Assembly (NCBI GenBank): GCA_020629635.1
Contig: JAHDCX010000011.1
Coordinates: forward strand, 62,001-126,000
DNA: 64,000 nt
Reading direction: 5' to 3'
Source of the DNA: Acidimicrobiales bacterium
GTDB taxonomy: Bacteria; Actinomycetota; Acidimicrobiia; Acidimicrobiales; SHLQ01
A program made the position numbers and the translations under genes. Of this stretch, positions 1 to 64,000 are shown piece after piece; within the stretch, counting starts at the first letter, position 1, and every line of letters begins with the position of its first letter. Below the pieces are notes generated by a model, which was given only the letters and a program-made list of their open reading frames with translations, had not been told where the DNA came from and ran no database searches.

Positions 1-669
1 CGAACCGAGCGCTTCGACCGCCTTGTCGTGTGCGGTGGCGATGACCGGCAGACCTTCTGGCAAGCCGAGTTGAGTCGACGCGGCCGAACTGAGCTTGCCG
101 ACAACGTCGCCGGGTCGCACGAGGTCGAAGACCTGGTCGCGGGTGAGACGGCTGGTCTCCCATGCGGCCGGGTCGTCGGACCAGTCGAGGGTGTGATCGT
201 CGATCGGCCACCAGCCGATGAGGTTGGCGCACGTGTCGACACGCTGGCCGGTCATTCGGTAGCCGATATACCCCGAAGTGGTGGTGACGTGGGCGACCTC
301 GCCGTACTGGTCCTCGTGGGCGTGCGGGTGGTCGAGGCGTTCGTCCATCCAGTTGATGACCGGATGAGCGAGCGTGCCATCCGGGCGGAGCAGCACTCGA
401 CAGCACCGGATGACGCAGATGCCCATGGCGGCGATGTCGTCGAGATGATGTCCGGCAGCGGTGAACTGGGCGGCGGCCTTCTGCGACGCGGCGACGGTGG
501 CATCCCAGAGGTCGTCGTCGGGATGAATGGCCCGGTTGGACGCCGGGATCTCGAGGGGGCGTAGTGGGTGGTGTCCTTCTGCGACGACCGCGCCCGACTC
601 GGCGAAGATCAACACCTTGGCTGACTGGGTGCCGACGTCGACGCCGACGACGAAGCGCTCGCTGGTCAT
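1..669 (-). CDS. FGGY-family carbohydrate kinase, N-terminal part
   Basis: The gene runs leftward off the window edge; 223 codons are visible. The product opens with the FGGY phosphate-binding signature (VGVDVGTQSAKV, residues about 8-19), and the last visible residues (VIATAHDKAVEALG) match the middle of the FGGY_N domain. The family phosphorylates sugars or polyols such as xylulose, glycerol or gluconate with ATP in the cytoplasm; the C-terminal domain is missing, so the substrate cannot be named. The ATG at 669 has no ribosome binding site. A TAGCTT hexamer ends 8 nt before it, which fits a leaderless transcript. It is divergent from the BNR protein gene. Confidence 0.9.
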   Translation of the reverse strand, partial: MTSERFVVGVDVGTQSAKVLIFAESGAVVAEGHHPLRPLEIPASNRAIHPDDDLWDATVAASQKAAAQFTAAGHHLDDIAAMGICVIRCCRVLLRPDGTLAHPVINWMDERLDHPHAHEDQYGEVAHVTTTSGYIGYRMTGQRVDTCANLIGWWPIDDHTLDWSDDPAAWETSRLTRDQVFDLVRPGDVVGKLSSAASTQLGLPEGLPVIATAHDKAVEALGS

Positions 670-760
670 GGCCGAGCAAGCTAGCGCCCGCCGAGGCTGA
701 CTACCGTGGCGGCCAACGGTGCAGCCACCGAGCAGACACCCCGACCGAGGCGGAGCGGCC

Positions 761-3700
761 ATGAGCAACGAGTCCACCCCCGACCCCTTCACCCGAGCGC
801 TGTCCGGTCTCGGGTTCCGGGCGATCGGCCCAGCCGTGCGCGGCGGGCGCATCAGCGACATCGCCGTGCATCCGTATCGTTCGTCGACGTGGTACGTGGC
901 CGCCGGATCGGGCGGCGTGTGGAAGACCACCAACGCCGGCACGACGTGGACCCCCGTCTTCGATCACGAGGGGTCGTTCTCGATTGGCTGCCTGGCGATC
1001 GATCCAACCAACCCGGAGCGGATCTGGGTGGGCACTGGCGAGGCGGTCAGCGGACGCCACGTCGCCTGGGGCGACGGCATCTACCTGAGCGAAGACGGCG
1101 GTGCGTCATGGACCCGCAAGGGGCTCGAAGCAAGCGAGCACATCGCCCGGATCCTCGTCGACCCCCGCGACAGAAACGTCGTGCACGTCGCCGCCGAGGG
1201 CCCCCTGTGGTCGACGGGCGGCGATCGGGGCGTGTTCACCACCCGCAACGGCGGCGACACCTGGGAGCAGAGTCTCGAGATCGACGCCAATACTGGCGTG
1301 ACGTCACTCGAGTTCGCCCCCGACGACTGCGACACGTTGTATGCGGCGACCTATCAGCGGCGGCGCAGCGTGGCCTCGTTCGTCGGCGGCGGACCGGGCT
1401 CGGGCATCCACGTCTCGACCGATGGCGGCGCCACGTGGACCAAAGCGACCGACGGCCTGCCCGGCGGTGAGATGGGCAAGATCGGTCTGGCGACGACCGC
1501 AGCCGATCCCGACATCGTGTACGCCACGATCGAAACCGGAGACCCCAAGACCAAGGGCTGCTACAGGTCAACCAACCGCGGCCGCACGTGGGAACGCCGA
1601 AGCGACTACATCTCCGGTGGCACCGGACCGCACTACTACCAGGAGATCTTCGCCTCACCGCACAACGTCGACAAGGTGTATCAGGTCGACGTGTTCCTGC
1701 ACGTCACGATCGACGGGGGCGCCACCTTCCGGCCCGCCGAACGCCTGAAGAACAAGCACGCCGACAACCACGTCGTGTGGATCGATCCGGAAGATCCGAA
1801 CCATCTCCTCGTCGGGTGCGACGCCGGGTTGTACGAGACGTTCGACGACTGCGTGACCTTCCGGCATTTCCCGAACCTGCCGATCTCGCAGTTCTATCGA
1901 ATCGCTGTGGACGACGGCGTCCCGTTCACGACGGTGCTCGCCGGCGCACAGGACCTCGGCACCCTCGCCGGACCGACCCGCACCACCCACGTCGACGGGG
2001 TGCGCGACGAGGACTGGTGGGTGCCGCTCGGTGCCGACGGCTACCAGGCCGCGTTCGACCCGTACGACCCCGACATCAGCTACGTCGAATGGCAGGTGGG
2101 CAACATCTTGCGCCACGATCGGCGCACCGGGGAGAAGACCGACATCCAACCCGTGACCCCCGCCGGCGATCCACTCGACCGGTTCAACTGGGACACGCCG
2201 ATCGTGGTGAGCCCGCATCGCGAGGGCCGCATCTACGTGGCGTCGCAACGGGTGTGGCGCAGCGACGACCGGGGCGACTCGTGGACGCCGATCAGCGGCG
2301 ACCTGACGTCGGACACCCGCCGTCGCGAGATGCCCGTGGGCGAGAAGGTGTGGAGCGTCGACGCGATCGTCGATCTGATGGCGATGTCGTGGTGGGCGAC
2401 GATCACGTGCCTGAGCGAGTCGCCCGTGACCGAAGGCGTGCTCTACGCCGCGACCGACGACGGCCGGGCGTCGGTGAGCACCGACGGCGGCGACTCGTGG
2501 GCACGCTCGGGGGACTTTCCAGGCCTGCCGGCCGACGCGTTCTTCAACGACATCGAGGCGTGCCGTCACCGAGGCGACGCCGTGTTTGCCGCAGCCGATG
2601 ATCACAAGAACGGCGACTACACGCCGTACCTGTTCGAGTCGACCGATCACGGCGAGACGTGGCAGTCGATCCGCGGCGACCTGCCCGACGGAATGATCAT
2701 TTGGCAGATCGAACAGGACCGCCTCGACCCGGACCTGTTGTTCATCGCCGCAGAGAATGGCCTGTGGGCGTCACCGGATCGTGGCGAGCACTGGCACCAG
2801 CTGGGCAAGGGGCCCGACGGTGGCGGCAAGGGGTCGACCATCCCGATGATCTCGATGCGCGACCTCGTCCTCCAGAGGCGCGACGACGATCTCGTGGCCG
2901 CGTCGTTCGGCCGGGGTATCTACGTGCTCGACGACTACTCGCCGCTTCGTGGCCTCAACGCGAATGCCCTCGCGGCGCCCGGCACGCTCTTTCCGGTCCG
3001 GGCCGCATGGCGCTACGTGCCCGAGCTGCGGTCGCAAGCCGCCGGGCAGCCGACGTTGGGTTCGACTGCGTGGCGCTGCGACAACCCCGCCTTCGGTGCG
3101 GTGGTGACCTATCACCTCGCCGAGGACGTCGTGTCGGCGAAGGGTGCGCGCATTGCCGCCGAGAAGGGGCTCGACGGCAACGTCCCCTACCCCGGCAACG
3201 ACGCCCTGCTCGAGGAGCATCTGGAGAGCGAGCCCGCGGTGCGCCTCGTCATCCGTGCCGCCGACGGCGCGCTCGTGCGGATGGTGGACGGGCCAGCGAC
3301 TGCGGGGCTGCATCGTGTGGCCTGGGACCTGCGTGGCCCCGCGCCAGACCCGGTGCGGTTGACCAAACCCGAGTTTCCCGAGCCGTGGGCGAGTGAACCT
3401 CGCGGACCGCTGATGCCGGCGGGCGACTACACCGTCGAGCTCGCGGTGGTCCGCGACGGCGGCGCGGTCGAGGTTCTGGCCGGACCGGAGCCGATCGAGG
3501 TGGTCGACGTGCCCGGCGTCGGTGCGGGCGACCCCGACTTCGCTACAGCAACAGCTGCGATCGTCCGACAGGTCTCCGGAGCCGTTGAGGACGTGAAGGC
3601 GGCTCGATCACGGATCGAACATCTGCGTGTCGCGATCGCCGCGGCCGACGACGGTGATGGCGTTCTCCGGGGTCGCCTGGACGCAGTGTCACGCCAGATC

Positions 3701-3964
3701 GAGTCCGTGGCCGCCGAGTTGCTTGGCGACCCGGTGAACCTCGCGCTCGAAGAGCCGACGCAATCCATCTCTGGTCTGGTCGGGCGGGTCGCCTGGTTCG
3801 ACTGGTCGACCACTGCCTCACCGACCACGACGCAACGTGACGCCATCGAGCGTGGTCAGGCCGAATTCGAGCCCGTCAGCGCCGAGCTGACCGCCACCCT
3901 CGCCGACCTCGCTGCGCTCACCGCCGACATCGACGCCGCCGGCGGGCCCTGGACGCCCCGCTAG
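761..3964 (+). CDS. large BNR/Asp-box beta-propeller protein (VPS10/sortilin-like)
   Basis: The protein has 1,067 residues. At least nine Asp boxes (S/T-x-D-x-G-x-T/S-W) are visible at about residues 55, 110, 160, 220, 272, 502, 573, 627 and 672, so it should fold as one or two multi-bladed beta-propellers. The opening (FRAIGPAVRGGRISDIAVHP) is typical of the actinobacterial glycosyl-hydrolase-like VPS10/BNR proteins. The C-terminal third (from about residue 730) looks like the beta-sandwich plus helical tail of that family. I chose ATG 761 because GGAG lies 6 nt upstream; an in-frame TTG at 719 is possible. No signal peptide is visible from either start, although many relatives are exported. 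A possible -10 (TACCGT) is at 702-707. Enzymatic activity is not established. Confidence 0.85.
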   Translation: MSNESTPDPFTRALSGLGFRAIGPAVRGGRISDIAVHPYRSSTWYVAAGSGGVWKTTNAGTTWTPVFDHEGSFSIGCLAIDPTNPERIWVGTGEAVSGRHVAWGDGIYLSEDGGASWTRKGLEASEHIARILVDPRDRNVVHVAAEGPLWSTGGDRGVFTTRNGGDTWEQSLEIDANTGVTSLEFAPDDCDTLYAATYQRRRSVASFVGGGPGSGIHVSTDGGATWTKATDGLPGGEMGKIGLATTAADPDIVYATIETGDPKTKGCYRSTNRGRTWERRSDYISGGTGPHYYQEIFASPHNVDKVYQVDVFLHVTIDGGATFRPAERLKNKHADNHVVWIDPEDPNHLLVGCDAGLYETFDDCVTFRHFPNLPISQFYRIAVDDGVPFTTVLAGAQDLGTLAGPTRTTHVDGVRDEDWWVPLGADGYQAAFDPYDPDISYVEWQVGNILRHDRRTGEKTDIQPVTPAGDPLDRFNWDTPIVVSPHREGRIYVASQRVWRSDDRGDSWTPISGDLTSDTRRREMPVGEKVWSVDAIVDLMAMSWWATITCLSESPVTEGVLYAATDDGRASVSTDGGDSWARSGDFPGLPADAFFNDIEACRHRGDAVFAAADDHKNGDYTPYLFESTDHGETWQSIRGDLPDGMIIWQIEQDRLDPDLLFIAAENGLWASPDRGEHWHQLGKGPDGGGKGSTIPMISMRDLVLQRRDDDLVAASFGRGIYVLDDYSPLRGLNANALAAPGTLFPVRAAWRYVPELRSQAAGQPTLGSTAWRCDNPAFGAVVTYHLAEDVVSAKGARIAAEKGLDGNVPYPGNDALLEEHLESEPAVRLVIRAADGALVRMVDGPATAGLHRVAWDLRGPAPDPVRLTKPEFPEPWASEPRGPLMPAGDYTVELAVVRDGGAVEVLAGPEPIEVVDVPGVGAGDPDFATATAAIVRQVSGAVEDVKAARSRIEHLRVAIAAADDGDGVLRGRLDAVSRQIESVAAELLGDPVNLALEEPTQSISGLVGRVAWFDWSTTASPTTTQRDAIERGQAEFEPVSAELTATLADLAALTADIDAAGGPWTPR

Positions 3965-4028
3965 GGGCGCCGAAGAGCAGGGACGCCCCGCTAGGGGCGC
4001 CAGAGAGCAGGGACGCCTCGGTAGGGGT
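3951..4028. repeat. 2.6 copies of a 30-bp tandem repeat with hairpins between convergent genes
   Basis: Units start at 3951, 3981 and 4011. The first two are nearly identical; the third is diverged and shortened. Each full unit contains CGCCCC-GCTA-GGGGCG, a 6-bp stem with a 4-nt loop (3954-3969 and 3984-3999). The TAG stop of the BNR gene lies in the first loop, and the last unit reaches the stop of the convergent FAD-oxidase gene. The hairpins could end transcription in both directions, but no T-tract follows. Confidence 0.75.
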
Positions 4029-5494
4029 CAGTCCTCGTCGACGGGGTAGATGCAGCCGAGGTTCATGATGCCGTTGGGGTCGAACTCTCGCTTGAGGCCT
4101 TCCATCAGGCGGTAGGCGGTGCCGTGCTCTTCGGCGGTCCAGGGGGCGCGGTACTTGCCGATGCCGTGGTGGTGACACATCGAACCGCCGGCCTTCAGTG
4201 CTTCTTCGACGAAGATGGCGTTGAGTGGGATGTGGTACTTCTCCCGCTCCTCCTCGATCGTGCAGTCGACGACGTTGTAGTCGTACACGAAGTACATGTT
4301 CGTGCCGGTCTGGTAGCTGTGCGACGAGTGCCCGCCGAGCATCGTGATGTCGGCGACATGGGGGAACTCCTCACGCACCCGGCGGATGCCGTTCTCGTAG
4401 ATCTCGTTGATGACCGACCAGTTGCCCGACACCTCGGTCGTGTACCCCATGCGCATGTTCTCGCGGATGAACTCGCGTTCCTCGACGAGCTTTTCCGGGC
4501 CCCAGTTGAGGTGCTCAAACCATTCCTTGATGATCGCCGTGTCGACTGGCGTGACCTCGGGGCGGGCGTTGACGATCCCGGCGATGCCATCGGCCGTCGC
4601 TCGCGACACGCCTTCGGGTCCTTCGGTGGTGAAGATCATCACGCACTGCTCAGGTGCGAACGCGTCGAAGCCATGTTGCGCGCCGTCTTCGGCGTCGTAC
4701 AGGCGGGCGACCGAAGGCTTGTAGCCCGCAGCCATGACGTCTCGCAGGATCTCGAAGCCCGGCTTCATCTCGTCGAGCCGCCAACCCAGGTAGTGGTTGT
4801 GGTCGGGGTAGAACGGGAAGAGCTTCACCGTGACCTCGGTGATGTAACAGAGGGCGCCTTCGTTCCCGATGATGATGTGGCGAATGTCGGGGCCACCAGC
4901 TCGGCGGGGCACGTCCTTGATGCGCACGACCTCGCCAGAAGGCAGCACCGCTTCGAGACCCATCACCATGTCTTCGATGCCGCCGTAGAGGGTCGAGAAC
5001 TGTCCGATCGAACGGGTGGCAACGAGCCCGCCGTACATGGCGATCGGCTTCGACTGGGGCGAATGCCCGGTGGTGAGACCGAGCGGGCGCAGCTGATCTT
5101 CGAGGTCCTGGAGCTTCACGCCGCACTGGACGGTGGCCTGCATGTCGAACTCGTCGATCGACACGATGCCGCTCATCGCCTTGCCGTCGATCACGATCGA
5201 GTTCTCGGCGATCGTCTCGAGGCCTCCCTCGGTTGCCGTGCCACCGGTCTTGGGCACGACGTTGATGAGGTGCTCGTCGCAGAAGGCGAGCGTCTTCGAC
5301 ACGTCGTCGGCGCTCTCCACGCGCACGACGGCGGCCGGGGTCGGCAGGTTGTAGATGCCGAAGATGTCTTCGAGCTTGCGATACCGGTCGAGGCTGTTCT
5401 CCTTGAGAACCTGCTCGTCAGTGTCGACCTTGTCGGCGCCGAGCAGGGCGACAAGCCCGTCGACGATCGCTTCTCGGCTGATGGTGGCGGCCAT
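4028..5494 (-). CDS. FAD-binding oxidase, AGPS/glycolate-oxidase (VAO) type
   Basis: A 488-residue flavoprotein of the vanillyl-alcohol-oxidase/PCMH family. The FAD-binding part spans about residues 53-230 and includes the pyrophosphate loop VVPKTGGTATEGG (79-91). The C-terminal FAD-oxidase domain ends with SMCHHHGIGKYR (438-449), which matches the triple-His motif of alkyldihydroxyacetonephosphate synthase-like proteins. It probably oxidises a hydroxy-acid or a phenolic or lipid-linked alcohol; the substrate is unknown. ATG 5494 was chosen over the longer reading because AGGAG sits 5 nt before it. It is the last gene of a leftward operon with the SDR (37-nt gap) and the VOC protein. Confidence 0.85.
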   Translation of the reverse strand: MAATISREAIVDGLVALLGADKVDTDEQVLKENSLDRYRKLEDIFGIYNLPTPAAVVRVESADDVSKTLAFCDEHLINVVPKTGGTATEGGLETIAENSIVIDGKAMSGIVSIDEFDMQATVQCGVKLQDLEDQLRPLGLTTGHSPQSKPIAMYGGLVATRSIGQFSTLYGGIEDMVMGLEAVLPSGEVVRIKDVPRRAGGPDIRHIIIGNEGALCYITEVTVKLFPFYPDHNHYLGWRLDEMKPGFEILRDVMAAGYKPSVARLYDAEDGAQHGFDAFAPEQCVMIFTTEGPEGVSRATADGIAGIVNARPEVTPVDTAIIKEWFEHLNWGPEKLVEEREFIRENMRMGYTTEVSGNWSVINEIYENGIRRVREEFPHVADITMLGGHSSHSYQTGTNMYFVYDYNVVDCTIEEEREKYHIPLNAIFVEEALKAGGSMCHHHGIGKYRAPWTAEEHGTAYRLMEGLKREFDPNGIMNLGCIYPVDED

Positions 5495-5531
5495 GGTGGC
5501 TCCTGGGTTCGGGTATCGAATTGGGTTGGGG

Positions 5532-6320
5532 TCAGCGCACGAGGTAGCCGCCGTCAACGGCGAGCACGTGGCCATTCACGTAGTTGGCGGCGCGGCTGGC
5601 AAGGAACACGCAGGCGCCCATGAGGTCTTGGACCTGCCCCCACTCCCCTGCCGGGATGTGGTCGAGCACGGTCTGGTTGGTGACCGGGTTGGCCCGGGTC
5701 TCGGTGGTGAGCTCGGTGGCGAAGTAGCCGGGCGCGATCCCGTTGACCTGCGCGCCGAACGGGCCGAGCTCATCCGCGTAGGCCTTCGTGAGCCCGGCGA
5801 TGCCGTGCTTGGTCGCCGCATACGCGGGCGAGCGTTGGCCGCCGAGGAACGAGAACATCGAACAGACGTTGATGATCTTGCCCGAGCCCTGCTCGATGAA
5901 GATCTTCGAGACTTCGTGGCTCATTTCGAACGCCGCGGTGAGGTTGACCGCAACCATCGGATCCCACTTGGACCGGTCGAACTCGCGCACGTCGTCGACG
6001 TTGATGCCGATGCCCGCGTTGTTGACCACGATGTCGACACCGCCGAGTGCGTCCACGCATCCCTGCACGACCTCGGCCGGAACACCCGCTTGGGTCAGAT
6101 CGGCCGTCACGATCTCGCAGCGACGACCTTCGGCTTCGATCATCGGCGCAGTCGTGCCGTCGTCGGCGGCAACGGTCGGGATGAACACGTCGGCGCCCGC
6201 CTTGGCGAGTGCCACGGCGTACGCCTGCCCGAGGCCACGATTGCCTCCGGTCACGATCGCCCGCCTACCGGCGAGCGAGAAGAAGTCGAGCGAGAAATCG
6301 GCGATCGGCCGGTTGGTCAC
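5532..6320 (-). CDS. SDR-family oxidoreductase (KduD-like)
   Basis: A 262-residue classical short-chain dehydrogenase. The Rossmann motif TGGNRGLG is at residues 24-31, NNAG follows in the middle, and the catalytic Tyr-Lys pair is in YAATK. The C-terminal VDGGYLV is typical. The sequence resembles 2-dehydro-3-deoxy-D-gluconate 5-dehydrogenase (KduD) and related sugar or polyol dehydrogenases, but specificity cannot be read from sequence. The GTG at 6320 gives the normal family length; an upstream extension is Arg/Cys-rich and unlikely. It lies between the VOC gene (47-nt gap) and the FAD oxidase, so the operon may carry out a short catabolic oxidation route. Confidence 0.88.
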   Translation of the reverse strand: MTNRPIADFSLDFFSLAGRRAIVTGGNRGLGQAYAVALAKAGADVFIPTVAADDGTTAPMIEAEGRRCEIVTADLTQAGVPAEVVQGCVDALGGVDIVVNNAGIGINVDDVREFDRSKWDPMVAVNLTAAFEMSHEVSKIFIEQGSGKIINVCSMFSFLGGQRSPAYAATKHGIAGLTKAYADELGPFGAQVNGIAPGYFATELTTETRANPVTNQTVLDHIPAGEWGQVQDLMGACVFLASRAANYVNGHVLAVDGGYLVR

Positions 6321-6367
6321 GGCGCAGACGGTACTACCGGCGCGCACCGACCGCGCGGCGCACGACG

Positions 6368-6832
6368 TCACCGGGTATCGGTCGTGCCAAACCCATCTCG
6401 TTCGGCCCGGCTCTCGGCCGTATCGAGCTCTTGGAAGAGCGTCAGCTGAAGACCAGCTGGAGCATCCAGTCTCGAGTTCAGCGATCGCCACGGCGTGACC
6501 GTCGGCTCGGCGACAACCACCGCACCCGAGCTTCGGAGCCGATCCGTTGCGGATCGGGTGTCGTCGACCTCGAACGCCACCCGAAGCCGCACGCTCTCGT
6601 GACCGCCGGCTTCGACGGCGTCGATCATTCGTTTCTGTGCAGGATTCGCGAGCTCGAGCGTGGCTCGGCCCGCGTCGAAGATCACGACTCGGGCGTCCCC
6701 CTCGCCTTCGAACGCCGCGAGTTCGGACAGCCCGAGCGCCTCACGGTAGAAGCGGACCGCCTCGTCGAAGTCGTCTGCTTCGACGACGAGTCGGAGCTGT
6801 CGGACGGCGTTTGCTTCGGAATTGGGTTCCAC
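6368..6832 (-). CDS. VOC (glyoxalase/bleomycin-resistance fold) family protein
   Basis: A 154-residue protein with the paired beta-alpha-beta-beta-beta layout of the vicinal-oxygen-chelate superfamily. The first module is RQLRLVVEADDFDEAVRFY through ATLELANP; the second starts at VRLRVAFEVDDTRSATDRL and ends in LQLTLFQEL. Metal ligands are not clear, so it may be a glyoxalase, an isomerase or a binding protein. It starts at GTG 6832, with TACGGT ending 7 nt upstream, a leaderless pattern. It heads the leftward operon with the SDR and FAD oxidase and is divergent from the HemD-like regulator. Confidence 0.8.
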   Translation of the reverse strand: MEPNSEANAVRQLRLVVEADDFDEAVRFYREALGLSELAAFEGEGDARVVIFDAGRATLELANPAQKRMIDAVEAGGHESVRLRVAFEVDDTRSATDRLRSSGAVVVAEPTVTPWRSLNSRLDAPAGLQLTLFQELDTAESRAERDGFGTTDTR

Positions 6833-6919
6833 CCGACCAACCGTATGGCGCCGCCAGCAAACCTGCAGACGTCACACTCGCGACATCGCGACGAAACATC
6901 TCCTCGTCATGATCACCGC

Positions 6920-7681
6920 ATGGCTGCTCCTCTTCAGGGTTTCTCGATCGGTGTCGCGTCCCGGCTCGGTGCCGGAGAACAACTCCGCCTACTGACAGCG
7001 CTCGGGGCGACCAGCCTCCACGGGCCGATGTTCGATGGCCGGTCGCTCCTCGCTGAGGGGGCCCGAGTCGCCGCCTATCGCCGGTGGCTCCTCGGGCCGC
7101 GGTCGTCCGCAGCTCGGGGCTTGGTGACTGCGCTGGCAGAGGACCGTCTCGACGCGCTGGTCTTCTCGACCGAGGAGGATGTGTGGGGGCTGCTCGCGAT
7201 CGCGGAGCGGATGGAGCTGCTGGATCGGACGCATCGCATGACCCAGAGCACGGTGCGGCTCTTCTGCCTCGATGCGAGCATCGCCGAAGCCGTCGACGCC
7301 GCAGGATTCGGGGTTGCGGCGTTTCCGAACACTCCACGTGTCCCCGATCTCGTCGACCTGATCTCGGCCCAGCTCGAGCGCTCGGCCACCCACGTCCAAG
7401 CCGGCGACCTGTCGGTCGCGCTTCGGGGTCGGGAGCTTCGACTCGGCGCCGACGACCCGGAGCTCCTCAGCCGGAAGGAGCGGCGCCTGCTGGCCATACT
7501 CGCCAGTCGCCCGGGGGCGATCTTCCCAATCCATCGACTCGCCGCAGCGGTCTTCGCCGAGGGTCGCGACGATCAGGCCGTCGCCGCGACCATCGCTCGG
7601 TTGCGTCATCGGTTCGGCGAGTCTGCGGATGCGATCGAAGGCGTGGTGCGCGGCGGCTATCGACTGGTACCGGCTGCCTGA
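6920..7681 (+). CDS. HemD-like domain fused to winged-helix regulator (NnaR type)
   Basis: A 253-residue protein. Residues 1-165 resemble the uroporphyrinogen-III synthase (HemD) fold. Residues about 175-253 form an OmpR/PhoB-type winged helix (LLSRKERRLLAILASRPGAI, AVAATIARLRHRFG, VVRGGYRL). In actinobacteria this architecture is known from regulators of nitrate/nitrite assimilation such as NnaR, where the HemD part is a sensor rather than an enzyme. No nitrate genes are nearby, so the target is unknown; the divergent VOC-SDR-oxidase operon is a candidate. ATG 6920 gives the family length but has no clear ribosome binding site. Confidence 0.72.
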   Translation: MAAPLQGFSIGVASRLGAGEQLRLLTALGATSLHGPMFDGRSLLAEGARVAAYRRWLLGPRSSAARGLVTALAEDRLDALVFSTEEDVWGLLAIAERMELLDRTHRMTQSTVRLFCLDASIAEAVDAAGFGVAAFPNTPRVPDLVDLISAQLERSATHVQAGDLSVALRGRELRLGADDPELLSRKERRLLAILASRPGAIFPIHRLAAAVFAEGRDDQAVAATIARLRHRFGESADAIEGVVRGGYRLVPAA

Positions 7682-7735
7682 GCTGCGGTTCTCCCAGCTG
7701 TCGAACACGGCGCGGCCGACAGTAGCTTGCGGCCC

Positions 7736-8374
7736 ATGGGCTCCGAGATCGACGACTACTTCGAGACGATCGACTCGTGGCGAGATGAGGCTGCGGCACT
7801 TCGCTCCGTTCTCCAAGCGACACCGCTCGTCGAGGACTGGAAGTGGAACCAACCCTGCTACACGCACGAGGGCAAGAACGTCGCCATGATTGCGCCCTTT
7901 GCGAAGTACTGCTCGTTGTCGTTCTTCGCCGGGGTACTCCTCGCCGACCCCGATGGGCTGCTCATCACGCCGGGCAAGGACTCGCAGAGCGCTCGCCAGT
8001 TGCGCTTCACCTCGGTCGATGCGATCGAGGCGCGCAAAGAGGCAATCGTCGCGTTCGTCGCCGAGGCGATCCGCCATGTCGATGAGGGGACCAAGGTCGA
8101 CTTCTCGGCCAAAGACGAGCTCGAGTTGCCCGTCGAGCTGATCGACCGGTTCGCTGATGTCGACGGGCTCGAAGCCGCCTTCCAGGCCCTGACGCCGGGC
8201 CGTCAGCGAGGCTTCGTGCTGCACATCTCCGGTGCGAAGCAGTCGACGACCCGGGCCAAGCGCGTCGAATCACACCTCGATCGCATCCTCGCCGGCAAGG
8301 GCATCCACGACTGCATCTGTGGCAAGTCGGCCCGACTGCCCCGATGCGACGGCTCCCACAGCCAGACGAGCTAG
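7736..8374 (+). CDS. DUF1801 / YdeI-OmdA protein with C-terminal CDGSH iron-sulfur motif
   Basis: A 212-residue protein with three parts: a DUF1801 (YdhG-like) domain at about 1-115, a YdeI/OmdA helical segment at about 130-190, and a short tail matching the CDGSH 2Fe-2S consensus exactly. The tail is C193-I-C195-G-K-S-A-R-L-P-R-C204-D-G-S-H208, i.e. C-x-C-x2-S-x3-P-x-C-D-G-S-H. Three Cys and one His would bind the cluster. The biochemical role of YdeI-type proteins is poorly defined. ATG 7736 is preceded by TAGCTT at 7 nt, a leaderless pattern. The stop overlaps the convergent giant surface-protein gene by 4 nt. Confidence 0.82.
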   Translation: MGSEIDDYFETIDSWRDEAAALRSVLQATPLVEDWKWNQPCYTHEGKNVAMIAPFAKYCSLSFFAGVLLADPDGLLITPGKDSQSARQLRFTSVDAIEARKEAIVAFVAEAIRHVDEGTKVDFSAKDELELPVELIDRFADVDGLEAAFQALTPGRQRGFVLHISGAKQSTTRAKRVESHLDRILAGKGIHDCICGKSARLPRCDGSHSQTS

Positions 8375-11300
8375 GCCGTCGGCTCGACCTCATCCTCCCG
8401 ACGACGCTGGCCGATCAGCACGAACAGGCCGCCGATGCCCATCAGGACTGCGGCCAGTCCGGCCAGACGGGACGACTCTCGACCGGTGAACGCGATCGCC
8501 GGGGGCGGGTTCGAGGGTGCGGGAGCGACGAGCGTGAGTTCGTCCACGTTGTTGGGGAGCATGGGATCGGTGCCGTCGTGGGTGACGGTGGGACGCCACG
8601 TCGGACCACCGGTCGTGGACACCTCGACATCGAAACGAGCTTCCTCGCCTCGAACGATCTCACCGAGAACACAGACGAGGTCGGTTCCGACGATCTCGCA
8701 CTCGGCCGGATGCGCGTCGATCGTGACGCCCTCGGGGATCGGGATCGTGATGATTGGAGCGACCGGAGACGGGCCTCCGACATGGCCGACCGTCACGGTG
8801 ATGGTGTCCCGATCACCCTCCACCTCGATCGCGAGATCGGCTTCGGGCTCGACGATCGTGATCGAACCGTCGGAGACGTCGTTGGCGGCAACCACGTCGT
8901 CGCCGATCGAGGTCCAGACCGACGTCGACACCGGCAGCACGGTTCCTTGGGCCAGCCCCGGGTCGGTCGTGAGCTCGATCGCGTACTCGGCGGTCTCTCC
9001 GACGCCGAGGTAGCCAATGGCGTCGAGCACGTCGACGGCGAGCGAGCCGCTCGTGAAGGTCAGGGCACCGCCGTTGGACGTTAGGGTGAGACCGGTCGGC
9101 AACGTGAGTTCTTGGACCACCGCGGCCGCATCGAACTGGCCCGGATTGGACACGACGATCGTGCCGGTCGTCGATCCTCCAGCGGGCAGCGTGTTCTGGT
9201 CGATCGTGAGCTCGACGGCGATGTCGAGGCCTCCGAGCTCCGCAGTGGCCGACGCCCGCGCGGAGACGTTGGCGGCGAACGGTGGCGTGGCGGTGACGGT
9301 GGCGTCGTTGATGATCGCCGCGCTGTCGACCTGGGAACGACAGGTCGTGGCGATGGATTCGCCGGGGACGAGGCTCGCATGAACGACATCGCACGCGGGC
9401 TCGATCGCATCGACGATCGTGATCGCGGTCAGCGGGACAGAACCGGAGTTCGTCACCGTGAGGCGCCACTCGACTTCGTCGTCGAAGTCGACCGCGAAGA
9501 CGTCGGACCACATCGAATCGTCGTTGCGGTCGCACGTGTCGAGCTCTGCGGCGGTACAGATCTCTTTGACGAGGAGGACGTCGGCGAGCTCGGCGACGAC
9601 GGCCGCTTCGGCTTCGGCGGTCACGACGGTTAGGTCGGGGTCGGTACCTGAGGCGGTGGCGACGTTGGTGGTGTCACCGGTGATCTGCGAGGTCGAGCAG
9701 GTCCACGCTTCCGTGACGCCAACGGCGAGTGAGCCGGTCCAGTCACAGGTGGGCTCGACCGGGTCCGTCACGGTGACCGGATCCAGTGGTCGATTGCCGG
9801 CGTTGGTGACGATCAGTCGCCATGCGGCAGGGCCGTCCTGGGGGCGAGCGGCGGACGCGCCCCAGTGCGCGTCGTCGGCGATGTCGCAATCGGCGATGTC
9901 GTCGAGCAGGCAGCTCTCCTTCTGGAGGAGAATGCCGGGCGCGGCATCGGCCAGCGTGACGGTGGCCGACGCCGATTCCGAGAGTGCGTCAGAGAATGGC
10001 GGCGTCGCTGCGACGAGCGCCTCGTTGACGACGGTGGCTTGCACACCTGACGACGTGCAGGTCCAGACAGATCGTTCGTCGGGCGCCAGGTCGCCGACCA
10101 GGAGATCGCAGATTGGGGTGAGCCCGTCGGTGACCGCAACCCCGGACAGCGCGGCGGCGCCGTCGTTGTGCACCTCGATGCGCCAGAAGGCGTCATCGTT
10201 CCACTGGACGACATGGCTACTGGACCAGTCCCCTGCGTCAGCGACGTCGCAGTCTGCAGAGTCATCCTCGACGCAGATCTGCTTCGAGATGGTGATGGAC
10301 GGCAGCAGCACGATGGCCGCCGCATCGTCGGTGGCGGTGACCTCGGTGGTGTCCGGGTCGGTGGCGGTGACCGAGGCAACGTTCGTCAGATCGGCGGTGA
10401 GTGCTGGTGTTTGGCAGGCCTGCACGTGTCGCTCGCCGATGGCGAGGGTGCCGGTCCAGGCGCAGCTCGATTCGATTGGGTCGGTCACGGTCACGTCGCT
10501 GAGCGGCCGGTTGCCGGTGTTGTCGACGGTGATCCGCCACGTCACCGGTCCGTCGAGGGCGACGGCGTGGGACTCTGCCCAATGTGCGTCGTTCGAGATG
10601 TCGCAGGTGGCGGCGTCAGCCTGTGTGCAGACGTGCTTGGCGAGCCCGATCGCGGGCGCCGCTGCTTCGAGGGTGACGTCGGCGGAGTCGCCGTCGGTCA
10701 CTGCGGCGCCGAACGGGGGCGAAGCCGAGACCTGAGCGGTGTTGGTGGCGCTCGCCTGAATACCGGCCGTCTGGCAGGTGGCCGAATCGGTGGCGGTGAC
10801 GGCGAGCGCTGCAACCACACGGTCGCAGGATGGCTCGGCCACGTCGGAGATCGTGACGCTGGTGAGTGCGGTCTGTCCGGAGTTGGTCACGGTGATCCGC
10901 CAGACCGCCGTGTCGTCCCAGCCAACGGTGTGGTCCTCGGCCCAGAGCCCATCGTCCGCGACATCGCAGTCGCCCGGGTCGGCAGCGGTACAGATCTGCT
11001 TGTCGATCTGGACGTCCGGAACCAACGCGGTCGCCGAGGCGTCGTCGGTGTCGGTCACTTCGGTCGAGTCCGGGTCCAGCGCCGACACGGCGACCGAGTT
11101 CGTCACGTCGGCGGTCAGCGGGTCGGTGGTGCAGGTGATGACCTGTTCTCCGCCGATGGGAATCGGTCCGGTCCAGTCACAGCTCGGTTCGGCCATATCG
11201 GTCGCCGTCGTGGTCAGCGGTCGATTGCCGGTGTTGGTGATGACGATGCGCCACCGGACGGGGCCGTCGAGGGGGATGAACTCGGCGTTCGCCCAGTCCG

Positions 11301-14300
11301 CGTCGTCGGCGGCGTCGCAGTCGGCGACGTCGGCCTCGGTGCAGATCTCCTTCTCGACGCTCACCCCTGGTGCGGCCGTATTGAGCACCACAGCCGCGGT
11401 GTCCGAGTCCGTGACGGCCGCGCTCGCCGGCGGAGTGCCAGACACGGAGGCGGTGTTGGTCGCGGACGCCGTGACATTCGTCGAGTCGCACACGTAGGCA
11501 GACGTCTCGGTCGGGTCGAGCGAGACGATGGTCGTGTCGCACGACGGAGCGACGGCGTCGGTGATGGCAACGCCGGTCAGGGTGGTTTCGCCGGTGTTCT
11601 CGACGGTGATTCGCCAGCGGGCCGTGTCGCCCCAGCCAACCGTCGTCGTCTCCGCCCAATCGGCGTCGTCCGCTACGTCGCAATTCGCCACCGGAGTGAC
11701 GGTGCAGATTTCCTTCGAGACGCTGATGTCCGGGACAAGGACGGCGGCGCTCGCCGAGTCGGAGTGGGCGACGACCGCGTTGTCCGGGTCGGTGGAGGTG
11801 ACGTTGATCGTGTTGGCGAGTGCGGCGGTGAGCGGGGTGGTGTCGCAGGTGTACGAGGCAGTGCCGCCGATCGGGAGGCCGGCGGCGATCGTGCTGTCGC
11901 ACGCGGGCTCGGCGGGGTCGGTGATCGTGACGTTGCTCAGCGGTCGGTTGCCGAGATTCTCGAGCTGGATACGCCAGCGCACGGTGCTGCCGGTCGGGAC
12001 GCTGTGGCTCTCGCCCCAGGCGTCGTCGTCGGTGGGGTCGCAAGCTGCGAGGGTGTCTTCGACGCAGACCTGCTTCGAGATCTGGATCGCGTTGGAGGCG
12101 GGGACGAGCGTGGTTGTCGCGTCGTCGGTGTCGGTGACGGCCGGACCGAAGGGTGGCGTTCCGGTCACGGCGGCCGTGTTGTCCAGTTGCGATTGCACGT
12201 TCGTGGTCGTACACGTGACCGTGACCGTGTCGCCGACGGGCAGGGCACCGATGGTCGAGTCGCAGCCCGGCTCGACAGCGTCGCTGAGCGACACGCCAGT
12301 CAGCGGGACGTCACCGTCGTTGGTGACCCGGATCCGCCAGGCCGTCGAGGCATCCCATGGCACGGCCACCGTCTCATCCCACAGGGCATCGACGGCACCG
12401 TCGCAGGTCGCAATGTCGGTCTGCGTACACACCTGCTTGGCAACCGCGATGGACGGCACGAGCACGGTCACCGACGCTGACGCGCTGTCGGTCACGATCG
12501 TGCCGTCGATGACCGACCGGCCTTCGACGGCAGCCGTGTTGGTCGTGTCGGCCGAGACCGGGTCGAGCGTGCAGACATTGCTGACCGTGGTTCCCCGATT
12601 CACACTGCCGATTGCCTGGTCGCATGCCGGCGCGTTGGCGTCGCTGACCGAAACGGCCACCAGGTCGTGGTTGCCGGTGTTCGAGACCCGGATTCGCCAG
12701 TGCGCGGGCGCTCCCTGTGGGACGGCGACGGTCGAGGTCCAGTCGGCGTCATCGTTGACGTCGCAGTCGGCGAGCGTCGTCGACGTGCAGATCTCCTTGA
12801 AGACGCGGACCTCCGGTGTCGACGATGGCAGGGCCACCTCGGCGGTGTCGGTGTCGCTCGCAGTCGCTCCGAGCGGACCGTCACCCGACGCCGAGATCGA
12901 GTTGGTGAAGCCGACCGTTGCGGCACCGAGCGCCGTATCGCACGTCCATGTCCGGGTTTCGCCGGCAGCAAGGGTCGTCGCTGCGAGGTCGCAGTTGGCC
13001 TCGAGCGCGTCGGTCGCGGTCACATCCACGAGTGACGTGTCGCCCGTGTTCGTGAGGGTCACTCGCCATCGCACCGTGTCGCCGAAGTCGGCAAGGAGGA
13101 ACTCGTCCCAATCGCCGTCATCGGCAACGTCACAGTCGGCGAGCACGGTCGTCGTGCAGATCTGCTTCTCGATCACGATCGCGGGTGGCGGGACGATGCC
13201 GAGGTCGACGGTGAGGTTGGAGCGGGTGTCGCCGGTGTTGGGGTCGATGCCCGCCACGTCGTCGCTGATCGGCTCGAGTCCGGCGGCTCCCGCGACCGGT
13301 TCGAGCGTGACGAGCGGCGTCTCGATCCGACCGCCGACGAGACTCGCGTGGTGGTCGGCCGACTCGTTGCGGTCGGTGTCTGCGTCCGGCTCTGCGTTGG
13401 GGGCGACCACCCAGCCCGCCAAGGTGCCGGTGAGCTCACTCGGAGGGATGACGACCCGGTAGGTCCCAGAGCCGAGCCCATCGAAAAGGAATCGGCCGGA
13501 CGCACTGGTGGTCGTGGTGTCGATCACGGCGCCGCCTGCGTCGTGCAGTTCGACGTTCACTCCCCCGACACCGGGTTCGCCGACGTCGTGAACGCCGTCG
13601 GCGTCGAGATCGGCAAAGAGGAAGTCGCCGACGGAGTATTCGGGGACGACCACAGTCGGCGTGTTCGATCGAAGCAGCAGCGCCTCGATCGAGGGCGTGA
13701 AGGCGCCGAACCGGTTGGAATAGGTGTCGCCCGGTTCGTTGCCGTCGGCCTGAACCGTGAACACGATCTCACCGTTGCTTCCAGCCTGACCGACGGGCTT
13801 CCAGTCGTCGTTCATGCTGAAGCGCCACGCGGTGACGTCGGCCCACGCTGTTGGACAATCTGGCTGACCGAACTCGGCCTCGGTGCACCACAGGGTCGGC
13901 GTTGCGCCCACGCCGTTGTTGGAGTCGGCACGTGGGTCGTGGTCGACGTCGAAGGAGTCTCGCGACGTGTACCGAAGCGTGCCCGGAACATCGCTCACCG
14001 GAGCGCCCGTGAGCGTGAGGGTGCCGGCGTAGTCCGAGCCGGGGTCGCGCTGCGACCGTCCACCCAAGCCGATCCCGTCGCCGGTGAACGGCAGCACGTC
14101 GATGACGTCGAGGGGCGCGAGCTGGAATGGCGATCCGTTGAGGTACGAGACGGTCCAGACCTGGTCGGAGTCGACCGTGTCGTAGCCCGAGTCGACCTCC
14201 TTGAGCACGCCGAGCTTTCCGGCGGTTTGGATCTCGAGTTCGAGCGAATCGGTGCGGAGGACGGCCGGCGTCGCATCGTTGGCGGCCGAAACAACCGAGC

Positions 14301-16695
14301 TCACTTCGATCTGTTCGCCTTCGGTCGAGAAGGGCGACACGAGTACGCAGAACTCTTGGGGGGCGATCGTGGCATCGACGGGGTGATTGCCGTGGAACCA
14401 GGTAAGTCGGGTCTCCCCGGGGGTGGGCGTATCGAACTCGACGAGGTCGGGCGCATCGACCGTGCAGCTGGCGTCGTAGACGAGTCGATCAGGCAGCGTG
14501 ACCACACTTCGCACGTCCTGCGCGTCCTGGACGCCGCCGGTCTCGGCGTACCAGAGCAGGGACGGTTCGGTCGTAAGTCGAACCTTGGTTCCCGCAAGAA
14601 CGGCGCCGTTGACGACATTGAACGACGGTTCGATGTCGGTCCGCACGGCGACCTGGGAGAGGATCACGCGGTCGCCGCGGCTGCCGCTGTCGGTGTTTGC
14701 GTTGTAGCCCGAGCCGGTCGTGAAGTTGTCGGATTGCATGCGGACGTTGCTCTGGAAGAGCACCCCCGCAGGGATCTCGGCGCCGTCGTTGGGTCCACCG
14801 TTGAAGAACTGGCGGGCGGAGATGTACGGCTCGGAGTCGATGCGTCCGCCGGCACCGAACTGGATGGCGTCGGGGTCGATCGGGCGGATCCGATACTTGG
14901 TGATCTGGTCGAGCGGGATGCCGTTGACCGGATCGTGCAATTCGGTTTGGGTGGTCCACCCCCACGTCGGGTCGGCGTCGGCGTCGAGGCAGCTGGCGTT
15001 TCGCAGCGGGGACAGGTCGGCGGACTGGTACAGGCCGGTGGTGGCGTTGCGGCCGCCACTCAGGTGGTCGATGCCCCAGCCACCGGGCGTACCGCCGTTC
15101 GAGCCGCCGGCGAATTCGAGCACCCAGTCCGCCTTGGTCCCCATGTTCGTGTAGAGGACGCGCCACTCGACGAGCTTGTTGGGGTCTGCCCACGCATTCG
15201 GGTTCTCCTCGAATCGAACGAGTGCGTTGTCGATTGACCGGCACACGATCGGGTTCTGCCAAGGGAGCACGCCGACGTTGGTCATGTGGTGCCACATGGA
15301 GAATCGGTCGTTGGGGTGGACCGTGCCGTTGCCCTGGTGGTGGCCGGTCGTGCTCTGGATCCAGTCGTTTGCCGACGCGTCGTTCTGCACGGCCTCGTTG
15401 GCGTAGATCTGTGTCGAGTCGGCGACACGGATCGTGAGTGTGCGTTCGCGGCAGTCGTTGGCCGGATCGTTGCCAACGTTGGCCTGGCCACTTTGCGAGA
15501 GCGGGGCGAAGTTGTTCGCACACAGCCGGATCCGCAGCGAGCCGGCGTTGTCTCCGACCACTCCGTCTGCGGCATCGACGGCAGACACCGGGATCCAGGT
15601 GTTGACGCGCCCGGTGATCACCATGTTGTCGCTGAGCGCGTTGCCGGTGAATGACTCCGTCGGGAAGCGGGTGCCGCGCGTGTCGGCGCCGGTCACGGTC
15701 ACGTTGATCGTGGACTCGGCTCCGCCGGGCTGCGCACAGGTGACGGTGCCCCCGTCGACGAGGCTGCGTTCCTGCACGTACGTCCCGTTGTCGTAGGGGT
15801 ACGGCAGGGCGCCGGTCCCGGTCCACGCCTGACAGTTGTTGTCCCAGACCCAGCCTGTGGCCTGGCCGGGGCCGGGCGTCACGGAGTCGAGGTCGACGTC
15901 GAAGGTGATCGGGTCGGCCAGCGCCTCCGAGCCAACGCCGGGCGGAATGTTGATGTGGAAGAACCAGTAGTTCCGGAAACCGGGTTCACCCGCTCGGTAG
16001 GTGATGTTCTCCCATTGGTAGGTGAGCCATTCGAGGTCGAAGTTCGGCAGGGCCGACACGGTCACGTCGGTGACGGCGTTGTTGTCGTAGACGCCGGGCG
16101 TCGATCCCTCGATGCCGTTCTCGTCGTAGCCACGAACGACCTGTTCGGACTCGACGGTCGAGCCGTTCGCGGACGAGCCGTCGACCTTGGCACGTACCGA
16201 GAACGTGGCGGACTGGTTCTCGAGCAACGCGCCGATGTTGCAGACGAGGAGCTGGCCGCCGGCAACATCGGTGACCGACGACTGCGGCGCGTACGGCAGA
16301 CCGGTGGAGGGGTTGGTTCCGGTGCCACAGATGGCGGGCATGATGTCGAAGTACGGCGTGGCACCGTCGCTCGACGAGATCGTCTGCTCGAGCACGACGT
16401 TCTGCGGGGCTGTGGCTCCGCCGAGCCCGGAGAGGTCGATGGTCCACGGGTAGGTGACCGTGTCTTCGGTCCGGACGATGTTGTTGGACGGGCCGCTGTC
16501 GTGTCCGGGCGTGTCGTCGGCGTCGAAGGGTGCCGTGCCGTCGTCGATGCCGGTGGCGATCGAGACGCCGAGCGTTCCGCCCGCCGCTGTGGCGGACGAA
16601 ACGAACCCCGGAACGACCGCCAACGTGGCGGCGAGGACGGCAAACGCACACAACACGGCACCGAACCGTCGTGCAAACAACCGGAACACTGTCAT
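8371..16695 (-). CDS. giant secreted surface protein with DUF11-like repeats and LAxTG-like anchor
   Basis: About 2,774 residues. The N-terminus (MTVFRLFARRFG, then a hydrophobic stretch ending in SSATA-AG near residue 37) is a signal peptide. Residues about 40-1010 are long beta-rich adhesin-type segments. About 1018-1085 resembles an SdrD B-type domain (VGDFLFADLDADGVHD). Residues about 1172-2485 are 11 tandem DUF11-like repeats. Two CARDB/DUF11-like domains follow. The end is PPPAIAFTG, a transmembrane helix and a charged RRRED tail, which is a sortase-type sorting signal with IAFTG in place of LAxTG. It is probably displayed on the cell wall as an adhesin or stalk; no catalytic domain was seen. 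ATG 16695 follows GGTGGTGA; a GTG at 16707 is possible. No sortase gene is adjacent. Confidence 0.9.
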   Translation of the reverse strand: MTVFRLFARRFGAVLCAFAVLAATLAVVPGFVSSATAAGGTLGVSIATGIDDGTAPFDADDTPGHDSGPSNNIVRTEDTVTYPWTIDLSGLGGATAPQNVVLEQTISSSDGATPYFDIMPAICGTGTNPSTGLPYAPQSSVTDVAGGQLLVCNIGALLENQSATFSVRAKVDGSSANGSTVESEQVVRGYDENGIEGSTPGVYDNNAVTDVTVSALPNFDLEWLTYQWENITYRAGEPGFRNYWFFHINIPPGVGSEALADPITFDVDLDSVTPGPGQATGWVWDNNCQAWTGTGALPYPYDNGTYVQERSLVDGGTVTCAQPGGAESTINVTVTGADTRGTRFPTESFTGNALSDNMVITGRVNTWIPVSAVDAADGVVGDNAGSLRIRLCANNFAPLSQSGQANVGNDPANDCRERTLTIRVADSTQIYANEAVQNDASANDWIQSTTGHHQGNGTVHPNDRFSMWHHMTNVGVLPWQNPIVCRSIDNALVRFEENPNAWADPNKLVEWRVLYTNMGTKADWVLEFAGGSNGGTPGGWGIDHLSGGRNATTGLYQSADLSPLRNASCLDADADPTWGWTTQTELHDPVNGIPLDQITKYRIRPIDPDAIQFGAGGRIDSEPYISARQFFNGGPNDGAEIPAGVLFQSNVRMQSDNFTTGSGYNANTDSGSRGDRVILSQVAVRTDIEPSFNVVNGAVLAGTKVRLTTEPSLLWYAETGGVQDAQDVRSVVTLPDRLVYDASCTVDAPDLVEFDTPTPGETRLTWFHGNHPVDATIAPQEFCVLVSPFSTEGEQIEVSSVVSAANDATPAVLRTDSLELEIQTAGKLGVLKEVDSGYDTVDSDQVWTVSYLNGSPFQLAPLDVIDVLPFTGDGIGLGGRSQRDPGSDYAGTLTLTGAPVSDVPGTLRYTSRDSFDVDHDPRADSNNGVGATPTLWCTEAEFGQPDCPTAWADVTAWRFSMNDDWKPVGQAGSNGEIVFTVQADGNEPGDTYSNRFGAFTPSIEALLLRSNTPTVVVPEYSVGDFLFADLDADGVHDVGEPGVGGVNVELHDAGGAVIDTTTTSASGRFLFDGLGSGTYRVVIPPSELTGTLAGWVVAPNAEPDADTDRNESADHHASLVGGRIETPLVTLEPVAGAAGLEPISDDVAGIDPNTGDTRSNLTVDLGIVPPPAIVIEKQICTTTVLADCDVADDGDWDEFLLADFGDTVRWRVTLTNTGDTSLVDVTATDALEANCDLAATTLAAGETRTWTCDTALGAATVGFTNSISASGDGPLGATASDTDTAEVALPSSTPEVRVFKEICTSTTLADCDVNDDADWTSTVAVPQGAPAHWRIRVSNTGNHDLVAVSVSDANAPACDQAIGSVNRGTTVSNVCTLDPVSADTTNTAAVEGRSVIDGTIVTDSASASVTVLVPSIAVAKQVCTQTDIATCDGAVDALWDETVAVPWDASTAWRIRVTNDGDVPLTGVSLSDAVEPGCDSTIGALPVGDTVTVTCTTTNVQSQLDNTAAVTGTPPFGPAVTDTDDATTTLVPASNAIQISKQVCVEDTLAACDPTDDDAWGESHSVPTGSTVRWRIQLENLGNRPLSNVTITDPAEPACDSTIAAGLPIGGTASYTCDTTPLTAALANTINVTSTDPDNAVVAHSDSASAAVLVPDISVSKEICTVTPVANCDVADDADWAETTTVGWGDTARWRITVENTGETTLTGVAITDAVAPSCDTTIVSLDPTETSAYVCDSTNVTASATNTASVSGTPPASAAVTDSDTAAVVLNTAAPGVSVEKEICTEADVADCDAADDADWANAEFIPLDGPVRWRIVITNTGNRPLTTTATDMAEPSCDWTGPIPIGGEQVITCTTDPLTADVTNSVAVSALDPDSTEVTDTDDASATALVPDVQIDKQICTAADPGDCDVADDGLWAEDHTVGWDDTAVWRITVTNSGQTALTSVTISDVAEPSCDRVVAALAVTATDSATCQTAGIQASATNTAQVSASPPFGAAVTDGDSADVTLEAAAPAIGLAKHVCTQADAATCDISNDAHWAESHAVALDGPVTWRITVDNTGNRPLSDVTVTDPIESSCAWTGTLAIGERHVQACQTPALTADLTNVASVTATDPDTTEVTATDDAAAIVLLPSITISKQICVEDDSADCDVADAGDWSSSHVVQWNDDAFWRIEVHNDGAAALSGVAVTDGLTPICDLLVGDLAPDERSVWTCTSSGVQATVVNEALVAATPPFSDALSESASATVTLADAAPGILLQKESCLLDDIADCDIADDAHWGASAARPQDGPAAWRLIVTNAGNRPLDPVTVTDPVEPTCDWTGSLAVGVTEAWTCSTSQITGDTTNVATASGTDPDLTVVTAEAEAAVVAELADVLLVKEICTAAELDTCDRNDDSMWSDVFAVDFDDEVEWRLTVTNSGSVPLTAITIVDAIEPACDVVHASLVPGESIATTCRSQVDSAAIINDATVTATPPFAANVSARASATAELGGLDIAVELTIDQNTLPAGGSTTGTIVVSNPGQFDAAAVVQELTLPTGLTLTSNGGALTFTSGSLAVDVLDAIGYLGVGETAEYAIELTTDPGLAQGTVLPVSTSVWTSIGDDVVAANDVSDGSITIVEPEADLAIEVEGDRDTITVTVGHVGGPSPVAPIITIPIPEGVTIDAHPAECEIVGTDLVCVLGEIVRGEEARFDVEVSTTGGPTWRPTVTHDGTDPMLPNNVDELTLVAPAPSNPPPAIAFTGRESSRLAGLAAVLMGIGGLFVLIGQRRREDEVEPTA
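9240..13180 (-). repeat. array of 11 coding repeats of about 360 bp in the surface protein
   Basis: Each repeat encodes about 119 residues and starts with K-Q/E-x-C-T, then A-x-C-D-x-x-x-D-x-x-W, W-R-I-x-V-x-N-x-G and a final V-T-D-x-D. Repeat starts (right to left) are near 13168, 12800, 12440, 12080, 11715, 11352, 11002, 10637, 10285, 9920 and 9567. Odd repeats carry T-P-P-F/A-x-x-A-V-T-D and often a WDD-type core; even repeats carry N-R-P-L and D-P-D. The higher-order unit is therefore an A-B pair of about 720 bp. Confidence 0.85.
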
Positions 16696-16837
16696 CGCGA
16701 TCACCACCCGTCCGTGGGTCGATGCGCTTCGGGAAATGCGCGTCGAACATCAGACAATCGGCATGGGCATCACGAGTTTGAGCCGACCGGACCAGGCTGG
16801 CTGGGCCTCGCCTGGCGAGCGCGAGCATCATCGAGCC

Positions 16838-18058
16838 GTGCCCGACAGCAGTCCTCACTCGCACCGATCGGGGTTCGGCCTGCCCCAGGAGATGATCTTC
16901 GACGCGCAACGGACCCGTCGTGTCTTCGAGCAGCGGTGGTTCTTCGCCGGCACGCGCGGCGACGTCACCCGCCCCCGCGACTGGATGTCGTTCCGGCTGC
17001 TCGACGACGAGTTCGTCCTTCTGCACGGCGACGACGGCGAGATCCGGTGCTTCGTGAACCGTTGCTCCCATCAGAGTGCCCGTCTGCTTCAGGGCGACAC
17101 CGGCACGACGTCGGCCCGCCTCGTCTGCCCCAATCACCAGTGGAGCTACTCGGTCAACAACGGCCAGCTGAAGGCCGCGCAGATCATGGGGCCGGACTTC
17201 GCTGCTTCGGAGCGCGGCCGGTGCTCGGGCCTCGACCAGATCCCGGTGCGTGAGGTGGCTGGCATGTTGTTCGCGACGCTCGGTGATCCGAGCGTGCTCG
17301 ACGACCTCGACGAGGTCGAGACGATCCTCGCCCCGTACGCCGACCCGTTTGCCCTCGCACATGGCGGGTATCGGTTGGCGCACCATCATCGGGAGGTCGT
17401 GCCCGCCAATTGGTTGATGGTCATGATCAACAACCGCGAGTGCGGGCACTGCGCAGCGAACCACAAGGGGCTCGTGGAGCTCTTCGACCCGTCGAGCTTC
17501 AACGGCACGAGCTCGGCGACGTACGACGCACTGTTCGACGCGGCCGCGCAACGGTGGGAGTCGATGGGGTTGGCGTGGCGAGAGCAGCCCTTCGATGCGC
17601 ACGACTCGGTTCGCGTCGCCCGCTATCCCTTGCGGGAGGGGTGGAAGTCGATCACCTTCGACGGGGAGCCGGCGTGCTCCACGCTGATCGGCGAGTGGGA
17701 CCATCACGAGTCGAGCACGCTGTCGATGTGGTTCAACCCGAACGCGTGGGTCCACTGGACGTCGGATCACATCGCCACCAACTGGGTGCTGCCGATCGAC
17801 GAGGACCGCTGCGAGCTGTACAGCAGCTGGATCGTGCACGAAGACGCCGTCGAGGGGGAGCACTACGACGTCGACCACCTCACCGACGTGTGGCGAGTCA
17901 CGAATGCCGAGGACGTCGGCCTGTGCAATTCGATGACCGCCGGGGCGAAGTCGACCTGGTACCAGCCGGGCCCCTTCGCTCCGCAGGAGCAGTTCTGCCG
18001 ACAGTTCTGTGACTGGTTCGTCCGCTGGTCCGAGCCCACGGCGTCCGATCGAGGCTGA
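16838..18058 (+). CDS. Rieske-type ring-hydroxylating / demethylating oxygenase alpha subunit
   Basis: A 406-residue protein. The Rieske 2Fe-2S ligands are C76-x-H78 and C97-x2-H100 (RCSHQS and CPNHQWSY). The catalytic domain has NNRECGHCAANH at 199-209, with the H-x4-H mononuclear iron ligands H204 and H209. This NNREC signature recalls glycine-betaine/stachydrine demethylases (GbcA-like) more than aromatic dioxygenases, so an N-methyl substrate is possible. Reductase and small subunits are not adjacent. Start is uncertain: GTG 16838 gives the family length, while ATG 16763 adds 25 residues unlike the family. It is divergent from the surface-protein gene. Confidence 0.82.
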   Translation: MPDSSPHSHRSGFGLPQEMIFDAQRTRRVFEQRWFFAGTRGDVTRPRDWMSFRLLDDEFVLLHGDDGEIRCFVNRCSHQSARLLQGDTGTTSARLVCPNHQWSYSVNNGQLKAAQIMGPDFAASERGRCSGLDQIPVREVAGMLFATLGDPSVLDDLDEVETILAPYADPFALAHGGYRLAHHHREVVPANWLMVMINNRECGHCAANHKGLVELFDPSSFNGTSSATYDALFDAAAQRWESMGLAWREQPFDAHDSVRVARYPLREGWKSITFDGEPACSTLIGEWDHHESSTLSMWFNPNAWVHWTSDHIATNWVLPIDEDRCELYSSWIVHEDAVEGEHYDVDHLTDVWRVTNAEDVGLCNSMTAGAKSTWYQPGPFAPQEQFCRQFCDWFVRWSEPTASDRG

Positions 18059-18095
18059 CCAGTCATCGCCCGAGCAGTTCTGCCGATGGCAGGAC

Positions 18096-18719
18096 ATGAC
18101 GCGTGCGGGACACGGCAACAGAATCGGGCGACGAGAGTTGATCGTCGTCGGTGTTGCGAGCAGCGTTGCCGCCTGCAGCATCGGCGAGCAGCCCGAACTG
18201 ATCGCCGCCGATGAACAGACAGAGCCCGTGGTCGACACCAACGGGTTGACCGTCGGCGATGCGTTCGGCCAGGTGATCGACGTGGGGAGCCTCGAGGAGG
18301 TTCGCGACGACATCCAGTTGGCCAACGGCTTCGGCTACAAGCCGCAGGCGCGGGCGTGGCTCGTCGAGTACCCCGCCGAGTTCGTCGACCAGGCGCTGGG
18401 CGTCTACCCCGAACCAATCCACGAAGGACTGCGGCACGGGCTACTGGCGGCATATCAGAAGTGTCCGCATCTTGGCTGCCGAGTGCCGGAGTGCGGCAGA
18501 TCTCAGCAGTTCGAGTGCCCGTGCCACGGATCGATGTTCACGCGTTTCGGCGAGTGGATCGATGGGCCGGCACCTCGGGGGCTCGACCTGTTCGAACTCC
18601 AGATCGTCGACGGGCGAGTCCTGGTGCAGACGGCACGAGTACACGAGGGTCTGCCGCAGGGCACGAACGTCACCGGCTGGAAGCCGAACTTCGACGACAC
18701 CTGTCTCGGCTTCGACTGA
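18096..18719 (+). CDS. exported Rieske iron-sulfur lipoprotein (bc1/QcrA-type cluster)
   Basis: A 207-residue protein. The N-terminus carries a twin arginine (R12-R13) followed by a hydrophobic stretch and a lipobox-like SVAAC with Cys27, so it is probably Tat-exported and lipid-anchored. The cluster site is CPHLGC (C123, H125, C128) and CPCHGS (C141, C143, H144). C128 and C143 match the disulfide cysteines of cytochrome-bc1-type Rieske proteins, which marks it as a high-potential type. No cytochrome b gene is nearby. It follows the Rieske oxygenase gene by 37 nt and may be co-transcribed, but one protein should be cytoplasmic and the other extracytoplasmic, so they may not work together. Confidence 0.82.
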   Translation: MTRAGHGNRIGRRELIVVGVASSVAACSIGEQPELIAADEQTEPVVDTNGLTVGDAFGQVIDVGSLEEVRDDIQLANGFGYKPQARAWLVEYPAEFVDQALGVYPEPIHEGLRHGLLAAYQKCPHLGCRVPECGRSQQFECPCHGSMFTRFGEWIDGPAPRGLDLFELQIVDGRVLVQTARVHEGLPQGTNVTGWKPNFDDTCLGFD

Positions 18720-18727
18720 GCTCGTGC

Positions 18728-19801
18728 TCAGACGGCGTGGGTCTGCCAGCTGCCGGAGGGGTCGGGGCCGAGGCGGACATCCATCGCCGCGTCGCCGAGC
18801 CGCATGACGATGGCGCAGATCGTCCCGGTGTCGACGCCGGGCAGGGTCGCGGATTCGACGAACGGGCGACAGATCGGAAAGTCGGCGTTGCCGCGGTCGT
18901 CGAGCAAGCCGCGGATGACGTCCTCGCCGGCGACGCCGTGTTCGGCGACGTAGGCGACGGAGCGGTCGTAGCGGGCTTCGCTGTTGGCAGCTCCCCCGCC
19001 CTGCGGCAGTGCGGCTGCGGCCGCTCCCCCGTTGACGAAGTGATTGGTGTGGAGCAGCGGGTCGGTGGACGAGTCGCGTCGCCACATCGCCGTGCCCGTG
19101 TATTCGATGCTCGACCCGATCCCGGCCGCGTTGGCGAGGAACACATGCGCGGAGCGGCCGGTCCCGGCGGTCTCGATCAGCTGCTCGACGTCGTCCGCCG
19201 AGCGGGCGTCGAGCAGCGCTCGGAGGAGGACGTGCACGGGCACCCCGTCGAGGGCCTCGGGCGAATACAAGAAGTTGAGACCGACGGCCGTGCCGGCACT
19301 GGACATGCCGACCTTGCCGACGATGCCCGGCTCGGTCACCGTCACGACGTGGTGGCCGTCTTCATGGATGGCGTCGAGCACGACGGTGATCGGTTCGAGG
19401 CTGGCCATCCAATCCCAGTTCTGGGCGAGGATGTTGGTCTCGGGCGACCAGACCGAGGTGCATTCAGACGCTTCGGCGCCCGTATACGACATGATCTCGC
19501 TGCGGGCGTTGAGCGCCCAGACCCAATGGTGTGCAGCGCCCGAGCCTGCGGCGATCGCGTCGATCTCGGTGGCGAGCTCGGGATGCCACGAGCGGGTGAC
19601 CGACTCGAAGTGGGCGGCCCGGCGGGCGACCTCGTCGTCGGCGAGTTTGAACGTCGCGTCGTAGATCTCGATGCACCGCTCGATCGAGCCACGGAGGGCT
19701 TCGCCATGTTGATGACCCCGCGCTGCCGCGTCACCCGCGACCTCCACGAGTGGCATGCGCAGTGTCGCCTGCTGGTCGGGAAGGTCGTTCGATCTCGTCA
19801 T
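18728..19801 (-). CDS. C45-family autoproteolytic acyltransferase/hydrolase
   Basis: A 357-residue protein of the acyl-coenzyme A:6-aminopenicillanic-acid acyltransferase (peptidase C45, Ntn-hydrolase) family. The likely autocleavage nucleophile is Cys114 in ASECTSVW. The downstream NWDW, LNFLYSP and HTNHF segments are family-typical. Such enzymes self-process and then hydrolyse or transfer acyl groups on amides. The substrate is unknown. The gene starts 27 nt after the MFS exporter, so the two are probably one operon; modification plus export of a small molecule is a reasonable guess. Confidence 0.82.
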   Translation of the reverse strand: MTRSNDLPDQQATLRMPLVEVAGDAAARGHQHGEALRGSIERCIEIYDATFKLADDEVARRAAHFESVTRSWHPELATEIDAIAAGSGAAHHWVWALNARSEIMSYTGAEASECTSVWSPETNILAQNWDWMASLEPITVVLDAIHEDGHHVVTVTEPGIVGKVGMSSAGTAVGLNFLYSPEALDGVPVHVLLRALLDARSADDVEQLIETAGTGRSAHVFLANAAGIGSSIEYTGTAMWRRDSSTDPLLHTNHFVNGGAAAAALPQGGGAANSEARYDRSVAYVAEHGVAGEDVIRGLLDDRGNADFPICRPFVESATLPGVDTGTICAIVMRLGDAAMDVRLGPDPSGSWQTHAV

Positions 19802-19828
19802 CGGCCAGAGTTTGTCACGATCAGCCGG

Positions 19829-21379
19829 TCACGCGGCCCGTGCGGGCAGGTATCGGAGCGCAAAGAGCGAACCGGCTGCAGCGACAGCGGCCACGACGAT
19901 GCACGCCACGCCGAGCCCATCGAGGAACGCCTCGGACACTTGGGAGACGAGCAGTGCGCCGTCGGCGCCGAGTGACTGGGCGACCTGCCCCGCACCGACG
20001 ACGGACTCTTCGGTGATCTCGCGGGCCTCGGCCGGCAGGGTCTGGACGATCGCGGAGTCTTCGAGCGAGCCGACGTAGACGCTGGAGAAGACCGAGCCAA
20101 CCACGGCCACGCCCAAGGTTCCGCCGAGCTCGCGGGTGGTGTCGTTGACGGCCGAGCCCACGCCGGCCTTGTCGACCGAGAGAGAACCCATGATCGATTC
20201 GGTGGCGGGCGCGGTCGTCGATCCGAGTCCGGCGCCGAGCAGGATCATCTGGCCGACGATCTCGAGGTACGGCGTTTCGGCCGAGGCGATCGACACCCAG
20301 GCGAACCCGGTCGACATCGACGCCAGGCCGCCGGCGACGACGAGTTTGGTGCCGATGCGTTCGACCAGCATCGGGCTGAGCACGGAGGCTCCGGCGATGG
20401 CGAAGGCGACGGGCAGCGTGCGGACTCCGGCCTCAAACGGGCCGTAGCCGCGGATGAGCTGGAAGTACTGGGTGATGAGGAACACGAATCCGAAGAGGGC
20501 GAAGAAGGCCGCGGTGACCGAGATGCTTGCGGCGGTGAACCGGAGATTCTCGAAGATGCGGACGGGCAACAGCGGGTTGTCGACGCGGAGCTCCCACCAC
20601 ACGAAGGCGGCGATGAGTCCCGCGGAGACGGCGAAGCCGATGAGGGTTTCGGCGCTGAGCCAGCCGAGCTCGGGGCCCTCGATGATCGTGAAGATCAGTG
20701 CGGTGATGCCGGCGATGGACAGGACCAGGCCGCGGAGGTCGAGTCGGGGGACGTGGCGGTCTTTCGATTCGGGGATGTAGGCGAGCGTGGCGATGACGGC
20801 GACGATCACGACAGGGATGTTGATGTAAAAGACCGAGCCCCACCAGTAGCGCTCCAGGAGCCAGCCTCCGGTGATCGGTCCGGCGGCGACGCCGATGCCC
20901 GACACGGCACTCCAGATGCCGATGGCGGTGGCGCGTTCTTTCGCGTCGCTGAAGAGGTTGGTGATGATGGCGAGCGTCGCCGGGAAGATGGCGGCGGCGC
21001 CAATGCCCATGAGGGCTCGGGCGATGATCAGGTCGTTGGGGGTGTCGACGGATCCGGCGTAGGCGGACGTGATGCCGAAGATGATGAGGCCGCCGATCAG
21101 GAAGGCGCGTCGGCCGAAGCGATCGCCGAGTCCGCCGGCGGCGAGGAGCAGGCCGGTGAAGACGAGCAGGTACGAGTCCACGATCCATTGGAGTTGACGG
21201 TTGGTGGCGCCGAGCTCGATCGACAGCGTTGGCAACGCGATGTTGACGATGAGGCCGTCGAGCGTGGTGACGAAGACGGCGACGCAGACGACGGCGAGTG
21301 CCATCCATCGTCGTGGGTCGGCCGGCGAGTCGGACGCCGGGTGTTCGGTGAGTTCTGAAGGTGATCGAAGGTCGGTCAT
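19829..21379 (-). CDS. MFS transporter, DHA2 (EmrB/QacA) family
   Basis: A 516-residue protein with 14 predicted transmembrane helices. The DHA2 signature FVTTLDGLIVNIALPTLS is near residues 35-52, GDRFGRR lies in loop 2-3, and motif C (GIGVAAGPITGGWL) is in helix 5. It should be a proton-driven drug or metabolite exporter in the inner membrane. ATG 21379 was chosen over the longer reading, which runs through the promoter. A 17-bp perfect palindrome overlaps the likely -35, so repression by a TetR-type protein is likely, although no regulator gene is adjacent. The C45 acyltransferase follows in the same operon. Confidence 0.9.
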   Translation of the reverse strand: MTDLRSPSELTEHPASDSPADPRRWMALAVVCVAVFVTTLDGLIVNIALPTLSIELGATNRQLQWIVDSYLLVFTGLLLAAGGLGDRFGRRAFLIGGLIIFGITSAYAGSVDTPNDLIIARALMGIGAAAIFPATLAIITNLFSDAKERATAIGIWSAVSGIGVAAGPITGGWLLERYWWGSVFYINIPVVIVAVIATLAYIPESKDRHVPRLDLRGLVLSIAGITALIFTIIEGPELGWLSAETLIGFAVSAGLIAAFVWWELRVDNPLLPVRIFENLRFTAASISVTAAFFALFGFVFLITQYFQLIRGYGPFEAGVRTLPVAFAIAGASVLSPMLVERIGTKLVVAGGLASMSTGFAWVSIASAETPYLEIVGQMILLGAGLGSTTAPATESIMGSLSVDKAGVGSAVNDTTRELGGTLGVAVVGSVFSSVYVGSLEDSAIVQTLPAEAREITEESVVGAGQVAQSLGADGALLVSQVSEAFLDGLGVACIVVAAVAAAGSLFALRYLPARAA

Positions 21380-21437
21380 CGCAGCACGCTGTCTCCAAGA
21401 GGACGTTCTGTCCACTGTCAAGTTCTGAATGCCTGAC

Positions 21438-21468
21438 ACGGTAAAGACAGGACTTGACACCGTCAAGT
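21438..21468 (-). promoter_or_regulatory. promoter and palindromic operator of the MFS exporter
   Basis: On the minus strand TTGACG (21466-21461) and TACCGT (21443-21438) are 17 bp apart, a good -35/-10 pair. The -35 lies in ACTTGACACCGTCAAGT (21452-21468), a perfect 7-bp inverted repeat with a 3-nt centre. A diverged copy (CTGACACGGTAAAG) lies at 21433-21446 over the -10. Confidence 0.65.
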
Positions 21469-21544
21469 GGCGTGTCGAAATCGTCTTCGGGCGCGCCTGC
21501 ACCGACCTCGGCGCAACCGAGCGATCGGGCGGTTTGGCTCGGCG

Positions 21545-22537
21545 CTATTCGGCGTCGAGCGCTTCGACGCTCGTGCGCCGCCGGCTCTTCATCGCCTCGT
21601 GTGCTTCGACGCTTCCGTCGTGGAACGTGCCGAACCACTTGTCGAGCGGGAGCAGCAACATCCCGTAGTTCACCTCGAAGTACCGGTGATGGAGGTTGTG
21701 GAAGTAGTCGCCGCCGTGGATGTTCGCCCCCTCGTTCACGACGAAGCGATCAAAGCCAGAATGCGATGGCGACGGCGAGATCATCAGGTACACGAGGCAG
21801 AACGTCGCGATGAACGGCGAGCCGGGGATGACGAGAAAGACGAACGGCAACGACATGTAGAGGACGTGTTCGCCCGGGTGCATCGAGATGCCCGACCACG
21901 GGCCGGTGTTGACGTTGCGATGGTGCAGGGCGTGGAACCAGCCGTAGAGGGGGTCGATGTGCAGCAGCCGATGGTTGAGGTAGAAGTGCACCCCTTCGAT
22001 CCAGAACACGGCGAAGGTCATCGCGGCGATCGCCCACAGCGAGCTCAGCTGCAGGATCGATTCGGTCGCGTAGAGACGGAACATGATCGCCTCGTACAAC
22101 GCGGCGATACCCCCGCCGCTCACGAGGGTGAAGAACATGTTGTCGCGGGTCTGGTTGTCGAACAGGAACGATCTGCGGTTGGTGGCCAGCCAGCGGGATT
22201 CGTATTTGAAGTCGGTGCCTTGCGACCGGCGGATGTGCAGCCACCAGTGCTGGCCGCCGATCAGCACGAGCATCAGCACGGCGTTGCGCAGCCACAGCAG
22301 ACCGACGTCGTCGGCGCTCAACGATGCGAACCGACCGAGCCCGGGAGTGAACAGGTGGTACACGACTGCCGACAGCCCGATCCAGGCCAAGGACTGCGGC
22401 CACAGGTACTTGGTGATCAGCCATCTCACCATGGCCAGCGGCTGACTCGGCCGCTGAAACAGCGGCGGCACGTCCATCGGCTCGGGGTCGTATCCCTTGG
22501 CCCGTCGCATCCGAGTGCGATTCGTCGACGCGGTCAT
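21545..22537 (-). CDS. fatty-acid hydroxylase / sterol desaturase family membrane protein
   Basis: A 330-residue integral membrane protein with several hydrophobic helices and the di-iron histidine motifs of the family: HFYLNHRLLH, HALHH and HNLHH in the second half. These enzymes hydroxylate or desaturate lipids, sterols or carotenoids using O2. The lipid substrate cannot be told. ATG 22537 was chosen because an upstream extension would run through a perfect palindrome. The MFS gene lies 165 nt downstream with its own promoter. Confidence 0.85.
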   Translation of the reverse strand: MTASTNRTRMRRAKGYDPEPMDVPPLFQRPSQPLAMVRWLITKYLWPQSLAWIGLSAVVYHLFTPGLGRFASLSADDVGLLWLRNAVLMLVLIGGQHWWLHIRRSQGTDFKYESRWLATNRRSFLFDNQTRDNMFFTLVSGGGIAALYEAIMFRLYATESILQLSSLWAIAAMTFAVFWIEGVHFYLNHRLLHIDPLYGWFHALHHRNVNTGPWSGISMHPGEHVLYMSLPFVFLVIPGSPFIATFCLVYLMISPSPSHSGFDRFVVNEGANIHGGDYFHNLHHRYFEVNYGMLLLPLDKWFGTFHDGSVEAHEAMKSRRRTSVEALDAE

Positions 22538-22543
22538 AGCCAA

Positions 22544-22560
22544 AACTGTCGCCGACAGTT
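22544..22560. promoter_or_regulatory. perfect 17-bp palindrome in front of the desaturase gene
   Basis: AACTGTC-GCC-GACAGTT: 7-bp arms and a 3-nt centre, ending 6 nt before the start codon at 22537. The arm and spacer lengths match those of the palindrome in front of the MFS gene. The position suits a repressor that blocks initiation. Confidence 0.55.
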
Positions 22561-22606
22561 CGGGCACAACACAAGTGGAGACAACGGCGGACTACGGTCT
22601 CGATCG

Positions 22607-22948
22607 ATGAATCCCGTCGCCGAGAAGCTCGCCGAATGGGCGTCGGGAAGCACCGGCACCGAAGCCGCGGTCGAGCTGCTGATCGAGACCGACTTCTGGC
22701 TGACGCGTCACGAGTTCGTCGAGCGAGCGCTGGCGGACGACGACGGCGGCGCCTCGATCGACTGGGTCGCCGCCCGAGACGTGGCGCTCGACGTGCAGTG
22801 TTCGAGAGGCGAACGCTTCGTCTTGCTGCTCGCCTGCTCGCTCGCCGACCCCGACCAGACCGTCGCCATGTCCGACATCGCTGCCCTCGACGGCCGCAAT
22901 CTCAAACGGGTCACCGAAGCACTCCACACCGCTCGCTTCGGCTGGTAG
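22607..22948 (+). CDS. hypothetical protein, 113 residues
   Basis: I do not recognise a family. The product is acidic and mostly helical, without a signal peptide or membrane segment; it contains RHEFVERALADDD and MSDIAALDGRNLKRVTEALH. Codon use is normal for the region and the TACGGT hexamer ends 8 nt before the ATG, a leaderless pattern seen elsewhere here. It is divergent from the desaturase gene. Confidence 0.65.
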   Translation: MNPVAEKLAEWASGSTGTEAAVELLIETDFWLTRHEFVERALADDDGGASIDWVAARDVALDVQCSRGERFVLLLACSLADPDQTVAMSDIAALDGRNLKRVTEALHTARFGW

Positions 22949-22960
22949 CACCAAGGCCGC

Positions 22961-23158
22961 TCAGCTCGGCAGCCCTTTGCGGTTGCGGCGCTCGACGGAG
23001 CGTTCCCACTTGCGTTGACGGCTGCGACACGCCTTGCGACAAAAGATCTGATTCGACGTCCGCGCCTCGAACAGCTCTCCGCAACGCCAGTACGAGCACT
23101 CTCGGAGCCGCTCGGGGTCGATGTCGTCATCGAGGTCGCCAGGGTCGATGTCGGCCAT
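22961..23158 (-). CDS. small zinc-finger-like protein, 65 residues
   Basis: A short basic protein with four cysteines: C-S-Y-W-R-C and, 15 residues later, FCRKACR, followed by an Arg/Lys-rich tail. The second pair resembles the C-terminal half of CGNR/zinc-ribbon fingers, suggesting zinc binding and contact with nucleic acid. ATG 23158 starts the conserved-looking part; an earlier ATG at 23176 would add six residues. No operon partner is clear. Confidence 0.6.
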   Translation of the reverse strand: MADIDPGDLDDDIDPERLRECSYWRCGELFEARTSNQIFCRKACRSRQRKWERSVERRNRKGLPS

Positions 23159-23239
23159 TCCCACAGTGTGGTGCATCCGATGCTTCGAGTCCCGCGGGAC
23201 CCGCGCCGACGGCCGCTGTCACACACCATCAATAGGCTA

Positions 23240-23255
23240 CCGAGGCGAGCCTCGG
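23240..23255 (-). terminator. hairpin downstream of the amine oxidase gene
   Basis: CCGAGGC-GA-GCCTCGG: a perfect 7-bp stem, extendable with one mismatch (GCT/AGC), 25 nt after the amine oxidase stop. No T-run follows on the minus strand, so it may be a Rho-type or weak terminator. Confidence 0.45.
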
Positions 23256-23280
23256 CAGCCTGCTCGATGCACCCGGCCCG

Positions 23281-24345
23281 TCAGCTGAGCATCGCCTCGA
23301 CGGCGAGGTACGCGGACTCGCTCGTGCCGTGGACCGCAATGGTTCGGCCGGTCGAATTCATGGCCTCACCGGCGAAGAACACGCGGTCACCGAGCGACGC
23401 AGACATCTTCTTCGCCGACGCACGCCTCGTGGAGTACGAGCCGCGGATGAACGGTTCTGCCGTCCAGTTCTGGACGACGTGCTGGAGGTGGTGCGTCGAC
23501 GCGACGCCATCGAAGATCTCATCAAGCTCGTCGATCACGTAGCGGAAGATCGCCTCGTCGTCACCCTGGTCGATGTAGCGCTCGGCTGGATCGCCATGGG
23601 CAAACAGGCCAAGCACATGGCGGTCGCTGCGCTTACCGAGCGACACGTCGTAGTACGCACAGTCGGCCCGGAGACTCAAGGGACGACAGAGCATGGTGAC
23701 ATCGGGATAGAAGCGCTCGCCGAACTCGATGAACACCTTCAGCCCGTTTGCCATGACCTCGCGGTTGATCTCGTCCTGCTGCGCGCTGGGGATCGGCGGA
23801 TCGAATTCGATGTCGCCTGCCTGCAGGATCGTGAGCGGCACCGTGACGAGTACCCGGTCGGCGTCGATGCGTTCGCCGTCGCGGGTTTCGACCTCTACCC
23901 CCATTGGGCCATGGGCGATGCGGGTCACCTCGCATCCGAGCCGTATCCGTGACCGGAGCTCGTCGGTGACGAGATCGCCGACCACACCAGCCCAGTTGCG
24001 ATCGACGAACTTGAAGTCGCCGAGCGACAGATGCCGGAGCAGGCTCCAGTTTCGGAGGCGGCCGTTCGAGAACCGGTAGTACGTCTTCGGCCGGTAGGAG
24101 AACGTCTCGTAGCGAGGGTCGTCGCCGGCGAGGAGGCGTTCGAAGACCGCAGGACGAGACTTGATCCCCGTGTGAATCCACTCGGCCCCGAGATCGATCG
24201 GGAAGTCGACGAAGTCGTCGAGGCCCTTGACCCGACCGCCAATCACTGACGACGCTTCGAGTACGTCGACGTCGACGCCGTGCTCGCCCAGCACGTGTGC
24301 AGCGGTGATCCCCGCCACGCCAGCACCAACAACGACAACCTTCAT
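23281..24345 (-). CDS. flavin-containing amine oxidoreductase
   Basis: A 354-residue protein. The dinucleotide motif VVGAGVAGITAAHVL is at 5-19, with the E-G-G-R element as SSVIGGRV at 32-39. The C-terminal FAD contact is RVFFAGEAMNSTGR, just before the end. This is the monoamine/polyamine oxidase (NAD(P)-binding 8 plus amino-oxidase) architecture, but it is shorter than usual (430-480). The substrate-binding insert appears reduced, so the substrate is uncertain. TAGCCT ends 7 nt before the ATG, a leaderless pattern. Confidence 0.83.
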   Translation of the reverse strand: MKVVVVGAGVAGITAAHVLGEHGVDVDVLEASSVIGGRVKGLDDFVDFPIDLGAEWIHTGIKSRPAVFERLLAGDDPRYETFSYRPKTYYRFSNGRLRNWSLLRHLSLGDFKFVDRNWAGVVGDLVTDELRSRIRLGCEVTRIAHGPMGVEVETRDGERIDADRVLVTVPLTILQAGDIEFDPPIPSAQQDEINREVMANGLKVFIEFGERFYPDVTMLCRPLSLRADCAYYDVSLGKRSDRHVLGLFAHGDPAERYIDQGDDEAIFRYVIDELDEIFDGVASTHHLQHVVQNWTAEPFIRGSYSTRRASAKKMSASLGDRVFFAGEAMNSTGRTIAVHGTSESAYLAVEAMLS

Positions 24346-24447
24346 CGGCGCAAGGCTATGGCGCTACCAGCGAGAGCCTGATTCGAGTTGGCCGTGACTT
24401 TCTGCCTTCGGTTCTGCCAGGAGAATGCTCGGCGAAACGAAGGCGGC

Positions 24448-25707
24448 TCAGCTCGCGTATCCGTACGAGGCGAAGGGATTCATGACTTGGTTACCCCATA
24501 GCTCTCCTCGCTCGGGGCCGGTGAGGCCGACATCGTCGGCGACGTCATCCCAACGCTCGGTGACGACCTGCGTCTGATGGTCGATAATCCGGCGGGCCTC
24601 AGCCTCGGAGAGGTCGTAGTGATGGGCGGCTCTCACACACGTTGCGAACTGAGAGAGGCGATCGCCGCCGGGGCCGATCGCCATGGCCTGGCTCTGCTCG
24701 CCGCCCGCTCGCGCTTGTGGACAGATGTCGTACGCAGGCGTCAGAACCAAACGCTCACCGTCCCAGAAGGCAGCGTGGTTCCGGGCGTGGTCATCGGTGT
24801 TGCCGACGACGATGTTGAACACGATTCGGGCAAACAACTCGCGGAGCGTGTCCTTCCGCCCGACGAATCGTTGCCGGACCACATCCGCCAAGTCGTGATA
24901 CGTGGCGTGCCGGCCGGCCATCTCGTTCAGTCCGAGAATCGTCAGTGCAGAGACGAACGCCCTCCGCCCACCACTTCCTTCTCGGTCGAATCGGTCGACA
25001 AGCAGCACGTCTCGACCCGCGACCTTGACCAATTCGGTTTCGGCCACATTCAGTCCCACCATCTGGGCCAGCCGCATCGCAGCCGCCTCAGCCTTGATGA
25101 CTGGGTAGGTGTCGGTCGGCGATGAGAACTTCGCGATGACGTTCCGCGACCCGGCAACAAGCGTCGCCTTTGGACGTGCCCCGCCGGCCGAGGACCCGGC
25201 AGTCAGCGCCTCGGCGAGACCGGGTTCGATCTCGTCGCCACGTTGGATTGCGTCCGCGGCGATGAGGAGATCCTCGATAGGTGCGTCGTGCAGTCGAGGA
25301 ACGTACTCGCTCGGCGAGTTCTGGAAGTCCAGCGCTCCGGGCCGGTTTGAACCTGATCGGAGCAGGTACGCCAGGAGCGGGACCTCTCCGGGGTCGTGCA
25401 CACGCGCGTCGAGGGCGAATTGCCTCATGATGACGCGCTGGCCCCAGGCATCGGGGCCGCCATCGCGAACCACGCCGGCAACGTCGAGCCCTGGTCCAGG
25501 TCCGATCCGACCGCGGCCAAGCGGGAGCTCCGGCAAGTAGAGCGGGATCGCCGCGTCGTTCGCAAGGTATGAGCGGCCGTAGGCAAAGGTGACGACGAAT
25601 CCACCACCGGGCGCCGGTATCGCCTCCAGCACACCAGTGGGTATTGGTTCTTCTGCGCCCGGCAACCACGACCACACGTATGCCCGGTCAGGGTTGTCAG
25701 AAGTCAT
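24448..25707 (-). CDS. hipA: HipA-like serine/threonine kinase toxin
   Basis: A 419-residue protein. It has the HipA N-terminal region, the Gly-rich SSAGGARPKATL (ATP-binding, near residue 190), the catalytic loop GNTDDHARNHAAF and the metal-binding D in YDICPQ. HipA toxins phosphorylate aminoacyl-tRNA synthetases (GltX in E. coli) or related targets and cause dormancy. All expected kinase residues are visible, so it is probably active. ATG 25707 overlaps the end of the antitoxin gene by 11 nt, which implies coupled translation after hipB. Confidence 0.88.
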   Translation of the reverse strand: MTSDNPDRAYVWSWLPGAEEPIPTGVLEAIPAPGGGFVVTFAYGRSYLANDAAIPLYLPELPLGRGRIGPGPGLDVAGVVRDGGPDAWGQRVIMRQFALDARVHDPGEVPLLAYLLRSGSNRPGALDFQNSPSEYVPRLHDAPIEDLLIAADAIQRGDEIEPGLAEALTAGSSAGGARPKATLVAGSRNVIAKFSSPTDTYPVIKAEAAAMRLAQMVGLNVAETELVKVAGRDVLLVDRFDREGSGGRRAFVSALTILGLNEMAGRHATYHDLADVVRQRFVGRKDTLRELFARIVFNIVVGNTDDHARNHAAFWDGERLVLTPAYDICPQARAGGEQSQAMAIGPGGDRLSQFATCVRAAHHYDLSEAEARRIIDHQTQVVTERWDDVADDVGLTGPERGELWGNQVMNPFASYGYAS

Positions 25708-26026
25708 CGTCAAGACCCTGATCGGAGATCGGCACAACTCGCTCGCCGAGCAGGGCGGCACGATCGACCAAGCTGTCCGCAAGAACAGCGAGCTCGGATG
25801 GACTGGAGCTGAACAGCGGCACGCCGACGAGCACGGCGACGTCGAGCGCCGTCCCCAGCGCGACCGACGGGTCACCGCGCTCGACCTTTCGAAGTGTCGG
25901 GGCCGAAACGCCCGCCTGCTCAGCGAGACGCGCAGTACTCCATCGGCGACGCCGCCGTGCTGCTGCGACCTGGGCACCCAACGCCCGTGCGGCGTCCCGG
26001 GCCTGCGGTGTGAACGACTTCGCCAT
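25697..26026 (-). CDS. hipB: HipB-like XRE-family antitoxin
   Basis: A 109-residue protein with a helix-turn-helix (RWSTARLAEQAGVSAPTLRKVERG, about residues 28-51). The C-terminal 40 residues probably contact HipA. Start ATG 26026 has GGAGG 5 nt upstream. It neutralises HipA and represses its own operon in known systems. The 44-bp dyad directly upstream is the obvious operator. Confidence 0.85.
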   Translation of the reverse strand: MAKSFTPQARDAARALGAQVAAARRRRRWSTARLAEQAGVSAPTLRKVERGDPSVALGTALDVAVLVGVPLFSSSPSELAVLADSLVDRAALLGERVVPISDQGLDDDF

Positions 26027-26040
26027 CACCACCTCCACGT

Positions 26041-26084
26041 GAAAGTATTGTTTTCTTAAGTATACTTATCGAAACAATACTTTC
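26041..26084. promoter_or_regulatory. 44-bp AT-rich dyad operator of hipBA
   Basis: Outer arms GAAAGTATTGTTT and AAACAATACTTTC are exact 13-bp inverted repeats, and the centre holds the perfect palindrome TAAGTATACTTA. 38 of 44 positions are symmetric. The half-site AAGTAT occurs in both the arms and the centre, so two or three HipB dimers could bind. It is one of the most AT-rich stretches in the window and must contain the hipBA promoter (TATACT in the centre). Confidence 0.8.
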
Positions 26085-26150
26085 GACTCTGAGGCGAACC
26101 GTCGGATCTCACGCTGCTGCCGGACGGGCGACCGGTGTCCCCCCACTTGT

Positions 26151-27135
26151 TCAGCCCGGAGGTAGCGACAATCTTGCGGTCACGGTCCGGTGATCTGATC
26201 CGGCGCCTTCGCCGATGTCGTAACCCAGCAGAGCGATGTCATCCGACACCAGGACGTGATCGACCGGCAACCCAATCGGCAGACGGCGGAAGTCCCAGGT
26301 CTCGTTCCACCCGACAGAGCGATGCGGATCACGCCACCCAAGGTCGTCGAGGAAGCCCCGATACTGCGTCGACGTCGGAGCAAGGTTCAGGTCGCCAGCA
26401 ACGATCGACGTGCCGCCACGCTCAGACACCAGCGCCGCAACTGCGTCGAGCTGCGCCTCACGGAGATCAACCTTCGCCGAATCGGTCCTCGACGCATGCG
26501 GATGCATGCCAACAACCAGAACCTGGTTGCCCGCCACCACGACGGTCGCGGCGAGTACCGGGCGATGCGGTGGGCTCACTTCTGCGGGAAGCACAACTTC
26601 CTCGAGCTCGATCTTGCTGAGAATGGCCATTCCTCCGCCGAGTGAAGCCCATCACCGCGAAGTCGGTTCCGTCGGCGAGGGGATCGTCAGGTGTGGCCAA
26701 CCAGAAGGGCGCCATCTGGAGCAATCCGAGCAGCACAAGACCGGCCGCAATCCAGGCGGCGCGATGCCGGGCCAAGGCCAACACCGCCATTACCGCTATC
26801 GAACCGATGAGTAGGTGTGGGCGAAGATTGCTTGCCAACTCGAGCAAGGGGTGCAAGCGACCAAAGCGAACCAGCACCTCGGCCACGACACCGCCAGCCA
26901 AGCCGACCAAACCCAGGACACGCAGGAGAGACGCAAACACGCCGCGCCAGCCCGACAACCGATCGATCGACGGACCTGAGCCAGTCGAAGCCAAGCCTGG
27001 CGCACCCGGATGATCGCTGTCGATCACTTCTCCCCCATCCCGGTCCACCACCCCGGCGACAGTATCCGCGGAGGACCCTTCGGAGCCGTCGAGGGCAAGC
27101 TCGTCAGCTCCGCCTGCGAGATCGACGAATGCCAC
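26151..27135 (-). pseudogene. endonuclease/exonuclease/phosphatase-family protein, internally deleted and out of frame
   Basis: The first part (from GTG 27135) encodes about 60 variable residues, then membrane segments (LRVLGLVGLAGGVVAEVLVR, LLIGSIAVMAVLALA, AAWIAAGLVLLGLL), as in YafD-like EEP proteins, up to GTDFAVMGF near 26650. In another frame the C-terminal half of the EEP domain begins at LGGGMAILSKIEL (about 26640) and ends at 26151, with the catalytic GDLN, PVDHVL and GSDH motifs. The roughly 80-100 residues that normally lie between, with the first metal and QE motifs, are absent. An out-of-frame internal deletion is the simplest reading, so it is probably inactive. Confidence 0.7.
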
Positions 27136-27169
27136 CGATGTCCATCTCCATCGGTGTGATACTCAACTC

Positions 27170-27850
27170 ATGGGGATCACGTACGAGTCCGTTGGCGATG
27201 CCGAGATCAGGGTTGAGGCAAGTGGCGACGGCGTTTCGCTCGTGGCAAACCGTGACGGCCTCCAGTCCTTGCTCCAACTGATCGAGGACATGCTCGCCAG
27301 CCCTTCGGCCCACCACGTCCACCTCACTCCAGCCATGCAGCTCGCTCCTGACTCACAGCCACTCGTCGTTTCATGCAACGAGGGCGGAGCTTTGCCCGAG
27401 GGCTTTCCGGCCGACTTCGATGAGATGTCGTTGGATGCCCGGCGGATCTGGCGGCTCGAAGCACAACTGCTGCGTCTGGAGAAGCTGACGCTCAAATCGA
27501 ACGAAAACGAAGCCATCAGCGTCGTGCACCGCGCATGGATCTGGGAGGAGAACGTTCACACCATGTTCGAGACCCTGAGCCGCTGGCTCGACTATGCATT
27601 CGACAGTTCTGACTGGATTGCAGTCACCGAGGGCATCAAGACGACGGACGTCGAGAATGACGAGTGGTACTCGTACCCGCTCATCGGCTCATCCAGGGCC
27701 GACGTCGATGTGGCCCGCGACGTCGGCGCATCTCCAGTTCACGTTCGAATCGCGCTGGCTACGGACACGACACCGCAGCTTCACGTCAAGGTCGACACGC
27801 TCCTCGAGCTTCTCAATGCGGGCACACTCCAGGACGATCGAGCGTCATGA
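27170..27850 (+). CDS. Imm32-like protein with an uncharacterised C-terminal half
   Basis: A 226-residue protein. Residues about 10-70 (GVSLVANRDGLQSLLQLIED through HHVHLTP and PLVVSCNE) match the spacing of the Imm32 immunity-protein family (G-N-x-E-G-L, H-x-H-L, L-x-I). The rest contains an acidic RIWRLEAQLLRLEKLTL helix and a WIWEENVHTMFETLSRWLDY segment that I do not recognise. Imm32 proteins sit in polymorphic-toxin loci; no matching toxin is visible here. A second small gene follows 40 nt later, probably in the same operon. Confidence 0.5.
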   Translation: MGITYESVGDAEIRVEASGDGVSLVANRDGLQSLLQLIEDMLASPSAHHVHLTPAMQLAPDSQPLVVSCNEGGALPEGFPADFDEMSLDARRIWRLEAQLLRLEKLTLKSNENEAISVVHRAWIWEENVHTMFETLSRWLDYAFDSSDWIAVTEGIKTTDVENDEWYSYPLIGSSRADVDVARDVGASPVHVRIALATDTTPQLHVKVDTLLELLNAGTLQDDRAS

Positions 27851-27890
27851 GCGTTTGTCGATTGCCCAACAAGTTGACAAGGTCGTGCTT

Positions 27891-28343
27891 GTGAGCTCCT
27901 ACACAATCGAGCGAGCTGACCTACTCACGGCGCAACTGAAGCGCTTTCACCACGGTCGCGCACACCATCTCGCGGGCCAATTCGCCAACCTCGAGTTCTG
28001 GATGACCGAGGTAGAACACGCGATTGGATCGCTCGATGGGTACACCGAACGATTTGGGCGACTCCGAGACGCACAAGCGGCGTGGGTGGAGGCGCACAAC
28101 ACACAGGTCCCGACCACGGCGGCCGGCGCCGAAACCCGGCCGCCTCGACCGCCGCAGCGGCTTTCCGGATCAGAGAGGACTGACACAAGACGGGCTCTCG
28201 TCGATGCGACCTATCACCTGCTGATGCGGTTCTTCCGCATCGGCTTACTCGCTGAGGCGGACCTGCGCGAACAGTGCAACCGCATTGGCACGAGCATCGA
28301 TCCGGCTGATCTCCATCAGGACCAGGGCCTCTACGGAGTCTGA
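27891..28343 (+). CDS. hypothetical protein, 150 residues
   Basis: No family recognised. From GTG 27891 the product is charged and helical (LLTAQLKRFHHGRAHHLAGQ, WMTEVEHAIGSLDGYTERFG, ALVDATYHLLMRFFRIGLL), with a Pro/Thr-rich linker in the middle. It may form a helical bundle. It follows the Imm32-like gene by 40 nt. The start is chosen because any earlier start would overlap that gene in another frame. Confidence 0.55.
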   Translation: MSSYTIERADLLTAQLKRFHHGRAHHLAGQFANLEFWMTEVEHAIGSLDGYTERFGRLRDAQAAWVEAHNTQVPTTAAGAETRPPRPPQRLSGSERTDTRRALVDATYHLLMRFFRIGLLAEADLREQCNRIGTSIDPADLHQDQGLYGV

Positions 28344-28447
28344 CGAACTGACCGACTCGCTTCGGAACCCCTCGGCTTTGGTTCGAGCACGGCGAGATCG
28401 ACGCAGCTGGCCACTCACGCCTGTGATGGGTGTCGGCCCCGAGTCGC

Positions 28448-29044
28448 CTAGGACCCAACGGCCTCGATCACTTGGACAGCCAAGTAGTGGCCGCATTCGG
28501 TGGCAGCTTCCAACGGGGTCTTCTCTCGCCACCGACGTCGAAGGTCGGCTCCCCGTGCCACTAGCAGGCGAGTCAGCTCGACTGAGAGAGGAGATCCGGT
28601 CTGTGCCGCTGCATCGACCTCGATGTCGATGGCGTGGTGGAGAAGGGTCATGCCGTCGTCGGTCGGGTCGTCGACATCCCAGCCAGCATCGAGTAGCCGG
28701 CGCAACTCATCCAGTCGCTCGTGCTCCACAGCAGCGTGGGCAGCATCCTCGGCCCAGGTGGCTGCGCAGAGCAGGCGAAGTTCGTCTGTTGCAGCCAGCG
28801 CTTGCCGGTTGAGCGCGGTTGCGCCAAGCTTCGCCCGCTGCGCATCAGCCAGACGGCTTCGGGCATGTGCCGCGACGCGCTCAAGACGAGACTCGCGAAC
28901 GTGCGGCATGCGATCTTCGATCGAAGCGAGAAGCCCGGGGCAGAGCATCCGGGCGCGCGTCGTACAGATCGTCAAGCCGATCAAGAAGCTCGCCGGCAGC
29001 AGCGGCAACAGCCCGAACGTTGGCGGGCGCTTCAGTCCGCTCAT
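28448..29044 (-). CDS. ankyrin-repeat protein
   Basis: A 198-residue protein. Two ankyrin repeats are clear in the second half: LDELRRLLDAGWDVDDPTDDGMTLLHHAI and SVELTRLLVARGADLRRRWREKTPLEAA. The N-terminal part holds a possible hydrophobic helix (FGLLPLLPASFLIGLTI), so the protein may be membrane-attached, or translation may begin at an internal Met. ATG 29044 overlaps the TGA of the upstream gene (ATGA), which suggests coupling. Ankyrin repeats bind proteins; the partner is unknown. Confidence 0.6.
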   Translation of the reverse strand: MSGLKRPPTFGLLPLLPASFLIGLTICTTRARMLCPGLLASIEDRMPHVRESRLERVAAHARSRLADAQRAKLGATALNRQALAATDELRLLCAATWAEDAAHAAVEHERLDELRRLLDAGWDVDDPTDDGMTLLHHAIDIEVDAAAQTGSPLSVELTRLLVARGADLRRRWREKTPLEAATECGHYLAVQVIEAVGS

Positions 29045-29699
29045 CCTCCGTCAGTTACTTCGCCCACAGCGTCCCATCCTCCAACGCAGCAAGCGCTCGA
29101 ATGGATCCGATCCTCGTACAAGCGGCGCCACTCATCCATCGCCACGAAACGACCACCGTCGGTCGACCAGGTTGCCCAGCCGCCGAACTCCGACGAGAGC
29201 ATGCGAAGGTCGTCGATCTGACGCTCAGTCACCGGATACGCCCAGCCCTTACTGGGCTCGCCGCCGATGGCCATGGCGTACGTCTCGAACTCGATGCCGT
29301 TCAGCCAACCGGCGGCAAATCCCGCGGAGAGATACGCCATGTACTCCGGCAGAAGCTGGCTGGTCGGCTCCCAATTCGCGGAAGTGGCTCCGTGGGATAC
29401 AACAGCTACGACGCTGCTGAGCTCGCCGGTCGCCAGCGCGATGTCGACGACGCTCAACCCTGAGTCGTTTTTCTCCTAGCGAGGTCTGGATGAGCGCGGA
29501 CGAGTCTCCATACGTCCTCCGAGCGACCGTCAAGGATCGCTTGGCGTAGTAGATCACGCTGGGCCATCGATCCAAGCCTCGCCGAGAATTCGGGCGAGCG
29601 CCTCGTCGGCTCGTTCGCACACTCACGGGCGGCGAGGCGAAAGGCCAGCGGTGCCATCTCATTTGCCTTCGACCAGTGCGGCCAGGGGCGGAGCTCCAT
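29041..29699 (-). pseudogene. ankyrin-like gene split by a one-base frameshift at an A5 run
   Basis: Upstream frame (ATG 29699, or GTG 29747): MELRPWPHW through SEDVWRLVRAHPDLARRK, then a stop at about 29454. Downstream frame: N-D-S-G-L-S-V-V-D-I-A-L-A-T-G through EFGGWATWSTDGGRFVAMDEWRRLY, ending at 29041. The join falls in one ankyrin repeat: one extra A at the AAAAA run (about 29470) would read ARRKNDSGLSVVDIALATG. The break is therefore a missing A, a -1 ribosomal slip on AAA, or a sequencing error. The TGA of the first part overlaps a TTG (TTGA), so restart is also possible. Intact length would be about 219 residues. Confidence 0.6.
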
Positions 29700-29777
29700 T
29701 GCCAGCGGCCGACGGGAGCTGCGCCGACCGGGTCGACCGCGAGTCACGCTTCAGCGAAAACGCTGCAGCCACGAAAC

Positions 29778-30128
29778 TCACCCAGCCCTGACGAGCGACC
29801 TCAAGCTGCGACGCGCAGACCGAAGTTCCTCGGTCCGCTTCGCTGATTCACTGCGCGCCTCCCACATGTCGATGTGGCGCTGCAGCTCTTCGATCCTGCT
29901 CGAGCGCGTCTCGTCCAGAGTTCGAGCAAGGTATGCCCATCCCTTCATGTCCGTCCGCGCTGGCACTCGAACCTCATCGCCGATGTCCTCACATGGACGA
30001 CCACACTCGGAGCAGAGCACGTCGTCGTGGGCGTGAGGAAAGCGACGGGCGGAACGTCGACACCGCACACAAACCCAGTTATGAGAGAAATCGTCGAATC
30101 GTGCTGTCCGTTGCTGACCGGTGATCAT
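29778..30128 (-). CDS. zinc-ribbon and coiled-coil small protein
   Basis: A 116-residue protein with two CxxC knuckles (CVRCRRSARR and CSECGRPC, about residues 18-45), as in zinc ribbons. A helical, strongly charged region follows (TRSSRIEELQRHIDMWEARSESAKRTEELRSARRSL) that probably forms a coiled coil. Start ATG 30128 begins the part with normal coding character. Role unknown; nucleic-acid or protein binding is likely. Confidence 0.6.
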   Translation of the reverse strand: MITGQQRTARFDDFSHNWVCVRCRRSARRFPHAHDDVLCSECGRPCEDIGDEVRVPARTDMKGWAYLARTLDETRSSRIEELQRHIDMWEARSESAKRTEELRSARRSLRSLVRAG

Positions 30129-30171
30129 CCCTACTTCAAGCCGAAAGTGGGGATGGCCTACCGTTCGGACA

Positions 30172-31117
30172 TCACTCAAAGCTGCCACGGGCGAGGGCAT
30201 CTTCAGTCTGATTGAGAAGCGCCTGAAGGCCGCTCGTGTTCCCGCGAGCCTGCGCGACGAGCTCGATGCAGCTACGGAGATATTCAAGCGCGATGACGTC
30301 CTCGTCGACAGGGTCCTCGTCGACGAATCGGCGCAGGAGCGGCGCGAAGTCTGTCAGCACAGCGTCAACATGATCAGCCGCCCGATTGGGGTCGCCGTTG
30401 CGTTGAATGCAAAGTGCCGACTCATACATCGCTCGTCCGACGTGCGCGTACGACTGGCCCAGCACCCTGGTGACAATCCGACCGACGAGAGCGAGCCCGC
30501 GTTCTTCGAGCTCCGGATCAGGCTGAGCGGCGAACTTTTCGGTGATGGAGCGAGCCGCACTCGCCAGCGCCAGGCCGTCGGCCCATTGCTGGGACCCCTG
30601 TGGAGCGCATGGCCGCGGACCAAGCGTGTCGATCAGAGCCTCGGCGGCGACCGATACGGCCGTCGCAGCCTCGAGAAGGAGGTAGAAACGTGTGGCGTCG
30701 GGCTCCGTCGACGCAACAGCCAACCCTGCGGTAACGATCGCTACACCAGCATCCTCGGTGCCTTTGGTCGGCTCTCTACGACGCGCTCGGTGGAGGAGCG
30801 CTGCCGCCTCGTCGCGCTGCGCGAGCGAGAACGGATCGACGTCGTCGCCAGCCGAGAAGCCCATCTCCTGCTGGTACGACAACCACGGCGACAGGATCCT
30901 TCGCCTGGTCTGGCTCGTTCGCTGAGTTCCCAGAGCGAGCGCGCACGATTCCCGCCTCGTGCCGCCCCATGCACAACCGCGCGTCCTCGAAGGACAAACC
31001 GAACCGTTCCACCAACTCGAGAAGCGTCGTGCGACGGGGCACGCTTCCCAGCCGAGCCTCACCAAGGAACGCCGCGAGCTGCTGCGTCGTGGTCCCTGGT
31101 GCCAAGCGCACGGTCAT
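30172..31117 (-). pseudogene. unknown gene with HTH-like N-terminus, broken by a frameshift near 30900
   Basis: Frame one (start 31117) encodes MTVRLAPGTTTQQLAAFLGE, LLELVERFGLSFEDARLCMG (helix-turn-helix-like) and ends sensibly at NEPDQAKDPVA. After that it turns Arg/Ser-rich. The coherent reading continues in another frame as W-L-S-Y-Q-Q-E-M-G-F-S-A-G-D-D through RIVTRVLGQSYAHVGRAMYE to 30172. Removing one G in GCCGTGG (about 30900) restores a product of about 314 residues. The C-terminal part is helical, TPR- or bundle-like. No family recognised. Confidence is in the frameshift, not in a function. Confidence 0.55.
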
Positions 31118-31227
31118 GTCGTCGGTCTACTCCACCAGAAGAGTCTTACACCGTCTTCGATGCCCTCGAAGCCCGGCCGGGACGATTCGACACCCAACCC
31201 GGCGGCCCTTGAGCCAGACTTCTCGAT

Positions 31228-31863
31228 ATGACCGCATCTCAGGTTCGACCGGACATCCTGGTGCTCGACGACGCACTTTCCGGCGACAACCTGGCCGTAA
31301 TCAGCGAAGTCGCTCGCTCTGCCCACTTCGTGTCACAAGACCTGAACCGAGGTGCCTTCACCGCACGGCAGCGAGCTGCCGTCGAGTCGCCACAGATCGC
31401 CGAGCTGCTTTGGGACGCAGTCTCGCCGCATCTGGGACGACCTGCCGAGTGGTTCGGCGGACCCGGTATGCCCCGGCTAGATCCGCCGATCGACGAGTGG
31501 AGCTTCCTCGGGTGCAATCCACGGAGCCGTTTCTACTCATACTCAATGGGCGGCACGTTCTCCGAGCACGAAGATGAGCCGTGGCGGCCCGACTCGTCGC
31601 GTCGGAGTCTCCTCACGCTGCTCGCCTACCTGCCAACTGATGGATGCGTCGGAGGCGAGACCGTCATCGATGGCGACACCGTTGCGGTCGAACCGGGCCG
31701 GATCGTCTTGTTCGATCACGGGTTGCTGCACGAGGGCAAGCCCGTCGAGCGGGGAACGAAGCTGGTTCTTCGGAACGACGTCGTCGCCGGCAGCCCAACA
31801 GCGGTTATGGACGAACTCGTGCGCGAGACCGAGCGCCTCGGGCTCTATGAGGATGACCGTTGA
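31228..31863 (+). CDS. 2-oxoglutarate/Fe(II)-dependent oxygenase (prolyl-4-hydroxylase type)
   Basis: A 211-residue protein. The metal triad is H114-E-D116 (FSEHEDEPW) and H168 (GLLHEG), and K178 in GTKLVLRNDV is placed to bind 2-oxoglutarate. FYSYSMGGTF and LLTLLAYLPTD are strands of the double-stranded beta-helix. It should hydroxylate a protein or small molecule; targets are unknown. All catalytic residues are present, unlike several broken neighbours. The stop overlaps a TTG (TTGA) of the next reading frame. Confidence 0.8.
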   Translation: MTASQVRPDILVLDDALSGDNLAVISEVARSAHFVSQDLNRGAFTARQRAAVESPQIAELLWDAVSPHLGRPAEWFGGPGMPRLDPPIDEWSFLGCNPRSRFYSYSMGGTFSEHEDEPWRPDSSRRSLLTLLAYLPTDGCVGGETVIDGDTVAVEPGRIVLFDHGLLHEGKPVERGTKLVLRNDVVAGSPTAVMDELVRETERLGLYEDDR

Positions 31864-32231
31864 CCGCGCCGATAGTCCCGCTCGGCTCGGCCGTCCACGC
31901 GATAGACCGCTTTCACGAGGCTGGAGGAGTCGTCGAGTACGTGCTGGTGGACGCCTTGGGGGAGCCGGATCCACACGTCGGCGCAGCGACGGCTGCGCTG
32001 TTCGAGCTCGAACAGCGGTGGGACACATGGGTAAGGACCCGGATGACGGAGGAGCCCAGCAGTTCACGAGCATCAGCTCCGATCCAACGCGTTCCACGTC
32101 AGCCCCGGTCTCGCTCCGCGACTTCGTCGGCCGCGGATACGACTGGGACACAGAGCGCCTCGAGCCAACGTGGCGAGTCAATGAGGGAGGATCCGGCCAC
32201 AAGACTTCTCCGCCCGGCTCAGACTTCATGA
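31860..32231 (+). CDS. possible hypothetical protein, 123 residues
   Basis: Starts at TTG overlapping the oxygenase stop and ends overlapping the next ATG (ATGA), which fits an operon. The first 60 residues (VHAIDRFHEAGGVVEYVLVDALG, ALFELEQRWDTW) look like real coding sequence; the rest is Ser/Arg-rich and looks non-coding. Either the C-terminus has degenerated or a frameshift lies near 32030, where a competing frame becomes better. Confidence 0.35.
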   Translation: MTAPIVPLGSAVHAIDRFHEAGGVVEYVLVDALGEPDPHVGAATAALFELEQRWDTWVRTRMTEEPSSSRASAPIQRVPRQPRSRSATSSAADTTGTQSASSQRGESMREDPATRLLRPAQTS

Positions 32232-32488
32232 CCGACGGCTACGCCGAGGCATTCGCCGACCCGCCGTACGGTCTCCGGGTCGAGAACAGCCAAGCGACAG
32301 CGTGGTTCAACTCGATCAATGCCGACCTGTTGGGCGGGCTGTCCGACGCCTTGGAGATCAGGAGCTGGTCCACCGACTGGTCGACCTGGTTCGATGACGG
32401 CCGCGAGTGGTGGGGCGCCTTCCTCTGGACGATCCGCCCGCCAGACCGCCCGTGGATGGTCGCGATCGCGGCGTCGTCGACCGACTAG
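32228..32488 (+). CDS. small conserved-looking protein, 86 residues
   Basis: Begins MTDGYAEAFADPPYGLRVEN and ends EWWGAFLWTIRPPDRPWMVAIAASSTD. The WSTWFDDGREWWGAF and A-S-S-T-D ending recall small bacterial proteins of unknown function that I cannot name. An upstream in-frame ATG at 32027 would add 67 residues of plausible coding sequence. The 4-nt ATGA overlap favours 32228. Its stop overlaps the stop of the convergent gene. Confidence 0.55.
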   Translation: MTDGYAEAFADPPYGLRVENSQATAWFNSINADLLGGLSDALEIRSWSTDWSTWFDDGREWWGAFLWTIRPPDRPWMVAIAASSTD

Positions 32489-32970
32489 TTCTTCCGACTA
32501 AGAACCCAATCTTCCGCATGGCGGCATACCCCAAGTCCGACCGAGTCGAACTCGTCGATCACAGAATCGCCAACCTCAACCCCGATGCGCGCCAAGGCCT
32601 CGCTGATCGGCGTGGGTCGGCCGGGTCGCGGCGGCAATATCGGGCCGAAGTCCGAGACGAACGAGGGCTCGCCCGCCTTGAACACCACCGCGCCATGCTC
32701 GCACTGCCCGGCCCAGCACTCGGCCTCGACGTAGGCAACGGGTGCGAACGCCGATGCGGTCTGAAGTGCTGAAGCGAGCGTCGAATGGCAGTAGTGCAGT
32801 CCAGCCACCTCGGCGTCTTCATCGGAGGGGCCGAGCATGTCGAAGGCATCCGGCGACCAGGGCATGAGCCACCATCCGGCCTTGAGCTGAACGACAGCTT
32901 GGCCCAGGTCTTCGCCGACCGACCGGACCGCATCCCCCGGCCCGATCACGCCCCGAAGCGTGTAGCTCAC
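32485..32970 (-). CDS. hypothetical protein, 161 residues
   Basis: No family recognised. MSYTLRGVIG opens a soluble alpha/beta protein with AVVQLKAGWWLMPW, GLHYCHSTLASAL, CWAGQCEHGAVVF and SEALARIGVEVGDSVIDEFDSVGL. No signal peptide or membrane helix. It starts at GTG 32970, which overlaps the stop of a short upstream reading frame (GTGA). Confidence 0.55.
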   Translation of the reverse strand: MSYTLRGVIGPGDAVRSVGEDLGQAVVQLKAGWWLMPWSPDAFDMLGPSDEDAEVAGLHYCHSTLASALQTASAFAPVAYVEAECWAGQCEHGAVVFKAGEPSFVSDFGPILPPRPGRPTPISEALARIGVEVGDSVIDEFDSVGLGVCRHAEDWVLSRKN

Positions 32971-33221
32971 GGACCGAGCACGAACCGGGCACCTTCAGCG
33001 CGGAGCATCTGGAACGGGTTCATGTGCCGGACGCCATTCTCGGCGGCGGCATTCGGGATCTTGATCCGACGTCGACCGTCAATGATCCCAGTCCTTCGTC
33101 CACCGAATAGGACGACTCCGCCAGATACCGATAGCTGTGCTGCACGACCATGCCCCAACCATTGTGACGCACGAACAACGGCACCACGCCGCCGAGGCCC
33201 GAACCCGCGGTTCAGGCGCAC
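32967..33221 (-). CDS. doubtful 84-residue protein upstream of the 32,485-32,970 gene
   Basis: Arg/Gly-rich at the start, then NPFQMLRAEGARFVLGP at the end. The only support is a 4-nt GTGA overlap with the next gene and the last 25 residues. It may be a gene remnant. Confidence 0.25.
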   Translation of the reverse strand: MRLNRGFGPRRRGAVVRASQWLGHGRAAQLSVSGGVVLFGGRRTGIIDGRRRIKIPNAAAENGVRHMNPFQMLRAEGARFVLGP

Positions 33222-33413
33222 TCCGCCACCGGTCGATGTCGAACCGAGGCCCCGTGGCTCAGAACTCTCGCAAGTGCGTTGCGATCCCCGTTACGCTTCG
33301 GAACCCTCCGGGCGCCAGCGGCGTCGAAGCCTAACGGGGGTGGCGGCAAGGTCTGAAAAAATCAATACCCCGGGCGCATGCCGAAGCATTAGCGACACCG
33401 GGGAATTACTTCG

Positions 33414-33425
33414 GACGGTACCGTC
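33414..33425. promoter_or_regulatory. palindrome over the -10 of the Abi/HEPN gene
   Basis: GACGGTACCGTC is a perfect 12-bp palindrome. It contains TACCGT, whose last base is 8 nt before the ATG at 33433, the leaderless -10 spacing seen at other starts here. A repressor bound here would block transcription start. Confidence 0.5.
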
Positions 33426-33432
33426 AACCGGG

Positions 33433-34149
33433 ATGAGTTTCAACCCTGCGTTCGAGTCGGCGGTCTCCACACCGCGCTTCGACCGCTTCCGCGCTGTCGC
33501 CAGAGACGACGAGCATGCGTGGGAGTTGTATCGCTGGAACATCGAACTCACCAGCAGTTTCGCACCTCTGGCTGCGGACCTGGAGGTTGCGCTGCGCAAC
33601 ACGATTCACCACCAGCTGACCAACCTCTTCGGCTCGGAGATGTGGTGGGCCAATTCCTCGCTCCTGCTCGACGACATCACGGCGGAGATGCTGACCCAGG
33701 TCGTGCAGAAGTACCGGAAGAAGCTCGACAAGGGCTCGGTCGGCGCTGGCAAGGTCATCTCCGAGCTGTCGCTGGGTACGTGGGTGAGGATCCTCAGCAA
33801 GGGCGGGCACTCAGCGCTCGGCCGCTCCATCGACTACGACCGGCGGCTCTGGCGCCCGGCACTCCGCGAAGGCTTCGCCACGGGGGAACTGAACAGGCAT
33901 GGCGAACCGCGACGACCGACCCGCAAAGTGGTCCACGCGCGTGCGGAGCGCTTCCAGAAGCTTCGGAATCGCTGCGCTCACCACGAGTCCATCATCGAAG
34001 GGCTAAAGGAGTCGGGCACCGGCGCCATGCTCGCACTCGACGACGTCTGGAACGGCTCCGTAGAACTCCTGCAATGGATCTCACCTGAGCTGGCCCAGCT
34101 CCACTCCGCCTCACCGGCCTTCCTCGAGATCCTCGCCTGTCGTCCCTGA
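33433..34149 (+). CDS. Abi-like HEPN-domain protein (abortive infection type)
   Basis: A 238-residue protein. FDRFRAVARDDEHAWELYRWNIELTSS and ADLEVALRNTIHHQL match the opening of Abi_2/AbiD-F-like proteins. Near the end, KLRNRCAHHESI supplies R178-x4-H183, the R-x(4-6)-H motif of HEPN ribonucleases. Such proteins cut RNA during phage infection or act as toxins in toxin-antitoxin pairs. No nucleotidyltransferase (MNT) partner is adjacent, so it probably acts alone like AbiD/F. ATG 33433 starts the conserved part; the upstream in-frame extension lacks coding character. Confidence 0.78.
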   Translation: MSFNPAFESAVSTPRFDRFRAVARDDEHAWELYRWNIELTSSFAPLAADLEVALRNTIHHQLTNLFGSEMWWANSSLLLDDITAEMLTQVVQKYRKKLDKGSVGAGKVISELSLGTWVRILSKGGHSALGRSIDYDRRLWRPALREGFATGELNRHGEPRRPTRKVVHARAERFQKLRNRCAHHESIIEGLKESGTGAMLALDDVWNGSVELLQWISPELAQLHSASPAFLEILACRP

Positions 34150-34384
34150 GCCCACCCACCGTGGCGAAGAAAGACCTGCACTCGTTCCGAACAAAAAGGT
34201 GACAGAGACATCCGCAGGTCCTGAGGACCAGCTTTGGGGATCGCTGAGGCCACCCTCTTGACGGAGGCAATCGATCGACAGAGCGCCAACGGCAGATCGG
34301 CGGATGGAGGCGCCCGCTTCTCGAGTCGTACGCCAAGTCTGGCTGACGTCGATATGTCGCTCCAGATCAGGCGTGGCCCGAGAG

Positions 34385-34987
34385 TCACGGTGAACGATGC
34401 GTGAAGTGCTGCGGATTCGCCAGTCGATAGCGACGGGCAAGCTTCAGCAGCTCACGCCGTCGTTCCGGAGTGACGTCACCTCGCTTCAGCTCCAGCTCGT
34501 ACGGGTTCACCCACGGATCGAGCACGACAGGCTGTGGGTCAGGACGTTCTGTGAAGTCCGTCGAGCCATCCTCGAAATCGCTCGTATCGAGAATGTCCGG
34601 CCAACATTCGATACGTCCGTCGTCGAGAATGTCGAGTTCCAGACTGTCCCCGAAATCGCCATCCAGAATCCCGTGCGGGACATAACACTCGGCGAGCTGA
34701 ACGATCGGGTTCTTCTTCGCATCAAGCAGTATGTACGTGCCGCTGTCCTTCGGCCTCAGCCGGACCGAGAAGCCTCGCCCAGGGTGAGCCCACTCGAGGA
34801 AGCGACCCGCAAAAAGGTCGATGGTCAGCTCCCAGGTTCCGTACTCCTCCGCTGATGGCGGAATGAGACCCGGAATGTCCCTGGCGATTTCACCTTCACC
34901 GATCGAATCGACACCAATCGGTATGCGAATCGTGAGGAAGCGAGCGCGACTCCAGGGTCCAACAACCTTTGAACCGCCCGCCGCCAT
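34385..34987 (-). CDS. hypothetical protein, 200 residues
   Basis: No family recognised. Central strands EYGTWELTIDLFAGRFLEW and GTYILLDAKKNPIVQLAECYVPHGILDG suggest a small beta-sheet domain (about residues 45-130). DFGDSLELDILDDGRIECWP repeats a similar beta-hairpin pattern. The C-terminus is a basic helix. It starts 4 nt after the acyl-CoA dehydrogenase stop on the same strand, so it may be read from that transcript, but it looks more like island content. Confidence 0.55.
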   Translation of the reverse strand: MAAGGSKVVGPWSRARFLTIRIPIGVDSIGEGEIARDIPGLIPPSAEEYGTWELTIDLFAGRFLEWAHPGRGFSVRLRPKDSGTYILLDAKKNPIVQLAECYVPHGILDGDFGDSLELDILDDGRIECWPDILDTSDFEDGSTDFTERPDPQPVVLDPWVNPYELELKRGDVTPERRRELLKLARRYRLANPQHFTHRSP

Positions 34988-34991
34988 CCGA

Positions 34992-36221
34992 CTACTCGAT
35001 GCGCATGCCGGAGATGGTGCGGCTGATGACGAGCTGCTGGATCTGCTCGGTGCCTTCGAAGATGTCGTGGATCTTGGCGTCACGATGCCAGCGCTCCACC
35101 GGGTACTCACGGACGTAGCCGTAGCCGCCGAGGATCTGGATCGCACGCTCGGTCACCCAGGTGGCGGTGCGGCCGGCCTTGAGCTTGGCCATCGAACCTT
35201 CGGACTGGGTGAACTCGCCGTTCTTGGCGAGCCATGCGGCACGGCGCACGAGCAGGCGGGACGCCTCGATCTCGGTGGCCATGTCAGCGAGCATGAAGGC
35301 GATCGACTGGTTCTGGATGATCGGCCGACCGAACTGCACGCGCTCCTTGGCGTACTCGAGCGAGTACTCATAGGCGGCACGGGCGATACCGATCGCCTGG
35401 GCGCCGACGCCGGGGCGGGTCGCCTCGAACGTCTTCATCGCTGCGTTGCCGGCACGGCCCGAGGGGGTGCCCTCGTGGAGACGGGCGAACTTCTCGTCCA
35501 TCTTGTCCTTGCCGCCGAGCAGGAACGAACCGGGGATCTTCACGTCTTCGAGGATCACCTCGGAGGTGTGGCTGGCCCGGATGCCGTGCTTCTTGAACTT
35601 CTGGCCTTGGCGCAGCGTTCCGTCGAGCTTGGCTTCGACCGGCACGATGAAGCTGGCGTGGCCCTTCGAGCCGAGCGCCGGGTCGACGACGGCGACCACG
35701 ACGTGCACGTCGGCGATGCCGCCGTTGGTGATCCAGGTCTTGGTGCCGTTGAGGGTCCACTCGTCCTTGGCCTCGTCGTAGGTGGCCTTGGTGCGCATGG
35801 CGGAAACGTCGGACCCGGCGTCGGGCTCGGACGAGCAGAAGGCGCCGAGCTTCACGTCGTCGGCGGTGCCGTACATCTGGGGCACCCACTCCATGACCTG
35901 CTCGGGCGTACCGACCGCAGCAACGCCGGCGGCGGCGAGGGCGGTGCCCATCAGCGACATGGCGATACCGGCGTCGCCCCAGTACAGCTCTTCGAGGGCG
36001 ACCATCATCGACTGACCGGTCGGATCGTTGAGCATCATCTCGGAGAGAAACTCCCAGCCGTACAGGCCGATGCCGGCGGCCTCTTCGATGATCGGCCACG
36101 GGGTCTCTTCGCGCTCGTCCCACTCTTCGGCGTTGGGGCGCATGGTGTCCACAGCAAAGCCGTGGATCCAGTCGCGGAGCTGTTCTTGCTCCTCGGAGAG
36201 ATGCATGGAGAACTCAGCCAT
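34992..36221 (-). CDS. acyl-CoA dehydrogenase
   Basis: A 409-residue protein with the three-domain ACAD fold. FCSSEPDAGSDVSAMRTKA and WITNGG are the FAD and substrate middle-domain motifs, and AKIHDIFEGTEQIQQLVISR near the end carries the catalytic Glu (E-G-T). It oxidises an acyl-CoA to the 2-enoyl-CoA with electron-transfer flavoprotein as acceptor. Start ATG 36221 has AAGGAG 6 nt upstream. Two palindromes about 60-100 nt upstream suggest control by a TetR-type fatty-acid regulator. Confidence 0.92.
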   Translation of the reverse strand: MAEFSMHLSEEQEQLRDWIHGFAVDTMRPNAEEWDEREETPWPIIEEAAGIGLYGWEFLSEMMLNDPTGQSMMVALEELYWGDAGIAMSLMGTALAAAGVAAVGTPEQVMEWVPQMYGTADDVKLGAFCSSEPDAGSDVSAMRTKATYDEAKDEWTLNGTKTWITNGGIADVHVVVAVVDPALGSKGHASFIVPVEAKLDGTLRQGQKFKKHGIRASHTSEVILEDVKIPGSFLLGGKDKMDEKFARLHEGTPSGRAGNAAMKTFEATRPGVGAQAIGIARAAYEYSLEYAKERVQFGRPIIQNQSIAFMLADMATEIEASRLLVRRAAWLAKNGEFTQSEGSMAKLKAGRTATWVTERAIQILGGYGYVREYPVERWHRDAKIHDIFEGTEQIQQLVISRTISGMRIE

Positions 36222-36281
36222 CGGGGGCTCCTTGATGTCGTGCATGCCCGGGGGTCGTGTGGGGCAGAGAAGTGGTTCGAA

Positions 36282-36321
36282 GTTACCCGCGGGTAACAAC
36301 TAGAGATTACTCATGGGTAAC
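36282..36321. promoter_or_regulatory. twin palindromic operators upstream of the acyl-CoA dehydrogenase
   Basis: GTTACCCGCGGGTAAC (36282-36297) is a perfect 16-bp palindrome. ATTACTCATGGGTAAC (36306-36321) is a near copy with centre 24 bp away. Shared consensus is TTAC-Y-C-N2-G-G-GTAA. The layout suits two dimers of a TetR-family repressor; no regulator gene is adjacent. Confidence 0.7.
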
Positions 36322-36376
36322 GTCGGCTGAAAACCCCCGCGGCGTAAGTCTTTTGGACGAATTCGCGGAGCTGGTC

Positions 36377-37336
36377 TCAGTGACCGGGCGACGTGCGGGC
36401 CTTGAACTCGGTCACCGTGAAGGGCCGAAGCGTCGTCGCCGACCGGGCCCGAATCGTCGCCGACCGAGGGAATCCGAGCAGCGGACCGAGCTCGCCCACG
36501 TAGTTGGGCGCCTCGAGCGTGGCCAACAACTCCTCGCCGCCATCGGCGAGCTCGCGGACGACGTCCACCGCTCCCGCCTCGATCGAAAAGACGTAGTCGC
36601 TGGCGTCGCCCTGACGGAACAACACCTCGCCCGCAGCGAGCTCGACGGGCTCGGACGCCGCCGACACTTCGGGCACCGCCCCCGTCATCTCCACGACCCG
36701 GTCGAGCGCCGGGAGGAGTCGCGTGTCGTGCGTCGAGATCAGAATCGTGCGTCCACCGTCGCGCAGTTCACGCAACAGCCCGATGACGGCCTCGGCCGAG
36801 ATGTGATCGAGGTTCGCCGTTGGCTCGTCGGCCAGCAGGAGCGTCGGATCGGCCACGAGACCCCGCGCCACGGCGACGCGCTGTTGCTGACCGCCCGACA
36901 GTTGATTGGGCCGATGCCCAGTCCGCTCCCCCATCCCGACCTGCTCGAGCAGCGACTCTGCACGGGCGATCGCCTCGGCCCGTGGCGTGCCCGCGAGAAG
37001 CAGCGGCGCGGCCACGTTCTCTGCTGCGTTGAGCGACGGCAGCAGATTGAAGCCCTGGAACACGATGCCGATGTCGTTGCGCCGGTACTGCTCGAGCGCC
37101 CGCCCCGACAAAGAACACACGTCGATCCCGTCCATCGTGACCGACCCCGACGTCGCGTCGACCATCCCCGAAAGGACCGACAGCAGCGTCGTCTTGCCCG
37201 AACCCGACGGGCCGACCAAGCCGACCAGCTCGCCACGGTTGGCTCGCATCGAGAACCGGTCGAGCGACTTCACCGAATACCCGTCGGTGATGTACTCGAC
37301 CGTGACCTCGTCGACCGAAAGCAGTGGCTCGCTCAT
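36377..37336 (-). CDS. ABC transporter ATPase (LolD/MacB type) with C-terminal cyclic-nucleotide-binding domain
   Basis: A 319-residue protein. Residues 1-225 form a LolD/MacB-type ATPase: Walker A GPSGSGKTT (42-50), Q-loop VFQGFNLLPSLNA, signature LSGGQQQRVAVARG, Walker B LLLADEPT and H-loop STHD. Residues about 235-319 form a cNMP-binding domain: LAAGEVLFRQGDASDYVFSIEAG and the phosphate-binding cassette GELGPLLGFPRSATIRA, where the canonical Glu and Arg are present. Transport may thus respond to cAMP or cGMP. The ATG overlaps the permease gene end (ATGA), and the two should form one complex. Confidence 0.88.
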   Translation of the reverse strand: MSEPLLSVDEVTVEYITDGYSVKSLDRFSMRANRGELVGLVGPSGSGKTTLLSVLSGMVDATSGSVTMDGIDVCSLSGRALEQYRRNDIGIVFQGFNLLPSLNAAENVAAPLLLAGTPRAEAIARAESLLEQVGMGERTGHRPNQLSGGQQQRVAVARGLVADPTLLLADEPTANLDHISAEAVIGLLRELRDGGRTILISTHDTRLLPALDRVVEMTGAVPEVSAASEPVELAAGEVLFRQGDASDYVFSIEAGAVDVVRELADGGEELLATLEAPNYVGELGPLLGFPRSATIRARSATTLRPFTVTEFKARTSPGH

Positions 37337-38346
37337 CCGAACGCCTCCGCTGGCGACGTCGCCCGCACCTTGCGCACGCCCACCATCGCGGCCACCGCGG
37401 CGATCACCAGCGCTCCCAGCGGGATCTGCCACCACGCCGCTGATGGCACCGAGATCACGAGCGGAAACAGCGGCCGAACCACGAACTGCAGGAGCGCTCC
37501 AAGCACGCACGCGATCGCCGTCACCGCCATCGCCTCGACGAACAACGACCCGGCCAAGAAGCCGTCTCGCCCGCCGACCGCCTTGAGTACGGCGAAGTCC
37601 CTCGTCCGCGACGTCGCCGTCGAATACACGGTCGCCCCGATCACCACAGCGGTCACGAACCACAACAACACCCGCACCAGATCGATCGAATCGACCGCCG
37701 GATCGAGCGGCTTGCGCGTATCCGCTGCGACGTCGGCAGCCGTGAGCACCTTCGCCGCAGGCCCACCTTCGGTTCCGGCCGGCACGACCGCCCCGGTCAC
37801 GATCTCCTGACCCGACAAGACGACGAGCTGCGCATACGCGAGGTCGACGAATCCGAGCGGCAACCCCGCCAACACCGTCGCCTCCTCGGTCACGCCGGTC
37901 ACCGTCGCCCGGCGACCTCCCAACACGATCGAATCCCCCACGGCGTACCCGGCCGTCCGGTCGAGCACGATCTGCCCGGATCCGACCGCAGCCTCGCCCT
38001 CGACGATCACCGGGGCATCAGGGTGCGACTCCACGCCGACGAGCATGACCTGCTCGCCCTCCACGACGGTGCGTCCGATCAAGAACGGCCGGGCTTCCTC
38101 GACCGCGTCGACGCTCGCTTGCGGCAACGCCTGCGGGGTCGTGAACGGGCCACTCGACGACGGATTGACGAGGAACGCCGCATCGGGACCGCCGAGTTGC
38201 TCGGTCGCCCGAACCGGCTCGCGCTCGAATTGCCCCACCAGACCGCTCAGCAGAAACAGCAACCCGAGCACCACCGACATGAGCAGCACGACAGCCAGAA
38301 TCCGCCAACGACGGTGCTGAAGATCCCTCGCCACCAACGTCAACAC
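37333..38346 (-). CDS. FtsX-like ABC permease
   Basis: A 337-residue membrane protein in the MacB/FtsX layout. One N-terminal helix (RILAVVLLMSVVLGLLFLLSG) precedes an extracytoplasmic domain of about 170 residues, and three C-terminal helices follow from about residue 230 (VRVLLWFVTAVVIGATVY). Such permeases mediate lipoprotein release, peptide export or signal transfer across the membrane, not classic import. Starts at GTG 38346. Partner of the cNMP-ATPase gene, which it overlaps by 4 nt. Confidence 0.85.
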   Translation of the reverse strand: MLTLVARDLQHRRWRILAVVLLMSVVLGLLFLLSGLVGQFEREPVRATEQLGGPDAAFLVNPSSSGPFTTPQALPQASVDAVEEARPFLIGRTVVEGEQVMLVGVESHPDAPVIVEGEAAVGSGQIVLDRTAGYAVGDSIVLGGRRATVTGVTEEATVLAGLPLGFVDLAYAQLVVLSGQEIVTGAVVPAGTEGGPAAKVLTAADVAADTRKPLDPAVDSIDLVRVLLWFVTAVVIGATVYSTATSRTRDFAVLKAVGGRDGFLAGSLFVEAMAVTAIACVLGALLQFVVRPLFPLVISVPSAAWWQIPLGALVIAAVAAMVGVRKVRATSPAEAFG

Positions 38347-38405
38347 GACGGCAAGTACAGCAGGCCCCCGAGCCCCGCGACCACCCGACCGACTACCGTC
38401 GGACC

Positions 38406-39569
38406 ATGAACGCAGCGGCCAACGGCTCCGTCTCGAACCCCTGGTACACCGACGATCACGAGGCGTTCCGTGAGGTCGTGCGGGCCTTCACCGCCAACGA
38501 GCTGACACCACACGTCCACGAGTGGGACATGGCGGGCGAGTTCCCCTTCGAGCTCTACGGCAAGGCCGGCGCCATCGGCCTGTTCGGCGACGGCTTCGAC
38601 GCCGAGTACGGCGGGCACGGCCAACGAGACGCGTTGCTCCGCAACGTCATGCTCGAGGAGCTCTGCAGGTGTGGGTCCGGCGGCGTCCTCGCCGGTGTAC
38701 TCACCAACTACATCGGTCTGAGCCCCATCCAGAAGTTCGGGTCCGCCGCGCTCAAAGAACGCATCCTCACCCCGTGTCTGGCTGGCGAGGCCGTGTGCTC
38801 GCTCGCCATCACCGAACCCGGCGGCGGCTCCGACGTCGCCCGGATCACGACGACGGCGCGCCGCGACGGCGACGAGTACGTCGTCAACGGCTCGAAGACC
38901 TTCATCACCTCCGGCATGCGCGCCGCGCACTTCACCACCGCAGTCCGGACCGGCGGCGACGGCCCGGGTGGCATCTCGATGCTCGTCATCGACGCCGACT
39001 CTCCTGGCGTCAGCCGCACCAAGCTCGACAAGATGGGCTGGCTGTGCAGCGACACCGCCACCCTCTACTTCGACGACGTGCGCGTGCCCGCCACCAACCT
39101 GCTCGGCGACGAGAACGCCGGCTTCTCGATGATCGTCAACAACTTCAACGCCGAACGCATCGACATGGCCACCCAATCGATCGCCTTCAGCCAGCTGTGC
39201 TTCGACGAAGCGCTCAACTGGGCACGAGAACGCCACACCTTCGGCAAACCCATGAACTCCAGCCAGGTGATCCGCCACAAGCTCGTCGAGATGGACCGCC
39301 GCATCCGCGCCAACCGGGCCTGGTGCGAACTCCTCGCCTGGCGCCTCAACCAGGGCGACGACCCGGTCGCGGAGATCGCCGAGCTCAAAGTCTCGGCCAC
39401 CACATGTTTCGAGTTCTGCGCCCGAGAAGCCGCCCAGATCCTCGGCGGCGCCAGCTACCTGCGCGGCGACACGGTGGAACGCCTCTACCGAGAAGTCCGC
39501 GTCCAGGCCATCGGCGGCGGAAGCGAAGAGATCATGCGCGACCTCGCCGCCCGACAGTTGGGACTCTGA
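38406..39569 (+). CDS. acyl-CoA dehydrogenase
   Basis: A 387-residue protein. It has SLAITEPGGGSDVARITTTA (FAD contacts), FITSG, and the C-terminal VQAIGGGSEEIMRDLAARQLGL. In this subgroup IGGGSEE replaces the E-G-T motif and the catalytic Glu lies elsewhere, as in isovaleryl- or long-chain-type members. The substrate is unknown; it is only distantly like the other acyl-CoA dehydrogenase here. TACCGT ends 6 nt before the ATG. Divergent from the ABC genes. Confidence 0.9.
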   Translation: MNAAANGSVSNPWYTDDHEAFREVVRAFTANELTPHVHEWDMAGEFPFELYGKAGAIGLFGDGFDAEYGGHGQRDALLRNVMLEELCRCGSGGVLAGVLTNYIGLSPIQKFGSAALKERILTPCLAGEAVCSLAITEPGGGSDVARITTTARRDGDEYVVNGSKTFITSGMRAAHFTTAVRTGGDGPGGISMLVIDADSPGVSRTKLDKMGWLCSDTATLYFDDVRVPATNLLGDENAGFSMIVNNFNAERIDMATQSIAFSQLCFDEALNWARERHTFGKPMNSSQVIRHKLVEMDRRIRANRAWCELLAWRLNQGDDPVAEIAELKVSATTCFEFCAREAAQILGGASYLRGDTVERLYREVRVQAIGGGSEEIMRDLAARQLGL

Positions 39570-39571
39570 TC

Positions 39572-40120
39572 GTGCGCCGAACCCTCCTCACCCTCACGCT
39601 CCTCCTGCTCGCCGGATGCGGCGGCGAAGACGTGACGACGGCTGCGCCGGTCACCTTGTGCGACGGGCCGGAAGGGACCTGGACCGACCTCTCGACCGAA
39701 CCCGAATGGTGGCGAGACGGAATCCCCGAGCGAGCCGTCAACTGGACCGACGAGGCCGGCTGCGCCGTCAACGGCCAATACGTCTTCCACGACTTCGGGG
39801 ACGAGCACTGTGGCTGGGAGAACGTCGAGTTCCTCTCGATCGGCGTTCCGATCGGCACCCCGTACTCGGGTCCCGACGCCGACCCTCCCGGTGAGGACTG
39901 GGAACCCCGCTACTTCCACAACGCCGATGGCGGCGTCGAAGGGTACGCACCGGCCGAAACGCTGGGAGAGCTCCCCGCGACCGCCACCGACACCGGACTA
40001 CGTGCCGCGGGTGACCGCCTCATGTGGGCCGAGCCGGACGCCAGCCGCATCTACGTGCAGCGCGGCGATGACGTCCAAGTGTTCGTGCCGGTCGACGATG
40101 ACGAGGTCGGCTGCGCCTGA
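39572..40120 (+). CDS. lipoprotein of unknown function
   Basis: A 182-residue protein starting at GTG 39572, directly after the dehydrogenase stop. RRTLLTLTLLLLAGC is a signal peptide with lipobox LAGC. The mature part is acidic with WTDEAGCAVNGQYVFHDFGDEHCGWENVEFLSIG, which includes cysteines that may form a disulfide. No family recognised. It is probably attached to the outer face of the membrane. Confidence 0.7.
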   Translation: MRRTLLTLTLLLLAGCGGEDVTTAAPVTLCDGPEGTWTDLSTEPEWWRDGIPERAVNWTDEAGCAVNGQYVFHDFGDEHCGWENVEFLSIGVPIGTPYSGPDADPPGEDWEPRYFHNADGGVEGYAPAETLGELPATATDTGLRAAGDRLMWAEPDASRIYVQRGDDVQVFVPVDDDEVGCA

Positions 40121-40128
40121 CGCGCGGA

Positions 40129-40500
40129 TCACTCGTCGGCTGCGAGGGTGAGCGTCACCACCGTGAACGGACCCGGCACGTCGTCGATCTCCGCCGACAC
40201 CGGGCGCTTGCGTCCGTAGAGCCACACCGACGCGTCGGGATTGGCCTCGAGGTTCTTGACCCACTGCGAATCCCGCCGGACCGTGCTGACGATGATGCGG
40301 TTGCCGAGGCGAGTGGCGACGAGCGGGGCCTGGCGTACCTTGCCCGACTTCCGGCCGATCGTCTCGAGCACTACGAGGCCCGACCCGATCGGGAGCGGCG
40401 ATCCGATCCCGGCCTTCACCGAGGGCAACACGACATGGTTCAACGTACGGAAGGCCTGCTGGGTGAGCTCGTCGGTGATCATGACCATGCCAACGATCAT
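40129..40500 (-). CDS. deazaflavin (F420)-dependent nitroreductase family (DDN-like) protein
   Basis: A 123-residue split-barrel protein. LVVLETIGRKSGKVRQAPLVATRLGNRIIVSTVRRDSQWVKNLEANPDASVWLYGRKRPV is the core of the DDN/PF04075 family, which in mycobacteria uses F420H2 and reduces quinones and nitroimidazoles. The Met at 40500 is one of three near starts (40500, 40488, 40482). Divergent from the nitroreductase-SRPBCC gene, with only 37 bp between them. Confidence 0.82.
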   Translation of the reverse strand: MIVGMVMITDELTQQAFRTLNHVVLPSVKAGIGSPLPIGSGLVVLETIGRKSGKVRQAPLVATRLGNRIIVSTVRRDSQWVKNLEANPDASVWLYGRKRPVSAEIDDVPGPFTVVTLTLAADE

Positions 40501-40537
40501 GGCCACGAGTGATTCCCAAATGAAAGATTGAACGCCT

Positions 40538-41695
40538 ATGAACGCGCCCGCAGACCCACCCTTCGACCTCGAACAGACCGACCGGCTGCTCTCCACGACC
40601 CGAGCCGTCCGTCGCAGACTCGACTTCGACCGCGACGTCCCCGACCAGGTCATCTTCGACTGCATCGATCTCGCCGAGCAGGCGCCGACGGGTGGCAACG
40701 ACGCCAGCCGCCGCTGGATCGTCGTGCGAGAAGAACACACCAAACAGCGCCTCGGCGAGATCTACGCCCGCAACGGTTCGTTCATGACCCAGGTCGCCGA
40801 CCGCCTCGACGGCACCGGCCACGCCAAGGAGGAGGTGTTCGAGTCGAGCGCCTACCTCGTCGAGAACTTCGCCAAGGCCCCCGTGCTCGTGATCGCCGCC
40901 ATCTGGGGCATCCACGACAACTCCGGCCGACCGGGCCTGTTCGACTCCGTCATTCAGGCCGGATGGAGCTTCAACCTCGCCCTGCGAGCTCGCGGCCTCG
41001 GCAGCACGTGGACCACGCTGCTCAACTCCTCGGTCGACGAGCTCGCCGACATCCTCGCCATCCCCGAGGGCGTCACCACGATCGTCACGTTCCCCGTCGC
41101 CTACACCAAAGGCACCGACTTCAACCCGGCAGAGCGACGCCCCGCCGAGCAGATCACCTACTTCGACCGTTGGGGCTTCACCAGGGCACAGGCGTCCACC
41201 GACGGCGGCACCCACCTCACCGACGGACAAGGGGTGGTCGCCGAAGTCGACATCGATGCGCCGCCCGCAAAGGTCTGGCCCGTCGTCTCCGACATCACCT
41301 TCCCGGCAACCGCTGGCACCGAGCTCGTCGGCGCCGACTGGCAGGGCGAACCAGGTCTCGGCGCCGTCTTCACCGGCCACAACAAGCTGGGCGACATGGA
41401 ATGGTCGCTCGACAACCACGTCACCGCGTGGGAAGAAGGCCGCGTGTTCGAATGGTCGACCATCGACCCCGAGAACCCGGGCGGGCGGTGGCGCTTCGAC
41501 ATCCTCGATCAGGGCACCGGCAGCCGGCTCCGCTTCTCGATGGAAATCGGCAGCACGAACAACCTGACCGTCGACATGGCGGCCAAATCCGACACGCCAG
41601 CCAAGGTCATCAACAGTCGACGCAAGATGCTTCGCGCCAACATGCAGCGCACTGTCGAGGCCATCAAGGCCGCGGTCGACGGCCCTGCCGACTAA
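40538..41695 (+). CDS. nitroreductase fused to an SRPBCC (polyketide-cyclase-like) domain
   Basis: A 385-residue protein. Residues about 8-205 form a nitroreductase (STTRAVRRRLDFDRDVPDQV, EQAPTGGNDASRRWIVV, GWSFNLALRARGLGSTWTT), which should bind FMN. Residues about 225-385 form an SRPBCC or START-like domain (VVAEVDIDAPPAKVWPVVSDI, FTGHNKLGDMEWSLDNHV, MLRANMQRTVEAIKAAV), which binds hydrophobic ligands. The fusion suggests that a bulky ligand is held for reduction. The stop overlaps the convergent molybdenum hydroxylase by 4 nt. Confidence 0.85.
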   Translation: MNAPADPPFDLEQTDRLLSTTRAVRRRLDFDRDVPDQVIFDCIDLAEQAPTGGNDASRRWIVVREEHTKQRLGEIYARNGSFMTQVADRLDGTGHAKEEVFESSAYLVENFAKAPVLVIAAIWGIHDNSGRPGLFDSVIQAGWSFNLALRARGLGSTWTTLLNSSVDELADILAIPEGVTTIVTFPVAYTKGTDFNPAERRPAEQITYFDRWGFTRAQASTDGGTHLTDGQGVVAEVDIDAPPAKVWPVVSDITFPATAGTELVGADWQGEPGLGAVFTGHNKLGDMEWSLDNHVTAWEEGRVFEWSTIDPENPGGRWRFDILDQGTGSRLRFSMEIGSTNNLTVDMAAKSDTPAKVINSRRKMLRANMQRTVEAIKAAVDGPAD

Positions 41696-44070
41696 CCCCG
41701 AGTCGCTTCGGCGATCACATCCCAGACTCGCCGTGGCGTGCAGGGCAGATCGATGTGTCGCACGCCGAGGTGGGCCACGGCGTCAACGACCGCGTTGTGA
41801 ACGGCCGGCACCGCGCCCATGACACCCGATTCGCCGACGCCCTTGACCCCGAGGACGTTGGCGGAACTCGGCCTCACGACTGGCCGCATCTCGAACTGCG
41901 GGAACTGGTCGATCGTGGCGATCGCATAGTCGGCGAAGCTCGTGGTCAGCGGGTTGCCGTCAACGTCGTAGACCATGGCTTCACCGAGCACCTGACTCAC
42001 GCCAGACGCGATCCCGCCGTGGAGCTGGCCCTCGACGATCATCGGATTGACCCGGACACCCGCATCGTCGACGGCGACGTAGCGAACCAGGGTCGTCGCG
42101 CCGGTCGCGAGGTCCACCTCCACCACCGCAATGTGGCACCCAGACGGGAAGGCGCATCGGTCGCCCACGCTGTGCACGTCGCCGCACGACAGCTCTCCGC
42201 CCTCACCCTCATCGGTGTGGCTGGCCTCGGCGACCGCCGACCACGAGACCACCCGAGCCGGCACACCACGCACGTGGAATCCGCCCTCGCCTCCACCGAC
42301 GGCCGGGTCGGCGAGGACGACGTCGGCCGAATCGGCCTCGAGAAGCGATGCGGCCCACACGCGGGCGCGCTCGACGACCTCGCCCGCCGCATTACGGACC
42401 GCGACGCCCGCCGTCTGCAACGAGCGAGAGCCAACGGCTCCGACCCCGGTTGCGGTCTCGTCGGTCGAACCTTCCCGTACTTCGATCCGCTCGATCGGCA
42501 TCGCCAACACGTCCCCGGCGATCTGTGCCCAGGTGGCGTCGTGGCCGTGCCCCTGCGTGGTCGTGCCCGTCCGGACGATCGCTCCTCCGTCGGGCGTGAT
42601 CGTCACCGACGCCTCTTCGGCGCCGCCGCTCCCCACCGTCTGGAGGTGGTAACACGCGATCCCGACGCCCAGCACCTGCTCCGCTCCCGCCCCGCGTCGT
42701 GCCGCCTGCTCCGCCCGGACGGCGCCGATGTCGACCACCTCGAGCGCACGGTCCAGCTCGCCCGGGTAGTCGGCCTCATCCCAGATCGGGCCGAGCGGCG
42801 ATGCGAACGGCATCTGGTCGGGCTGCACGAGGTTTCGGCGGCGAACGTCCTCGGGCGCCACGCCGATCACCGCGGCGAACTCGTCGATGGTCCGTTCGAG
42901 CGCGGCGAGCATCGGGGCCCGGCCCGCCCCTCGAAACGCACTGACCTGCGGCAGGTTGGTGAGCACCGACTGCGACCGGAATGTCACCGAGGCGACGTCG
43001 TAGCAGCCCATTGCGTCGACGGCCGAGTACCGCTCGGGCAACGCGGCACCCACACCCGGCGTCGCACCTGCGTCCTTGAGGAGATGCACGTTCAGTGAGT
43101 GAATCGTGCCGTCGGCATCGCCTCGCAGCTCGATCTCGATCTCCTCGCCCCTCCCCTGCGTCGCGCCGAGGAAGTTCTCGCCCCGGCTTTGGATCCACCG
43201 AACCGGCCGACCGACCCGACGAGCGAGCTCGGGCACCACGTGTTCCTCAGGCGTGCGGCCGACCTTGCCGCCGAATGCCCCGCCCACATGCGGAGTCCGC
43301 ACGTGGATGCGATCCGCCGGAACCCGGTACAGCGACGCAAGCTGATCCCGGAAACCGTGCGGCCGCTGGTTGGCGCACAAGACATGCAGGTCTCCGGCTG
43401 CATCCCACCCACAGATCTGGCCCGTCGTCTCGATCGGGGCGGGCATCTGGCGTGGGTTCGTGTGCCGGCGACTCACGACGATCTCCCCCGGCCGCGCGTC
43501 CAACGGTCCGACCACCACCTCGTGGTCCGCAACAACGTTCGAGGCCGCGGGCTCGTTCGGAGCGTCGATGCGGGGGCGATGAGTGGAGACGCCGGGCAAC
43601 GGCGCCGCCTTGATCGCCGATCGCAGCTCGACCACCGGGTCGAGCGGCTCCCAATCGATGACCACGAGCTCGGCGGCATCGAGTGCCTGCGCCAGCGTTT
43701 CGGCCACAACGGCCACAACGGGTTCGCCCACGTGGCGAGCCACGCGCTCGGCGAGGATCGGCATCGCACACTCGGGTGGAAGCACTCCCGGGATCACCGA
43801 TCCGGTGGGCACGACGCCGTGCTCATCGGCGTGGACCACGGCCAGCACGCCGTCGGCCGCCGCAGCCGCCGCAGTGTCGACGCCGACGATCTCTGCGCTC
43901 GCATACGGCGACCGAACGAACACGACGTCCGCGATCGGACCCAGATCGCCGACGTGCTCCGGCGTCCACGTTTCCCGACCGACATCGGCGACGAACCGTG
44001 CCGTACCGGTCAAGAACCCCGGGTCAGCCGGTCGCGGTGTCGAACGTCCCACCTGCTGCGCATCGGACAT
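41692..44070 (-). CDS. molybdenum hydroxylase (xanthine dehydrogenase/CO dehydrogenase family) large subunit
   Basis: A 792-residue molybdopterin-cytosine-dinucleotide-binding subunit. The first domain opens with GTARFVADV. AFGGKVGRTPEEH, AFRGAGRAP and QGHGHDATWAQIAGD are cofactor motifs, and VKGVGESG holds the conserved catalytic Glu near the C-terminus. AFRGAGRA rather than AYRCSFR argues against form-I CO dehydrogenase. The usual FeS and FAD subunits are not adjacent, so it is an orphan or partnered from elsewhere. The local molybdate uptake genes (57.4-58.9 kb) would support its cofactor. ATG 44070 was chosen over an upstream GTG. Confidence 0.88.
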   Translation of the reverse strand: MSDAQQVGRSTPRPADPGFLTGTARFVADVGRETWTPEHVGDLGPIADVVFVRSPYASAEIVGVDTAAAAAADGVLAVVHADEHGVVPTGSVIPGVLPPECAMPILAERVARHVGEPVVAVVAETLAQALDAAELVVIDWEPLDPVVELRSAIKAAPLPGVSTHRPRIDAPNEPAASNVVADHEVVVGPLDARPGEIVVSRRHTNPRQMPAPIETTGQICGWDAAGDLHVLCANQRPHGFRDQLASLYRVPADRIHVRTPHVGGAFGGKVGRTPEEHVVPELARRVGRPVRWIQSRGENFLGATQGRGEEIEIELRGDADGTIHSLNVHLLKDAGATPGVGAALPERYSAVDAMGCYDVASVTFRSQSVLTNLPQVSAFRGAGRAPMLAALERTIDEFAAVIGVAPEDVRRRNLVQPDQMPFASPLGPIWDEADYPGELDRALEVVDIGAVRAEQAARRGAGAEQVLGVGIACYHLQTVGSGGAEEASVTITPDGGAIVRTGTTTQGHGHDATWAQIAGDVLAMPIERIEVREGSTDETATGVGAVGSRSLQTAGVAVRNAAGEVVERARVWAASLLEADSADVVLADPAVGGGEGGFHVRGVPARVVSWSAVAEASHTDEGEGGELSCGDVHSVGDRCAFPSGCHIAVVEVDLATGATTLVRYVAVDDAGVRVNPMIVEGQLHGGIASGVSQVLGEAMVYDVDGNPLTTSFADYAIATIDQFPQFEMRPVVRPSSANVLGVKGVGESGVMGAVPAVHNAVVDAVAHLGVRHIDLPCTPRRVWDVIAEATRG

Positions 44071-44225
44071 CGCCACAGTCTCGCGGGTGGACGCGCTCAC
44101 CACCATCGTCGGTGTGACCGTTGCCCGTGTCGGATGACACCTGTCGCCGGGGGCACAAACGAACGATCACTGCGGTTGACGTTCATACCCTCACTACAAC
44201 GAGATCCGTGAGGAAAGGACCCCTG

Positions 44226-44648
44226 ATGATCACCTTCCGTTCTCGCAAGTCGAACCAGATTCACCCCACCCTCGACGAGACGCTCTCCGGCGTGTTCTCC
44301 GAACACGAGCTCGCCGCGATGAGCCGCCTCGGCACCATTCTCACCGTCGACGCCGACACCGTCGTCGGCCGCGAAGGCGAACCCGGCCGCGAAGTCTTCG
44401 TGATCCTCGATGGCGAAGCGCTCGTCCTGCGATCCGGCGACGCCGTTGCCGAGGTCGGCGCCGGCACCGTCATCGGCGAGATGTCCGTCCTCGACGGCAC
44501 TCCCCGCAACGCCAGCCTCATCGCCTCGACCGAACTCCAGGTTGCCGTGTTCTCCAGTCGCGAGTTCGCCGACCTGCTCGAGCAGTGCCCCCGCCTCGAC
44601 GGCGAGGTCCGACGGGTCGCCGACGAGCGCAAAACCGCCGCCGCCTGA
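44226..44648 (+). CDS. stand-alone cyclic-nucleotide-binding-domain protein (copy 1)
   Basis: A 140-residue protein that is little more than one cNMP-binding domain. LTVDADTVVGREGEPGREVFVILDGEALV leads to the phosphate cassette IGEMSVLDGTPRNASLIAS, with the canonical Glu and Arg. The N-terminal MITFRSRKSNQIHPTLDETLSGVFSEHELAAMSRLG is shared with copy 2. No output domain is attached, so it probably works through a partner. Ribosome binding site AGGA is about 11 nt before the ATG. Confidence 0.82.
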   Translation: MITFRSRKSNQIHPTLDETLSGVFSEHELAAMSRLGTILTVDADTVVGREGEPGREVFVILDGEALVLRSGDAVAEVGAGTVIGEMSVLDGTPRNASLIASTELQVAVFSSREFADLLEQCPRLDGEVRRVADERKTAAA

Positions 44649-44660
44649 AACCTCCGGCTT

Positions 44661-44703
44661 CTGTGGACCGCCGGCACCGCCATGCGGGGCTGAGCGTCCA
44701 CAG
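44661..44703 (+). terminator. hairpin after the first cNMP gene
   Basis: CTGTGGAC (44661-44668) and GTCCACAG (44696-44703) are a perfect 8-bp inverted repeat around a GC-rich loop, 13 nt after the stop codon. There is no T-run. It separates the two paralogous genes. Confidence 0.45.
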
Positions 44704-44842
44704 ATCCCCCGGTGAGTGACCGCCGTGCCGGTTCGAACGGGTCGACGCGAAGCCCTTCGCTCTCATAGGGTCGGTCTCGGCCCGTGTCACGAGCTCGGGC
44801 CACATATGCGGGTCCGCGGTTGCGGAAGAAAGGCGTCCACTC

Positions 44843-45277
44843 ATGATTGGGCAGACGATCATCACGTTCCGATCCAAGAAGGCCAACCAGGTCGATCCGG
44901 ATCTCGACGAGTCCCTCTCCGGAGTCTTCTCCGAGCACGAACTGGCCGCCATGACACGACTCGGCGCCATCATGGCCGTGGAAGCTGGTTGGATCGGTGG
45001 CCGAGAAGGCGAGCCGGGTCATGAAGTGTTCGTGATCCTCGAGGGCGACGCAGCGGTGAGCCGGAACGGCGAGGTCATCGCCGACATCGGTCCCGGAGCA
45101 GTCGTCGGAGAAATGTCGATACTCGACAACGCTCCTCGCAATGCCACGCTCGAGGCCACGACCGCCATGCGAGTGGCGGTGTTCAGCGCCCGGGAGTTCT
45201 CCGACCTGTTGGCCCAATGCCCTCGCCTCGACGCCGAGATCCGTCGAGTCGCCGACGAACGACGCACCGAGAGCTGA
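44843..45277 (+). CDS. stand-alone cyclic-nucleotide-binding-domain protein (copy 2)
   Basis: A 144-residue paralogue of the preceding gene; most positions are identical or similar across the full length (SLSGVFSEHELAAMTRLGAI, GREGEPGHEVFVILEGDAAV, VGEMSILDNAPRNATLEAT). The cassette Glu and Arg are kept. The Lys/Gln-rich N-terminus is also conserved, so it may be functional rather than a linker. GAAAGG lies about 9 nt before the ATG. A tandem duplication is the likely origin. Confidence 0.82.
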   Translation: MIGQTIITFRSKKANQVDPDLDESLSGVFSEHELAAMTRLGAIMAVEAGWIGGREGEPGHEVFVILEGDAAVSRNGEVIADIGPGAVVGEMSILDNAPRNATLEATTAMRVAVFSAREFSDLLAQCPRLDAEIRRVADERRTES

Positions 45278-45298
45278 CCTTCACGTTTCCCCGGTTGG

Positions 45299-46708
45299 TC
45301 AGGTGCCGCGAACGTGCAGCGGCATGCCGAGCACGCGGTGCGCGGCTTCGAGCAGACCCTCCGACATCGTCGGATGCGGGTGAATCGTGGCGGCGACCTC
45401 TTCGGCGGTCGCCGCCATCTCGATCGCCAACGTCACTTCGCCAATCAGTTCGGTGACGTTCGGACCGGCCAGGTGACCACCGATGACGGTGCCCTCTTCG
45501 TCGACGACCAGCTCAACATGTCCGGCCGCTGAACCGAGCGTTCGGGCCCGCGAACTCGCACCGAGCGGAAACACGAAACGGCTCGCCGTGATCCCGGCGT
45601 CTTTGGCCTCGGCGACCGTCAGGCCGACCGTGGCCACCTCGGGATCCGAGAACACGACCGCAGGGATCGCCATCGCATCAAAGTGTGCCTCGCGACCGGT
45701 CGCCGTCTGCGCGGCAACCTCTGCTTCGGCCGTCGCCTTGTGGGCGAGCGCCGGTCCGGCGGTGATGTCGCCGATGGCCAGAATCCGCTTGGCGGCGCGG
45801 CGTGAGGCGTCGACCGGGATCAGGCCTGCGGCATCGGTGGTCACGCCGACGATGTCGAGCCCGAGATCATCGCTGTTCGGCCGCCGCCCGACACACACGA
45901 CCACCGCATCGGCCTCGACCGACCGTTCTGCCTCGCCCACGGCCACACGCAGGTGGTCGTCGGCGTCGAAACCCAACGCCGTCGCCCCGGTGAGTACCTC
46001 GACCCCGAGCTCGCCGAGTCGTCGCCCGACGACGCGCCCGAGCCGAGCATCGAGACCCGGCAGAACCGAGCCGGCCTGTTCGACGATCGTGACCTCGGCC
46101 CCGAGCTTTCGCCACGCGGTGCCGAGCTCGACGCCGATGTAGCCGCCGCCGACCACGACGAGTCGGCTGGGCACCGATTCGAAGGCGAACAGCGCGCCGG
46201 TGGAGTCGAGCACCTTCGGGTGTGAGAACGGAAGCGACGAGATCTCGATCGGGCGCGACCCGGTCGCCACGATCGCCTCACCGAACTCCACGTGCTGGAT
46301 GCCAGCGTCAGGTCCATCGCCGACAACGGCGACCCGATTGGGCTTCGAGAACCTCGCCGTCCCCTGCAGCACCGTCACTCCCGCCGATGCCAACAGCCCG
46401 GAAACGCCAGACGTCAGACCCTCGACGACGGAGCCGAGGTGGGTCTTGAGCTCCGGCACGTCGATCGTGGCCGACAGGCGCACGCCCGTCCCTGTCGACG
46501 CCATCGCCTGATGCGCCAGGTCCGCCGCATGGATCAGCACCTTGGACGGAATGCAGCCCACGTTGAGACAGGTCCCACCGACCCGGTCACGTTCGACGAG
46601 CACGACCTCTGCCCCGTAGTGCGCAGCCCGCAACGCCGCGGCGTAGCCGCCCGGCCCGCCACCGATGACCAGGACGTCGCAGCGGGTGGCGACTTCACCG
46701 ACGACCAT
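45299..46708 (-). CDS. lpdA: dihydrolipoyl dehydrogenase (E3)
   Basis: A 469-residue flavoprotein disulfide reductase. FAD-binding VIGGGPGGYAAALRAA is followed by the redox-active GGTCLNVGCIPSK. NAD-binding VVVGGGYIGVELGTAW comes next, then AIGDI and the C-terminal HPHPTMSEGLLEAA with the active-site His. It reoxidises the lipoyl group of E2. Last gene of the 2-oxoacid dehydrogenase operon; 27-nt gap after E2. Confidence 0.92.
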   Translation of the reverse strand: MVVGEVATRCDVLVIGGGPGGYAAALRAAHYGAEVVLVERDRVGGTCLNVGCIPSKVLIHAADLAHQAMASTGTGVRLSATIDVPELKTHLGSVVEGLTSGVSGLLASAGVTVLQGTARFSKPNRVAVVGDGPDAGIQHVEFGEAIVATGSRPIEISSLPFSHPKVLDSTGALFAFESVPSRLVVVGGGYIGVELGTAWRKLGAEVTIVEQAGSVLPGLDARLGRVVGRRLGELGVEVLTGATALGFDADDHLRVAVGEAERSVEADAVVVCVGRRPNSDDLGLDIVGVTTDAAGLIPVDASRRAAKRILAIGDITAGPALAHKATAEAEVAAQTATGREAHFDAMAIPAVVFSDPEVATVGLTVAEAKDAGITASRFVFPLGASSRARTLGSAAGHVELVVDEEGTVIGGHLAGPNVTELIGEVTLAIEMAATAEEVAATIHPHPTMSEGLLEAAHRVLGMPLHVRGT

Positions 46709-46735
46709 GGCCACCACCTGCGTACTCGGCGGCCG

Positions 46736-48016
46736 TCACAACAGCAGCCCGATCGCCTGACGCAACGACGCACACACATGCTCATGAAACGCGGACAGCA
46801 GGTCTCCGTCGATCAAGCGGTGATCGCCGGCAATCACCACGGGAAGAACCGGCCGAGCCACGACCGCACCATCGACGACCCACGGCCGCTCCTCCGAGCG
46901 CCCGAAGCCGATGATGCCGGCCTCGCCGGGCCGGATCAGCGGCGCCGCCAACCATCCACCGTTGGCGCCGTAGTTGGTGACGGTGAACGTCCCGTCGGCC
47001 AGGTCCACCGGCGACACCGAACCATCGCGAGCCGCGCCCGACAACCGGGCGATCTCGGCCGCCATCTCGACGACGCCGAGACGGTCGGCCTGCTTGACGA
47101 CCGGCACGATCAGTCCACGCTCGCTCGCCACGGCCACGCCGATGTTCACGTCGGCGTGCACGGTGATCGTGTCGGCGTCGAGATCGAGGGAGGCGTTCAC
47201 GAGCGGATAGGCCCGGAGCGCACGGGCGACCGCCATCATCATCAGGCTCAGCGGTGTGATGGACGCACCCGCATCGCCGAGCGCATCACGGATCCGGCCT
47301 CGCACCTCCAGCAGCTCGGTGGCGTCGATCTCCTTGAACGCGTGCACGTGCGGAATCGTCGACCACGACGCGTCCATGGCCTTCGCCGTCGCCCGCCGGA
47401 TCCCGCGCAGCGGCTGCACGCCGGGCTCCGCCTGACCGAGCGAGCTTGCGGCAGGCGGGCGGGTCAGCGTGGCTGGCACGCCGATGTCGGTCCGGATCGG
47501 CGGTGGCGCGACCGCTCCGAGGGCCGCCGAAGCGGGTGCGGTTCGTTCGGTCGCTGCCCGGACGTCGTCGGCCAGGATGCGTCCGCCCGGGCCGGTCCCC
47601 GACACCGAGTGGAGATCGACCCCGAGCTCGGCCGCGAGCTTTCGGGTGGCCGGCGCCGCCTTCGGTCGACGTCCCGACGTGGCCGACGCCGGAGCCACCG
47701 TGGGCGCAAGTGGCGTCGAAGGAGCAGCCACCTCCGGAGCATCGGCGACAGCAGACTCGGTGAGGTTCGGGACTGCGGCGCCACCGTCGTCGATGACGAT
47801 CAACACATCGCCGACGTTCACCATGTCGCCTGGATTCGCGCCGAGTGAGACGACCGTGCCCGACCCGGGCGCAGGCATCTCGACCGCCGACTTGTCGGTC
47901 AGGATCTCGACGAACGGCTGATCCCGCTCGATGCGGTCCCCCACCGCAACGAACCACGACACGACCTCGGCCTCATGCAGCCCCTCGCCAATGTCCGGCA
48001 GCCGAAACTCGATCAT
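46736..48016 (-). CDS. dihydrolipoamide acyltransferase (E2) of a 2-oxoacid dehydrogenase complex
   Basis: A 426-residue protein. A single lipoyl domain (about 1-75, lipoyl Lys42 in EILTDKSAVEMP) is followed by an Ala/Pro-rich linker, an E3/E1-binding domain (ATRKLAAELGVDLHSV...GGRILADDV), and the catalytic domain with IAGDHRLIDGD, whose His is the acyl-transfer base. The domain order and operon fit branched-chain 2-oxoacid or pyruvate dehydrogenase. Its ATG overlaps the E1 beta stop (ATGA). Confidence 0.9.
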   Translation of the reverse strand: MIEFRLPDIGEGLHEAEVVSWFVAVGDRIERDQPFVEILTDKSAVEMPAPGSGTVVSLGANPGDMVNVGDVLIVIDDGGAAVPNLTESAVADAPEVAAPSTPLAPTVAPASATSGRRPKAAPATRKLAAELGVDLHSVSGTGPGGRILADDVRAATERTAPASAALGAVAPPPIRTDIGVPATLTRPPAASSLGQAEPGVQPLRGIRRATAKAMDASWSTIPHVHAFKEIDATELLEVRGRIRDALGDAGASITPLSLMMMAVARALRAYPLVNASLDLDADTITVHADVNIGVAVASERGLIVPVVKQADRLGVVEMAAEIARLSGAARDGSVSPVDLADGTFTVTNYGANGGWLAAPLIRPGEAGIIGFGRSEERPWVVDGAVVARPVLPVVIAGDHRLIDGDLLSAFHEHVCASLRQAIGLLL

Positions 48017-48996
48017 GCGCTGGTTCCGAGCACGCGGCGGACGGCGGCTTCGATGCGGGGAGCGTCGGGCACCCAATAGTCCTCGAGCATCCCGACGGGG
48101 TAGGGCGTGTCGTATCCCGAGACCCGTTCGATCGGCGCTTCGAGGTCGTAGAAGCACCGCTCCATCGCCGTCGCAATCACTTCGGACCCGAACCCGCACG
48201 TCTCGGGTGCCTCTTGCACCACGACGGCGCGGCCACACGCCGAGACCGCATCGGCGATCGCGTCGACGTCGAGCGGAACCACGGTCCGCAGATCCAGCAC
48301 CCGCACCGACACGCCCTCGGCCGCCAACGAGTCGGCCACCCGGTTGGCCAACTCGACCATGTAGCTCCACGCGATGATCACCACGTCGGAGCCCTCTCGC
48401 GACGTCCGGGCCTTGCCGAACTCGACCACGTGCTCGCCGTCGGGCACGTCGTCCTTCACCATGCGATAGCCGCGGAGCGGTTCGAGAAAGAGCACCGGAT
48501 CCGGGTCCCGGATGGCGGCGGCGAGCAGACCCTTGGCGTCGGCGGCTGTAGCTGGCAGCGCGATCTTGAGGCCCGGGCAGTTGGCGAACTGGCTCTCCAA
48601 CGACTCCGAATGCAGCTCGGGCGTGCGGACCCCGCCGCCGAACGGTGCCCGGATCGTGATCGGCGCCTCGAAGCGTCCGGCCGACCGGGTACGCAGCCGG
48701 GCGATCTGTCCGACGATCTGATGCATCGCCTGATACGCGAATCCGAGGAACTGGATCTCTGCGACCGGCACCATCCCGGCCACCGCCAACCCCACGGTCG
48801 AACCGGCGATCACGCCCTCGGCGAGCGGCATGTCGACCACCCGGTCATCGCCGAACGCCGCCGACAGCCCCTCGGTCGCCCGGAACACGCCACCGTTGAT
48901 CCCGACGTCCTGGCCAAACACCATGACCCGATCGTCTCGGGCCATCTCCTCATGCAACGTGTGGTTGATCGCCTCGACCATCGTCATGACCGTCAT
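48013..48996 (-). CDS. 2-oxoacid dehydrogenase E1 component, beta subunit
   Basis: A 327-residue transketolase-like pyrimidine-binding subunit (MTVMTMVEAINHTLHEEMARDDRVMVFGQDVG, VGLAVAGMVPVAEIQF, GGGVRTPELHSES). It pairs with the alpha subunit to form the TPP site. Start ATG 48996 has GGAGG 6 nt upstream, and an ATG overlap links it to E2. It starts 1 nt after the E1 alpha stop. Branched-chain specificity is suggested by the separate alpha and beta genes, not proven. Confidence 0.9.
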   Translation of the reverse strand: MTVMTMVEAINHTLHEEMARDDRVMVFGQDVGINGGVFRATEGLSAAFGDDRVVDMPLAEGVIAGSTVGLAVAGMVPVAEIQFLGFAYQAMHQIVGQIARLRTRSAGRFEAPITIRAPFGGGVRTPELHSESLESQFANCPGLKIALPATAADAKGLLAAAIRDPDPVLFLEPLRGYRMVKDDVPDGEHVVEFGKARTSREGSDVVIIAWSYMVELANRVADSLAAEGVSVRVLDLRTVVPLDVDAIADAVSACGRAVVVQEAPETCGFGSEVIATAMERCFYDLEAPIERVSGYDTPYPVGMLEDYWVPDAPRIEAAVRRVLGTSA

Positions 48997-48997
48997 G

Positions 48998-50044
48998 TCA
49001 GGCCTCCCCTTCTGCTGCGAGGTGCGCAATCATCTCCGCCCGTTGTCGCAGCATGCGTGGCGTCGGCGTGGCGTAGGTGTGTTCGAACATGTCGGAGGGC
49101 TGCCACGTGGTCGCCTGCGCACGCTCCCACGCTCCGTCGAAACGTTCGTGCGCCGAGGCCTCTTGCGCGGCGGTCTGCTCGTCGCTCCACAGTCCGCGGG
49201 CGCCCAGCAGCGCGGCGAACTTCGCCACCGGCTCGCGACTCTTGGCCGCCTCGACCTCGTCGGCGTGGCGGTACTTCGTCGGATCGTCGGCCGTCGTGTG
49301 ATGCCCGAGCCGATACGTCACCGCCTCCACGAGCATCGGGCCCATGCCGCCCGTGGCGCGGGCCCGAGCCTCGGCGATCGTGCGATACACCTCGATCGGG
49401 TCGGTCCCATCGATGCGCCGACCCGGAAATCCGAAGGCATGGGCTTTGGCAGCGAACGACTCCGCCCCCGTCTGCGACGACGTCGGTGTCGAGATCGCCC
49501 ACCCGTTGTTGATGAGCACGAAGATCACCGGCGCCTTGCGCACACCGGCCAGGTTGGCCGCCTCGTAGAAGTCGCCTTCGGAGCTCGACCCGTCGCCGAA
49601 GAACACGAGCGAACACCCCGGATCGCCCTTCACCTTCATCCCCCACGCCGTCCCGACCGCATGGGGGATCTGGGTGGCCAACGAGATCTGGTATGGGAAG
49701 ACCCGCAGGTGCTCCGGATAGGCGCCGCCACCCGGGTGGCCCATGTTGTAGAGCACGATGAGGTCGAGCAGCTCGTCGCCGAAACGGCCGAGTCCGTACT
49801 GCTCCCGATACTGCGGATAGATCCAGTCCTGCTTGGGATCGAGCGCTGCGGCAGCACCGACCGCGATCGCCTCCGACCCGTCGATCGGGGCGTTGGTCCC
49901 GACCCGGCCCTGACGCTGCAGATTGAAGATGCGGGTCGAAAAGACGTTCGCGTCGATCATCCGGCGCATCATCTCGACCTGTTCGTCGTCGGTCGGTCCA
50001 GACGCTGCGGCGGAGGCGGGCGAACCGGGGTGGGTCGTGACCAT
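48998..50044 (-). CDS. 2-oxoacid dehydrogenase E1 component, alpha subunit
   Basis: A 348-residue TPP-binding subunit. The thiamine diphosphate motif GDG (FFGDGSSSEGDFYEAANLAG) ends with VLINN, the classic GDG-x(24-27)-NN spacing. The phosphorylation-loop-like YRLGHHTTADDPTKYR and the C-terminus fit the family. Start ATG 50044 (GGGAG about 9 nt upstream) gives the usual length; a longer reading overlaps the sensor-kinase gene. First gene of the four-gene operon. Confidence 0.9.
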   Translation of the reverse strand: MVTTHPGSPASAAASGPTDDEQVEMMRRMIDANVFSTRIFNLQRQGRVGTNAPIDGSEAIAVGAAAALDPKQDWIYPQYREQYGLGRFGDELLDLIVLYNMGHPGGGAYPEHLRVFPYQISLATQIPHAVGTAWGMKVKGDPGCSLVFFGDGSSSEGDFYEAANLAGVRKAPVIFVLINNGWAISTPTSSQTGAESFAAKAHAFGFPGRRIDGTDPIEVYRTIAEARARATGGMGPMLVEAVTYRLGHHTTADDPTKYRHADEVEAAKSREPVAKFAALLGARGLWSDEQTAAQEASAHERFDGAWERAQATTWQPSDMFEHTYATPTPRMLRQRAEMIAHLAAEGEA

Positions 50045-50105
50045 GGGCACAGTCTCCCGCCGCCGACCGATCGGCGCCAGCCCGACCCACGCCCGTCGGT
50101 CCGGT

Positions 50106-51452
50106 TCAGGTGGGCAGCACGAAGCCCACGACGGCGCCGGGACCGGGATCGGCATCCTCGACGAAGACCCGACCGGAGTGATCGGCGACGATCTTGTGCA
50201 CGATCGCCAGCCCCAAACCCGAGCCGGGGAGCGCACGAGCTTCTTCGCTGCGATGGAACCGATCCCAAATCATCCGCCGCTGATCCTCGGGGATTCCCGG
50301 ACCACGATCACGAACCGCAACCGTGCCTCCACTCACCCGAACGTCGATCGCCGAATCGGTCGGCGAGTACTTCACGGCGTTGCCGAGCAGGTTGGTGATG
50401 GCCCGCTCGAGCGCATCGGGATCGCCGAGCACGATCGTCCGCTCGGCGTCGACGTGCACGGGATTGTTGGCCCGGCGGCGCACGTCAGCCACGGCCCGCT
50501 CCACCACATCGACCAGATCGACGGGAACGTGCTCGACCGCCTCACGGTCATCGGTCGCCAGCTCGATGATCTCGGTGAACAACGTGCCGAGCTGTCGCAG
50601 CTCGGCGCGGACACCGGTGAGGATCTCGCTTCGTTCATCTGCGGGAAGGTCCGGGGCACGCACGAGAAGATCGATGTTCGCGTTGACGCTCGTCAGTGGC
50701 GTGCGCAGCTCATGCGCAGCGTCCTGGACCAGCCGATGCTGTTGGGCCCGGCTCGATGCGAGGGCGTCAAGCATGCCGTTGAAGCTCGTGGCCAGCCGTC
50801 CGATCTCGTCGTTTCGGTCGTGGGTGTCGATCGGGGTGTCGAGATCGGTCGTGGCCGCGACGCGCTCGGCCGCGGCCGTCAGCTCACCGAGGGGGCGGAG
50901 CGTCCGGCGCGTCGTCCACCACGCCAGCCCCGCCACGATCACGGCGAGGGCGAGTCCGGCGTAGAGGAGCTGCTCGCGGATGAGGCCCCGCAGCGACGTC
51001 GTTGCGTCGATCGATCGGGCGACCTGCAGCGCTCCCCCGCCGTTGATGTGCGTCGTCAGGATCCGGTATTGCGCGCCGTCGATGTCGACCGTGCGAAACA
51101 CGGGGTTGCCGTCACGGTCGGCGAGCGCGACGTCGGCGCTCGACACGGGCAGCACGATCGCCGAGTTGGCGACGATCTCTCCCGACTCGTCGAGCTGTTG
51201 CACCTCGGCATCGGTCTCCGACGCCCGCGGAAGATCGACCGTCTCGTCCTGATCCCGGTCGTCTCGCTTGCCATCAGGCCCCCGGCGACTCCCGTCGAGG
51301 ATTTCCTCGGTTCGCTGCTCGAGAAACGAATCGACGTCGCCCCGGACCTGCCCGTCCGTGGAGACGATCGCGACCGCGGTCGTCAGCGCGATCGCGAGAA
51401 TCGTCAACGCCGCCACGGCGAGCGCGACGCGGGCGGCGAGGCTGCCCGTCAT
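50106..51452 (-). CDS. sensor histidine kinase
   Basis: A 448-residue protein with two transmembrane helices (LAVAALTILAIALTTAVAIV near residue 11; YAGLALAVIVAGLAWW near 164). An acidic, Asp/Arg-rich extracytoplasmic domain lies between them. A HAMP region follows, then the H-box with phosphoacceptor His247 (QDAAHELRTPLTS). N, G1 and G2 ATP-binding motifs (NLLGNAVKYSP, DRGPGIP, GSGLGLAI) complete it. ATG 51452 overlaps the regulator stop (ATGA). The gene ends 61 nt before the E1 alpha start; the operon could extend. Confidence 0.9.
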   Translation of the reverse strand: MTGSLAARVALAVAALTILAIALTTAVAIVSTDGQVRGDVDSFLEQRTEEILDGSRRGPDGKRDDRDQDETVDLPRASETDAEVQQLDESGEIVANSAIVLPVSSADVALADRDGNPVFRTVDIDGAQYRILTTHINGGGALQVARSIDATTSLRGLIREQLLYAGLALAVIVAGLAWWTTRRTLRPLGELTAAAERVAATTDLDTPIDTHDRNDEIGRLATSFNGMLDALASSRAQQHRLVQDAAHELRTPLTSVNANIDLLVRAPDLPADERSEILTGVRAELRQLGTLFTEIIELATDDREAVEHVPVDLVDVVERAVADVRRRANNPVHVDAERTIVLGDPDALERAITNLLGNAVKYSPTDSAIDVRVSGGTVAVRDRGPGIPEDQRRMIWDRFHRSEEARALPGSGLGLAIVHKIVADHSGRVFVEDADPGPGAVVGFVLPT

Positions 51453-52135
51453 GAGCCCGAGCTCCGGATCACGAAGCCGATGCCGCGGACGGTCTCGATC
51501 ACGCGCTCGCGGCCGCCGTCTTCGAGCTTGCGACGCAGGTATCCGACATGCACGTCGAGCGAACGCGAGTCGGCCCCGAAGTCATACCCCCAGATGCGCT
51601 CGTACATGACGCCTCGCTCGAGCACGATGCCGGCGTTGCGCATCAGGAGGTGGAGGATGTCGAATTCGGTCCGGGTGAGCTCGAGCAGTTCGCCGCTGCG
51701 ACGCACCTCGTAGCTCTTCGGGTCGAGCGTCAGGTCACCGACCGAGACGACGTTCTCGTCGTTGGCGCCTGCACGGCGAAGCAGCGCCCGGATGCGGGCC
51801 AGCAGCTCGTCGAGCTCGAACGGCTTCGGCATGTAGTCGTCTGCCCCGGCGTCGAGTCCCGCCACTCGGTCCTTGGTCTCTTCGCGTGCGGTGAGGATAA
51901 GGATCGGCAGTTGGTTGCCTTTCGCCCGAAGCCGTCGCGTCACGTCGAGCCCGTCCACGAAGGGCATCATCACATCGAGCACGGCGAGGTCGGGGCCGAA
52001 CTCCTCGACGAGATGCAGCGCGGCGGCGCCATCGTTGGCGCTCTCCACCTCGTAGCCCTCGAAGCGAAGAATGCGCTCGAGCGCCGTACGAATCTCTGGG
52101 TCATCCTCGGCCACGAGGATCTTCAAACCGGTCAT
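51449..52135 (-). CDS. OmpR/PhoB-type response regulator
   Basis: A 228-residue protein. The receiver domain has the acidic pair in VAEDDPE and phosphoacceptor Asp54 (AVLDVMMP). The C-terminal winged helix carries LTRTEFDILHLLMRNAG and DVHVGYLRRKLED. ATG 52135 begins the receiver; an upstream extension is not needed. Cognate of the adjacent kinase by gene overlap. Confidence 0.9.
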   Translation of the reverse strand: MTGLKILVAEDDPEIRTALERILRFEGYEVESANDGAAALHLVEEFGPDLAVLDVMMPFVDGLDVTRRLRAKGNQLPILILTAREETKDRVAGLDAGADDYMPKPFELDELLARIRALLRRAGANDENVVSVGDLTLDPKSYEVRRSGELLELTRTEFDILHLLMRNAGIVLERGVMYERIWGYDFGADSRSLDVHVGYLRRKLEDGGRERVIETVRGIGFVIRSSGS

Positions 52136-52223
52136 CAGGGTCTCCGGGGTGTGAGAGGACTCAAAATTACCGCCCCCAGGCGGCCGACTCGTGTGGAGCC
52201 AAGCCACCTGGGGGGAAAGACAG

Positions 52224-52249
52224 CAACGAGCCGGCTACGCCGGTCGTTG
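52224..52249 (-). terminator. hairpin downstream of the small secreted protein gene
   Basis: CAACGA-CCGGC-TAC-GCCGG-TCGTTG forms an 11-bp stem with one bulged G, between the stop of the secreted protein gene (52313) and the response-regulator start (52135). A short CTTT run follows on the minus strand, so it is a fair terminator candidate. Confidence 0.55.
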
Positions 52250-52312
52250 CGAGCCAGGGCCTCCGGCAATCTGCGAATGAGCGACCAAGGGTCGCGAACT
52301 CGCAGCGACAAG

Positions 52313-52753
52313 TCAGACCTTCGCGTCGAGACGCTCGGCAGCGTTGGCGACCATGGCGTCGATGACGTCCTGGGTCGCGACACCGTTCGCCTCGGCGACC
52401 TCGGCGATGGTGGCGCCAGCCTCGAGTTCGGCCTGGAGGTCCTCGACGTCGATGCCGATCGCCTCGGCGGCGGCTGCGTGCTTGCCGCTGCAGCGGCTGC
52501 GGTCGCGCTCGCCGTCTTCGCTGTCGTCGGCGTCGTCGGTGTCAGCGTCGTCTTGCACCTGCAGGAGCGTCGCACCATCGATGGCGTCGTCGTTCACGTC
52601 GACGTCCTCGGCTGTCACGTCCTCGGTGACCTCTTCAACGGCGACGTCTTCGGCCGGCTCGGCATCGCCGTACTGGGCCGCGGCAACGCCGGCGCCGCCG
52701 ACGACCATGCCGCCGACAAGCAGCATCGAGGTGAGGGATTTCTTCAGGTTCAT
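52313..52753 (-). CDS. small secreted acidic protein
   Basis: A 146-residue protein. MNLKKSLTSMLLVGGMVVGGAGVAAA is a signal peptide (cleavage near residue 26). A long acidic linker with D/E pairs follows, then a C-terminal helical part (IGIDVEDLQAELEAGATIAEVAEANGVATQDVIDAMV). That motif is common in small secreted actinobacterial proteins of unknown function. Divergent from valS. The neighbouring two-component kinase has an acidic extracytoplasmic domain, but a link is only a guess. Confidence 0.75.
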   Translation of the reverse strand: MNLKKSLTSMLLVGGMVVGGAGVAAAQYGDAEPAEDVAVEEVTEDVTAEDVDVNDDAIDGATLLQVQDDADTDDADDSEDGERDRSRCSGKHAAAAEAIGIDVEDLQAELEAGATIAEVAEANGVATQDVIDAMVANAAERLDAKV

Positions 52754-52887
52754 GATCAGTCACTTTCGTGTTTGGGGGAATCCGGCCGTTCGGCCCGACA
52801 CCAACCACTCTGAAGACGCAAGGAAAAGGCACTGTTCGTGGAGTGCAAAGACTTCGGCAAGGTCTAACGCCTCGTAGCCTCAACGAG

Positions 52888-55800
52888 ATGTCGAGCGAAC
52901 TTCCTGCCCTCGCCAAGGCCTACGACCCGAGCGCCGCCGAGACCGACGTGTCCCGTCGTTGGGACGACGCCCAGGCGTTCCATGCCGTGCCCGGCGAGAC
53001 CCCCACCTACTCGGTCGTGATCCCGCCGCCGAACGTGACCGCGGCCCTGCACCTCGGACATGCACTCAACAACACGTTGCAGGACGTGTTGGTCCGCTAT
53101 CACCGGATGCGCGGCCACAACACGATGTGGATGCCCGGCACCGACCACGCCGGCATCGCCACGCAGACCGTCGTGGAGAAGCGCCTCCTCAACCAGGGCA
53201 TCCGCCGGCTCGACATGGGCCGGGATGCCTTCATCGAGAAGACCCAGGAGTGGAAGGACGAGTACGAGGCGACGATCCTCGAACAGCTCCGCACGATGGG
53301 CGCCAGCTGCGACTACGACCGCACCCGGTTCACGATGGACGAGATCTGCGCCACCGCGGTCCGCCACGCCTTCTACGTGCTCTTCGATGACGGGCTGATC
53401 TATCGAGGCAAGCGGCTCGTCAACTGGGACCCGGTCACCGGCACCGCCCTCGCCGACGACGAGGTCGAGATGGAAGAGGTCGCCGGGCACATGTGGTACC
53501 TGCGGTATCCGATCGAGGGCGGCCCGCTCCCCGACGGCACCACCCACGTCACCGTCGCGACCACCCGGCCCGAGACGATGTTCGGCGACACCGCCGTCGC
53601 CCTCAATCCCGCCGATCCCCGCGCCGAAGCGCTGCGCGGCCGCAACGTCGTCCTGCCGATCGTCGGCCGTGTCATCCCGATCGTCGAAGACGACTACGTC
53701 GTCATGCCCGACCCCGAGGGCGACGCGAAGGCCCAATTCGCCACCGGGTTCCTCAAGGTCACCCCGGCTCACGACACCAACGACTGGGACATCGGCCAGC
53801 GTCACGACCTTCCGGTCATCAACGTGATGGCAGCCGACGCCTCCATCTCCGACCAGTACGGCTGGGACGAGATCAGCGACGAAGCCCGCCCGTTCATCGG
53901 GCTGTCCCGGGAGGACGCCCGAACCGCCGTGGTGTCATGGTTCGACGAGCACGACCTCCTCGCCGAGGTCCGCGACTACACCCACTCGGTCGGCCACTCG
54001 TATCGATCCCATGCCCCGATCGAGCCGTGGTTGTCGGACCAGTGGTACGTCGCCGCCACCGACGACCGGCTCCGCGGTGCGGCCCTCCGAGCCCAGCGCG
54101 CCGACCAGACGACGGGTCTCGCAGCCGAACATCAGCCCGGCGACGCCACCGGCGACGGTGAGCTTCGCTTCGTTCCCGACCGCTACGCCCGCGCCTTCCA
54201 GCAATGGCACGAAGGCATCCGCGACTGGTGCATCAGCCGCCAGCTCTGGTGGGGCCACCAGATCCCGGTCTGGGGCAAGACCATCGACGCCGCCACCGCA
54301 ACATCGGAGATCCTCGCAGCGGTCGACAGCGTCGAAGGTGACGCTGCTGCGAAGGTCGACTCGGCGTGGGCGGCAGCCGGTGCCGTGCACACCGCTCGGC
54401 GGATCACCGACACCGAAATCGTCGAAAGCGTGTGCGTCCCCAACGACTCCACCCTGCGCCGCCTCGAGCGGGCCGACACCTCGATGGACGAAGCCGAGCT
54501 CGTCGCGGCGCTCGAGGCCGCCGGCTACGTGCGTGACCCCGACGTGCTCGACACCTGGTTCTCGTCGGCCCTGTGGCCCATGTCGACGATGGGCTGGCCC
54601 TGGCCAGAGGACTATCCCGAGACCGAAGGCGTGCTCGCGGCGTTCAATCCCACCTCGCTGCTGAGCACGGCCCGCGAGATCATCACCCTCTGGGTCAGCC
54701 GGATGGTCATGTTCAACCGGTACTTCCTCGACGGGCAGCTCCCGTTCGACGATGTCTTCATTCACGCCATGGTCCAGGACGGCCACGGACAGAAGATGTC
54801 GAAGTCGCTCGGCAACGGCGTCGACCCTCGCGACATCATCCACAGCCACGGCGCCGACGCGATGCGGTTCACGCTCGTCCAGATGACGACCGACACCCAG
54901 GACGTCCGGATGCCGGTGGACATGGTGTGCCCACACACCGGCGAGGCCTTCACCCCCGCGTTCATCACGACGCCCGCTGGCCACCAGGTCGCCGCGCCCA
55001 CCCAGACCAGCCCGAGCGATCCGTCCAAGACGATGGTCTCCGCCTACGGCGTCGCCGCAGGCGTTGCGGAGCCGAGCGATGACGCACCGCTCGCCCGCAA
55101 CACGTCGTCGAAGTTCGACGCGGGACGCAACTTCTCCAACAAGTTGTGGAACGCCGTGCGCTTCGCACTCGGTCGACTGAATCCCGACGACGAAGCGATC
55201 ACCGTCGGCGCGGACGATCTGGCCTGGGTCGACCGGTTGATCCTCGCCCGCCTCGCCGAGACCGTCTCGGCGCTCGAGAGCGCGGTCGATCGCTACCAGT
55301 TCAACGTCTACGCCGACACGCTCTACGACTTCATCTGGCACGACGTCTGCGACCGCTACCTCGAAGCCGTCAAGCCGACGCTCGACGAGCGGCCCGCCCA
55401 GCGCGTCGTGCTCGGCGCCGTGTTGGACGCGTCGCTGCGGCTCATGCACCCGGTGTGCCCGTTCATCACCGAGACGCTCTGGCCGCACGTCCAGCACGCC
55501 CGCACGGGTGCCGTCGCCGGCCTCGACCTTGGTGCATCCGACCTCCTGGTCGGCGCTGCCTGGCCAACCGTCGATCAGGCGTTGGCCGACGCTGCGGTGC
55601 TCGCAGACTTCGGTCGCGCCCAGGCGCTCGTGTCCGAGGTCCGGACCTTGCGAGGCGCCCAACAGGTCAAGCCCAAACAGCAGATCACGCTCGAGTGGAC
55701 CGACCCCGAGCTCGCCGCCCTCATCGAGCGAGCCGACGGGTACGTCGAGACGCTCGCCGGCATCGGCACGGTCGAAGCGCACAGCGACAACGAGCGTGCC

Positions 55801-56058
55801 CGGTCGAGCCTTGCGTTCGAGGGTTCGCAGGTGTTCTTGTCCGGCTTGGTGGACGCCGTCGACGTCGACGCTGAACGCACCCGTCTCGAAGGCCTGATCG
55901 CCCAGAAGACGAAACAGATCGCCGGCTTCCAGGGCAAGCTCTCCAACGAGGGCTACGTCAACAACGCCAAACCCGAGCTCGTGCAAGAGACCCGCGACCT
56001 CCTCGAGGTCGCCAAAGCCGATCTCGCCGCCGCCGAACAATCCCTCGCCGCCCTCTGA
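52888..56058 (+). CDS. valS: valyl-tRNA synthetase
   Basis: A 1,056-residue class-I synthetase. The HIGH-type motif is PPNVTAALHLGHA, GTDHAGIATQTVVEK is valine-type, and the second motif is K636-MSKSLGNG. The protein is longer than the usual 870-950. The zinc-knuckle region is replaced by a Cys-poor stretch with VDSVEGDAAAKVDSAW and CVPNDSTLRRLERAD. An insert of about 65 residues (DMVCPHTGEAFTPA through DDAPLARN) follows TQDVRMPV, and a C-terminal coiled coil is present. TAGCCT ends 7 nt before the ATG, a leaderless pattern. The stop overlaps the next ATG (TGATG). Confidence 0.95.
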   Translation: MSSELPALAKAYDPSAAETDVSRRWDDAQAFHAVPGETPTYSVVIPPPNVTAALHLGHALNNTLQDVLVRYHRMRGHNTMWMPGTDHAGIATQTVVEKRLLNQGIRRLDMGRDAFIEKTQEWKDEYEATILEQLRTMGASCDYDRTRFTMDEICATAVRHAFYVLFDDGLIYRGKRLVNWDPVTGTALADDEVEMEEVAGHMWYLRYPIEGGPLPDGTTHVTVATTRPETMFGDTAVALNPADPRAEALRGRNVVLPIVGRVIPIVEDDYVVMPDPEGDAKAQFATGFLKVTPAHDTNDWDIGQRHDLPVINVMAADASISDQYGWDEISDEARPFIGLSREDARTAVVSWFDEHDLLAEVRDYTHSVGHSYRSHAPIEPWLSDQWYVAATDDRLRGAALRAQRADQTTGLAAEHQPGDATGDGELRFVPDRYARAFQQWHEGIRDWCISRQLWWGHQIPVWGKTIDAATATSEILAAVDSVEGDAAAKVDSAWAAAGAVHTARRITDTEIVESVCVPNDSTLRRLERADTSMDEAELVAALEAAGYVRDPDVLDTWFSSALWPMSTMGWPWPEDYPETEGVLAAFNPTSLLSTAREIITLWVSRMVMFNRYFLDGQLPFDDVFIHAMVQDGHGQKMSKSLGNGVDPRDIIHSHGADAMRFTLVQMTTDTQDVRMPVDMVCPHTGEAFTPAFITTPAGHQVAAPTQTSPSDPSKTMVSAYGVAAGVAEPSDDAPLARNTSSKFDAGRNFSNKLWNAVRFALGRLNPDDEAITVGADDLAWVDRLILARLAETVSALESAVDRYQFNVYADTLYDFIWHDVCDRYLEAVKPTLDERPAQRVVLGAVLDASLRLMHPVCPFITETLWPHVQHARTGAVAGLDLGASDLLVGAAWPTVDQALADAAVLADFGRAQALVSEVRTLRGAQQVKPKQQITLEWTDPELAALIERADGYVETLAGIGTVEAHSDNERARSSLAFEGSQVFLSGLVDAVDVDAERTRLEGLIAQKTKQIAGFQGKLSNEGYVNNAKPELVQETRDLLEVAKADLAAAEQSLAAL

Positions 56059-56921
56059 TGGGGTCAGGTCCCAACAGCCAACAGGTTCGGATCGCGGGCG
56101 TCCCCGAACACTTCAACGTGCCGTGGCGCCTCGCCGTCGAAGAGGCGCTGTTCGACTCGCTCGACGTCGAGGTCGAGTGGGTCGACGAGCCAAGCGGCAC
56201 GGGTGCGATCATGCGCGGCCTGGCCGACGGCACGTACGACCTCGCCACACCACTCACCGAGGGCGCCATCACCGCCATCGCCAACGGCAATCTTTCTCGG
56301 ATCGTGTCGACGTGGGTCACCACGCCACTGCTGTGGGGCATCCACGTTGCGGCCACCGGAGATCTCACCGAGGTCGCCGATCTGGCCGGTCGCCCGGTCG
56401 CCATCAGCCGCATGGGCTCGGGATCGGAGCTCATGACCCGCGTCCTCTACGACCAGCAGGGTTGGGACATCGACGAGGACGCCTGGCGCATCATCGACAA
56501 CCTCGACGGCGCGCTGACCGCGCTCCCTGCGGGAGAGGCCGACGTCTTCTTGTGGAACAAGTCGATGACCCAGCCACACGTCGACGACGGCACGTTCCGA
56601 CGAGTCGGCGTCCTGCCCACCCCGTGGCCGAGTTTCGTCGTGGCTGTTGGTGAGCGACTACGGGCTGAGGCCGGCCTCGCGCAGTCGATCTGCCAGATCG
56701 CGATCGCTCGGGCTGCAGGCCTGCGCATGGACCACGGTGCCGTCCCGCTCATCGCCGAGCGCTACGACCTCGAGATCGACGGCGCCGCCGAGTGGTTCGA
56801 CCAGGCCCGCTGGGCGACCGATGTCGGAGTCGACGAGTCGATGGTCGCCGACGTCGCCGCCACCATGCAGCGCCTCGGCCGCATCGGCTCCACACCATCG
56901 CCTACGGCCCTCATCGTCTGA
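56058..56921 (+). CDS. cytoplasmic PBP-like protein (type 2 periplasmic-binding fold)
   Basis: A 287-residue protein with the type 2 periplasmic-binding-protein layout (RIAGVPEHFNVPWRLAVEEALF, GLADGTYDLATPLTEGAITAIANG, LAGRPVAISRMGSGSELMTRVL), as in thiamine-precursor and sulfonate binders. It has no signal peptide, so it is probably cytoplasmic, like the Ca3427-type PBP-like proteins. It begins in the valS stop (TGATG), so translation is coupled. The ligand and the reason for the linkage to valS are unknown. Confidence 0.72.
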   Translation: MGSGPNSQQVRIAGVPEHFNVPWRLAVEEALFDSLDVEVEWVDEPSGTGAIMRGLADGTYDLATPLTEGAITAIANGNLSRIVSTWVTTPLLWGIHVAATGDLTEVADLAGRPVAISRMGSGSELMTRVLYDQQGWDIDEDAWRIIDNLDGALTALPAGEADVFLWNKSMTQPHVDDGTFRRVGVLPTPWPSFVVAVGERLRAEAGLAQSICQIAIARAAGLRMDHGAVPLIAERYDLEIDGAAEWFDQARWATDVGVDESMVADVAATMQRLGRIGSTPSPTALIV

Positions 56922-56955
56922 CCGCCCCATCTGCGGACGTTTCGTCGAGGCCGTC

Positions 56956-57003
56956 GAGGGTCTGACCCCTCGCAGACTCCTCGCGACGTGGGGGTCTGAC
57001 CCC
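56956..57003. repeat. two copies of a GGGGTC-type palindromic (REP-like) motif
   Basis: GGGTCTGACCC occurs at 56958-56968 and again at 56992-57002, 34 bp apart, each inside a longer GC-rich inverted repeat (the second is GGGGTC-T-GACCCC). A looser relative lies at the valS/PBP junction (56060-56072). Similar motifs occur as scattered extragenic palindromes in many GC-rich bacteria. Confidence 0.55.
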
Positions 57004-57057
57004 AGATTTGCTGGGGTGAGTGGGTAGTGAGCGAGATTATTGGTCATACTTTCTTGC

Positions 57058-57444
57058 ATGAGCGAGTTTCGGATCGGAGACGCGGCACAGTTGTTGGGCG
57101 TCAGCCCGGACACCGTGCGCCGGTGGGCCGACTCCGGTCAGCTCATCACGACCCGGACCGACGGCGGCCATCGGCTCGTCGACGGCGCCGACCTGGCCCG
57201 ACTCGCGACCGAGCTCGCCGAAAACCCCGAACCCGGACGAGCCATGTCGGCACGCAACCGATTCGAAGGCCTCGTCACCCGAGTCGTTGCGGACACCGTG
57301 ATGGCCCAGGTCGAGCTCCAAAGCGGCCCCAACCGAATCGTCGCGCTGATCAGCGCTGAGGCGGTCGAATCGCTTCGACTCGAGCCAGGTGTGCGAGCCG
57401 TCGCCACGGTGAAGGCCACGAACGTGATCATCGAGCGGCCGTGA
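57058..57444 (+). CDS. MerR-type HTH fused to a Mop/TOBE molybdate-binding domain
   Basis: A 128-residue protein. MSEFRIGDAAQLLGVSPDTVRRWADSGQL is a MerR/excisionase-type helix-turn-helix. Residues about 65-128 (ARNRFEGLVTRVVADTVMAQVEL, VKATNVIIERP) form a Mop/TOBE domain that binds molybdate. It should sense molybdate and control the transporter genes behind it. The stop overlaps the modA GTG (GTGA). CATACT ends 7 nt before the ATG (57058), a leaderless pattern. Confidence 0.82.
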   Translation: MSEFRIGDAAQLLGVSPDTVRRWADSGQLITTRTDGGHRLVDGADLARLATELAENPEPGRAMSARNRFEGLVTRVVADTVMAQVELQSGPNRIVALISAEAVESLRLEPGVRAVATVKATNVIIERP

Positions 57445-58142
57445 GCCGACTCGCGATCGTGGCTGCGCTCATCTTCCTGGGCGGGTGCGGCTCGACGGAG
57501 GACCAGATCCGAGTGTCGGTTGCCTCGTCGCTCGGCGAGGTTCTCGAGGTCATCGTCGATGACTACCAACGCGAGTACCCGGACGCACGTGTCGAAGTGA
57601 ACGTCGCCGGATCCGCCACCCTCGTCCGACAAGTCGATGAGGGAGCCCCGGTCGACCTGCTGATCACCGCCGACGCCGCAGCACTCGATTCGCTCTCGGC
57701 TGACTCGAGCTCGCCCACCGAGCTCGGCACCAACGAGCTCGTCCTACTCGTCCATCGCGACGCCGACCCACCGATCACCACGGCCGAAGACCTCACCGAC
57801 GATCACCTGATCGTCGGATGCGACCGCGTCGTGCCGTGTGGCCGCCTGCTCGACCGGTGGCGAACCGAGTCCGGATCGGACGTCGAGATCGACAGCGTCG
57901 AGTCAAACGTCCGCCAGGTCCGGGCTCGGGTCGTCGACGGTGAAGCCGATGCCGGTTTCGTCTATCGCACCGACGTCCTCGACCTCGACGCCACCGAGAC
58001 CAGCTGGATCCCTGTGGAACCCTCCGTCGAGGCCGCTGCCGTCCTCGCCAGCATCGGCGATCCCCCCGCCGAAGTCGCCCGACTCCGCGACTTCGTCGTG
58101 GAGAGTGCGCGCTTCGGCGAATTCGGGTTCGGCGAACCATGA
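57441..58142 (+). CDS. modA: molybdate ABC transporter substrate-binding lipoprotein
   Basis: A 233-residue protein. LAIVAALIFLGGC is a signal peptide with a lipobox. RVSVASSLGEVLEVIVDDYQREYP, VNVAGSATLVRQVDEGAPVDLLITAD and VRQVRARVVDGEADAGFVYRTD are ModA oxyanion-binding motifs. GTG start overlaps the regulator stop; the stop overlaps the modB ATG. Confidence 0.9.
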   Translation: MSRLAIVAALIFLGGCGSTEDQIRVSVASSLGEVLEVIVDDYQREYPDARVEVNVAGSATLVRQVDEGAPVDLLITADAAALDSLSADSSSPTELGTNELVLLVHRDADPPITTAEDLTDDHLIVGCDRVVPCGRLLDRWRTESGSDVEIDSVESNVRQVRARVVDGEADAGFVYRTDVLDLDATETSWIPVEPSVEAAAVLASIGDPPAEVARLRDFVVESARFGEFGFGEP

Positions 58143-58903
58143 AGGCCCTCGCAACGATCGGCGTCGCGTTCCTCGCCCTGCCGATCCTCGGGCTCGTGCT
58201 CCAGCTGCGGTGGGACCGTATCGGGGACCTCGTCTCGGACCCGTTGCTCGTCACCGCGCTGCGGACCACGCTGGTGGTCGTCCCGGCCGCAACACTGATC
58301 GTCATCGTGATCGGCACGCCGCTTGCGTGGCTCCTCGCCCGCACGGATGGCGCGACCCGAACGTTGCTCCGAGTGCTCGTCCTCAGCCCGGTCGTCCTGC
58401 CGCCGGTCGTGAGCGGGGTGCTGCTCCTCTCCGCATTCGGACGTCGCGGTCTTCTCGGCTCGGCGCTCGACACGGTCGGCATCGTCCTGCCGTTCTCCAT
58501 CGCCGGTGCGATCCTCGCTGCGGCATTCGTCTCGCTGCCGTTCCACGTGCTCGCTGCCGAAGAGGGCTTCCGGTCCATTCCGCACTCGCAACTCGATGCG
58601 GCCCGGCTGCTCGGCGTCCCCGAAGCTCGCATCCTTCGGGACTATGCATTCCCAGCGGCCACGCGGGCGATCGCAGCGGGGGGCACACTCGCCGCGGCGC
58701 GAGCGCTCGGCGAGTTCGGGGCCACGATCACGTTCGCCGGAAACGTCGAGGGCGCGACGAGAACGCTGCCACTCGCCACGTTCACCGCGCTCGAACGCGA
58801 TCCCGATCTGGCCCGCCTCATCGGCGTCGTGCTCATCGGTCTCGCCGTACTCGTCGCCGCCGCTCAGCGGCGGGGAATCCGCACTCGTCAGACGCTCAGG
58901 TGA
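58139..58903 (+). CDS. modB: molybdate ABC transporter permease
   Basis: A 254-residue membrane protein with about six helices. The ABC-ATPase contact EAA loop is LDAARLLGVPEARILRDYAFPAATRAI, and GEFGATITFAGN is a ModB signature. ModC is not encoded next to it: the next gene is convergent. The ATPase must come from elsewhere. The stop overlaps the convergent SDR gene by 8 nt. Confidence 0.88.
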   Translation: MKALATIGVAFLALPILGLVLQLRWDRIGDLVSDPLLVTALRTTLVVVPAATLIVIVIGTPLAWLLARTDGATRTLLRVLVLSPVVLPPVVSGVLLLSAFGRRGLLGSALDTVGIVLPFSIAGAILAAAFVSLPFHVLAAEEGFRSIPHSQLDAARLLGVPEARILRDYAFPAATRAIAAGGTLAAARALGEFGATITFAGNVEGATRTLPLATFTALERDPDLARLIGVVLIGLAVLVAAAQRRGIRTRQTLR

Positions 58904-59681
58904 TCGTCCAACCGCCGTCGACGAAGATCGTCTGACCCGTCACGAAGCTCGACGCGTCAGATGCCAGGAACAGCAACGCCCCGTCGAGCTCGTGGGCCCG
59001 GCCACCCCGGCGCATGGGCGAGCCTCGTTCGACGAACGCTCGACCACGATCGTTGTCGAACATCGCATCCGACGTCATCTCCGATTCGAACCAACCCGGT
59101 CCGATCCCGTTGACCCGGATCCCGTAGCGGGCCCATTGCGACGCGAGGTCACGGGTCAGATTGATCATCCCACCCTTGGCGGCCGCATAGCCGGCGACGT
59201 TGAGCGGCCCTCCGCCAACCGCTCCGAGCACGGACGCGATGTTCACCATGGTTCCGGGTCGCTCGTGTTCGATCATCCACCGGGCGGCTCGAATCGACAG
59301 GTCATACGGCGCAGCCAGGTCGATCTGCAGTTCGTGGCGAAAGCCAGCGACATCGTCCTCGTGCGCCGGCACGATGCGGTTGATGCCTGCGTTGTTGACC
59401 ACCACATCGATCGCCCCGAACGCAGACAACGCAGCATCGATGCACGCCGGAGCGGCCTCATCGGTCGAGAAGTCGGCCCGTACGGCGACCGCCGCGCTGA
59501 GCGACTCTGCAAGCGTTTCGAGCCGCTCCAGTCGACGTGCGGCAAGGACGAGCTGCGCACCGGCCGCATCGCACACCCGGGCGAACCGTTCGCCGAGACC
59601 AGAAGAGGCACCGGTGACGATGACGACCTTGCCGTCGAGGCGAAACGATGCGAGCGGGTCTTCCATGACCGGATCCTTCAC
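58896..59681 (-). CDS. SDR-family oxidoreductase
   Basis: A 261-residue short-chain dehydrogenase. The cofactor motif is TGASSGLG (23-30), with NNAG in the middle and the catalytic Tyr-Lys in YAAAK. GGTMV-like turns and the final VTGQTIFVDGGWTIT are family-typical. Substrate unknown. GTG 59681 overlaps the peptidase stop (GTGA), as in several gene pairs here. ATG 59666 with AAGGA upstream is an alternative. Confidence 0.85.
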   Translation of the reverse strand: MKDPVMEDPLASFRLDGKVVIVTGASSGLGERFARVCDAAGAQLVLAARRLERLETLAESLSAAVAVRADFSTDEAAPACIDAALSAFGAIDVVVNNAGINRIVPAHEDDVAGFRHELQIDLAAPYDLSIRAARWMIEHERPGTMVNIASVLGAVGGGPLNVAGYAAAKGGMINLTRDLASQWARYGIRVNGIGPGWFESEMTSDAMFDNDRGRAFVERGSPMRRGGRAHELDGALLFLASDASSFVTGQTIFVDGGWTIT

Positions 59682-61786
59682 GAGTCGGGTGCGCCGTCGC
59701 CTGCACCGAGGTGTTCGAGCAGAAAGTCTCGTTGGAGGTGGAGCAGGTTCTCGGCGACCTGTTCTTGTGGCGTCATGTGAGTGACTCCCGAGAGAGGCAG
59801 CACCGTGTGCGGCTTGCCGTGCGCAAGTAGTGCGTGAGAGAGACCGAGCGTGTGCGCCGCGACGACGTTGTCGTCCGCCAGACCGTGGATCAACATGAGC
59901 GGACGCTCCAGACGATGGGCGTCTGCGATCAGGTCCGTCTGCGCATAGTGCTCCGGCACCTCATCGGGGTGACCGAGATATCGCTCGGTGTAGTGCGTGT
60001 CGTAGAGCCGCCAGTCGGTGACCGGTGCACCCGCAACGGCCGCATGCACCGCATCGGGTCGACGAAGCACCGCAAGTGCCGCGAGATAGCCACCGAAGGA
60101 CCAGCCGCGTATGCCGACCGCCGAGAGGTCGAGGCGTTCGTCACGAGCCGCGAGATCCTGCAGCGTCTCGATCTGGTCGTCGAGCACCGGTCCGGCCAGA
60201 TCGCCGTACACCGTTCGCTCGAAGGCGGGACCGCGTCCGGGGGTGCCCCGACCGTCGATGACGACGACCGCGAACCCCTGCTCGGCAAACCACTGCGAGG
60301 TGGCGAAGGCGTTTCGGGCCGTCAGCACGCGTTGTGCGTGCGGTCCGCCGTACGGGTCGAGCAACACGGGCAGCGGAGAGCCGTCGTGGCCTGACGGCAC
60401 GCACACCGCCGCATTGCATGAGCGCGGGCCGGCCGACGTGAAGAACGGCGCAATCTCGAACCCTGGCGCTTCGGCGAACGACTCGACGTGCGTCGTCGTG
60501 CCGTCGTGCCACGAGATGACGTGGGTGCTGTCGTCGGCGGGGTACGCGGACGACGTGACCATCGTGCCGCCACGGGCGGAGGCCGAGCTGTACAGACCGG
60601 CCTCGGAGCGTTCCGTCACGGTTCCGTCCCAGCCGATGTGCACGATGATGCTGTCGATGCCACTTCGGGTCGCCGTCACGAGACATCCCTCGTCATCGTG
60701 AGCAACGACGCTGCGGACGTTCAATCCGACGGGACTGAATGGCGTGCCGTCTCGAGCGAGCCGTCTCGTGTCCGTGTCCGCGTCGTCGACGATCATGAGC
60801 AAACCGGCGCCCGAGTCGATCGGAAGACCCGGAAACAGCTCGGTCCAGTGTTCGTCGTCGACTCGGGCGATCTCGCGAGTCGTGCCGTCGTCGGGGTCGG
60901 CCTCGAGCACGACGGTCGAACGCTGATCGCGCGGTTGGCCGACGATCAGGAGACGCTCGCCCCAGAGCACGTCGCAGAGGTATTCGAGCGAGCCGCCCTG
61001 CGACCAGTCGACGCGACGGACCGGGCCGTCGTCGACGTCGACGATCCACAACTCGACGTGCGCGTTGTCTGCGCCTGCGGCCGGGTACCGAATCGGACGC
61101 GGCGCGGTGCCCGGACGATCGGGTGCAGCGATCCACCATTCCGGAACCGGCGACGTGTCGACTCTCGCCACGGCCATCTGCTGCCCTGTGGGCGCCCACC
61201 AGAACCCTCGCCCTCGTCCCATCTCCTCGGCCGCGACGAATTCCGCACTTCCCCAGGAGACGGTGTCGCTCGATTCGAGGCCGGGGATCTCACGATCCGT
61301 CGATCCAGTCGAGAGGCGAAGGCTCGCACCGCTCACGTAGGCGACCCGGTCCGATCCGGGCTCTGGTCGAGGGTCGAAGGCATCGGCGGCGCAGGCGAGT
61401 TCGCGGCGTACCCCGGTGTCCGTGTCGATGCAATGCAACGATCCGCCCAGAACGAAGTAGACCGCAGCGAGATCGGGGGTCGCCACATAGGTGACCACGC
61501 CGCCCGCCTGCTCTCGGGCACGCTCTCGGCGGGCCTTCTCCGCTGCCGTGAGCGCGGCATCGTCGGCCCCGCTCGCATCGTGGAGCACCGTCGGCGTCGG
61601 CGCGCCACGACGAAGGGTCCACAAGCTGTTGGCGGCATCATCGGGACCCGACGATCGAAGAAACACGACACGATCACCGTCTTCGGAGATCGAGAATGAG
61701 CGCGGAACCCCGAGCGAAAAGCGTCTCGTTCGGGCGTGACGCCTCGGAAACGTGGCCAATGAGTCAGAAGGTGACGATTTCGACAC
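59678..61786 (-). CDS. S9-family (prolyl oligopeptidase / DPP-IV type) peptidase
   Basis: A 702-residue protein. An N-terminal beta-propeller (about 30-450) precedes an alpha/beta-hydrolase domain. The catalytic Ser is in GIRGWSFGGYLA, Asp in HGLADDNV and His in SGVTHM. The DPP-IV-type EE motif is suggested by FVAAEEMGRGRGFWW. No signal peptide, so probably cytoplasmic. GTG 61786 is chosen to avoid running into the divergent gene; it is not firmly supported. Operon with the SDR. Confidence 0.85.
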   Translation of the reverse strand: MSKSSPSDSLATFPRRHARTRRFSLGVPRSFSISEDGDRVVFLRSSGPDDAANSLWTLRRGAPTPTVLHDASGADDAALTAAEKARRERAREQAGGVVTYVATPDLAAVYFVLGGSLHCIDTDTGVRRELACAADAFDPRPEPGSDRVAYVSGASLRLSTGSTDREIPGLESSDTVSWGSAEFVAAEEMGRGRGFWWAPTGQQMAVARVDTSPVPEWWIAAPDRPGTAPRPIRYPAAGADNAHVELWIVDVDDGPVRRVDWSQGGSLEYLCDVLWGERLLIVGQPRDQRSTVVLEADPDDGTTREIARVDDEHWTELFPGLPIDSGAGLLMIVDDADTDTRRLARDGTPFSPVGLNVRSVVAHDDEGCLVTATRSGIDSIIVHIGWDGTVTERSEAGLYSSASARGGTMVTSSAYPADDSTHVISWHDGTTTHVESFAEAPGFEIAPFFTSAGPRSCNAAVCVPSGHDGSPLPVLLDPYGGPHAQRVLTARNAFATSQWFAEQGFAVVVIDGRGTPGRGPAFERTVYGDLAGPVLDDQIETLQDLAARDERLDLSAVGIRGWSFGGYLAALAVLRRPDAVHAAVAGAPVTDWRLYDTHYTERYLGHPDEVPEHYAQTDLIADAHRLERPLMLIHGLADDNVVAAHTLGLSHALLAHGKPHTVLPLSGVTHMTPQEQVAENLLHLQRDFLLEHLGAGDGAPDS

Positions 61787-61820
61787 GTCGTCATCTTGGC
61801 CTGTGGCGCCCCCATGACCG

Positions 61821-62222
61821 ATGATTAGGCGCGTGAGCACCGAGATTCCCGTCGACGACGAGACCCGCGCAGCCCTGCTGCTGTTCAACGAACGCCTCGA
61901 GGCGTCCGCGGCCGCCGACCGAGCGGCCAAGCGGATCGCCAAGGCCGAGCGCGCAAAGACCGAGGCCGCCGCCGCCGTACGAAAGGTGGGCGACAACCCC
62001 AACGCCTCGGCCGAGGAGAAGGCCGAAGCCGAGGCGCGCTACAAGGAAGCCGTCGACGCGTTCAACACGATCCGGGACAACCCTGACGCCGAGATGCCAA
62101 AGGCGACGCAACCCGAAGACGCTGGGGCCGAGGCCGACAGCGATCCCGATCCAGAGCCGACCGAAGTCTCCGCGGACGAAGAGGCCCCTGCCGCGGCCTC
62201 CAGCGCCTCCGAGGAGGAGTAG
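61821..62222 (+). CDS. Ala/Glu-rich coiled-coil protein, 133 residues
   Basis: A very charged, low-complexity helical protein: AADRAAKRIAKAERAKTEAAAAVRKV and ASAEEKAEAEARYKEAVDAF. A disordered Asp/Glu/Pro/Ala tail follows. No family recognised. It may be translated from ATG 61821 or GTG 61833 and is followed at 9 nt by fabH, so the two are probably co-transcribed. Confidence 0.6.
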   Translation: MIRRVSTEIPVDDETRAALLLFNERLEASAAADRAAKRIAKAERAKTEAAAAVRKVGDNPNASAEEKAEAEARYKEAVDAFNTIRDNPDAEMPKATQPEDAGAEADSDPDPEPTEVSADEEAPAAASSASEEE

Positions 62223-62231
62223 AACCCGCCG

Positions 62232-63287
62232 ATGGGCGCCCGGATCGTTGGGAGCGGGATCTGCCTGCCCGAGACGATCGTCACCAACCATGATCTCGCC
62301 GAGATCATGGACACGTCGGACGAGTGGATCCGCTCGCGTTCCGGCGTCGAAGCACGACGCATCGCATCACCGGGAGTCGGGTCGGCTGAGCTCGGCGCGG
62401 CCGCGGTTCTGGACGCAATCGACGACGCGGGTCTGGCGCCGGGCGACGTCGATGTCCTGATCTCGGCAACGATGACGCCCGATCACTACGCGCCCGGCAA
62501 TGCGCCCCTCATTCAGGACCGAGCGGGACTCGGCACGATCGCCGCACACGAGATCCGTCAGCAATGCGGAGGATTTCTCTACGGCCTCGACCTCGCCGAT
62601 GCGCTCATCGCCTCGGGACGAGCCGAAACCGTGGTCATCGTCGGCGCCGAGGTACATCGGGGCTACATGCCCTACGGGGACAGCATGGACATCCTGCTCG
62701 GTCAGCGCACCGGACCACCGACCGAGGCCGATCGCGCCCGCGCCACCGAAGGTCGGGCCTGGAGTGTGCTCTTCGGCGACGGAGCCGCCGCAATGGTGCT
62801 CCAGCCCGGCCCCGAACACTCCGGGATTCTCGGGACAACCCTGCACACCGACGGATCGTTGTTCGAACTCATCCACGTGCCGGGCCCAGGGTTCATCAAC
62901 TACCCGTGGTCGTCGGTCGACCAGATCGAACAAGGCCTCCATCAGCCGTCGATGAACGGCGGCGAGTTGTTCCGAAACGCCGTCCGGCTCATGCCCGCCG
63001 CCGTGCGAACCGTGCTCGAAGACGCGGCGCTCAGCGTCGACGACCTCGACCTCGTCTTCGCACATCAGGCGAATCAACGCATTCTCGACGGCGTCGCCAA
63101 ACAACTCGGGATCGACCCCGCAAAGGTTCCGTCGAACATCGCCCAGTACGGCAACACCACTGCGGCGACCCTTCCCCTACTCTGGCACGACTGCAAAAAC
63201 GAGAACAGGGTGCCCGAAGGCACCCTGTGCGCGTTCACGGCGTTCGGTGCCGGCGCCCACTGGGGCGCCGCCCTCTACCGAGCCTGA
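62232..63287 (+). CDS. fabH: 3-oxoacyl-ACP synthase III (KAS III)
   Basis: A 351-residue thiolase-fold condensing enzyme. The catalytic Cys112 lies in IRQQCGGFLYGL, the His in VFAHQANQRI and the Asn in NIAQYGNTTAAT, which is the complete KAS III triad. It condenses an acyl-CoA starter with malonyl-ACP to start fatty-acid synthesis or a polyketide-like chain. The branched-chain 2-oxoacid dehydrogenase in the same window could supply branched starters. An insert near QRTGPPTEADRARATEG differs from E. coli FabH, so it may be a secondary KAS III. Confidence 0.9.
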   Translation: MGARIVGSGICLPETIVTNHDLAEIMDTSDEWIRSRSGVEARRIASPGVGSAELGAAAVLDAIDDAGLAPGDVDVLISATMTPDHYAPGNAPLIQDRAGLGTIAAHEIRQQCGGFLYGLDLADALIASGRAETVVIVGAEVHRGYMPYGDSMDILLGQRTGPPTEADRARATEGRAWSVLFGDGAAAMVLQPGPEHSGILGTTLHTDGSLFELIHVPGPGFINYPWSSVDQIEQGLHQPSMNGGELFRNAVRLMPAAVRTVLEDAALSVDDLDLVFAHQANQRILDGVAKQLGIDPAKVPSNIAQYGNTTAATLPLLWHDCKNENRVPEGTLCAFTAFGAGAHWGAALYRA

Positions 63288-63288
63288 G

Positions 63289-63362
63289 CGAGCAACGTCA
63301 TCACTTCTTGATGCTGCAACACGTCGCCGCTATGCGACGAGCAACGTCATCACTTCTTGATG
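63289..63362. repeat. exact 25-bp direct repeat, second copy inside the RDD gene end
   Basis: A 25-bp sequence (63289-63313) recurs at 63338-63362, 49 bp away. The second copy includes the last four codons and stop of the RDD gene. It looks like a small duplication of that gene end. Confidence 0.7.
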
Positions 63363-63976
63363 ACGTACGTATCGCCGATGCGGTCCATGACCGTGCGGTG
63401 TTCCTCGTCGCTGAACAAGAATACGAGCGAGACGATGTTGAGCACCAACAGCCCCAGCCCGATGATGATGTTCAGGATCGGGATCTGACCAACGATGCCC
63501 AGGATCTTGTTGGCGCTGCGACGAATACCGACAGGCAGACCAAGCGGCTCGGTGCCGTCACGCTGCACGATCCGCAGCCCCAACACGAGCTTGCCGACCG
63601 TGCCCGACAGGTAACTGTTCATCAACGTCCAGTAGGCCGCGGTGACGATCGCGCCGACGATCGCGAGCCCGATGTTGATCTCGACGTCTGCACCGTCGCC
63701 GCTGAAGGCCGAGAACGCCGCACCGATGCCGAACGGGATCGAGATGATGATGCCGATGATCCCGTCGATCACGGCCGCAGCGATGCGAAGCCAGGGATCC
63801 GCGAGCTGTTGACCGCTCGCAAGGCCGCCGGCGCTCGGCGCCACGTAGCCGGCCTGCTGCTGCATGCCCTGCTGCTGTGGGCCACCGACCCAACTCGATC
63901 CATCCCACCATCTCACCGTGCCCGGAGGGTCTCCCTCGGCGGGGTACCAGCCTGGGGGTTGCGTGCCGTCAGTCAT
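63350..63976 (-). CDS. DUF2510-RDD membrane protein
   Basis: A 208-residue protein. PPGWYPAEGDPPGTVRWWDGSSWVG at the N-terminus is a DUF2510 motif (Trp-rich, cytoplasmic). A Gln-rich linker follows. The RDD domain (from residue about 60) has WLRIAAAVIDGIIGIIISIP and three further hydrophobic segments. RDD proteins are membrane proteins; some act in Na+/H+ transport, but most have unknown roles. Starts at ATG 63976. Confidence 0.85.
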   Translation of the reverse strand: MTDGTQPPGWYPAEGDPPGTVRWWDGSSWVGGPQQQGMQQQAGYVAPSAGGLASGQQLADPWLRIAAAVIDGIIGIIISIPFGIGAAFSAFSGDGADVEINIGLAIVGAIVTAAYWTLMNSYLSGTVGKLVLGLRIVQRDGTEPLGLPVGIRRSANKILGIVGQIPILNIIIGLGLLVLNIVSLVFLFSDEEHRTVMDRIGDTYVIKK

Positions 63977-64000
63977 CAGTCACCACCATCGACCGGTCCG

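Follow-up and report, generated by a model that had tools for sequence, protein, structure and literature searches.

MacB, LolCDE and FtsEX are described as Type VII ABC machines, in which closure of the ATPase drives work on the outer membrane face, often the extraction of a molecule from the membrane, and YbbAP-TesA of E. coli is a Type VII ABC system that works with a lipid hydrolase (PMC12646458, in excerpt). In Mycobacterium tuberculosis, the pairs Rv2563/Rv2564 and Rv0072/Rv0073 each consist of an ATPase and a four-helix permease that resembles MacB (PMC7761784, in excerpt), and Rv2564 and its neighbour Rv2565 are listed with the cyclic-nucleotide-binding domain PF00027 (PMC4886424, in excerpt). 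Both pairs are labelled as a glutamine importer and as 'Experimentally not characterized' in the available text of PMC7034087; that of PMC7761784 files the pair as an amino-acid importer, yet points out that the helices are arranged as in MacB and questions that function. With regard to these ABC pairs, no mention of 'cyclic nucleotide' was found in the excerpts of PMC7761784, nor of 'cyclic' in those of PMC7034087. A search of a limited library for cyclic-nucleotide control of this ABC pair returned nothing beyond the PF00027 listing in PMC4886424. The architecture is therefore already known as an annotation, and the pair described below is a non-mycobacterial member. Rv2565 is presumably a patatin, and we assume that Rv0073 also carries a cyclic-nucleotide domain; the cyclic-nucleotide (cNMP) proteins of M. 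tuberculosis were probably first described by McCue in 2000.

The window, a stretch of 64,000 nucleotides from an Acidimicrobiales genome, contains such a pair on its minus strand (Table 1). Both genes were found by ORF reading and Pfam where the initial annotation had placed them (36377-38346). The longest mechanical ORF of the ATPase starts at 37663; the ATG at 37336 was taken as the real start because it overlaps the permease stop codon (ATGA) and aligns with the starts of relatives. A chance ORF or frame artefact was rejected, since operon and domains are conserved across relatives, the fusion and its pocket recurring in 131 distinct domain sequences and the permease adjoining the ATPase in essentially every relative. 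The window pair shares with Rv2563/Rv2564 an ATPase-cNMP fusion that immediately follows an FtsX-type permease gene, within one clade; the M. tuberculosis pair enters this comparison by its published description, the sequences compared being those of named mycobacterial relatives with the same two-gene plan. Beyond the anatomy of the pair, the analysis adds from sequence, models and statistics a single fused clade, co-conservation with the permease, pocket statistics including a subclade that lost Glu, a missing lid helix and a linkage to cNMP-patatin genes. In the literature searched, a limited library, none of the fused clade, permease co-conservation, pocket statistics, missing lid or patatin linkage was found.

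Table 1 Features of the permease/ATPase pair, in window positions.
Feature	Position	Strand	Evidence
FtsX/MacB-type permease (P0002), 337 aa, GTG start; TM1, extracytoplasmic domain, TM2-4	37333..38346	-	PF02687 match, AF2 model, HrtBA fold
ABC ATPase with C-terminal cyclic-nucleotide-binding domain (P0001), 319 aa	36377..37336	-	Sequence, Pfam; start by ATGA overlap and relatives
ATPase nucleotide-binding domain, residues 1-218	36683..37336	-	Residues 25-174 matched by Pfam ABC_tran at 119.7 bits; closest solved structure is the ABC domain of E. coli MacB
Walker A GPSGSGKT, residues 42-49	37190..37213	-	Sequence
ABC signature LSGGQQQ, residues 146-152	36881..36901	-	Sequence
Walker B LLLADEP, residues 166-172	36821..36841	-	Sequence
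Cyclic-nucleotide-binding domain, residues 231-307 (Pfam)	36416..36646	-	PF00027, 60.4 bits (E 1.7e-16, cut-off 27.5); beta-roll, P-helix and hinge helix in model
Phosphate-binding cassette GELGPLLGFPRSAT, residues 281-294, with Glu282 and Arg291	36455..36496	-	Sequence, relatives; Bd1971-like consensus FGEMALIDNQNRSA (PMC6717892, in excerpt)

The ATPase is a MacB/LolD-type ABC ATPase. The three short motifs of Table 1, whose names Walker A, ABC signature and Walker B are our assignment, are intact, as is STHD. The ATPase model (pLDDT 91.8) consists of an ABC fold followed by a beta-roll domain. Its identity as MacB, LolD, FtsE or DevA proper was rejected, with scores under every NCBIfam cut-off (LolD 194.5 against 307.75, FtsE 193.7 against 264.85, DevA 187.5 against 295.8, MacB 187.2 against 966). 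MetN was among the fold matches of the model, but with a whole-chain rmsd above 12 Å, and so no fold similarity between the extra domains of the two proteins is claimed. The permease matched FtsX (PF02687) above the cut-off at 43.2 bits and MacB_PCD just under it (25.2 bits against 27). Its AF2 model (pLDDT 92.8) places helices at residues 13-52, 203-246, 261-293 and 302-329, that is, one long helix before an extracytoplasmic domain and three helices after it, and as modelled the protein has the four-helix (1+3) FtsX-type plan of Type VII ABC permeases.

The best whole-length PDB match of the permease was the heme exporter HrtBA (7w7a; TM 0.70, E 5e-16), followed by MacB and LolCDE. HrtBA is a Type VII ABC system of similar permease length, and its ATPase was among the matches of the ATPase model; however, identity is 22%, and the matched HrtBA ATPase chains of about 220 residues carry no cyclic-nucleotide domain. 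MacB, LolCDE and FtsEX share the ATPase family and the permease helix plan with the window pair, from which they differ by the unreached NCBIfam cut-offs and by the extra sensor domain of the window ATPase; unlike in MacB, the ATPase and permease of the window are separate genes. YbbAP-TesA differs in plan, with 10 helices in YbbP and a periplasmic location of TesA, whereas four helices are predicted for the window permease.

The initial annotation had described an intact C-terminal cNMP cassette, with Glu and Arg kept, on an FtsX/MacB-class ATPase, and this was borne out by the Pfam match, by Glu282 and Arg291 and by the conservation reported below. Used as a profile, the C-terminal third matched the solved regulatory domains of PKA and PKG, CRP and Bd1971. 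In the model, a beta-roll, a P-helix (283-287) and a hinge helix (308-315) were assigned, the helix names being our own. A lid (C) helix was looked for in this model and was absent, the protein stopping four residues past the hinge helix. The lid helix is a usual, not a universal, part of cyclic-nucleotide-binding domains, and family membership here stands on the profile and the cassette. In classical domains this helix caps the nucleotide; without it, the pocket of the window ATPase may depend on another subunit for its cap, or may be weak. Bd1971, a phosphodiesterase activated by both cAMP and cGMP, likewise carries a cyclic-nucleotide domain on an enzyme, and its cassette FGEMALIDNQNRSA resembles VGELGPLLGFPRSA of the window ATPase; in Bd1971, however, the nucleotide is capped by a swapped C-helix, which the window ATPase is missing (PMC6717892, in excerpt).

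Among named genomes, the nearest relatives of the window ATPase are Acidimicrobiales MAGs. Six full-length relatives (47-70% identity) were aligned first, and all six had the domain and a permease homologue just upstream. At E<=1e-75, a profile search of the phylum sample (396 genomes) identified the fusion in 15 genomes, that of the class sample (247) in 17 and that of the mycobacterial genus sample (148) in 76; 30 of these 76 gave short loci and 14 gave wider loci, chosen mainly from lower-scoring groups. The earlier remark that such direct cyclic-nucleotide control would be unusual calls for qualification, given the presence of the fusion in about half of the sampled mycobacterial genomes and the listing of Rv2564 with PF00027 (PMC4886424, in excerpt). 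A scan of named genomes with the C-terminal third returned 135 relatives, of which the best 80 were mostly from Mycobacterium, Mycolicibacterium and Acidimicrobiia. Overall, fused ATPases occur in Acidimicrobiia, Mycobacteriaceae and a few other actinobacteria.

Conservation of the fusion together with the permease, proposed at the outset as a check, was confirmed in both locus sets, which share at least 12 loci. The permease lay directly upstream at 35 of 36 loci of the profile-search set (window included), the exception, L114, being cut by a contig end before the sensor domain. The same held for 78 of the best 80 named-genome loci, 77 by script and one (L167, with the permease present and the ATPase frameshifted) by inspection; the two exceptions, L127 and L150, start inside the gene at contig ends. 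Two further sets were drawn from these 80 loci, A4 with the window ATPase plus 49 rows and A5 with the window permease plus 43 rows. Tandem copies of the whole permease/ATPase-cNMP pair were seen at two mycobacterial loci (L239 and L160). In M. angelicum and M. szulgai (L179:9410-11335 and L173:9404-11332), the open frame does not stop after ATPase-cNMP but continues into a domain resembling class I fructose-bisphosphate aldolase (PF00274), giving a triple fusion.

An IQ-TREE phylogeny of 99 ATPase domains grouped the 70 fused rows, together with the unfused L026, in a single clade with an SH-aLRT of 97, and the fusion label required two changes on the tree compared with 25 in shuffles. This was a quick tree, for which 13 duplicate loci were skipped and 19 of the 80 named-genome loci were picked by hand, with long-branch warnings among the unfused rows and for one fused row (L099); the single fused clade holds for the sampled paralogues. 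The unfused L026 (L026/L055) ATPase ends within or just after the linker and, since it stops there while sitting inside the fused clade, looks like a later loss of the domain.

For the pocket, 161 fused ORFs were merged into 132 distinct domains, 131 of them with the full motif; L098 and L114 end before the pocket. Gly and Arg were present in 131 of 131 and Glu in 122, and the residues after the pocket Arg were Ser (118), then Ala (128) and Thr (124). The nine domains without Glu comprise L099 (Ala) and eight loci, L226-L233 (six Gln, one Arg, one Pro), which form one mycobacterial subclade on one starred branch of the tree. A degenerate pocket in homologues, named beforehand as the finding that would speak against nucleotide sensing, was thus limited to these nine and did not extend to the other 122; a recently degenerated pocket was rejected for those 122 and for the window ATPase. 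The L226-L233 subclade retains the fused domain, the permease and the pocket Arg despite the replacement of Glu, and its domain may sense another ligand or none.

The window pair is flanked by acyl-CoA dehydrogenase genes, and the called genes around the six first relatives differ from one another, which indicates a cassette without one fixed context. A cNMP-domain patatin phospholipase gene nevertheless lay within 4 kb of the pair in 10 of 30 non-mycobacterial genomes. With 91 patatin matches in these genomes, 0.21 linked genomes would be expected (P ~6e-15); the census covered 30 of the 36 fusion genomes, with the phylum sample's six mycobacterial genomes set aside. All ten linked patatins have GxSxG. 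Glu is kept in every one of their cNMP pockets that was read, and so is Arg, apart from one of the two L096 pockets. The ten loci are scattered across the fused clade, suggesting an old linkage that was lost several times, including in the genus of the window and in the mycobacteria that were read. The window itself yielded no patatin homologue, and the mycobacterial loci read showed no cNMP-fused patatin next to the pair. The genome's own cNMP-patatin (L014) lies on another contig, and a patatin as part of the window operon was therefore rejected. The linked patatin also differs from TesA of the YbbAP-TesA system, as it is a different enzyme and carries cNMP domains.

Many cyclases and cyclic-nucleotide domains are present in mycobacteria and their relatives, and little of what they act on beyond transcription factors is understood. 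In the genome of the window itself there are 13 cNMP-domain matches, and four genes account for its five class III cyclase matches. Inspection by eye showed that Asp, Lys, Asp, Asn and Arg are retained in two of these cyclases (L001 and L005); we take these residues to be the catalytic set, and both enzymes read as putatively complete. In the class sample, a cyclase was present in all 17 fusion genomes and in 145 of 230 others (P 6e-4), a weak association because fusion genomes tend to be larger and genome size confounds it.

On balance, the pair is probably an actinobacterial Type VII ABC machine whose ATPase would be tuned directly by a cyclic nucleotide, most likely cAMP, and which would act on a hydrophobic substrate embedded in the membrane. 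C-terminal regulatory domains gate ABC ATPase closure in MalK and MetN, and c-di-AMP controls the ABC transporter OpuC through a CBS domain. From these precedents and the mode of action of Type VII systems, we infer the following for ligand, direction of control, stoichiometry and substrate. The pair would assemble as a machine like MacB, LolCDE or HrtBA, probably with two ATPases and two permeases. Uptake of cAMP, or less likely cGMP, through the Glu/Arg cassette of the lid-less domain could shift the ATPase between resting and working states, as this domain at the end of the ATPase would make closure of the two ATPase domains easier or harder. The permease would turn closure into movement on the outer membrane face, most likely pulling a membrane-resident hydrophobe from the bilayer. 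The substrate is probably such a hydrophobe; the cNMP-patatin linkage suggests a lipid, and the HrtBA-like permease fold would also allow heme. Where the patatin gene adjoins, the same messenger may tune both lipid extraction by the ABC pair and hydrolysis. A more tentative extension, to which we give rather low credence, is that cAMP on the lid-less sensor gates outer-face work while also controlling the cNMP-patatin, the ancestral unit being an actinobacterial system, found in mycobacteria too, in which cAMP switches the extraction and hydrolysis of lipid and which goes under the name 'glutamine importer'. Counting against the proposed cyclic-nucleotide-tuned machine are the loss of Glu in nine of 131 distinct domains, the absent lid helix, and the lack of an adjoining cNMP-patatin at the window locus and at the mycobacterial loci. 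Judged from its sequence, it would represent a conserved non-transcriptional cyclic-nucleotide output wired straight into a membrane ATPase, and the linked cNMP-patatin phospholipase offers a lead on function, toward membrane lipid.

The physiological signal could instead be cGMP, or cAMP and cGMP alike, which we regard as unlikely. Thr after the pocket Arg favours cGMP, and it occurred in only two of 131 distinct domains; the two cyclases inspected by eye have Lys in the region usually read as ATP-specific, an assignment that is ours. A class III cyclase match does not distinguish adenylyl from guanylyl enzymes, and Ser after the pocket Arg is also found in Bd1971 (RSA), which both nucleotides activate (PMC6717892, in excerpt). 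A comparably low probability attaches to the domain being a structural module for ATPase dimerisation or tethering, its ligand response gone in most members. The lid-less model is consistent with such a module, as is the mycobacterial subclade that keeps domain and permease without Glu, but an Arg and a Gly that never vary, together with Glu in 93% of the domains despite their deep divergence, would be difficult to account for if there were no ligand.

Two other readings are very improbable. The label of amino-acid (glutamine) importer carried by the mycobacterial homologues (PMC7034087 and PMC7761784, in excerpt) was rejected for the pair, since the GlnQ model NF007027 scored 152.2 bits against a cut-off of 379 and the permease is of the FtsX/MacB type rather than an importer type; the helix plan and doubts noted in PMC7761784 point the same way, and the results argue that the label is wrong for the mycobacterial homologues. 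A decaying or recently assembled pair, whose fused domain has no selected function, would fit the domain loss in L026/L055, but this is one loss among 71 clade members, with operon and pocket conserved.

Several minor features of the window were also recorded. Two tandem stand-alone cNMP-domain proteins of 140 and 144 aa (44226-44648 and 44843-45277, plus strand; 56.7 and 58.4 bits) lie about 6-9 kb from the pair, with pocket Glu and Arg intact (GEMSVLDGTPRNAS and GEMSILDNAPRNAT). A perfect palindrome, TTACCCGCGGGTAA, at 36283-36296, downstream of the ATPase and just upstream of the acyl-CoA dehydrogenase gene 34992-36245 (minus strand), occurs once in the window, with two further sites with one mismatch genome-wide, and looks like a candidate operator for a regulator. 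An ORF of 2778 codons at 8371-16707 (minus strand) would encode a giant predicted protein. Between 24000 and 33000, G+C is slightly lower (0.63-0.65) and the coding signal sparse, possibly marking an inserted region.
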